Notes under the pieces: model-generated
The model's database searches: none
What the model was told of the DNA's origin: nothing
Seen by the model: only the letters and a program-made list of their open reading frames with translations
DNA from: Thermoplasmata archaeon
GTDB lineage: Archaea; Thermoplasmatota; Thermoplasmata; Lutacidiplasmatales; UBA184
NCBI GenBank assembly: GCA_021791335.1
Contig: JAJYWS010000035.1
Span: 1 to 41,102, forward strand
Length of the DNA: 41,102 bases
Direction: 5' to 3'
Made by a program: the position numbers and the translations under genes
Shown here: positions 1 through 41,102 of the stretch, piece after piece
How positions within the stretch are numbered: position 1 is the first letter of the stretch
Layout: each line of letters begins with the position of its first letter

Positions 1-54
1 TTCGTGAAGGGTGTGCAGAAGCACAGGATTCTGCTTGTGGACGGTTTGCCCCAT
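1..54 (-). CDS. N-terminal fragment of a truncated CDS (MGQTVHKQNPVLLHTLHE...), product unknown
   Basis: Open frame on minus strand from ATG at 54 to window edge, preceded by CTTATAT TATA-like element (84-90) about 33 nt upstream. Confidence 0.4.
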   Translation of the reverse strand, partial: MGQTVHKQNPVLLHTLHE

Positions 55-83
55 AGACGGAGGGCCCTCGACAGGGGCTCCCG

Positions 84-90
84 ATATAAG
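84..90 (-). promoter_or_regulatory. TATA-like box (minus: CTTATAT)
   Basis: Spacing of about 33 nt to ATG at 54 fits archaeal box A with a near-leaderless transcript. Confidence 0.4.
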
Positions 91-539
91 CGTTGCTCGG
101 GGTTTCGGGCCGCCGGGCATGGGTGGAGGCTCCGGGCGACCGCCCGGGGTTGACCACGAATCCGGCTTCCTCCGAGTCGTCGCCCGACTCATCTTAGGGT
201 CATCGCCGGCCGACCGACACTCTGAACTCCGGACCCGGTCGGGTCGCGGGACTCTGCGGCCCCTGCGATGGGTGGCCGGGGGCGTTCATTTCAGCCACAC
301 GACGACCGGGAGCATGGATTTCGGCGAGCCCGCTCTGGCATCCCAGCGGAGGACCTCCGCTCCTCTCCGCCTCGGAGGCCGGCCACTCCCGGCTGACCGA
401 GCGGGAGAGGGGAACTCGGGCGGGGTAGGGTGCCCTGAGCTCCGACGGCTCCTCGGAGGATGGGGAGGTGGGCGCAAGTTGCGGTGGGAGGCCCGGGTCG
501 ATGGGGGCGGCGCCGGCCCCTTCCCGTCCCAGCGAACGG

Positions 540-547
540 TTAAATAT
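540..547 (+). promoter_or_regulatory. TATA box TTAAATAT upstream of PRC-barrel gene
   Basis: AT-rich octamer in high-GC context, about 33 nt before ATG at 577. Confidence 0.55.
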
Positions 548-576
548 CGTCCCACCCAACGGGAAGCGAGGGCGAC

Positions 577-819
577 ATGCGAAAGTTCGTCACCGAGCTT
601 CGCGGCAAGACCGTGATGACCAACGACGGACAGATCCTGGGCTTGATCGACAACTTCGTCGTGGACACCTCCACCGGTGGCATCGCCCATGTCCTCGTGA
701 CCCCGAGTGAAGACGTCGAGGCTCGTCTTTTCCAGAACGACAGTGTCGGGCGGCTGGTGCTCCCCTTCAAGAGCATGCGGGCCGTTAAGGATGTTGTCGT
801 GATGGAACTTGGAAAGTAA
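577..819 (+). CDS. PRC-barrel domain protein
   Basis: 80 aa; MRKFVTELRGKTVMTNDGQILGLIDNFVVDTSTGGIAHVLVTP... typical small archaeal PRC-barrel. Confidence 0.85.
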   Translation: MRKFVTELRGKTVMTNDGQILGLIDNFVVDTSTGGIAHVLVTPSEDVEARLFQNDSVGRLVLPFKSMRAVKDVVVMELGK

Positions 820-1636
820 CCCTTCCCCCGCCCTCGTCTCGGTGGTCGTCACCGTTCGGAACGAGGCTCCCAACCTGCGTCGCCTCCTTGAGAGTCTGGT
901 CCCGCAGGAACCTCCGTTCGAAGTGCTGATCGTCGATGCCCTGAGTCGGGACGGCACCTTCCAGATCGCCCGCGAGTTTGCCGAGCGTTCTCCGGAGACC
1001 TTCCGGGCCTGGCAGAGCCCCGGGTCCCGGGGGCAGGGCCGTAACGCGGCCGCGGCGCGGGCTCGGGGCGACGGCCTTGCCTTCATCGATGGGGACTGCA
1101 TCGCCGACTCGGCGTGGCTGGCCCGGATCCGACAGGGGCTCGCCCGGTCGGCCGTGGTGGCCGGCCGGACCGTCCCGATGGGCTCCTCGGCCTTCGGGGA
1201 GCTCGATCGGGTCGAACTCTATCAGGACGGGAATGACGTGAGCTACCCTTCGTGCAACCTCGGGTACCGTACCGAGCTCTTCCGCCGACTCGGCGGATTC
1301 GACGCCCGCTTCATCACGGCCGAGGACATCGACCTGAACCTCCGGGCGGTCCGGGCGGGGGCGCAGATCCTCTACGACCCGAGGGCGGTCGTCCTCCACC
1401 GGGTTCGACCCACGGTCCTTCGCTTCCTCTACCAGGCGTTCTGGAACGGGTACGGCCGCAAGCAGCTGACGGAGAAGCACGGCACCCTGTGGGGCCACTA
1501 CCGGGTGCGCCGGCTCCTTCGGCACCAACGCTCGGTCCTCGCCATCTTCCGGATGGCGGCGGCGCTCGTCGGGTACCTCACCCGGGTGGCGACGGGGGGA
1601 GATCGTCGCCTGGACCGGTCGGCTCCGGGGCGGTAG
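809..1636 (+). CDS. Family 2 glycosyltransferase
   Basis: SVVVTVRNEAPNLRRLLESL...VLIVDALSRDGT...EDIDLNLRAVRAGAQILYDP; TTG start. Confidence 0.85.
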   Translation: MESNPSPALVSVVVTVRNEAPNLRRLLESLVPQEPPFEVLIVDALSRDGTFQIAREFAERSPETFRAWQSPGSRGQGRNAAAARARGDGLAFIDGDCIADSAWLARIRQGLARSAVVAGRTVPMGSSAFGELDRVELYQDGNDVSYPSCNLGYRTELFRRLGGFDARFITAEDIDLNLRAVRAGAQILYDPRAVVLHRVRPTVLRFLYQAFWNGYGRKQLTEKHGTLWGHYRVRRLLRHQRSVLAIFRMAAALVGYLTRVATGGDRRLDRSAPGR

Positions 1637-2390
1637 GCCCGACCCGTCCCTCGGGGGCGGGGGGTCGCCGAAGCGCGGCCTCGAGCGCGTCGAGCGTGAG
1701 GATGCGGTCCTCGGTCACATGGGGCCACATCTCCCGTCGATCGAGGAGGATCGATCGGAGGCCCGTCCGCGCGGCGGCGTGGACATCGCTCCAGAAGAGG
1801 TCGCCCACATAGGCGGTCTTGCGTCGGGGGGTGCCGAGCCGGTCGGTCGCACTCCTAAAGGCGCCGGGAGCAGGAGGATAGGTGCCGGCGCCGTCCTCGC
1901 CCGTCAGGAGGAGCAGCCGCTCGTCCAACTCGGCGCGTCGCAGGATCCGCCGGGCGGTCTCCAGGGGCAGCGGGGTGAGGATGCCGAGCCGCAGACCGGC
2001 GCGGCGCCAGGCCTCGAGTCGGGGCCGGACCTCGGGGAAGGTCTCAATGGGACCCGAGGGGCGCAGGAACCGGGCGACGACCGCCTCGCTCTCCTCCTTC
2101 GGCAGGGGTCGGCCCGCAAGGCCGTCCAGGATCGACGCGAGGTGGATCCGCAGGTCGTCCGGGGTCACGGGAGGGGCCCGTCCGACCAGGCCCGACCAGC
2201 GGCGTCGGTCCCAGGCCTTCAACGCCCGCTTGAGGACCGCCTGGGCGTGCCCCGGGGCGAGCCGGGGGCCGTTGGGTCGCCAGGCCCACTGCCACTGGAG
2301 GACCGTATGGACCGGGACCAGCACATCGTCCAGATCGAAGAGGAGCCCCTCGACCGGGAGCTCGCCGGGCGCCGAGGGGGGATCCGGCAT
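1578..2390 (-). CDS. HAD-superfamily hydrolase
   Basis: Motif I GLLFDLDDVLVP, ...GILTPLPLETARRIL..., YVGDLFWSDVHAAARTGLRSILLDR; convergent overlap with GT2 3' end. Confidence 0.75.
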   Translation of the reverse strand: MPDPPSAPGELPVEGLLFDLDDVLVPVHTVLQWQWAWRPNGPRLAPGHAQAVLKRALKAWDRRRWSGLVGRAPPVTPDDLRIHLASILDGLAGRPLPKEESEAVVARFLRPSGPIETFPEVRPRLEAWRRAGLRLGILTPLPLETARRILRRAELDERLLLLTGEDGAGTYPPAPGAFRSATDRLGTPRRKTAYVGDLFWSDVHAAARTGLRSILLDRREMWPHVTEDRILTLDALEAALRRPPAPEGRVGPTAPEPTGPGDDLPPSPPG

Positions 2391-2393
2391 GGC

Positions 2394-3257
2394 TCAGTCG
2401 CGACCGGATTTCTGGAGTTCCAGCAGGTCCTCGGTCGAGACCTTCTCCCCCTTCTTGAGCCGGGCCAGAAAGTCCTCTTCCCGGGGAGGTTCGGCCTCCG
2501 ACCAGGCCATCGGTCCCCGACCGCCCCGGGCGGCGTAGAGCAGCTTCTCGATATCGCGCACCTCCTCGATGGCGGCGATGTGGCCCCGGTGGGCCTCGTC
2601 GGCCTTGCCCTTGACCTCGATCAGGCGGGCCTGGATCTCGTCGGCCTGCCGGCGCAGGTCGTCGACCTGTTCGTAGAGGGTGACCATCGCCTCGTGCTCC
2701 CGCTGGGCCTCGTCGGCGAACTGGCCGACGGCGGCATGGTGCCGTTCCGCCTCCTCGTGCGCCTCGTTCATCGCCTGGAGGGCCTGATCGATCTCGGGGT
2801 CCTGGCGCAGCTGGTCGTCCTGCTCCCGGATCCCGGCCTCGAGCCGCTTCATCTCCTCGATGAGCCGGCGCTCGGCGTCCGGAGTGAGGGCCGTCGTCAT
2901 GTGCCTAAACTCGAGCTCCTTGAGCTCCTTGCGGAGCCTCCAGACGGGGACCGCGCCCGGCCGGGGGGCGCGGGATCGCTTGAGTTCCTGGACCCGGTCC
3001 CCGGCCTCCTGGAGCTTGCGGTTCCACTCCTCCCGGAGCCGCTTCTCCTCGCGGACGCTCGCGTTCAGTTCGTCACGGTGGCGCCGGTGCTCCTGGGCCT
3101 CGGCGCTCTTGGCGCGGAGCAGCTGGAGCAGATCGGCCCGTTCGTCCGCCACCGCCCGGGCGGCGGCGTTGAGGTCGTCGCGTTGGGCCCGCAACTGGTC
3201 GGCCCGTGCGTTCGATTCGGCGTGCTTCCGCTCTAGTTCTTCGGTCGCGTCGGTCAC
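2394..3257 (-). CDS. Archaeal coiled-coil protein
   Basis: VTDATEELERKHAESNARADQLRAQRDDLNAAARAVADERADLLQLLRAK... heptad-rich; GTG start at 3257 preferred over longer ORF because TATA (minus TTTATATG, 3314-3321) lies upstream. Confidence 0.7.
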   Translation of the reverse strand: MTDATEELERKHAESNARADQLRAQRDDLNAAARAVADERADLLQLLRAKSAEAQEHRRHRDELNASVREEKRLREEWNRKLQEAGDRVQELKRSRAPRPGAVPVWRLRKELKELEFRHMTTALTPDAERRLIEEMKRLEAGIREQDDQLRQDPEIDQALQAMNEAHEEAERHHAAVGQFADEAQREHEAMVTLYEQVDDLRRQADEIQARLIEVKGKADEAHRGHIAAIEEVRDIEKLLYAARGGRGPMAWSEAEPPREEDFLARLKKGEKVSTEDLLELQKSGRD

Positions 3258-3414
3258 TCGGACACCGCCGGGAAAGTTCCCATGCTTCGAGGCGACTTTC
3301 GAGAAATGCCCTTCATATAAAGGCTTCCGCGCCCGGCGGGGTCGGCGTCCCGGGGGCTCCGCGGATTTCCGACTCCGCGTCAGGCTAATATCGGAGCCGC
3401 CCGCTCCTCGAAGC

Positions 3415-4863
3415 GTGGAGGAAGTCGGACGCATCTTCGGGGATGTGGGGCTCGGCCAGTTCCAGCTCTCCCTGACCCTGCCGGTCGAGCGGGGGGACTA
3501 CCTGGCGGTCGAGGACGAACTCCATGGGCCGGTCCTCTGCCAGCTCGACGATCTCCATCGGAAGAGCGACCTCAACCTCGACCGGGCCCGTCAGCTGGTG
3601 CCGTCCCAGGAAGCGACGGTGCAGGAGACGCTCCTCGGGACGGCCCGGATCATCGGCTACCGGGACGGCCAGGGACTGGTCAAGCTGCCGACGATCCCGT
3701 TCCGCTCCGGGGCCCACGTCTTCCGGGCGGAGGAGCCGCTCATCGCCGCGGTCCTCGGACTGACCCACAAGCTCGACGCGGGCGCCTACGTCGGCCTTCT
3801 GCGCAACCATCGGCTGCGGGTCGAGCTCGACATCAACCAGCTGGTCCAGCGGCACGTGAGCGTCCTCGCCAAGACCGGCGGCGGCAAGAGCTACCTCCTG
3901 GGGGTCCTCATCGAGGAGCTCTTGCGCCACAAGGTGACCTGCGTCATCATCGATCCCCACGGCGAGTACGGGTCGCTGAGGGTCCCGGCCGAGAAGAACG
4001 GGGTCCACGCCCGGTTCGGGGTCGAGTCCCAGGGGTTCGGCCGGCAGGTCCAGGAGTACTCCCCCGATCCCACCCTGAACCCTTCCGCGAAGCCCCTCAC
4101 CTTTTCGCTCCGCCACATCGATCCCCGGGACCTGCTGGTCTTCATGGGCCTCACGAACGTGAAGACCTACCTCGCCCCCCTCAAGCAGATCATCGAGGCG
4201 GTCGAGGCGAGCCGCCCCGACTACACGATGAAGGATCTGGTCCGGGCCGCCGATGCCCTCGAGGGCGCGGTCGGGGATCAACTGCGGGAACGGCTCGAAT
4301 ACCTCGAGCAGACCAAGCTGCTCGCGCCGCAGGGGACCAGCCTGAACGACCTCGTCCAGAAGGGGGAGGCCACCCTGGTGAACCTCCGCGGGGTGGCGCC
4401 CGATGTCCAGGAACTGGTGGTCGCCCGGATCGCCACGACGCTCTTCGAGAACCGGAAGAAGGGCCGGATCCCCCCCCTCTTCCTGGTCATCGAGGAGGCC
4501 CATAACTTTGCCCCCCAACAGGGCACGGCCACCTGTTCCCGGATCCTCAAGAACATCGCGAGCGAGGGTCGGAAGTTCGGCCTCGGGCTGTGCGTCGTGA
4601 CCCAGCGGGCCGCCCGGATCGACAAGAGCGTCCTTTCGCAGTGCAATACCCAGCTGATCCTCCAGGTGACCAACCCGCTCGACCTCAAGGCGATCGCCCA
4701 GTCGATCGAGGGCCTCACCGCCGGCATGACCGAGATGATCCAGTCGCTCCCGGTCGGCGTCGCGCTGGTGACCGGCGGCGGCTACCACACGCCGCTCTTC
4801 TGCGAGGTCCGTCCCCGGGCGACCCGCCACGGCGGCGAGAGCGTCCGGATCGTCGAGAACTGA
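3415..4863 (+). CDS. HerA-like (DUF87) DNA helicase/translocase ATPase
   Basis: Walker A KTGGGKSYLLGVLIEELL, CVIIDPHGEYGSL, LFLVIEEAHNFAP; GTG start at 3415 with CTAATATC about 26 nt upstream. Confidence 0.85.
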   Translation: MEEVGRIFGDVGLGQFQLSLTLPVERGDYLAVEDELHGPVLCQLDDLHRKSDLNLDRARQLVPSQEATVQETLLGTARIIGYRDGQGLVKLPTIPFRSGAHVFRAEEPLIAAVLGLTHKLDAGAYVGLLRNHRLRVELDINQLVQRHVSVLAKTGGGKSYLLGVLIEELLRHKVTCVIIDPHGEYGSLRVPAEKNGVHARFGVESQGFGRQVQEYSPDPTLNPSAKPLTFSLRHIDPRDLLVFMGLTNVKTYLAPLKQIIEAVEASRPDYTMKDLVRAADALEGAVGDQLRERLEYLEQTKLLAPQGTSLNDLVQKGEATLVNLRGVAPDVQELVVARIATTLFENRKKGRIPPLFLVIEEAHNFAPQQGTATCSRILKNIASEGRKFGLGLCVVTQRAARIDKSVLSQCNTQLILQVTNPLDLKAIAQSIEGLTAGMTEMIQSLPVGVALVTGGGYHTPLFCEVRPRATRHGGESVRIVEN

Positions 4864-4888
4864 ACGACGGACCGGACCGCCGGGCGGC

Positions 4889-5263
4889 TCAGATCTGGGA
4901 GCGCAGCTTCTGGCGGTCGACCCGGATCCCGGCCGGCGTGAGGCAGAGCAGGTTCTTCGCGATCCCCGCGACGTCCCCGCCGGTGTCCTTCGTGATGTTC
5001 TTGAGGTCAAGGCTCATGCGGCGGACCGCCACCGCGTCGTTCGCGATCGACGTGATGTCCAGGATGACGATGTCCCCCTGGTAGGTCCACTTCGCGGCGG
5101 CGTGGACATCATCGTAGCGGAGGATCTCCGCCATCCGGACCGACGCCTTGGTTCCGGCGAACGCCTCCCCGGGATCTTCCGTGGCGCCCAAATCGATGAA
5201 GCTGCCCTCTTCCAGGATATCCGAACTGTGGCGCCTTCGAAGCAATCCGCTCTTCCGCATCAT
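4889..5263 (-). CDS. sepF: Cell division protein SepF
   Basis: ILRYDDVHAAAKWTYQGDIVILDITSIANDAVAVRRMSLDLKNITKDTGGDVAGIAKNLLCLTPAGIRVDRQKLR matches archaeal SepF pattern. Confidence 0.85.
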   Translation of the reverse strand: MMRKSGLLRRRHSSDILEEGSFIDLGATEDPGEAFAGTKASVRMAEILRYDDVHAAAKWTYQGDIVILDITSIANDAVAVRRMSLDLKNITKDTGGDVAGIAKNLLCLTPAGIRVDRQKLRSQI

Positions 5264-6102
5264 GGAGCGACCGACCCGTCCTCGGGGGTTCGAACCCGGG
5301 GGCGCTTCTTAAGGGTATTGTTCCAAGCGGCGGTCCTCCGACCGACCCGCGGCGCAGGGTCCGCGGGGTCGGCCGGTCGCGGGAACCGGAGGCAGAAGGT
5401 CACCCGGTAGACATCCTCGCCGTGCCGCCGGCCCACCAGGGTCGCCGACTCCTTGAGATCGGCACCGGCCCGTTGCTTGGCGAGCTTGGCCATCGCCCGG
5501 GCCATCAGGGTATCGGTGAAGAACAGGTCCCAACCCTCGGGGAGGGCCTCCCGCCAGGAGATCGCCCGCGTCCAGTCCGGCCGGCCCTCCCGGGCCACGG
5601 CGTCCCACTGGCCGGCCAACCGATCCCGCCGCTCCTCGGCCCGTTCGTGGCGGCTCCCTTCCTCGGTCCGGACCTGGATCACCGCGGTGTAGTAGTGGCC
5701 GGTCTTCCGGCTGCAGTCCACACACGGACGCCGTTCGACCCGGACGGTGACGGCCAGGTCGGCGATCCGCTCCTGCTCCCGGAACCTAAGGTGGACCCGG
5801 GCCCGGTACTCCCGAAGGGCCGGACGGTGGGCCACCTCGGTCCACTCGACGCGGCGGACCCCGACTTCCGGGTGGACGCGCAGGAGCGGGGTGAGGTCCT
5901 CGGCCGTAAGGAGCATCGAAGAGTTCTGCCGGACCCAGGTCGGCCCGACCTTCCGGGCGCCGCAGACCGGGCAGAGGATGACGGTCGGATCGGCCACCAG
6001 CTCGACCGGGGTCGTTCGCTCCGCGGCGCAGCGGCTGCACACCCCGTCGACCAAGGGGACCCCGGTCGATCCGCAGACGACGCAGAACTCTCCCCCCGCC
6101 AT
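5260..6102 (-). CDS. NMD3-family protein (archaeal homologue of 60S export adaptor)
   Basis: CVVCGSTG...CSRCAAERTT...ILCPVCGARKVGPTWV... PCVDCSRKTGHYYTAVIQVR; paired zinc motifs; ATGA overlap with sepF. Confidence 0.85.
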   Translation of the reverse strand: MAGGEFCVVCGSTGVPLVDGVCSRCAAERTTPVELVADPTVILCPVCGARKVGPTWVRQNSSMLLTAEDLTPLLRVHPEVGVRRVEWTEVAHRPALREYRARVHLRFREQERIADLAVTVRVERRPCVDCSRKTGHYYTAVIQVRTEEGSRHERAEERRDRLAGQWDAVAREGRPDWTRAISWREALPEGWDLFFTDTLMARAMAKLAKQRAGADLKESATLVGRRHGEDVYRVTFCLRFPRPADPADPAPRVGRRTAAWNNTLKKRPRVRTPEDGSVAP

Positions 6103-6119
6103 CGCTTCCCCCGTCGTCT

Positions 6120-6440
6120 TCAGTGCGGCACCGTGAAGATCTCGGCGTGGGGCACCCCGCCGAGGCGGCCCGTGCCTTCGGCGGTCACGAGGCCGAGCTC
6201 ATACGCCAGCGCCAGCGTCCGCTCCCCGAGCAGGTTCGCGATCGTCGCCCGTTGGAGGGCCCATTCGATCTCCTCCCGTCCCACCGGCCGGTCCCCGTAG
6301 AATTGCGGCGAGACGGTGACGGTGTGGCCCCGGTTCCCGACGGGCAGCTGACGCCCCAAAAGGTCGCCGTCGCAGATGGCGACGACCGTCTCGGCCCGGA
6401 TCCGGTGGACCCGCATCACCCATCCCTCCGCCCCGGTCAT
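6120..6440 (-). CDS. DUF424 family protein
   Basis: MRVHRIRAETVVAICDGDLLG...VSPQFYGDRPVG...ATIANLLGERTLALAYELGLV...IGGVPHAEI-like; real start may be ATG at 6416. Confidence 0.8.
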   Translation of the reverse strand: MTGAEGWVMRVHRIRAETVVAICDGDLLGRQLPVGNRGHTVTVSPQFYGDRPVGREEIEWALQRATIANLLGERTLALAYELGLVTAEGTGRLGGVPHAEIFTVPH

Positions 6441-6505
6441 GGTGCCGCCGTCCGAGGGGGCACGGAGGCGGGTTGTTAAGAAATCGCCGGTGGTCCGGGC
6501 GCGCG

Positions 6506-8620
6506 TCAGGCAAAGCGGATCAGCTGCCAGTTGTTCGGCCGGACCTCCACGAGTTCGCCCTGGCTCCGGAGCGAGTGGAACAGCGACTGGAACTGGGCCG
6601 CCGAAATCCCCTCCTGCTCCGCCTGGGCCTGGGCCTCCTCCATGTGGAAGGTGCCCGAACTGCCGCTCTGCAGCCGCTGGAGGAGGGCGGTGAGGACGCT
6701 CATCCGCTCCCGCTGGGAATGGGAGACCCCGCTGGTGACGAGGTCGATGTCGATCCGCCCCTCCGACGAGGAGACGCGCCGCAGGAAGTTCTCCATGATC
6801 TGGATCGCCCGTTGGGCATCGCCCGGCTCGACCGTCGGGGAGAGCCGGGCCCGGGCCGCCGCCTCACTGAGCCGCACCAGGGCTTCGAGCTGTCGGGCGG
6901 TGATCGGCACCGGGGCGTTCGGCTCCTCCCCCTGCTTGCGGACGCTGACGTAGTAGTTCTCGAGCGCGACCAGGGCCCCGTCGGTCAGCACCGGCCGGAC
7001 CGTCTTGCGGGCGTAGGCGATGTATTTCTTGAGCTGGTCGGGGGAGAGCGGAGCCCCGGCCGTGACGGTCCCTCCGACCGACGGCCGCGCCTCGCCGTCC
7101 CGGTGCGCCTGGAGGATCCGGGACGCGAGGAAGCGGTCCCGTTTCTCCTCGGGGCGGTCCATGATCGAGAAGATGACGTCGAACCGGGAGAGCAGCGTCG
7201 GGGGGAGATCGATCTGCTCGGCGATCGACTTGGTCGAGTCGAACCGTCCCCACTTCGGGTTGGCCGCGGCCAGGACGGGGCAACGGGCGTTCAAGGTGGC
7301 CGTGATGCCCGCCTTGGCGATCGAGACGGTCTGCTGCTCGAGGACCTCGTGCATGGCGGACCGGTCCTCGGCCGACATCTTGTCGAGCTCGTCGATGATC
7401 GCCATTCCGCCGTCCGCCAGGACCAGCATGCCGGCTTCGAGCACCCACCGGCCCCCGGCGAAGTCGTCCTTCACCGCGGCCGCGGTGAGGCCGGCCGCCG
7501 TCGCGCCCTTGCCGCTGGTGTAGATCCCCCGGGGCGCCACGTCGGTGATGTAGCGGAGCAGTTGGCTCTTCGCGACCCCCGGGTCACCGATCAGGAGGAC
7601 GTTGATGTCGCCGCGGACCCGGATCCCGTCCGCGTGGTGCTTCTCGACGCCGCCGAAGAGCTGGAGGGCGATCGCCTCCTTCTCCTGCTCCATCCCCTTG
7701 ATCGTCGGAGCGAGGGAGAGCACGATCTTGTCGACGATCGTGGGGTCCCCCCGGAAGCGCTGGAAGAGCTGGTCGTCCGCCTCGGTGATCTCGATCTCGG
7801 CGTAGTCGACCTGCTTCGACTCGATCGAGTTCGCCAGGATCGAGAGATCGAAGGTCGTGGCCCGTCCGCTCCCGCTGCGGCCGGGCAGGTTCCGTTGCAG
7901 GCTCTTGAGGATCCCGTTCGCGACGATCCGGTTGCCGGGGATCACCCGGCCGGTCAGATCCTCGGTGAAGAAGACCGGGACCCCCTGGGGATGGGCGCCC
8001 CCGCGGAGGGTCTCGGGGCTCTCCTGGATCTCGATCCGCTGGCTGTCCACGTACGTCGAGCGTTCCGGCAGGAGCCGAAAGCGGGTGCGTCCGGCCGGCT
8101 TACCGCAGCCGCCCTGGGCTTCGGGGCACTCGAGGGGTTCGCGGAGGGCGAGCGCCCCTTCCTCCTGCACCTCGATGAACTCGGTCGAACAGGCCGCGCA
8201 CTGGAAGACCGCTTCGCGGATCTGCGGCCGGACCTCGGTCACCTTGCGGACGATCCCGTCGATCGCGACGAACCGGTTGAGGTCGGTCTCCCGGATCGAG
8301 CGGATCGACCGGTGGGCGGTCGGGGGGAGGCCGACGATCCTCAGGCGGAAGCCGTCGGCCTCCGGACCCGCCACCGGGAGCAGTTCGCGCATCGCCTGGG
8401 TCCCGGCGGCGAGGAGTTCGGTGGGCCGCTCGAGGAGCAGGTCGGCGAGCGGGGTATCGATGGAATCGATGACCCCGAAGGGCACCTCAAGCGACCGCTC
8501 CTCGGGGAACCGGTCGGCGATCTCGAGCAACCGCGGCCGGAACCCCCCCTCCTCGAAGACCGCGGTCCAACGTCCGGTCAGTTCGGGGGGCATCGGTTCG
8601 GCGCGCCGGACGCTGCTCAT
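6506..8620 (-). CDS. mcm: Minichromosome maintenance replicative helicase MCM
   Basis: Zinc finger CAAC...CPEAQGGC, Walker A GDPGVAKSQLL, Walker B IIDELDKM, arginine finger LLSRFDVIF. Confidence 0.95.
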   Translation of the reverse strand: MSSVRRAEPMPPELTGRWTAVFEEGGFRPRLLEIADRFPEERSLEVPFGVIDSIDTPLADLLLERPTELLAAGTQAMRELLPVAGPEADGFRLRIVGLPPTAHRSIRSIRETDLNRFVAIDGIVRKVTEVRPQIREAVFQCAACSTEFIEVQEEGALALREPLECPEAQGGCGKPAGRTRFRLLPERSTYVDSQRIEIQESPETLRGGAHPQGVPVFFTEDLTGRVIPGNRIVANGILKSLQRNLPGRSGSGRATTFDLSILANSIESKQVDYAEIEITEADDQLFQRFRGDPTIVDKIVLSLAPTIKGMEQEKEAIALQLFGGVEKHHADGIRVRGDINVLLIGDPGVAKSQLLRYITDVAPRGIYTSGKGATAAGLTAAAVKDDFAGGRWVLEAGMLVLADGGMAIIDELDKMSAEDRSAMHEVLEQQTVSIAKAGITATLNARCPVLAAANPKWGRFDSTKSIAEQIDLPPTLLSRFDVIFSIMDRPEEKRDRFLASRILQAHRDGEARPSVGGTVTAGAPLSPDQLKKYIAYARKTVRPVLTDGALVALENYYVSVRKQGEEPNAPVPITARQLEALVRLSEAAARARLSPTVEPGDAQRAIQIMENFLRRVSSSEGRIDIDLVTSGVSHSQRERMSVLTALLQRLQSGSSGTFHMEEAQAQAEQEGISAAQFQSLFHSLRSQGELVEVRPNNWQLIRFA

Positions 8621-8629
8621 CGATCGCTC

Positions 8630-9892
8630 CTACGGGTCGAGGCGCCAGCGGTCCCGGGGAAACAGCCGGGTCTCCCGGATGTTGGGGAGCGCCGTCAGGG
8701 CCTGGACGAGCCGGTCGATTCCGAGCCCCCAGCCCCCATGGGGCGGCATGCCGAAGCGGAACGGCTCGAGATAGCCGGCGAACCCGGCGGGGTCGAGGCC
8801 GGCCGTGGCCAGGTTGGCGAGAAGCCGTTCGAGCCGGTGCTCCCGGGGACCCCCGCTCGCGACCTCAAGGTGCTCGAAGTACAGGTCGAAGTACCCGGTC
8901 CGCCGGGGATCGTCGTCCTGACGGCGCGCGTAGAAGGTGCCCTGCTTGATCGCCGTGGGGAAGTCGGTCAAGAAGAACCAGGCACTGCCGGTCCGCTCCC
9001 GGACCGACTCGGCGAGCCGCTTCTCCTCCTCGGTCGTGAGATCCCGCTCGGCACCGGCCCGACCGAACTCCGCCTCGGCCTCGGCGAACGGGATCCGGGG
9101 CAACGGCACGGTCGGGGGCGTGAGCGTCTCGGCCCACGGGTTGGCGATCTCGGCCAGGGCGCTGCGGGTCGACTCGATCGCCTCCCGGAGGATCCCTTCC
9201 AGGATCTCCCTAAGCTCCTCGGCGGTCTCGATCGAGGCCACCTCGGCGTCGAGGCTGGTGAACTCGGTGATGTGGCGGACCGTGTCGGACGGCTCGGCCC
9301 GGAACGCGGGGCCGATCTCGAAGACCCGTTCGAATCCGGCCCCCATGAGCATCTGCTTGTAGAGCTGGGGACTCTGGGCGAGGTAGGCCCGCTGCCCGAA
9401 GTAGTCGACCGGGAAGAGGGTCGCGCCCCCCTCCGCACCCTGCCGGAGGAGCTTCGGGGTCTCGACCTCGATGAACCCCCGCCGGTGGAACGCCTCCCGC
9501 CAGCCCCGCAGCAGCGCCGACCGGAGTTCAAAGATCTGCCGGACCGAGGGTTTCCGCAGGTCGAGGACCCGGTGGTTGAGCCGGGTGTCCAACTCGACAT
9601 GGACCCGGTCCACGACCCCGAGGGGCAGCGGGGTTTCGGCCCGGGTGACCACCCGGATCCCGGTCGGATGGAACTCGACGCCCTTCGCCGCCTTCGGCGA
9701 ACTCCGCGCGATCCCCTCGATCCGGACGACCGACTCCCTCGGAAGGGCGGCGAGCAGCTCGAACCAACTCGGGTCGGCCGTCCCCTTCTTCAGGATGACC
9801 TGGGTCGTTCCGGTGCCGTCCCGGACGAGGGCGAACGCCACCCCTCCCAGGGCGCGGTACTCCTCCAGGTGCCCCTCGATCCACCCCGGCAC
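8630..9892 (-). CDS. aspS: Aspartyl-tRNA synthetase
   Basis: HRVLDLRKPSVRQIFELRSALL, FIEVETPKLL, AQSPQLYKQMLM, VFEIGPAFRAE, GWGLGIDRLVQ class II motifs; GTG start, N-terminus uncertain. Confidence 0.92.
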   Translation of the reverse strand: MPGWIEGHLEEYRALGGVAFALVRDGTGTTQVILKKGTADPSWFELLAALPRESVVRIEGIARSSPKAAKGVEFHPTGIRVVTRAETPLPLGVVDRVHVELDTRLNHRVLDLRKPSVRQIFELRSALLRGWREAFHRRGFIEVETPKLLRQGAEGGATLFPVDYFGQRAYLAQSPQLYKQMLMGAGFERVFEIGPAFRAEPSDTVRHITEFTSLDAEVASIETAEELREILEGILREAIESTRSALAEIANPWAETLTPPTVPLPRIPFAEAEAEFGRAGAERDLTTEEEKRLAESVRERTGSAWFFLTDFPTAIKQGTFYARRQDDDPRRTGYFDLYFEHLEVASGGPREHRLERLLANLATAGLDPAGFAGYLEPFRFGMPPHGGWGLGIDRLVQALTALPNIRETRLFPRDRWRLDP

Positions 9893-9911
9893 ATCGGGGT
9901 GGCCGGCGAGG

Positions 9912-11552
9912 TCACGCGCCCGCAGGCGAGGGGGGGACAGGGGCCCGTACCTCCGATTGTTGGTGGGCGAGCGCGGCCTCGACCAGGCCCCGGTAGAGCG
10001 GATGGGGGGCTTCGGGCCGGGAAAGGAACTCCGGATGGAACTGGACGCCGATGAAGAACGGGTGGGACGGGACCTCGAGCGCCTCGACCCGGCCGTCGGG
10101 GCTGCGGCCGGTCACGCGGAGACCGGCCCCCTCGAACCGGTCGAGGTAGCCGGGGTGGATCTCGTAGCGGTGGCGGTGCCGCTCCCGAATCTCGGTGCGG
10201 CCGTAGAGCCCGGCGATCTTCGACCCCGGGACGAGGTCGATCCGCTGGGCGCCGAGGCGCATCGTGGCGCCGAGGTGCTCGAGCCCCTTCTGTTCCTCCA
10301 GGAGGCAGACGACCGGATCCGGGGTCTCGGGATCGACCTCGGTGCTGCTGGCCCCGGTGAGCCCCAAGGTCGTGCGCGCAAACTCGATCGCCGCCATTTG
10401 AAAGCCGTAGCAGACGCCCAGGAACGGCAGTCCGCTCGACCGGGCCGCCCCGATCGCGAGCATCTTCCCTTCGACACCGCGGGGACCAAAGCCTCCCGGG
10501 ACCAGGAGCGCGTCGGAGCGGGCGACCCGCTGGAGGAGGGCCGGATCCCGGGTCAGCTCCTCCGAGTCGTACCAGGCGAGCCGGATCCCGACCCCGAGGC
10601 GACCCTGACAGTGGTGGAACGCCTCCGAGTGGGAGAGGTAGGCATCGCGGAGTTCGGTGTACTTGCCGACCACGGCGATCTGGACCGAACGGTCGGGGTG
10701 GTGGTACCGCTGGAGGAACTCCGACCAGGCGGTGTAGTCCGGGGCCCGTTCGGGGAGCTCGAGCAGCCGCCCGAGGATCTCCCCCACCCCCTGGGCTTCC
10801 AGGACCAGCGGGACATCGTAGACCACCCGCTGATCGGGGACCGAGATGACCGCCTGGGGCGGCACATCGCAGAAGAGGGAGATCTTGGTCTTGATCTCCG
10901 GGGCGAGGGGCACCGGGGAGCGCGCGAAGATGAGGTGGGGCCGGATGCCGATCGCCCGGAGCTCCCGGACCGAGTGCTGGGTCGGCTTGGTCTTCGACTC
11001 CCCGACCGGGCCGACGACCGGGACCAAGGTGGTGTGGACAAAGGCCATCCGGTGCTCCCCGAGCTCGTAGGAAAGCTCCCGGAGGGCCTCCAGGAACGGC
11101 ATCGACTCGATATCGCCGACCGTGCCCCCGACTTCGACCAGGGTGACCTCGGCCCCCTCCGACTCCGACACCTCCCGGATCACCCGTTTGATCTCCCCGG
11201 TGACGTGCGGGATGATCTGGACGGTGTTGCCGAGGTAGTCGCCCCGGCGCTCTTTCTCGATGACCGTGCGGTAGATCTTGCCGGTCGTGAGGTTGTGGCG
11301 CCCGTTGAGCGGCTGGTCGAGGAACCGCTCGTAGTTGCCGAGGTCGAGGTCGGCCTCGGTGCCGTCGTCCAGCACGAAGACCTCCCCATGCTGGTAGGGG
11401 TTCATCGTGCCGGCGTCGACGTTGAGGTACGGGTCGATCTTGAGGATCGTGACCGAGAACCCCCGCGCCTTCAGGAGCCGGCCGAGCGAGGAGGTCGTGA
11501 TGCCCTTGCCCAGGCCGGAAATCACCCCTCCACTGACGACAATGACCTTCAT
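9912..11552 (-). CDS. pyrG: CTP synthase
   Basis: [56 protein letters not shown], GATase [16 protein letters not shown]. Confidence 0.97.
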
Positions 11553-11655
11553 CGCGCCCCTCCGGAGCGCTCAGAAGGGGTTCGGACGATAAAGGCTCTG
11601 GGTTGGCGTGGAGGGTGGGGGGCGGGGTGGGCCGGGCGATCGGCGGCCTTGGGGC

Positions 11656-12459
11656 TCAGGGCGGGGCGGAGCCGTAGGCCCGCCGCCGCCCGGCCGGATC
11701 CCGGAACGACCTTCCGAACTCCTCCAGGCCCCGGAGGCTCTCCCACGGGAGCACCGGGCCGTCGACACAGACATGGAGGGGGCCGAGAGCGCACGCATCG
11801 CACAGACCCAGGGCGCACTTCATCTGCCGCTCGACCGAACAGATCACCGGGACGTGGTGGCGGTCGGCGAGATCGGCCACGCGCCGCATCATCACCTCGG
11901 GGCCGCAGGTCCAGACGGCGTCGTACGGGTGCTCCTCCAGGAGCCGTTCGGCCAGGGGGGTGACGAATCCTGGTCTCCCGGCCGAGCCGTCATCGGTGGC
12001 GACCTCGGTGGAGGCGCCCATCCGCTCGAAGCGTCCCCGGAACAGGAGCTCGGACGCCGTCACGGCCCCCAGGGCGACGTCGACCGCGTGGCCCGCCGCC
12101 CGGGCCGACTCGGCGGCCGGGGCGAGCACCGCCGCCCCGGAGCCTCCCGCCACGACGAGCACCCGACGCGGGGTCAGGTCGAACGGACGGCCGTACGGGC
12201 CACGGATCCCGATCCGGTCCCCCGGGCGGAGGGTCTGGATGGCCCGGCTGGTCGCTCCCATCGCCTTGACCGTGACCCCGCCCATCGGGCCGTTCGGGTA
12301 GGAGAGGGACATGGGCAGTTCATCATCCCCGGGGATCCAGACCATGACGAACTGGCCGGGGCGGGCCGCGGGCGCCCAAGCGAACCTCAGGGTGACGGTG
12401 GAGGGGGTCTCGTGGACCACCTCGGAGATGGGTACGATCGACCGGCTCGGGAGGGTCAC
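11656..12459 (-). CDS. pyrK: Dihydroorotate dehydrogenase electron transfer subunit
   Basis: FAD/NAD domain and C-terminal 2Fe-2S cysteines CALGLCDACALGPLHVCVDGPVL. Confidence 0.9.
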   Translation of the reverse strand: MTLPSRSIVPISEVVHETPSTVTLRFAWAPAARPGQFVMVWIPGDDELPMSLSYPNGPMGGVTVKAMGATSRAIQTLRPGDRIGIRGPYGRPFDLTPRRVLVVAGGSGAAVLAPAAESARAAGHAVDVALGAVTASELLFRGRFERMGASTEVATDDGSAGRPGFVTPLAERLLEEHPYDAVWTCGPEVMMRRVADLADRHHVPVICSVERQMKCALGLCDACALGPLHVCVDGPVLPWESLRGLEEFGRSFRDPAGRRRAYGSAPP

Positions 12460-13439
12460 GGCGCCCTCCGAGGCTTCGAGGGCCTCCTAAGCCGGGCGGG
12501 GGCTTGCTGGACGGCTGAGGAGGGGGGCCGCCCGTGGGCCCGGCCCACCGCCTCCTCCCACCGGTCGATCCCCAGGGCATCGAGCCGGGAGGCGAGGTCC
12601 CGGGCGATCGTCCCGAACAGGGCCACGCCGGGACCGGAGAGGGCCGTTCCGATCTGCACCGCCCGGGCGCCGGCCAAAAGATACTCGAGGGCGTCGTCGG
12701 CCGACGCGATCCCGCCGATCCCCACGATCGGGATCCGCACCGCCTCGAAGATCTGCCAGACGCAGGCGAGCCCGACCGGTTTGATCGCCGGCCCGCTGAG
12801 GCCCCCGAGGCCATGGGCGAGGATCGGTCGGGCCAGGGTCACATCGATTCCCAAGGCCCGGACGGTGTTGATCGCGCTGATCGCGTGGGCCCCGCCCCGC
12901 TCGGCGGCCCGAGCGAGGCCGGCCGGATCGGCGGTGTTGGGGGTGATCTTGGCGAGGACGGGGAGGTCGACCGCGGCGACCACGCTGCGCACGATCCGTT
13001 CGACCCGCCGGGGGTCGCTCCCGATCTCGCTCCCGTAGCCGTGCGCGTGGGGACAGCTCAAGTTGAGCTCCAGGGCGACCACTCCGGTCCCGGCCATCCG
13101 GCGGGCGAGGGCGGCAAACTCCCGCGGGGCGGCGGCAAAGATCGAGCCGATGACGGGGGCACCCGAGGCCCGGGCCACCTCGATCTCCGCGGGGTACTCG
13201 TCGATGCCCGGGTTCGGCAGCCCCATCGCGTTGAGGAGGCCCACCGGTCCGAGCGGCTCGACGGTGGGGTTCGGATAGCCGGACCGGGGCTCCGCCCCGA
13301 TCGACTTGGTCACCACGCCGCCCGCGCCGGCGGCGTAGGCGGCGGCCATCGAGGCCCCGGTCTCGCCCCAGATTCCCGACGCCAGGAGCAGGGGGTTCCG
13401 CAGCGGAACTCCGGCGAGCTCCACGGTCAGGTCGGCCAC
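12456..13439 (-). CDS. pyrD: Dihydroorotate dehydrogenase catalytic subunit (class 1B type)
   Basis: LTVELAGVPLRNPLLLASGIWGETG, NLSCPHAHG, GIGGIASADDALEYLLAGARAVQIGTAL; overlaps pyrK. Confidence 0.92.
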   Translation of the reverse strand: MADLTVELAGVPLRNPLLLASGIWGETGASMAAAYAAGAGGVVTKSIGAEPRSGYPNPTVEPLGPVGLLNAMGLPNPGIDEYPAEIEVARASGAPVIGSIFAAAPREFAALARRMAGTGVVALELNLSCPHAHGYGSEIGSDPRRVERIVRSVVAAVDLPVLAKITPNTADPAGLARAAERGGAHAISAINTVRALGIDVTLARPILAHGLGGLSGPAIKPVGLACVWQIFEAVRIPIVGIGGIASADDALEYLLAGARAVQIGTALSGPGVALFGTIARDLASRLDALGIDRWEEAVGRAHGRPPSSAVQQAPARLRRPSKPRRAP

Positions 13440-13461
13440 GACCGTGGGACAGGCGCCGTCC

Positions 13462-13467
13462 TTAAAT
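13462..13467. promoter_or_regulatory. Shared TATA element TTAAAT between divergent pyrD and clpB
   Basis: Only AT-rich hexamer in the 53-bp gap; centre is about 25 nt from pyrD ATG and about 28 nt from clpB ATG. Confidence 0.5.
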
Positions 13468-13492
13468 CGGCTCGCTCCGATAGAAGGGGGCC

Positions 13493-16093
<2,601 letters not shown>

Positions 16094-16100
16094 GGCCCCG

Positions 16101-17045
16101 GTGACGTCGATCGTGATCGCGTGCGTCGGCGATCCCGGCGTGGCCGCGAGCCTCGGCAAGAAGGGGACGGCCTCCGATCTCACCCTCTACAACTCGGTCC
16201 AGGGCGACCGTCAGTTCGTCTTCGTCGAACCCACCCGGTTCCCGGAGAAGATGGTCGCCCTGACGACCGCGCTCGCGATGGCCCACCGGTGCCTGCTCGT
16301 CGTCCACGGACTCACCCGCCCTCTCGCCGAGACCCTCGCCACCGTCGACCTGGTGGACCTCCCGACCACGATCGTGCGGGGGCCGTCGGTGGGGGACGAC
16401 GAGCTCCGCCGGGCGCTCAAGGGCAGCCGGCTCGAGTCGGAGCCGTTCCTCGCCGAGGAGCTGCCCCACCTGCGGGAGACGATCGGAGACTGGGCCGCCC
16501 CCGAGCGGCCGGGGCCGGTCCGGGTGCCGATCGACCACGCCTTCCAGGTGAAGGGGGTCGGGGCGGTCGCCCTGGGGCTGGTCGCGCAGGGCCGTCTCGA
16601 GGCCCACGCCAAGCTCCGGCTCTACCCCACCGCGAAGACGGTCGAGGTCCGGTCCATCCAGGTCCACGACGTCGACCGGGGGAGCGCCGCCACCGGCGAA
16701 CGGGTCGGGGTCGCGCTCAAGGGGGTCGACGCCACGGAGCTGGAACGCGGGCAGATCCTGGCCCCCGAGGGCTCCCTGGCGACCACGAACCGCTGGCACG
16801 GCCGGGATCCCCGGCGCTGCCGGTACTACCGGGGGTCGATCACCCCGGGAGGCCGCTACCACCTGGCCGTCGGGATCGACGCGTATCCGGTCCAGGTCGG
16901 GCCGGCCGGTGAATCGATCGAGTTCACGGTCGATCGGCCCGTCGCGGCCGACCCGGGTTCGCCCGGGTATCTGCTCGATCTCTCGGCCACCGCCGGGGCC
17001 CGGATCGTCGGGCGCTGGACCCTGGAGCCCGCCCCGCCGGGGTGA
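16101..17045 (+). CDS. SelB/EF-Tu-like protein with degenerate G domain (aSelBL-like)
   Basis: IACVGDPGVAASLGKKGTASDLTLYNSVQGDRQFVFVEPTRFPEKMVALTTALAMAHRCLLVVHG followed by EF-Tu domain 2-like beta barrel; no GHVDHGKT or NKxD. Confidence 0.7.
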   Translation: MTSIVIACVGDPGVAASLGKKGTASDLTLYNSVQGDRQFVFVEPTRFPEKMVALTTALAMAHRCLLVVHGLTRPLAETLATVDLVDLPTTIVRGPSVGDDELRRALKGSRLESEPFLAEELPHLRETIGDWAAPERPGPVRVPIDHAFQVKGVGAVALGLVAQGRLEAHAKLRLYPTAKTVEVRSIQVHDVDRGSAATGERVGVALKGVDATELERGQILAPEGSLATTNRWHGRDPRRCRYYRGSITPGGRYHLAVGIDAYPVQVGPAGESIEFTVDRPVAADPGSPGYLLDLSATAGARIVGRWTLEPAPPG

Positions 17046-17059
17046 TCGTGGGTTCGCCC

Positions 17060-18265
17060 TCAGGCGAACATCGTCACCGACTCCTTTCGGAGTTCTTCCT
17101 CGCCGACCACCTTCTCGACGGCCCGCTCGAAGTCCTGGAGGGTCACCTGGTCCCGCTCCTCGCGGATCGCCCCCATGCCGGCCTCGGTGCAGATCGCCTT
17201 GATGTCGGCGCCGGTCACGCCCTCGCACCGCTGGGCCAAAAGTTCGAAGTCGATCGGCTCCCGCAGGGCCATGCCCCGGGAGTGGATCCGGAAGATCTCG
17301 GCCCGGCCGGCCTCGCCCGGGACCGGGATCTCGATGATCCGGTCGAACCGCCCGGGCCGCAGGAGCGCATCGTCCAGGATGTCGGGGCGGTTCGTGGCGG
17401 CGATGATCTTGACATTGGACAGGGGCTCGAAGCCGTCCATCTCGGCGAGCAGCTGCATGAGGGTCCTCTGGACCTCGCGGTCGCCGCTCGTCGCGACCTC
17501 GAGCCGCTTGGCGCCGATCGAGTCCACCTCGTCGATGAAGATGATCGACGGGGCCTTCTCCCGCGCCAGTTGGAACAGCTCCCGGACCAGCCGGGCGCCC
17601 TCCCCGATGTACTTCTGGACGAGTTCGCTCCCGACCAGCCGGATGAAGGTGGCGTTGGTGTGGTGGGCGACCGCCTTCGCGATGAGGGTCTTTCCGGTAC
17701 CGGGCGGGCCGAGGAGCAGGACCCCCTTCGGGGGGTCGACCCCGATCTTGCGGTAGAGTTCGCTGCGGAGCAAGGGGTACTCCACCGCTTCGCGGATCTC
17801 CCGGATCTGGTCGCTGAGGCCCCCGACCTCCTGGTAGGTGGCGGTCGGCTTCGCGACGATCTCGCTGGCCGAGACCATGGGATCCACCGACGCCGGTAGG
17901 ACGCCCATCACCGCCAGGGTCTGCTTGTTGAGGGCGACCCGGCTCCCGACCGAAATCTTGGCCGCCTCGATCGACTCCGCGGTGTTGACCACGAAGTCGG
18001 GTCCGGTCGAGGATTTGACCACGATCCGGCCGTCGGTGAGCACATCGCGGACATTCCCGACGATGAGCGGGGGATAGCGGAGCCGATCCAGTTCGGTCTT
18101 GAGCCGCTTGACCTCCCGCTGGAGCCGGAGGATCTCCGCCTCCATGTAATGCCGCTCGCTCTCGATCCGCTTGATCGCGTCGGCCAACTGGTTGTTGCGG
18201 AGCTCGAGAAACGAGACACGTTCCAGCCGTTCCGATTCGGTGGGCGTGAGATCCGGTTCGGTCAT
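17060..18265 (-). CDS. pan: Proteasome-activating nucleotidase (PAN) AAA ATPase
   Basis: N-terminal coiled coil, OB domain, LLGPPGTGKTLIAKAVAHHTNATFIRLVGSELVQKYIGEGARLVRELFQLAREKAPSIIFIDEVDSIGAKR; ATG at 18265 preferred over TTG at 18298. Confidence 0.93.
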   Translation of the reverse strand: MTEPDLTPTESERLERVSFLELRNNQLADAIKRIESERHYMEAEILRLQREVKRLKTELDRLRYPPLIVGNVRDVLTDGRIVVKSSTGPDFVVNTAESIEAAKISVGSRVALNKQTLAVMGVLPASVDPMVSASEIVAKPTATYQEVGGLSDQIREIREAVEYPLLRSELYRKIGVDPPKGVLLLGPPGTGKTLIAKAVAHHTNATFIRLVGSELVQKYIGEGARLVRELFQLAREKAPSIIFIDEVDSIGAKRLEVATSGDREVQRTLMQLLAEMDGFEPLSNVKIIAATNRPDILDDALLRPGRFDRIIEIPVPGEAGRAEIFRIHSRGMALREPIDFELLAQRCEGVTGADIKAICTEAGMGAIREERDQVTLQDFERAVEKVVGEEELRKESVTMFA

Positions 18266-18308
18266 GGTGGGCGGGACGACACTCCCCAGCAGAACCAAGG
18301 CGCCTTGG

Positions 18309-18316
18309 CTTATAAG
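18309..18316. promoter_or_regulatory. Palindromic TATA element CTTATAAG between divergent pan and GHMP kinase
   Basis: Perfect palindrome, centre about 32 nt from 18345 ATG and about 47 nt from 18265 ATG. Confidence 0.5.
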
Positions 18317-18344
18317 TAGTCGTCAGTCCGGCGGGCGAGGACCG

Positions 18345-19310
18345 ATGGAGGCCACCCGAGCGGCGTGGGCGACCGCGCCGGGGCACGTCACCGGCATCTT
18401 CCTCCCGGCGACCGGATCCCGGGATCCGCGGGGACGGGGATCGCTGGGCGGCGGGATCGTTCTCGACGCCGGCGCCCGGGCGGTGGCCCGATGGCGCCCG
18501 TCCGCCCGCCGCCGGCTGCGGGTCGTGGACGACTCGGGCCGCCCGCTGCCGATCTCCCGGGAGGTCGCCGAACGGCTGCGCGGCGGTCGTCCCGGATCCC
18601 TCGAGGTGCTCCTGACCCACGAACTTCCCATCGGGCAGGGCTTCGGCATGAGCGCGGCGGGCGCCCTCGCGACCGCTCTCGCGGTGGCCCGGCTCTTCGG
18701 GATCGAGCGGTCCCGTGCGATCGAGACCGCCCACCTGGCCGATCTGTTCGGGGGTGGGGGTCTCGGGGGCGTGGCGGCCATCCTAGGCGGAGGCCTCGAG
18801 TTCCGGACCCGACCGGGGATTCCCCCGTGGGGTCAGATCGTCCATCGTCCCTGGCCCGGTCCGATCTGGATCGGCTGGATGGGCCGGCCGATGCCTTCCC
18901 CTCGCGCCTTGGCCGACCGGTCGCTCCGACGCCGGATCGAGCGGGCGGGCCGGCAGCTTCCCGCCCTCCTTCAGGACCCTGAACCGGCCCGGCTGTTCGA
19001 GGCGAGCGAGCGGTTTACCGATCGGCTCGGCTTGGCCGGTGGGACCCTCGCGCCGAGGATTGCCCGGATGCGGAAGGCGGGGGCCTGGACCCTGCAGACG
19101 ATGTTCGGGCACGGCTGGCTCGCCGTGCCTCCGACGGCCCGCGTCGACCAGGAACTCCGGCGCATCGCTCGCGAGGCGGGCTGGGAGGCGCGCCGCCTCT
19201 CCTGCGCTTCGCGAGGGCCCCGAACCGCCTTGTTCCCGTCCGACCCGGCGCCCCGTCCAGCGGCGGTCGCCCGGCGGGCCCGCCCTCCCCGACGCCCGGC
19301 GGGAGCTTAA
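18345..19310 (+). CDS. GHMP kinase, pantoate kinase-like
   Basis: ATAPGHVTGIF N-terminal motif and LPIGQGFGMSAAGALATALA GHMP motif, as in archaeal pantoate kinases. Confidence 0.8.
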   Translation: MEATRAAWATAPGHVTGIFLPATGSRDPRGRGSLGGGIVLDAGARAVARWRPSARRRLRVVDDSGRPLPISREVAERLRGGRPGSLEVLLTHELPIGQGFGMSAAGALATALAVARLFGIERSRAIETAHLADLFGGGGLGGVAAILGGGLEFRTRPGIPPWGQIVHRPWPGPIWIGWMGRPMPSPRALADRSLRRRIERAGRQLPALLQDPEPARLFEASERFTDRLGLAGGTLAPRIARMRKAGAWTLQTMFGHGWLAVPPTARVDQELRRIAREAGWEARRLSCASRGPRTALFPSDPAPRPAAVARRARPPRRPAGA

Positions 19311-19422
19311 GTACGGCCGCGCATCGGAGCGTCGGGGGTGGCGTCCCCCATCCGTGGCTTCCGCCGCGGTAGCCTGCCGTTCGCGCGGCCAATGACGCCT
19401 GCTTCGGAGCGGAGCAGGAACC

Positions 19423-20382
19423 TTGGTCGACATCGCAGCGCAGGAGATCAACCTCCTCCAGGCGGCGGTCGTGCTCTTCGGGGCCCCGTTGCTCGCGGGG
19501 GTGTATGCCCGGGCGCGGGCGTGGACCGAGTCCCGGCAGGGCCCTTCGGTCCTCCAGCCCTACTACGACCTCGCGAAGTACCTCCGCAAGGAGACGCTGC
19601 TTCCCGACGGCAGTTCGGCGGTCTTCGTGCTCGGCCCGTTGGTCGCGTTCGGAGCGTATCTCACCATCGCGGTCGTGGTGCCGGTCGTCACCCCCTACCC
19701 GCTGCCCTACGCCGGTCTCGTCGACCTTCTCGGGGGGGGACTCCTGTTCGGGTTGGCCGCCCTCGTCGTCGCCCTGGCGGCCCTCGATTCGGGCAGCAAC
19801 TATGCCGCGCTGGGCGCAAGCCGGGCCACGGTCTTCGGCGCGTTCGGCGAACCGGTCCTGATCATGGTCTTCGTTGCGGTCGCGGTGATCACCGGGACCA
19901 ACAATCCCTACGTGACGACGCAGCTTCTCGCCGGCTCGGCCTCGGCCTACCTGTCGCCCACCCATCTGCTCGCGACCGCCGCCTTCTTCCTGCTGCTGCT
20001 CGCGGAGACCGGAAAGCTCCCGGTCGAGAGCCCGGGCCATCTCGAGTTCGGGCTCATGGGCGAGGCCCAGGCGTACGAGCACTCCGGGCGGCTCTACGGT
20101 CTCCTCCAGTGGGACGGCTGGCTGAAGCAGTTCCTGCTCGCGACCATCTTCCTGAATGTGTTCGCGGCGCCGTGGGGACTCTCGGCGAGCCCCACCCTCG
20201 CCGCCGCGCTCGCGAACACCGGCCTCCTCGGCGCCAAACTGGCCGGCCTCGCCGGCCTGCTGGTGCTGGTCGAAGCCTCCCTCGCCAAGATCCGGCTCTT
20301 CAAGGTCCAGGATTTCCTGGTGATCGCCTTCTCCCTCGGCCTCCTCTCGGTCGTCACCTGGCTCTGGCTGGGGGTGAGCTGA
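19423..20382 (+). CDS. HyfC/NuoH-like membrane subunit of hydrogenase-4/complex I-related complex
   Basis: QPYYDLAKYLRKETLLP..., LLAETGKLPVESPGHLEFGLMGEAQAYEHSGR; TTG start. Confidence 0.88.
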   Translation: MVDIAAQEINLLQAAVVLFGAPLLAGVYARARAWTESRQGPSVLQPYYDLAKYLRKETLLPDGSSAVFVLGPLVAFGAYLTIAVVVPVVTPYPLPYAGLVDLLGGGLLFGLAALVVALAALDSGSNYAALGASRATVFGAFGEPVLIMVFVAVAVITGTNNPYVTTQLLAGSASAYLSPTHLLATAAFFLLLLAETGKLPVESPGHLEFGLMGEAQAYEHSGRLYGLLQWDGWLKQFLLATIFLNVFAAPWGLSASPTLAAALANTGLLGAKLAGLAGLLVLVEASLAKIRLFKVQDFLVIAFSLGLLSVVTWLWLGVS

Positions 20383-21033
20383 GTGGCGGTGGGGTCCGCG
20401 CAGGCCACCGTCCTCCTGGGCGTCGCGATCCTGCTCACGGCGCTCTACCTCCAGAGCGAATCGTTCGTCGGTCCTCAGATCCGGGCGATCGCCCTCCAGT
20501 CGCTCCTGCTCGGAGGGTTGCTCACCCTGCTCGCGGTCGAGCAGGGGAGCCTCGTTCTCGCGGCCCTGGCCGCGCTGACGGTGGGGATCCGGGCGCTGCT
20601 CCTCCCGTACATCCTGGCACGCCAGGCGGAGGCGTTCCGGCTCCCCGAGCGGGAGCTTCGGGCCGGGCGGCGGGTCCGGGGCCACGCCCTGGCCGCGGTG
20701 CTGCTCGCCGTCGTGGGCGGGGGGCTCTACCTTGAGGTGATCGGACCGGCCCTCGGCGGCCCGGACGGCGTGATCCCCTTCCTCCTGCTCCTGGAGGGGC
20801 TCCTCCTATTGGCGAGCCGTTCGAATGCGCTCGTCCGGGTCATCGCCTACCTGGAGGAGGAGAACGCCGTGGTCCTCCTCGGGGCCCTGATCGCCGCCGG
20901 CTTTTCGATCCTGGTGGAGAGCGTGGTCCTGCTCGACCTCATCGGCGTGGTGCTGGTCGCCGGATTCCTCTCCCGGCACCGGACCGCGGCCGGAGTGCCC
21001 GAGGAGGGCTTCGTCGAGGAGCTGACCGGATGA
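20383..21033 (+). CDS. HyfE/NuoK-like membrane subunit
   Basis: Multi-TM protein in HyfE operon position: LLGVAILLTALYLQSESFVGPQIRAIALQSLLLGG... Confidence 0.78.
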   Translation: MAVGSAQATVLLGVAILLTALYLQSESFVGPQIRAIALQSLLLGGLLTLLAVEQGSLVLAALAALTVGIRALLLPYILARQAEAFRLPERELRAGRRVRGHALAAVLLAVVGGGLYLEVIGPALGGPDGVIPFLLLLEGLLLLASRSNALVRVIAYLEEENAVVLLGALIAAGFSILVESVVLLDLIGVVLVAGFLSRHRTAAGVPEEGFVEELTG

Positions 21034-22457
21034 TCGTCCCCGGCGAACTGCTCTGGCTCGCGCTGGTCGGTCTTCCCACCGCCTCGGCGCTCGGCTGCGT
21101 CGTCCTGTCTCCCCGGCTCGCCGAGCGGATCGCCCGGGCGGCGAGCCTCGCGACGCTCGCCGTGGCGCTCCTCCTCCTGGTCGGGCCCGCCCGGGGATCG
21201 GCCGGGGGGATCCTGGGATGGGACGCGCTGAGCGACCTCTTCGCGGTCCTCGTCGCCGCCCTCTATGCCCTCTCGACCTGGGAGTCGTCCCTCTACCTGG
21301 CGTCGGTCCGGGCGTCGGCCCTCTCGCCCTCGAATTACTACGCCCTCCTGGGGGGGTTCGCGGCCGCGATGCTGGCGACCCTGTCGGTCTCGGATCTGGC
21401 CCTCATGTGGATCGGGCTCGAGGCGACGACGGTCGTGAGCGCTCTCCTGGTGATGTACGACCGGCGGCCGGCGAGCGTGGAGGCGGCCTGGCGCTACACC
21501 CTGATCGCCTCGGGGGGGCTCGCGGTCGGACTCTTTGCGCTCGCCCTCCTCTACCGGGAGACCGGGAGCCTGGATGCGTTCGCGCTCGCGGCCCACCCTC
21601 CGGCCCTGACCGCCGCCCTCGCCCTGGTGGTGGCCCTGGCCCTGATCGGCTTCGGGACCAAGGTCGGTCTCTTCCCGATGCACGCCTGGCTCCCGGACAC
21701 CCACTCGGAGGCGCCGGCCCCGGTGTCGGCCCTGCTCTCCGGGGTGCTGCTCCCGACGGCGCTCTACGTCTTCCTCCGGATCTACGACCTGCTGCCGTCC
21801 ACCGGGGCGCTCGGCCTCCATGAGCTCGTGGTCGCGGTCGGCGCCCTGACCGCGCTGGTGGCCGCGTTCCTGACCTTCGGCCAGCGCTCGTACAAGCGGC
21901 TGTTCGCCTACTCCAGCATGGAGAACATGGGCATTGCCCTGGTGGGGATCGGGCTCGGGGGGATCGCGCTCTACGGGGCCCTGCTGCTCCTGGTCGCCCA
22001 TGCGTTCGCCAAATCCTCGGCCTTCTCCTGCGCCGGAACCGCGCTCCGGACGACCGGGACTTCCCGGATCGACGCCGTGCGGGGGTTCGGACGACGGCGG
22101 CCCCGCACCGGGGTGCTCTGGATCCTCTCGGGCCTGGCCGTCACCGGAGCGCCCCCCTTCGGCAGCTTCGTTGCGGAGTTCGTCATCCTCACGGGGGCTC
22201 TCGCTCAGGGAGCGTACGCGGCCGTGGCCGCCCTCATCGTGGCGCTCGCGGTCGCCTTCGCCGGGATCAACTACCCGCTCGGTCGGATGGTCTTCTCCCG
22301 AACCGATCCTCCCGACCGTCCGGCCGACGTGCCGGAGGGTTGGCTTTCGACGGTCGTGCCGGGGATTGCCCTGGGGGTGGCCCTGGCCGTCGGATTGGGG
22401 TCGATCCCGTACCTGACCGGCGCGGTCCGGATCGCCGCCGGCGGGGGATTCCCATGA
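21030..22457 (+). CDS. HyfF/NuoN-like antiporter-type proton-translocating subunit
   Basis: LALMWIGLEATTVVSALLVMYD, GFGTKVGLFPMHAWLPDTHSEAPAPVSALLSGVLLPTALYVFLRIYD. Confidence 0.92.
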   Translation: MIVPGELLWLALVGLPTASALGCVVLSPRLAERIARAASLATLAVALLLLVGPARGSAGGILGWDALSDLFAVLVAALYALSTWESSLYLASVRASALSPSNYYALLGGFAAAMLATLSVSDLALMWIGLEATTVVSALLVMYDRRPASVEAAWRYTLIASGGLAVGLFALALLYRETGSLDAFALAAHPPALTAALALVVALALIGFGTKVGLFPMHAWLPDTHSEAPAPVSALLSGVLLPTALYVFLRIYDLLPSTGALGLHELVVAVGALTALVAAFLTFGQRSYKRLFAYSSMENMGIALVGIGLGGIALYGALLLLVAHAFAKSSAFSCAGTALRTTGTSRIDAVRGFGRRRPRTGVLWILSGLAVTGAPPFGSFVAEFVILTGALAQGAYAAVAALIVALAVAFAGINYPLGRMVFSRTDPPDRPADVPEGWLSTVVPGIALGVALAVGLGSIPYLTGAVRIAAGGGFP

Positions 22458-23764
22458 CCTCGACCCCGGGTTGGGAGCGGTGCTTCGGGGAACTCCCCCG
22501 GAGCGAGGAGCCCTGGATCGCCTACCTCACCCCGGACCGGGGGCTTGCCCTGGTCAGCGACCGGGCCCGAAGGGGAAGCGGGGTGGTCGAAGCCCCCACC
22601 GAAGCGTTCCTCGCTCGGTGCGGCCAAAGCGGGGACGCCGGCCGTCCGACCATGGAGCCGGACCGGGGTGGGGATCCCGCCGCGGGGGTCCCCCTCCGTT
22701 TTCCGTACGGCCCGGTGACCTTCGGGCTCTTCGAGGCCGGTCGGATCGATCTCGAGACTCCGGGCGAGCGGGTGGTGGCGGTCCATCCGCGCGCCGGCTA
22801 CAAGCACCGGGCGATCGACCGGACGGTCGTGGGTCGGCGGCCGCTGGAGGCGCTCCCCTGGATCGAACGTCGGGTGGGGCCGGCGTCGGTCGCCCACGCG
22901 ATGACCTTTCTCGCGGCCTCCGAGTCGGCCCTCGGGCATCCGGTCCCGGAGCAGGAGCTGTGGCTCCGGGCCCTCGGGGCCGAACTCCAGCGGATCCACG
23001 TCCACCTCGGCCACATCGGGCGGAGCGTGGAGGCCGCCGGGCAGCCGGTCGGGACCGCCCAGTTCGCGGCGCTCGCGGAGGAGGCCCGACGGGCGATGGG
23101 CCGCTGGGGAGGCCACCGGTGGCTGTTCGGCCTGCTCGATCCGGACTATCCGTTCCGCCGGCTCGAGCGCTCCGATCTCCGGAGCCTCGCCGCGGAGGTC
23201 GCGAGCCTCCGACGCCGGTTCGACCGGCTCTGGGAGCTCGCCCGGGGCACCCGGATCTACATCGACCGGCTCCAATCGACCGCGGTCCTGGACCGGGCGA
23301 TCGCGCAGGCCCTGGGCGCGGTCGGGCCGGTGGCCCGGGGGAGCGGCGTCGGCTGGGACGACCGGGTGGACGACCCGATCCCCCCCTACGACCTCCTCGA
23401 CCTCCACCCCGCCGTCGAGATTGAAGGCGATGCGCTGGCCCGGATTTCGGTCCGGGCCCGGGAGATCCAACAGAGCGCCGAGCTGGTCGAGCAGATGGTG
23501 GACCGCTGGCCGGGCCGTCTCGGGCAGGTCGACCCCCGGCCGGGGGTCGCCCCCGACCGCGGGTGGGCCCGGTCGGAGAGCCCGGAGGGCGACCTGGTCT
23601 ACGACGTGACGCTCCGCGAGGGACGGATCGCGGCCCTTTGCCTGCGGACCGCCAGCGCCGCGAACTGGCCCGCGTTCGCCGAAGCCCTGCGCGGGTCGGT
23701 CTTCACGGACTTCCACTTCGCGTGGGAGAGCTTCGGGCTCTCCTTCGCCGAGACCGATGGGTGA
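22454..23764 (+). CDS. HyfG/Ech large-subunit-like protein lacking NiFe cysteines
   Basis: YKHRAIDRTVVGRRPLEALPWIERRVGPASVAHAMTFLAASE...IHVHLGHIGR; ATG start (MTSTPGWERCF) overlapping hyfF stop; L1 and L2 CxxC motifs absent. Confidence 0.85.
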   Translation: MTSTPGWERCFGELPRSEEPWIAYLTPDRGLALVSDRARRGSGVVEAPTEAFLARCGQSGDAGRPTMEPDRGGDPAAGVPLRFPYGPVTFGLFEAGRIDLETPGERVVAVHPRAGYKHRAIDRTVVGRRPLEALPWIERRVGPASVAHAMTFLAASESALGHPVPEQELWLRALGAELQRIHVHLGHIGRSVEAAGQPVGTAQFAALAEEARRAMGRWGGHRWLFGLLDPDYPFRRLERSDLRSLAAEVASLRRRFDRLWELARGTRIYIDRLQSTAVLDRAIAQALGAVGPVARGSGVGWDDRVDDPIPPYDLLDLHPAVEIEGDALARISVRAREIQQSAELVEQMVDRWPGRLGQVDPRPGVAPDRGWARSESPEGDLVYDVTLREGRIAALCLRTASAANWPAFAEALRGSVFTDFHFAWESFGLSFAETDG

Positions 23765-24518
23765 GCCGATGGCGGGATGGATCCTCCAGGCGTGGCGGCG
23801 CGGACGGCTGACCACCCGGTTCCCCCGGTCGGCCCCGACCGAGGCGGAGCTTCCCCCGACCGCACGGCTTCCGGTCCTGAGCCCGCTGCCCGCGGAAGCC
23901 TCCCGGCTCCGGGAGGCGCTGTGCCCGACCGGGGCGATCGAGGGGACCGACATCGACGGGGGTCGGTGCGTGCGGTGCGCCCGCTGCCACATCGCCGGAG
24001 CTGCGGTGACGGGGCCGTGGGATGGATCGGGCCCCCCGCCGGACCGGGGCCCCGGCCCCGACGGTGAGGGCGTCGGGGCGCAGCTCCCGCCGCCCTGGCC
24101 CGCGCCGTTCGGTCGGTCGATCCATGTCTTCCCGATCGACGTCGGCAGCTGCCAGGCCTGCAATCTCGAGGTGCTCGCCCTGTCGAACCCCTACTACGAC
24201 GCGTCCCGGCTCGGGATCTTCTTCACCCCGACTCCCCGGCACGCCGACCTGCTGCTGGTCATGGGGGTGCCGACGGCGGCGATGGAGGAGCCGTTCCGTC
24301 GGACCCTGGAGGCGATGCCGTCGCCCAAGGCGATCGTCGCGGTCGGAGCCTGCGCCATCAGCGGGGGCCTCTTCCGCCACCTCCCCGGCCGCTGGACCGT
24401 CGATTCGGCCCCCGTTCCGGTGATCTACCTCCCCGGTTGCCCCCCGGCTCCCGTGCAGATCCTGGCCGCCCTGCGACGCGCCGTCGGAATCCCCCGGGCG
24501 GAGGGGGAGCGCCCGTGA
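23757..24518 (+). CDS. HyfI/NuoB-like small subunit fused to N-terminal half-ferredoxin (HyfH-like) domain
   Basis: CPTGAIEGTDIDGGRCVRCARC then DVGSCQACNLEV...VGACAISGGLF...YLPGCPPAPVQILAAL. Confidence 0.85.
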   Translation: MGEPMAGWILQAWRRGRLTTRFPRSAPTEAELPPTARLPVLSPLPAEASRLREALCPTGAIEGTDIDGGRCVRCARCHIAGAAVTGPWDGSGPPPDRGPGPDGEGVGAQLPPPWPAPFGRSIHVFPIDVGSCQACNLEVLALSNPYYDASRLGIFFTPTPRHADLLLVMGVPTAAMEEPFRRTLEAMPSPKAIVAVGACAISGGLFRHLPGRWTVDSAPVPVIYLPGCPPAPVQILAALRRAVGIPRAEGERP

Positions 24519-26500
24519 TCGGCGCCGGCCCGCTCTCCCTCGTCGTCGGCCTCGCCCTCCTGGCCGGCGCCGTCCTTCTGGCCCGGTTCGAACGGAGGCT
24601 CGCCTATGCGGTCCTCGGAGGCGGGGCCTTCGCCCTCGTCGGGGCCGGCCTGGCCGCGGGCCTGACCGGGACCTTCGCCTGGGGTGGATGGACCGGCCCG
24701 CTGGGGGAGACGGAATTCCTCCGGGTCGACGCACTTTCGGGATATTTCCTGATCGTGGTCGGGATCGTGGGCGTCGCCGTCGCGGGCTTTGCCTTCGCCC
24801 ACGACCCTACCCACGGCCCGGGGGTGCCGATGGGGACCGCGGCGACCCTCCTCGGGATCGGTTTGGTCCTGGCGGCGCCGACCTCCCTCCTGTTCCTCGC
24901 CGGCTGGGAGATCATGACCCTCGGGTCGTTCGTGGGGCTGCTCCAAGGGGCCTCCCCCCGGGAGCGGCTCGTTCCGGCGGCGTACGCCTTCCTGGGACTG
25001 GGGGAGGCGAGCACCCTCGCCTGGTTCGTGGCCTGGGGCGCCCTGCGGGCCGCCCGGGGCACCTGGCTCTTCGCCGGGGGGCCGGTGCCGGCCGAATGGG
25101 CCGGGATCGTCTTCGTCGCCGGAGCGGTCGCCGCGACAATCAAGATGGGGGTCCTGCCGTTCCAGATCGGGGAGTGGCTCCCCCTGGCGCGGGCCCAGGC
25201 GCCGGCCCCTGTCGCCGCCCTCGTCAGCGCCGCCGTTACGGCGGTCGGTGCCTACGGTCTGTTGCGGCTGATGACCCTCCTCGGACCCGGTCCGGCGTGG
25301 TGGGGCGGGCTGCTCCTGATCGTCGGCTGCGCCTCGGCCCTGGTGGGCGCCCTCTGGGCGAGCGTGAGCGACCATCCCCAAGGGCTCCTGGCCTACAGCA
25401 CCATCGAGAACAACGGCCTCATCCTGGTCGCCCTGGGCGCCTCCCTCATCGCCTCCGCGTACGGGCTCACCGGGCTCGCCGCCGTAGCGCTGTTCGCGGC
25501 GTTGTTCCAGGTCTTCGCACACGCTTCGGCCAAGTCGGGGCTCTTCCTCGTTGCGGGGCCCCTCGCCCGGGGTCCCCGGCCTCCCCCGTCGGACCGCGAC
25601 CGCTTCTGGGACGGTCGGGCCGCCGGGCCATCCCTCGGAATGTACCTGGCCGGAGCGAGCCTCGCGGCGGCCCCGCCGATGGCGGGGTTTGTCGCGGAGT
25701 GGATGATCCTGGAGACGCTCTTCCAATCGTACCGCATCCCCTCCTTGACCTACCAGCTCCTCGGCCTCTTCGCGGGGGCTCTCCTCGCCCTGGCGGACGG
25801 CCTCATGGTGGTGGCGATGACCAAGTTCGTCGGCTACGATGCCCTGCGGCGGACCCGGCAACGGAACGACCCGGGCGCCGCCCGCCCGAGGCCTGGGCCG
25901 ATCCTGGGGATCGCGTCGGTCTCCGTGGCGCTCGGGGTGGCCGCGCCCTGGGTCTTGACCGCGCTCGCACCGGTCGTCGGTCTGGTCGGGGGCCGGCCGG
26001 TGTCGGCGCCCGTCGTGGGCCTTCTCGGACTTCCGATCGGATGGTCGATCGTCTCGGGCGCCCCGTTCGGAGCGTTCACGCCGACGGCGATTCCGGTCGC
26101 CCTCGGCCTCGGGACGCTCGTCGCAGTCGGCTATGCGGCCCTCGGCCGGCCGACCCGGATCCGGCGCACCCCGGTTTGGATGTCCGGCAGTCGCCCCGAT
26201 CTCCCCGGGGAGATCTACGGTTCGAAGGCGTTCTCGACCGGGCTCCGCACGATGCTGAAGGAGCTCCTCCCCGCGGCGGCCGTAATCGGGTTTGACGAGG
26301 CCCGGGGACCCTCCGACACCGGGGTCCCGGAAGCCCTCGACCCCTTCGAACGCGGGTATACCGCCCTGGCGGCCGCGGTGCAGGGGCTCGGGCAGGTGAT
26401 CTCCCGGAACCTCATGGCCGGACGGCTGGACCGGTACGTCGCCTATCTGCTCATCGCGGTCCTGGCCGCCGTGGCGTACGTGGGGATCCTCTACCACTAA
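24515..26500 (+). CDS. HyfB/NuoL-like antiporter-type membrane subunit
   Basis: FLAGWEIMTLGSFVGLL, TIKMGVLPFQIGEWLPLARAQAPAPVAALVSA, YSTIENNGLILVALG; GTG start overlapping previous stop. Confidence 0.9.
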   Translation: MIGAGPLSLVVGLALLAGAVLLARFERRLAYAVLGGGAFALVGAGLAAGLTGTFAWGGWTGPLGETEFLRVDALSGYFLIVVGIVGVAVAGFAFAHDPTHGPGVPMGTAATLLGIGLVLAAPTSLLFLAGWEIMTLGSFVGLLQGASPRERLVPAAYAFLGLGEASTLAWFVAWGALRAARGTWLFAGGPVPAEWAGIVFVAGAVAATIKMGVLPFQIGEWLPLARAQAPAPVAALVSAAVTAVGAYGLLRLMTLLGPGPAWWGGLLLIVGCASALVGALWASVSDHPQGLLAYSTIENNGLILVALGASLIASAYGLTGLAAVALFAALFQVFAHASAKSGLFLVAGPLARGPRPPPSDRDRFWDGRAAGPSLGMYLAGASLAAAPPMAGFVAEWMILETLFQSYRIPSLTYQLLGLFAGALLALADGLMVVAMTKFVGYDALRRTRQRNDPGAARPRPGPILGIASVSVALGVAAPWVLTALAPVVGLVGGRPVSAPVVGLLGLPIGWSIVSGAPFGAFTPTAIPVALGLGTLVAVGYAALGRPTRIRRTPVWMSGSRPDLPGEIYGSKAFSTGLRTMLKELLPAAAVIGFDEARGPSDTGVPEALDPFERGYTALAAAVQGLGQVISRNLMAGRLDRYVAYLLIAVLAAVAYVGILYH

Positions 26501-26551
26501 GGGCCGCCCCGCCCGCGGTCAGCGAACCCTCTTGAGCCGATCCCTCTTCGG

Positions 26552-27229
26552 TTGCGGGCGATGTCGGAGGACGAAGGCGGGGCCGAAGGCGGCCGGCCCG
26601 AGTGGTTCCGGCACCACGGCGAGGACCTGAGCCGGCTGCTCTCCCTGAGCGACGGCGTGTTCGCCTTCGCCTTCACCCTCCTCGTCCTGCAGTTGACGGT
26701 CCCGGTCATCGACACCGCGGGCCTGTCGAACGGGGCGGTCTCCCGGGCGCTCGCCCAGGCCCTCTGGGGCGATCTGCCGGCGATCCTGGCCTTCGCCATC
26801 GGCGCCGTCTTCATCGGGCTTCAGTGGACCGTCCATCACCGCACCTTCCGCTACATCCGACGCTACGACTCCCCCCTCCTCTGGCTCAACCTCGGGTTCC
26901 TCGCGACCGTCGCGATCAACCCGTTCCTGCTCGGGGTCTTCATCCGCTACCAGGAGACCTCGGCGGCGGTGATGCTCTACGGCGGGGGGGAGGCGATCAC
27001 CATCGGCCTCCTGGCCCTGATCTGGTGGTACGCGACCTGGGATCGGCGGCTCGTCGACGCTTCGCTCAGCGACCGGCTGATCGAATATTACCGGTACCGG
27101 AGCCTCATCTTCCCGACCGCGTTCGCGATCTCGGTGGGCCTGGCGTACGTCTCGGCGACCTTGGGGGAGCTCAGCTGGCTCGTCGGCCTCATGGCCGGGG
27201 GCTGGCTCTCCCGGCGCTACCGGTCCTGA
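26552..27229 (+). CDS. TMEM175/DUF1211-family membrane protein (putative K+ channel)
   Basis: RLLSLSDGVFAFAFTLLVLQLTVP motif typical of TMEM175 repeats; multiple TM segments. Confidence 0.8.
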   Translation: MRAMSEDEGGAEGGRPEWFRHHGEDLSRLLSLSDGVFAFAFTLLVLQLTVPVIDTAGLSNGAVSRALAQALWGDLPAILAFAIGAVFIGLQWTVHHRTFRYIRRYDSPLLWLNLGFLATVAINPFLLGVFIRYQETSAAVMLYGGGEAITIGLLALIWWYATWDRRLVDASLSDRLIEYYRYRSLIFPTAFAISVGLAYVSATLGELSWLVGLMAGGWLSRRYRS

Positions 27230-27510
27230 GCCGGGGCGACCGGGCCCCCGGCCGCTCCCGGCTCGCGGGTCACGTAGCGATGGAGCCGGTCGCAGATCCC
27301 GCGGAAGTACCGGGTCCCGCCCTCGGCGTAATCCGTGGCGAGGTGCCGGGTGATCTCGGCTTCGTCCCAGGCCGGATCGATCGAAGGGGTGAACATGCAG
27401 GGGAAGACCAGGAACCGGCGGCCCTCCAGGGTCAGCCGGGCGCTCTCCGACGCGCCGCAGAAGGGGCAGTGCTGGACGGCCGAGACGGGGATCCGGGGTT
27501 CCTCGGGCAT
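27217..27510 (-). CDS. Small cysteine-motif protein, uncharacterised
   Basis: 97 aa MPEEPRIPVSAVQHCPFCGASESARLTLEGRRFLVFPCMFTPSIDPAWDE...; 6 bp from guaAb stop. Confidence 0.6.
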   Translation of the reverse strand: MPEEPRIPVSAVQHCPFCGASESARLTLEGRRFLVFPCMFTPSIDPAWDEAEITRHLATDYAEGGTRYFRGICDRLHRYVTREPGAAGGPVAPAQDR

Positions 27511-27515
27511 CGGGC

Positions 27516-28463
27516 TCACTCCCACTCGATGGTCGCCGGCGGCTTGTCGGTGAGGTCGTAGAGGACCCGGACGACGTGCGGCGTCAGCTCCCGGGTGATC
27601 CGCTCGGCGAGCCGGACCGCGAGCGGGTGCGGCAGCGCGACCGCCGACGCGGTCATGGCGTCGGTCGACTCGACGATCCGGACCACCACCGCCTCCCCCG
27701 CGATCCGGTTGTCCCCGGTCACCCCGACCGTACGCGACGCGAGGAGCACGGCAAAGTACTGCCAGGGCGCCGGGAGGGTGCCGGCGGCCACGGCCCGTTC
27801 CACCTCCTCCTCCACGATCGCATTGGCCCGCCGAAGCTGGGCGACGCGCTCCCGGGTCACGGCCCCGTTGACCCGGACGGCCAGACCCGGGCCGGGAAAG
27901 GGCTGCCGGTCCGACTCGGGGATCCCGAGGTACCGGGCGACCGCACGGACCTCGTCCTTGTAGAGATCGCGGATCGGCTCGACCAAGGTCAGCCGGCTGT
28001 CGGCCGGGATGCCGCCCACATTGTGGTGGGTCTTGATCGTGTCGCGCAGGGCACCGCCGCTCTCGATCCAGTCCGGGGCGATGGTGCCCTGCACCAGCCG
28101 GTCGGTGCCGCGGGCCCGGGCCTCCGCCTCGAACAGCCGAATGAACGCCGCGCCAATCCGGCGGCGCTTCTCCTCCGGATCGTCGACCCCCTCGAGGGCC
28201 GCCAAGAAGCGCTCCGACCCGTCGATGATCTCCGCCCGGAGTCCGGTCGCCGCGAAGATCCCCCGGACCCGCTCGACCTCGCCCTCCCGAAGCAGGCCGG
28301 TGTCGACGAACAGCGCGTCCGCTCGATCCCCGATCGCCCGGTGGGTCAGCACCGCCGCGACGGTGCTGTCGATTCCGCCGGAGGCCGCCACGACGCACCG
28401 ACCCGGGATCTCGGCCCGGAGCCTCGCGATCGCCTGCGCGCAAAAGTCGGCGGGTGAGTTCAT
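27516..28463 (-). CDS. guaAb: GMP synthase subunit B (ATP pyrophosphatase)
   Basis: VVAASGGIDSTVAAVLTHRAIGDRADALFVDTGLLREGE, LVQGTIAPDWIESGG, C-terminal YDLTDKPPATIEWE. Confidence 0.93.
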   Translation of the reverse strand: MNSPADFCAQAIARLRAEIPGRCVVAASGGIDSTVAAVLTHRAIGDRADALFVDTGLLREGEVERVRGIFAATGLRAEIIDGSERFLAALEGVDDPEEKRRRIGAAFIRLFEAEARARGTDRLVQGTIAPDWIESGGALRDTIKTHHNVGGIPADSRLTLVEPIRDLYKDEVRAVARYLGIPESDRQPFPGPGLAVRVNGAVTRERVAQLRRANAIVEEEVERAVAAGTLPAPWQYFAVLLASRTVGVTGDNRIAGEAVVVRIVESTDAMTASAVALPHPLAVRLAERITRELTPHVVRVLYDLTDKPPATIEWE

Positions 28464-28766
28464 TCCCCGCCTCCCTCGGGCTCGGGGGTTCGTCGGGCCG
28501 GGTCACGACGCATGCCGGAGAGCGGCCGAACCATGGAACCGAGTGGGGGCACTCCCGCCGCGCCCTCGAGTCCCGGGCGGCCACCGGCACGCTGGGTGAA
28601 CATCATCGCGTGCGGCAACCCGCGCCCCACTAAAGGGTTCGGGGGCCCGGCCGGTCGTCGATTCCTCGGGAGGAAGGGGGGGCGCATGGGTCGGGATTAT
28701 AAAATTTCCCTCCCCGGGTGGACCAAAACCTAAATAGGGGGTGCTCGTCGGCGCCACCGGCCGGGG

Positions 28767-28949
28767 GTGGGGGAGTTGGAGGAGTTGATCTGCAATGTGG
28801 AGTTCCTTCGGGCTCGCGCCGAACTCGTGGCGCGGGTCTCCAGCGAAGCCGGCGGGGTCCGAGAGTACCGCGGGGCCGTCGTCGGTTCGGTGATCGACCA
28901 GGTCATTCACGATCTCCAAGAGGAGTTCGAATCGGCCCCGGCGGCCTAG
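28767..28949 (+). CDS. Small hypothetical protein (60 aa)
   Basis: GTG start, TATA-like CCTAAATAGG about 33 nt upstream; MGELEELICNVEFLRARAELVARVSSEAGG... Confidence 0.5.
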   Translation: MGELEELICNVEFLRARAELVARVSSEAGGVREYRGAVVGSVIDQVIHDLQEEFESAPAA

Positions 28950-29004
28950 CCCGGGTGGTTCACTCCGCCGATTCGGCCATTGGGGAAGATCGAGGGGAGG
29001 CATC

Positions 29005-29346
29005 ATGGAGAAACCTACCACCGCAAAGGCGCCGGTGAGCCATGCCGTCGAGAGCGCATTCACGAAGGTCTGGGGGGACGAGAATGTCCTCGCCCTCATC
29101 GCCCTCAAGGTCGAGACCGCCGAAGCGGACAGTGTCGCCTCCGAGGTCAGCAAGTTCTCCGAGGTCGAGGACGTCTTCCTCGTGACCGGCGACACCGACA
29201 TCTCCCTCAAGGTTCGGTTCCCGTCCTACGACGGCCTCAAGGAGTTCGTCCTCCGTCGGCTCCCGGCGGTCCGCGGGATCCGGGAGACCAAGACGCTGCT
29301 CGTGGTGACCGCCTACAAGGAAGGCACGGAGCCGCGCCGGCCATGA
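29005..29346 (+). CDS. Lrp/AsnC RAM (ligand-binding) domain protein without HTH
   Basis: ALIALKVETAEADSVASEVSKFSEVEDVFLVTGDTDISLKVRFPSYDGLKEFVLRRLPAVRGIRETKTLLVVTAYKE. Confidence 0.82.
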   Translation: MEKPTTAKAPVSHAVESAFTKVWGDENVLALIALKVETAEADSVASEVSKFSEVEDVFLVTGDTDISLKVRFPSYDGLKEFVLRRLPAVRGIRETKTLLVVTAYKEGTEPRRP

Positions 29347-29657
29347 TGCCTCAAGCCCGGGGCCCCGAGACCGCGCTACCGGAGGCTCCGGTGGCCGAAC
29401 CGACCGAGCGGGCGGCCGCCCTGGAGCGCGCCCTCGAGGCGCTGAGCCAGTTGGCGGAGGATGCGTCCGTCCCACGGAATATCCGACGGGGCGCCCAGAG
29501 CGCCCGAGACTCCGTGGCCCAGTCCCGGGCCGCCTTGGATGTCCGGATCGCCACCGCCGTGTCGGCGCTGGACGACCTGGCCAACGCCCCCAACCTTCCG
29601 AGCCATGGGCGCACCGCGCTCTGGTCGGTCCTCTCGAGCCTGGAGAGCGTGCCGTGA
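29343..29657 (+). CDS. UPF0147 family protein
   Basis: ALEALSQLAEDASVPRNIRRGAQSARDSV...RIATAVSALDDLANAPNLPSHGRTALWSVLSSLE. Confidence 0.85.
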   Translation: MMPQARGPETALPEAPVAEPTERAAALERALEALSQLAEDASVPRNIRRGAQSARDSVAQSRAALDVRIATAVSALDDLANAPNLPSHGRTALWSVLSSLESVP

Positions 29658-29676
29658 GTTCCTCGGGGCGCACCCT

Positions 29677-29683
29677 CAAATAC
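29677..29683 (+). promoter_or_regulatory. Possible TATA-like element for tRNA-Lys (CAAATAC)
   Basis: AT-rich stretch 34-40 nt upstream of the tRNA 5' end in GC-rich context. Confidence 0.3.
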
Positions 29684-29716
29684 CCGGCCTTCGTCGGTCG
29701 GCGACGGAGCGGGTGC

Positions 29717-29859
29717 GGGCCCGTAGCTCAGCTAGGTTGGCGGTCCGGTCCACCGGGCGGCCCTAGACAGAGCAGCTGGCTTTTAACCAGTTGGTCGGGG
29801 GTTCGAACGAGGAGCCTGTCGGTGGTCCCGGCGCTTCTCCGAGTCTCCCCCCGGGCCCG
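29717..29859 (+). tRNA. tRNA-Lys (anticodon TTT, 29782... loop CTTTTAA 29780-29786) with two introns: 29738-29768 (D-loop, 20/21) and 29808-29845 (T-loop, 59/60)
   Basis: Acceptor GGGCCCG 29717-29723 / CGGGCCC 29852-29858; D-stem GCTC/GAGC; anticodon arm GCTGG CTTTTAA CCAGT; T-stem GGGGG 29797-29801 / CCCCC 29847-29851. Spliced product GGGCCCGTAGCTCAGCTAGGTAGAGCAGCTGGCTTTTAACCAGTTGGTCGGGGGTTCGAATCCCCCCGGGCCCG (74 nt). Confidence 0.9.
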
Positions 29860-29883
29860 TCCCTTCTTCGCCTCGAGGTCCCC

Positions 29884-30234
29884 ATGACTCCCCCCAAGAA
29901 CCCCCCGAAGACATCGCGATCCCGACGGAGCAAGTCGACTCCGGCGTCGGCCGCCGAGACGCGCCCCTTCGTGGCGCACCGGATGGTGCCCCCCCACGAG
30001 GTGCTCTCGGAGGAGGAGTCGGCCCAGGTGCTCGCGACGCTCGGCACGCCGGCCGATCGGATCCCGAAGATCCTCCTCACCGACCCGGGTCTCAAAACCG
30101 ATCCCAAATACCAGAAGATGCGGGATGCGGGGGAGCCGATGCTGGGCCGCGTGGTCCGCATCCGGCGCCCCTCGGCCACCGCCGGGACGGCCATCGCCTA
30201 TCGGTTGATTGTCGACTCTCTGGGAGCCGACTGA
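29884..30234 (+). CDS. rpoH: DNA-directed RNA polymerase subunit H (Rpb5-like)
   Basis: FVAHRMVPPHEVLSEEESAQVLATLGTPADRIPKILLTDPGLKTDPKYQKMRDAGEPMLGRVVRIRRPSATAGTAIAYRLI; GAGGT SD-like before ATG. Confidence 0.93.
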   Translation: MTPPKNPPKTSRSRRSKSTPASAAETRPFVAHRMVPPHEVLSEEESAQVLATLGTPADRIPKILLTDPGLKTDPKYQKMRDAGEPMLGRVVRIRRPSATAGTAIAYRLIVDSLGAD

Positions 30235-30243
30235 GGAATCTCC

Positions 30244-33200
30244 ATGCGCGAAGTAGTCGACGCCTTTTTCCGGGAGCGCTCCATCGTCAACCATCACCTG
30301 GCGAGCTTCAACGACTTTCTGCCGACGAGCGACAATCCGAATTCGAGGATGCAACGGATCGTCGACGAGTCGCGGGTGAGCGAGGACACCCTGGACCGGG
30401 GGGTCATCCGGCTGGATGTCCAGAAGACGAAGAGCACCATCATGGTCCGGGTCGGCCGCCGCCGGGACGGACGGTCCAACCAGATCGGATCGACGGCCGA
30501 ACCGACGATCCTGATCGGGCAGCCGTTCGTCAAGGAGCCGGTGGGATCCAAGCCGACGCTGACCCCGATGGAGGCGCGGCTGCGCAACCTGACCTACCAG
30601 GCGCCGATCTTCCTCAACGTCACCGTCGTGGAGAACGGCGTCGAACGGGCGCCCGAGCGGGTCCACATCGGCGACCTGCCGATCATGGTGAAGAGCCGCC
30701 CGTGCAACCTCAACCGGGCGAACCTCGAGAAGGAGTCCGGGGTCCCGATCTCCGATGAGGAGTACCGGGCCAAGCTGGTCGAGTACGGCGAGGATCCCCT
30801 CGATCCGGGCGGGTATTTCATCATCGGGGGGACGGAACGCGTCGTGATGAGTCTCGAGGATCTGGCGCCGAACCGGATCTTTGCGGAGTACAACGAACGC
30901 TACGGCACGCCCATCGAAAGCGCGAAGGTCTTCAGCCAGCGCGGAGGGTACCGCTCGCTCACCGTCGTCGAGAAGAAGAAGGACGGCATCCTCCAGGTGT
31001 CGGTCCCGACCGCGAGCGGACAGATCCCCTTTGCCGTCCTGATGAAGGCCCTGGGGATGAAGAACGACGAGGAGATCTTCCAGGCGGTCCTCGGCGAGCT
31101 GATGCCGTTGGACGAGCCGTTCGTCCACACGATGAAGCATCTCCTCAATGTCAACCTCGAGGAGTCGATCTCCAAGAAGCTCTATCCGCCGGAGGGGATC
31201 CTCACGACCGAGGACGCGCTGCTGTTCCTTGAGAAGAAGTTCGCCACCGGGCAGGCCAAGGAGTACCGTCAGCGGAAGGTCGACGGGATCCTCGACCGCT
31301 CGCTGTTGCCCCACCTCGGCGACACGCCCGAGGACCGGCTCAAGAAGGCGCTCTATCTGGCCCGCATGGCCCGCACCGTCCTGGAGCTGCACCTCAAGGT
31401 CCGGGGGGAGGACGACAAGGACCACTACGCGAACAAGCGGCTCAAGCTCGCCGGCGATCTCATGGAGGATCTCTTCCGGGTCGCCTTCTCGCTGTTGCTG
31501 AAGGACCTCAAGTACCAGCTCGAGCGGTCGTTCGCCCGGAAGAAGGATCTCCGGATCGCGAGCGCGATCCGGCCGGACCTGCTCACCCAGCGGCTGGTCC
31601 ATGCCCTGGCGACCGGCAACTGGGTCGGCGGCCGCTCGGGGGTGAGCCAGGTGCTGGACCGGACCAGCCACATGTCGGCCATCAGCCACCTTAGGCGGGT
31701 CACGAGCCCGCTCACCCGGACCCAGCCCCACTTCGAGGCCCGGGATCTTCACCCCACCCAGTGGGGACGCCTCTGCCCCAACGAGACCCCCGAAGGGCAG
31801 AACTGCGGCCTGGTCAAGAACTACGCCCTCAGCGTCGACGTCTCCGAAGGGACGGACGAGGAGGAGGTCGGCATCCTGCTGCGGGACCTCAACACCCGGG
31901 AGATCGGGCCCGAGGTCTTCGAGGAGGCCAAGGCCCCGAAGGGCCGCCGGGCCGCGCGGGTCTACCTGAACGGGAACCTGCTCGGCCTGCATTCGAACCC
32001 CGTCGAGCTGGTGCGGGAGATCCGGGAGCGCCGCCGGTCGGGCACCCTCTCCCCGACCCTCGGGGACAAGACCTACGAGGTCAACGTTCGCTACGATGAG
32101 GAGATGAACGAGGTCATCGTTCATTGCGATTCGGGCCGGCTCCGCCGCCCGCTGATCGTCGTCCAGAACGGGGCCGCCAAGATCACCCACTCCGACCGGG
32201 AGGAGATCGCCCGGGGCGCCCTCTCCTTCTCCGATCTGATCCGCCAGGGGAAGATCGAGTGGATCGATGCCGAGGAGGAAGAGGACTCCCTGATCGCGAT
32301 CGAACCGTTCGACGCGCCGGCGCGTTGCCCCCACTGCGAGCGGGCGCTGAGCCGCTCCGACCTCCTCTACCCCACCGATGCCGCGGCCTCCGACCGGGGA
32401 CTGCGCTCGTGCCGGTTCTGTCACGGCGAGATCCCGACGACCCCGCGGCTGACGCCGAAGCATACCCACCTGGAGATCGAGCCCAACCTGATCCTCGGGG
32501 TGGCGACCGGACTGATCCCCTTCCCCGAGAACAACGCCGCGGCGCGCAACACCCTCGGCGCCGCGATGGCCAAGCAGGCGCTCGGGGTCGAGTCGGTCAA
32601 CTACCGGCGGCGCCCGGACACCCGGGGGCACCTCCTCCACTATCCCCAGGCGCCGCTCCTGCGCACCGAGACGATGCGCTACGTCCACTTCACCGAGCGC
32701 CCGGCGGGCCAGAACTTCGTGGTCGCGGTCCTCTCCTACGAGGGCTACAACATGCAGGACGCCCTCGTCTTCTCGAAGGGGGCGATCGACCGGGGGCTCG
32801 GCCGTTCGTCGTTCTTCCGGACCTACCGGGGCGAGGAGCGCAAGTATCCGGGGGGCCAGGAGGATCGGTTCGAGATCCCCCGGCCGGATGTGGCCGGGGC
32901 GCGCGTCGACACCGCCTACCGCAACCTCGCCGAGGACGGTCTCATCTTCCCGGAGCTCGAGGTCAGCGAGGGGGATGTCATCATCGGCAAGACGAGCCCG
33001 CCGAGGTTCCTGGAGGAGAAGACCGACCTGCTCACGCCGCAGAAGCGGCGGGAGACCAGCGTCACCGTCCGCTTCGGGGAGTCGGGATGGGTCGACAACG
33101 TCATCCTGACGGAAGGCGAGAACATCTCGAAGCTGGTCAAGGTGAAGGTCCGCAACCAGCGGATCCCTGAGCTCGGCGACAAGTTCGCGAGCCGGCACGG

Positions 33201-33918
33201 CCAGAAGGGGGTCATCGGGCTCATCGTGCCGCCCGAGAACCTGCCGTTCACCCGGGACGGCGTCACCCCGGACCTCGTGATCAATCCCCACGCGATCCCG
33301 AGCCGGATGACGGTCGCCCACGTCCTCGAGATGCTCGGGGGCAAGGTCGGCGCCATGGAGGGTCGGCCGATCGACGGCACCGCCTTCTCCGGCGAGCGCG
33401 AGGACGCTCTCCGCCAGGGGCTCCGGGACCTGGGGTTCCACTCCTCCGGCCGGGAGACCCTCTATGACGGAATCACCGGTCGGCGGTACAACGCGGAGAT
33501 CTTCATCGGGGTGATCTACTACCAGAAGCTCCACCACATGGTCGCCGGCAAGATGCACCTGCGCTCCCGCGGTCCGGTACAGATCCTCACCCGGCAGCCC
33601 ACCGAAGGGCGCTCGCGCCAGGGCGGGCTCCGGTTCGGAGAGATGGAGCGGGACTGCCTGATCGGCCACGGCGTCGCGATGGTCATCAAGGACCGGCTCC
33701 TCGATGAATCGGACGGCACGATCCAGTACGTCTGCGGCAACCCCGAGTGCGGCCACATCGCGATCCCCGACACGCGGGCGGGCTCGCTGCGCTGCCCGAG
33801 CTGCGGGAACACGTCGTCGATCTACCCGGTGGAGATGAGCTACTCGTTCAAGCTCCTGCTGGAGGAACTGATCAGCCTCGGCGTCATCATGCGTCTCCAG
33901 TTGGAGGAGATGCACTAG
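30244..33918 (+). CDS. rpoB: DNA-directed RNA polymerase subunit B (unsplit)
   Basis: 1224 aa; [42 protein letters not shown]-like, [17 protein letters not shown]-terminal zinc motif CGNPECGH...CPSCGN. Confidence 0.97.
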
Positions 33919-33926
33919 GGGAGTCC

Positions 33927-36710
33927 ATGCAGCAGGGATTGTCGAAGCGGATCAAGAGCCTCCAGTTCGCCTTCCTCTCCCCGGAGGAGGCCCGACGGAT
34001 GAGCGCGGTGAAGGTCATCACCGCGGACACCTACGACGACGACGGGTACCCCATCGACATGGGGCTCATGGACCTCCATCTCGGCGTGATCGAGCCGAAC
34101 CTGCGCTGCCGCACCTGCGGCGGCCGGGTGAACGACTGTCCGGGCCACTTCGGGATCATCGAGCTCGCGATGCCCGTGATCCACGTGGGCTACGCCAAGG
34201 AGATCAAGCATCTCCTCCAGTCGACCTGCCGGGCCTGCGGCCGGCTTTTGCCCGACGCGCCGCCCTCGCGGCCCGAGGCGGTCTACGACTCGGAAGCGGC
34301 TCCGGCGGCCCGGGCGCGGGAGCCCAAGGAGGAGCGCAGCTGCCCGTTCTGCCATGAGGTCCAGCAACGGATCCTGCTCGACAAACCCACCACCTTCCGG
34401 GAGAACGGCCACAAGATCACCCCCAAGGAGGTGCGGGCCCGGCTGGAACGCATCCTCGATTCGGATCTCCCGTTCCTCGGTCTCAACCCCAAGTTCGGCC
34501 GGCCCGAGTGGATGGTCCTGACCGTCCTACCGGTCCCCCCGGTCCAGGTCCGTCCGTCGATCACCCTCGAGAGCGGGGAGCGGAGCGAGGACGATTTGAC
34601 CCACAAGCTGGTCGATGTCCTCCGCATCAACCAGCGGCTGCGGGAGAACCGGGACATGGGCGCCCCCCAGTTGGTCGTCGAAGACCTCTGGGAGCTGCTG
34701 CAGTACCACGTGACCACCTACTTTGACAACCAGACGAGCGGGATCCCGCCCGCGCGGCACCGGTCCGGCCGCCCCCTGAAGACGCTGAGTCAGCGGCTCA
34801 AGGGCAAGGACGGACGGTTCCGGTCCAACCTCTCCGGAAAGCGGGTCAACTTCTCGGCGCGGACGGTCATCAGCCCCGACCCGCTGCTGTCGATCAACGA
34901 GGTCGGGGTCCCGACCGAGATCGCGCGGGGACTCACCGTTCCGCTCGAAGTCACCGCCCACAACCTGGAGTTTGCCAAGGCGCTGGTCCGGCGCGGCCCG
35001 ACCCCTCCGCCGACCGTCGAAGGCCGCTACCAGTCCGGCGTGAACTACGTCATCCGGGAGGACGGCCAGCGGATCAAGGTGATGGACAAGAACGCCGAGG
35101 CGTGTGTCGAGCTCGTCCAGCCCGGCTGCATCGTCGAGCGGCAGCTCCAGGACGGCGATGTCGTGCTCTTCAACCGGCAGCCGAGCCTCCACCGGATGAG
35201 CATGATGGCCCATTTCGTCCGGGTCCTGCCGCACAAGACCTTCCGGTTCAACCTCTGCGACTGCCCCCCGTACAACGCCGATTTCGATGGCGACGAGATG
35301 AACCTCCATGTCCTCCAGAGCCAGGAGGCCCGGGCCGAGGCGAAGGTGCTCATGAAGGTCCAGGAGCACATCCTCTCGCCCCGCTACGGCGGGCCGATCA
35401 TCGGGATGCTCCACGACCACATCACCGCGGCCTTCCTCCTGACCTACCAGAACCCGAAATTCACCCGGAGCGAGGTGACCTACCTCCTCTCGAAGCTCCC
35501 CTACGAGGTGCCTCCCCCCGCCGGAACCGAGAAGGACGGGAGCCCGTACTGGCTCGGGAAGCAGCTCTTCTCGCTGACGCTTCCGAAGGACCTCACGCTC
35601 GAGTTCCGGGCCAACATCTGGAACCGGTGCACCTGCGCCCCGCTGCATTGCCCCCACGACGCCTGGGTCGTCATCCAGGAGGGGGTCCTCAAGGCCGGGG
35701 CGATCGACAAGAAGGCGATCGCCTACGAGAAGGGCGCGGTGCTGGACGCCATCGCCCGCAACAACGGGATGGACCGGGCCCGGCAGTTCCTGGACGAGAT
35801 GAGCCGGCTGTCGATCACCGCGATCAGCCTCACGGGGCTGTCGACCGGGATCGACGATGAGGATGTGCCGGAGGCGGCGCGCAAGGAGATCGCCGCGGGC
35901 CTGGAGGAGGTCCGGCAGCGGGTCAATGACCTGCTCGAGCAGTACCGCAAGGGCGAGCTCGAGCAGATGCCCGGCCGCTCGCTGGCCGAGACGCTCGAGG
36001 TCATGGTGCGGCGGGAGCTCAGCAAGGCGCGGGATCAGGCGGGCGAGATCGCCGGTCGCTACCTCGGCATGGAGAACCCGGCGGTGATCCTCGCCAAATC
36101 CGGGGCGCGGGGATCGATGCTCAACCTCACCCAGATGGCCGGCGCCGTCGGCCAGCAGTCGGTGCGCGGTGAGCGGCTGCTCCGGGGATACTACAACCGG
36201 ACATTGCCCCACTTCGCCCGCGGCGACCTCGGCAGCGACGCCCGGGGCTTCGTCAACTCGAGCTACAAGCGCGGACTCTCGCCCACGGAGTATTTCTTCC
36301 ACTCGATGGGAGGGCGGGAGTCGCTGGTCGACACGGCCGTGCGGACCAGCCGTTCGGGGTACATGCAGCGCCGGCTCATCAATGCCCTCGAGGACCTCAA
36401 GGTCGCCGAGGACGGGACGGTACGGAACACCGCCGGCACGATCATCGAGTTCAAGTACGGCGAAGACGGGATCGATCCCACGCGATCGTTCCAAGGCGAA
36501 CCGGTCTCGGTCGATGAGATCCTGGCCGCGGTGCTCGGGGACCGGGCCCACCCGGTGCTGGAGGCCGGGCCGGATGCCGTCGACGGCGCCCCGGTCGTCG
36601 GCGAGGAGGAGATGGACCTCCAGGCGGAGGCCCAGCTCGAAGAGGAGACCGAGGACGAGGAGCCCGAGGAGACCGGCGGCGAGGAAGGCCCCGAGTTCGG
36701 AGGGGAGTAG
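33927..36710 (+). CDS. rpoA1: DNA-directed RNA polymerase subunit A'
   Basis: [46 protein letters not shown] catalytic motif; long acidic C-terminal tail. Confidence 0.96.
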
Positions 36711-36712
36711 TC

Positions 36713-37984
36713 ATGCCCAGCGAAAAGAAGGAGAGTTTGGAGAGCCTCAAGGCGCGGATCGCAGAGCTGGCCCGCAAGGAGGGCCAGCCCCTCCCGGAGC
36801 CGGTGGTGGCCACCCTCGCGGGCCGGCTGCGCCGGCTCAAGCTGACGGCGAACGAGGTCACCCGGGTCGTCCAGGAGGTCGCCCGGAAGTTCCAGCGCGC
36901 CGAGGTCGACCCCTACGAGTCGGTGGGGATCCTGGCCGCCCAGTCGATCGGGGAACCGGGAACCCAGATGACGCTGCGGACATTCCACTACGCCGGGGTG
37001 GCCGAGATGAACGTCACGCTCGGCCTGCCGAGACTCATCGAACTGGTCGACGCCCGACGCGTGCCGTCGACCCCGATGATGACCGTGTACGTCGATCCCA
37101 AGGTGAAGAGCGAACGGGAGGCGGTCCAGCGGATCGCGCTCCGCATCGAGGTCACCAATGTCCCGGACGTGGCGACCGTCGGCACGGTGGTCGAGGAGCT
37201 CAAGGTCGTCGTCGCCCCCCAGCCCGCGCTGATGCGCGCCCGGGGCGTGACGCGGGACGAGATGGAGCAGGCCCTGCGGGCGAGTCTCGACGTCCGGCTC
37301 TTTGAGATGCGGTCGGGCACCGGTTCGGGGGAGGGCCGCAGCTTCGAGATCCGCGCCAAGGAGATGGTCGCCGGGGCCGTGAAGAGCAAGAAGGAGGAGT
37401 CGGTCGAGGAGATGCCGTTCAAGCAGCTGCTCCTCGCGAGCGAAGCGGCGAAGGCGGTCCGGATCAAGGGGGTGCCCGGCATCAAACGCGCCCTCATCAA
37501 GAAGGAGTCGGAGGAGTACGTGATCTACACCGAAGGGTCCAACCTGGACGGCGTCCTGTCGATCCCGGGGGTCGACGCCTCCCGTACGACGACCAACTCG
37601 GTCTTCGAGATCTACCGGGTCCTGGGGGTCGAGGCGGCCCGGGCGGCCCTGATCCTCGAGGCGAACCGGACCCTGGCCGAGCAGGGGCTCGGGGTCGATC
37701 TCCGCCACCTCATGCTGGTCTCCGATATGATGACCAACGAAGGGGACGTACGGGCGATCGGCCGCCACGGGATCTCCGGCAAGAAGACCAGCGTGCTCGC
37801 CCGCGCCGCCTTCGAGATCACCGCCGCCCACCTCTTGAGGGCGGCGATCATCGGGGAGGTCGACGAGCTCAAGGGCGTGGCCGAGAACATCATCGTCGGC
37901 CAGCCGATCACCCTGGGCACCGGGGCCGTCAACCTGGTCTACCGGCCCGTGCGCGCCGCGTCGGCCCCGACGGAGGTGGCGTAG
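36713..37984 (+). CDS. rpoA2: DNA-directed RNA polymerase subunit A''
   Basis: [46 protein letters not shown]. Confidence 0.96.
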
Positions 37985-38275
37985 ATGGATCTCGCCCATG
38001 CGCTCAAGGTCGCCCTCGAGACCGGGACCGTCCGGCTCGGCCTCAATGAGACCCGCGCCTGTGTCGAGGACCAGAAGGCCCGGCTCCTGATCGTCTCGCG
38101 GACCTGCCCGGACACCGAACTCCGCCAGGAGCGCCGGTTCCGGAACGTGCCCGTCTACCACTACGAGGGCACCGCGGTCGAGCTCGGTCAGGCGTGCGGC
38201 CGGCCGTACCCGATCAGCGCCCTCGCGATCCTGGATCCGGGATCCAGCGCGATCCTGACCTTGGAGCCGGCCTAG
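37985..38275 (+). CDS. L30e-like ribosomal protein
   Basis: Location between rpoA2 and nusA; LKVALETGTVRLGLNETRACVEDQKARLLIVSRTCPDTEL...VPVYHYEGTAVELGQACGRPYPISALAILDPG. Confidence 0.88.
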   Translation: MDLAHALKVALETGTVRLGLNETRACVEDQKARLLIVSRTCPDTELRQERRFRNVPVYHYEGTAVELGQACGRPYPISALAILDPGSSAILTLEPA

Positions 38276-38295
38276 GGGTGGGCGGGCCGCCCCGG

Positions 38296-38721
38296 ATGAC
38301 CGACCTCACCTTCGACACCGAGACGCTCGGCTACATCCGGCTCTTCGAGGAGCGGACCGGCGCCCGCGTGAAGGACTGCTTCGAGTCGGAAGGCAAGCTG
38401 GTCTACCTCGTCGAACCGGGGGAGATCCCCAAGGCGGTCGGCCCGGGAGGGGTGCTGGTCGATCGGCTCAAGGGGCTCATGAAGAAGGAGATCCAGGTCG
38501 TCGAGTACTCCTCGGAGCCCACTCAGCTGGTGCTCAACACCTTCTACCTCTACCATCCGGTCGGGGTCCGGCTCGAGCCGAAGGGCCGGGGCCAGCACGC
38601 GACGGTCTCGGTCGACCCGGCCTGGAAGGCCCGGGCCATCGGCACCTCCGGAAAGAACCTCAAGATCGCCCGGTCGATCCTTCTCCGGCACACCGACATC
38701 GTCTCGGTCAGCGTGGCGTGA
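38296..38721 (+). CDS. nusA: NusA-like KH-domain transcription factor
   Basis: YIRLFEERTGARVKDCFESEGKLVYLVEPGEIPKAVGPGGVLVDRLKGLMKKEIQVVEYS...AIGTSGKNLKIARSIL. Confidence 0.9.
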   Translation: MTDLTFDTETLGYIRLFEERTGARVKDCFESEGKLVYLVEPGEIPKAVGPGGVLVDRLKGLMKKEIQVVEYSSEPTQLVLNTFYLYHPVGVRLEPKGRGQHATVSVDPAWKARAIGTSGKNLKIARSILLRHTDIVSVSVA

Positions 38722-39464
38722 GCGCTCCGAACCCCCTCCGTCGCCCGGTCCGGGCCGTCCTCTTCGATCTCGACGGGACGCTGGTCGACAGCCTGGCCTT
38801 CTGCGTCTCGGCGATCGCCGAAGCCTGCCGGGCGACGACCGGTCGATCGGTGTCCGAGGCCGAGGTCCGGGCCCGCTTCGGCCCGTCCGAGTCCGGCGTG
38901 ATCCGCTCGTTGGTCGGCTCGGCCGACCACGCGGCCGCCTACGATCGCTTCTGGGAGATCTACCGGGCCGATCACCGTCGTCGGGTGACCCTCTTCGAGG
39001 GCGTCCCCGAGCTCCTCCGGGGGCTCCACCAACGGGGCCTCCGGCGGGCGGTGGTCACCGGCAAGGGGGCGGAGACGGCCCGCTGGACCTTGGAGGCGAC
39101 CGGCGTGAGCGATCTCGCCGGCCCGGTCTTCCATGGCGGGATCGAGGGGGGGTTCAAACGGGAGAATCTCGCCCGGGCGGCGGACCGACTCGAGGTCCCG
39201 ATCCCGGGGATCGCGTACGTCGGGGACCAGCCGTCGGACATGACCATCGCCCGGGCGGCCGGGGTCCGGCCCGTGGGCGCCGGCTGGGCCCCGGGATCGG
39301 ATCGGGCCGCCCTGGCCCTCCAGGGGGCCGAAGTCATCCTGCGCTCCCCGAAGGAGCTGCTTCGGTGGGTCGACGGGCAGGCCCGTTCGGTCTCCCCCCA
39401 CCCGGGCCCACCGGCCGGCGTCGCGGCGGCCGGGACGACGCCCGGGCCCCCCGGTCAAGGTTAA
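38718..39464 (+). CDS. HAD-superfamily hydrolase (phosphoglycolate phosphatase-like)
   Basis: RAVLFDLDGTLVDSLAF, RRAVVTGKGAETARWTLE, IAYVGDQPSDMTIARAAG; GTG start overlapping nusA stop. Confidence 0.82.
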   Translation: MSAPNPLRRPVRAVLFDLDGTLVDSLAFCVSAIAEACRATTGRSVSEAEVRARFGPSESGVIRSLVGSADHAAAYDRFWEIYRADHRRRVTLFEGVPELLRGLHQRGLRRAVVTGKGAETARWTLEATGVSDLAGPVFHGGIEGGFKRENLARAADRLEVPIPGIAYVGDQPSDMTIARAAGVRPVGAGWAPGSDRAALALQGAEVILRSPKELLRWVDGQARSVSPHPGPPAGVAAAGTTPGPPGQG

Positions 39465-39497
39465 TTCAGCGTCGCCGCCTAGCCTCGGGCAGGGTCA

Positions 39498-40199
39498 ATG
39501 GCTCGTCGGAGGCCGCGGATCACCACCGTCTTCTTCGACCTCGGGGGCACGCTCGTCGATGAGCGGGACTTCGCGCGTTGGAGCGACGCCGCGGCCCGCC
39601 TCCGTCTGGACGCCCCCGTCGAGGAGATCGCGCGCGCCTTCGCCGAGGTCGAGGAGATCGCCGACCGGGAGCCGCAGATGGGCTTCCATGACTTCTGGAG
39701 GGAGACCCTTTCCCGGGCGACCGGGGTCGCCCTGCCTCCGGGGGTCGCCGAACGGTTCTGCGCGACCCTGCGCGAGGGCCCCTGCGCCTATCCGCTCTTT
39801 TCCGACGTCCGTCGGTGCCTGGACACCCTGTCCCGGCAGCGACGCCGTCTGGGGATCATCTCCAACTCGGAGAGTTCCGACCGGGTCCGTGAGATCCTGC
39901 GCAACGCCGACCTCGAGGGCCGGTTCGATCCGATCGTGAGCTCGGGCACCGAGGGGATCCGCAAACCCCATCCGGCGATCTTTCACCGCGCCCTCGAGCT
40001 CGCCGGCGTGCCCGGCCCGTCGGCGTTCTACGTCGGCAACCTCCCCGAGACCGATGCCCGGGCGGCCGCCCGGGCCGGTCTCCACTCGATCTGGCTCCAC
40101 CGCAACGGGACCGGATTCGGCGAGGATCCTCCCGAGATCACCTCCCTGCTGGAACTGCCCCTCGCGATCCACCGGGTCGAAGGTGGTCGCCCGGCCTGA
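39498..40199 (+). CDS. HAD-superfamily hydrolase
   Basis: TTVFFDLGGTLVDERDFARW, LGIISNSESSDRVREIL, KPHPAIFHRALELAGVPGPSAFYVGN. Confidence 0.82.
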   Translation: MARRRPRITTVFFDLGGTLVDERDFARWSDAAARLRLDAPVEEIARAFAEVEEIADREPQMGFHDFWRETLSRATGVALPPGVAERFCATLREGPCAYPLFSDVRRCLDTLSRQRRRLGIISNSESSDRVREILRNADLEGRFDPIVSSGTEGIRKPHPAIFHRALELAGVPGPSAFYVGNLPETDARAAARAGLHSIWLHRNGTGFGEDPPEITSLLELPLAIHRVEGGRPA

Positions 40200-40264
40200 G
40201 GCCCGATGGGGGGACCCCGCGGGCGGACCCGGCTCGCCTCGGAGGGAGGGGCCGGTCGCGCCCG

Positions 40265-40271
40265 TTAAATA
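40265..40271 (+). promoter_or_regulatory. TATA box TTAAATA, probable rRNA promoter
   Basis: AT-rich box in GC-rich intergenic region downstream of the HAD stop; no ORF between it and 16S. Confidence 0.55.
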
Positions 40272-40409
40272 GGTCCCCTCACTGGCCGCCCCCGCTCGCC
40301 CCTGCCACCTCGGTGGGAGGGGTGCGCGACGCCGCCACGGCGGGCCGGGGATCCGTGAACCGGTCTCTTTCCAAGGCGACGCCACAGGTGGCCCGATGGG
40401 CCGTGGGGC

Positions 40410-40450
40410 CCCGAGAACCCCTCCCCGGAGACGGGGAGTGACCTCTCGGG
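40410..40450 (+). other. Extended hairpin in the 16S leader
   Basis: CCCGAGA (40410-40416) / TCTCGGG (40444-40450) enclosing CTCCCCG-GAGA-CGGGGAG (40421-40438, GNRA-type loop). Confidence 0.6.
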
Positions 40451-40581
40451 TCCGACAGGGGAAGATGCGAGAAGCAATCGCGAATAGCTCAATCTAGAGC
40501 GAAGAGCAATTCCGCCAGCCAGCGAGCAAACGGTCTCGACCTTGACATGTATTCCGCACCGATTTCGATCGTGTGCACAAA

Positions 40582-41102
40582 TCCGGTTGATCCTGCCGGC
40601 GGGCACCGCTATTGGAGTTCGCTTAAGCCATGCGAGTCGAGAGGGGTAAGCCCTCGGCGCACTGCTCAGTAACACGCGGACAATCTGCCCTCAAGACGGG
40701 GATATTCCCGGGAAACTGGGGCTAATACCCGATAGACCTGAGATGATGGAAGGCTCCCAGGTCGAAATCCTCCGGGGCTTGAGGATGGGTCTGCGGCCTA
40801 TCAGGTTGTAGGGGGTGTCACGGACCCCCTAGCCGAAGACGGGTACGGGCTTTGGGAGAAGTCGCCCGGAGATGGATTCTGAGACACGAATCCAGGTCCT
40901 ACGGGACGCAGCAGGCGCGAAACCTCCACAATGTGGGAAATCACGATGGGGGAACTCCAAGTGCCTACGCTTTAAGTGTAGGCTGTTCTCGAGCCTAAAA
41001 AGCTCGAGAAGTAAGGGCCGGGTAAGACGGGTGCCAGCCGCCGCGGTAATACCCGCGGCCCGAGTGGTGCTCATTATTATTGAGCCTAAAGCGTCCGTAG
41101 CT
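40582..41102 (+). rRNA. rrs: 16S ribosomal RNA, 5' part, truncated by window end
   Basis: Starts TCCGGTTGATCCTGCCGG; contains GCCATGCGAGTCGAGAGGGG, ACTGCTCAGTAACACGCGGA, CGCAGCAGGCGCGAAACCT, GTGCCAGCCGCCGCGGTAATACC. Confidence 0.97.

Follow-up and report, generated by a model that had tools for sequence, protein, structure and literature searches.

Archaeal tRNA introns at positions 20/21 and 59/60 are known and are abundant in Crenarchaeota and Nanoarchaeota, and the tRNAs of Euryarchaeota are said to carry an intron at the canonical position only (PMC4090602). According to the tRNAscan-SE 2.0 report, extra noncanonical introns occur mostly in Crenarchaeota and Thaumarchaeota (PMC8450103), and in reviews such introns are associated with Crenarchaeota, Thaumarchaeota, Nanoarchaeota, and ARMAN and with special-loop endonucleases (PMC4090602, PMC4033280, PMC6379350). 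The α′2 endonucleases are classed as narrow (PMC6379350, PMC4033280); the α′2 EndA of A. fulgidus excises a bulge-helix-loop (BHL) intron from a full-length pre-tRNA (PMC6379350), and homodimeric endonucleases are reported to cleave BHL (PMC8707768). A table of multiple-intron tRNAs lists ARMAN-1/2, Korarchaeum, Methanopyrus, and Methanothermobacter and does not include Thermoplasmata (PMC4033280).

Here, we describe a tRNA-Lys(UUU) gene with introns at 20/21 and 59/60 on a 41,102-nt stretch of DNA from a Thermoplasmata archaeon (contig JAJYWS010000035.1, analyzed in full and termed the window herein). It resembles the 20/21 and 59/60 introns of Thermoproteales and Thaumarchaeota in position (PMC4090602), in splice motif, and in the presence of several introns per tRNA and in many tRNAs, but the host here is a member of the Thermoplasmatota with an enzyme predicted to be homodimeric and free of the Crenarchaea-specific loop (CSL), the introns are dissimilar to each other, and the tRNA-Lys pair is fixed at one syntenic locus across orders. 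The enzyme family and the strict bulge-helix-bulge (BHB) motif are shared with the canonical 37/38 introns of Euryarchaeota, whereas the position is not. The multiple-intron tRNAs of ARMAN-1/2, Korarchaeum, Methanopyrus, and Methanothermobacter likewise combine several introns in a single tRNA beyond the Crenarchaeota; however, the ARMAN enzyme is of the ε2 type with its own loop (PMC12397907), in contrast to the predicted homodimeric-type EndA found here. A search of the open-licence PMC literature (GtRNAdb being outside its scope) returned no paper on noncanonical tRNA introns in Thermoplasmata, and the Lutacidiplasmatales genome paper is silent on introns. Judging by the literature covered, the locus represents a known type of element, archaeal BHB introns at known positions, in an unreported host group. 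The initial annotation proposed rarity, but among members of the class Thermoplasmata the intron pair is not rare.

Anatomy and detection of the tRNA-Lys(UUU) gene

The gene (Table 1) reads GGGCCCG TA GCTC AGCTAGGT (31 nt) A GAGC A GCTGG CTTTTAA CCAGT TGGTC GGGGG TTCGAA (38 nt) T CCCCC CGGGCCC G. Removal of both introns restores a full tRNA, with 7 of 7 acceptor stem and 5 of 5 T-stem positions paired, and the joined 74-mer is called by ARAGORN as tRNA-Lys(ttt) from position 1 to 74. The coordinates, lengths, and sequences first given for the gene and both introns proved to be exact, as did the description of a complete spliced cloverleaf. The junctions of both introns allow no sliding. The anticodon loop, CTTTTAA, is uninterrupted, with no intron at 37/38, and a split or permuted tRNA was rejected, the three exons being contiguous and in order inside 143 nt. 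The distance from the start of the TATA-like element to the downstream tRNA is 39 nt in all 18 genus orthologues.

Table 1. Features of the tRNA-Lys(UUU) locus in the window
Feature	Position	Strand	Description
tRNA-Lys(UUU) gene, two introns	29717..29859	+	143 nt; mature tRNA 74 nt including discriminator G; CCA not encoded
Exon 1	29717..29737	+	Acceptor 5′ strand, D-stem 5′ strand, D-loop up to position 20
Intron 1	29738..29768	+	31 nt; D-loop, 20/21; bulge-helix-loop, based on covariation, slide control, and constrained fold
Exon 2	29769..29807	+	Position 21, D-stem 3′ strand, anticodon arm (CTTTTAA), variable region, T-stem 5′ strand, TTCGAA
Intron 2	29808..29845	+	38 nt; T-loop, 59/60; strict hBHBh′
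Exon 3	29846..29859	+	T60, T-stem 3′ strand, acceptor 3′ strand, discriminator G
TATA-like element	29678..29682	+	AAATA here; TGAAATAC in most orthologues
rpoH	29884..30234	+	Rpb5-like RNA polymerase subunit (PF01191, E = 1.3e-15); conserved downstream neighbour
rpoB	30244..33918	+	Used for synteny and species tree

The initial annotation had warned that default finders could miss the gene, and both programs used here do: the unspliced gene receives no ARAGORN call, and the Rfam tRNA model yields nothing reaching an E value of 1 in the whole window. Because default tRNA finders lose such genes, tRNA sets of Thermoplasmatota may look incomplete. An automatic splice search placed wrong two-intron combinations ahead of the correct pair, owing to the departure of the D-loop site from a strict BHB and to the lack of a score in the ARAGORN output. 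Since this ranking is misleading, the D-loop intron was judged by cross-species comparison.

Splice motifs and splicing enzymes

The T-loop intron forms the best-scoring BHB among all candidates in the 143 nt, and this structure is already present in the unconstrained minimum-free-energy (MFE) fold. It has the strict motif of archaeal BHB-type pre-tRNA introns (4-bp central helix, 3-nt bulges, cut between bulge nucleotides 2 and 3), with the outer helix GGGGG:CCCCC, the central helix TTCG:CGAG, an inner helix of 7 bp, and predicted cuts at AA↓C and TC↓T within the bulges. Pairing of the central helix is complete in 38 of 43 distinct introns; covariation cannot be read from it because the exon side, TTCG, never varies.

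The D-loop intron has the helix and the 5′ bulge of this intron type, with the central helix CTAG:CTAG and predicted cuts at GT↓T (5′ bulge) and AC↓A, and its 3′ side is an internal loop, in which AC↓A lies opposite AG and is followed by the D-stem, giving a BHL rather than a strict BHB. All four base pairs of the central helix are formed in 31 of 42 distinct introns, and changes are found on both strands (CTAG:CTAG, GTAG:CTAC, CCCG:CGGG, CCAG:CTGG, and ATAG:CTAT). The mean number of pairs is 3.74, compared with 2.99 after shuffling (observed value reached by 0 of 2,000 shuffles), and at most 1.69 pairs remain when the partner strand is shifted by 1 to 3 nt. Judged by this covariation, the 4-bp helix is maintained through compensatory changes. 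The D-stem is missing from the unconstrained fold, and forcing the D-stem together with the central helix costs 0.4 kcal/mol relative to the MFE.

The genome encodes both an EndA-family endonuclease (PF01974/PF02778) and the ligase RtcB (PF01139). EndA is the product of a single gene (354 amino acids, two tandem units) with two PF02778 and two PF01974 stretches, and no separate α or β endonuclease gene is present in the genome. Residues 78 to 336 match A. fulgidus EndA (E = 2e-23), the arrangement is closest to those of A. fulgidus and T. acidophilum EndA, and the Tyr/His/Lys catalytic motifs read FRAY, HARYL, and RKE. The CSL, which contains Lys44 in A. pernix, is absent, the alignment being ∼9 residues short of the A. 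pernix loop. From its layout of tandem units in one protein, EndA is predicted to be of the homodimeric (α′2) type. All relatives that are at least 90% complete have an EndA gene, nearly always with two domains in one frame.

Distribution in Thermoplasmata and in other tRNAs

The host RpoB groups with the “AcS/SubAcS” acid-soil genomes, in agreement with the assignment of the two noncanonical introns to a Thermoplasmatota genome; these genomes represent the Terrestrial Miscellaneous Euryarchaeota Group, “Ca. Lutacidiplasmatales” (PMC9287336). The tRNA precedes rpoB by ∼350 to 720 nt in 42 of the 48 named genomes tested, whether introns are present or absent and including the intron-free Ferroplasma, so that intron-bearing and intron-free forms could be compared at one locus. 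The order tRNA-Lys(UUU)-rpoH-rpoB is kept across the class Thermoplasmata (29717 to 33918 in the window, named loci L054 to L132).

Among 41 genomes searched, most members of the genus carry both introns in the same architecture, and one or both are found in other families; a search for orthologues in relatives had been suggested at the outset. Together with the covariation, the genus orthologues rule out a chance repeat or an assembly error. Both introns occur in Lutacidiplasmatales-type genomes, Methanomassiliicoccus sp. UBA345, other Methanomassiliicoccales, “Ca. Sysuiplasma,” Haladaptatiplasma, GSL3510, and others; neither occurs in Ferroplasma, Acidiplasma, other Thermoplasmatales-like genomes, DHVE2, or Methanomethylophilaceae; and several named genomes have a single intron only. 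The tRNA-Lys(UUU) genes of EA_19 (L195, VBMI01000095) and G040 (L032, G040:C7) contain three introns (20/21, 37/38, and 59/60), to our knowledge the most for any archaeal tRNA. In ETNP2_MAG_1 (L218, 0-based 908-1054), the 5′ half of tRNA-Lys(UUU) seemed to be missing, but a split gene was rejected, as the half lies upstream of one D-loop intron of ∼147 nt, above the quoted maximum intron length of 129 nt (PMC4090602).

We searched the rest of the genome (93% complete, 63 contigs) for tRNA genes using Rfam and R1, a model built for this purpose, and recovered about 36. Thirteen of them contain a 59/60 intron: Lys(TTT), Asn, Arg(TCT), Arg(TCG), Ala(GGC), Gly(TCC), Glu(CTC), Ser(GCT), Ser(GGA), Ser(CGA), Gln(CTG), Asp, and His. 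After intron removal, all 13 have a 7-nt T-loop and 7 of 7 acceptor pairs; where TTCA replaces TTCG, the central helix usually has 3 bp and a mismatch. The Asn, Asp, and His genes with this intron are the only ones found for these amino acids. Canonical 37/38 introns are also present, in Tyr, Leu-TAA, and a Met-like tRNA. As judged from tRNA-score distributions, which are a proxy and give no count, 59/60 introns seem to be common in G017, a member of the same genus, and few in Methanomassiliicoccus UBA345, Ferroplasma, and CP070732. In the genome studied here, apparent D-loop introns with approximate junctions were also observed in a Met-type (CAT) tRNA (L136, G000:C55:21323-21986, minus strand) and an Arg(GCG) tRNA (L134, G000:C15:1-400, minus strand).

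Function and history of the introns

We consider it very probable that this is a functional, single-copy tRNA-Lys(UUU) gene with both introns excised by EndA and the exons joined by RtcB, and all sequence tests at hand agree that the gene is genuine and functional. The precursor would fold into a BHL in the D-arm and a canonical BHB in the T-arm, and an α′2-type endonuclease would cut each 3-nt bulge after its second nucleotide, so that the 31-nt and 38-nt introns are released; RtcB would then join the three exons to a normal tRNA-Lys that reads AAA, a codon that does occur in the genome (for example, 3 times in rpoA). We infer transcription, cleavage, ligation, and the order of splicing from sequence. 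An uninterrupted second tRNA-Lys(UUU), which the initial annotation had suggested looking for, was not found in the 93%-complete, 63-contig genome, leaving a small chance of a copy in the missing part, and an intact tRNA-Lys(CUU) is present. The latter, or an unseen copy, could serve the cell if the gene were a pseudogene broken by two random insertions, and AAA codons are rare (none among the 53 Lys codons of rpoB). However, all exon positions are intact, the splice helices covary between species, both introns occupy the same sites across orders with constant promoter spacing, and 12 further tRNAs carry a 59/60 intron, including the only Asn, Asp, and His genes; covariation and conservation refute this reading, to which we give almost no credence. 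It is also very unlikely that EndA splices only the T-loop intron and that the D-loop insertion is left to another nuclease or at any rate is not cut by EndA. Such a division of labour would accord with the relaxed 3′ side of the D-loop motif, where AG faces the ACA bulge, and with the lack of the CSL insertion in the alignment with A. pernix EndA, but helix, 3-nt bulges, and cut register are all retained in the 42 D-loop introns, and homodimers are reported to cleave BHL (PMC8707768). The pattern observed, with the motif largely conserved and the position free, agrees with these reports of BHL cleavage.

The introns could further be recent mobile elements copied into the genome, as proposed for Thermoproteales, and not old residents. 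The 13 tRNAs with a 59/60 intron here, versus seemingly few in UBA345 and other class members by the tRNA-score proxy, suggest that the set grew in this lineage. Thermoproteales transposed introns, however, are near identical in different tRNAs, whereas the 13 introns here are no more alike than expected by chance (of 78 pairs, 3 reach ≤1% of shuffles), which speaks against transposition within the genome. In addition, the tRNA-Lys pair follows the RpoB tree (45 rows; unrooted, so that gain and loss are not distinguished), with 4 changes for the D-loop and 5 for the T-loop intron against shuffled minima of 9 and 8, indicating that these two introns are old. A recent mobile origin is therefore improbable, though less so than the two alternatives above. 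We see an even chance that the tRNA-Lys introns date from an early Thermoplasmata ancestor, were kept at the locus, later spread within Lutacidiplasmatales to the T-loops of a dozen further tRNAs, and are removed by a CSL-free homodimeric endonuclease. If true, this history would break the rule that ties intron diversity to a loop-bearing (αβ)2 or ε2 enzyme. A class with predicted homodimeric enzymes, position-free introns, and intron-free orthologues at the same locus would serve as a natural experiment for studying how introns are gained and lost and what limits the enzyme, which may be the motif and not the position.

Elsewhere in the window, an archaeal 16S rRNA gene start is found at 40580-41102, cut by the contig end. 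A gene run at 19423-26500, with subunits at 19423, 23757, and 24437, resembles an operon for a membrane-bound [NiFe]-hydrogenase or a complex-I-like enzyme, and upstream of a membrane-bound hydrogenase or complex-I-like subunit gene lies a subthreshold fluoride riboswitch match (19325-19408; 18.8 bits versus a cutoff of 34), which is probably due to chance.
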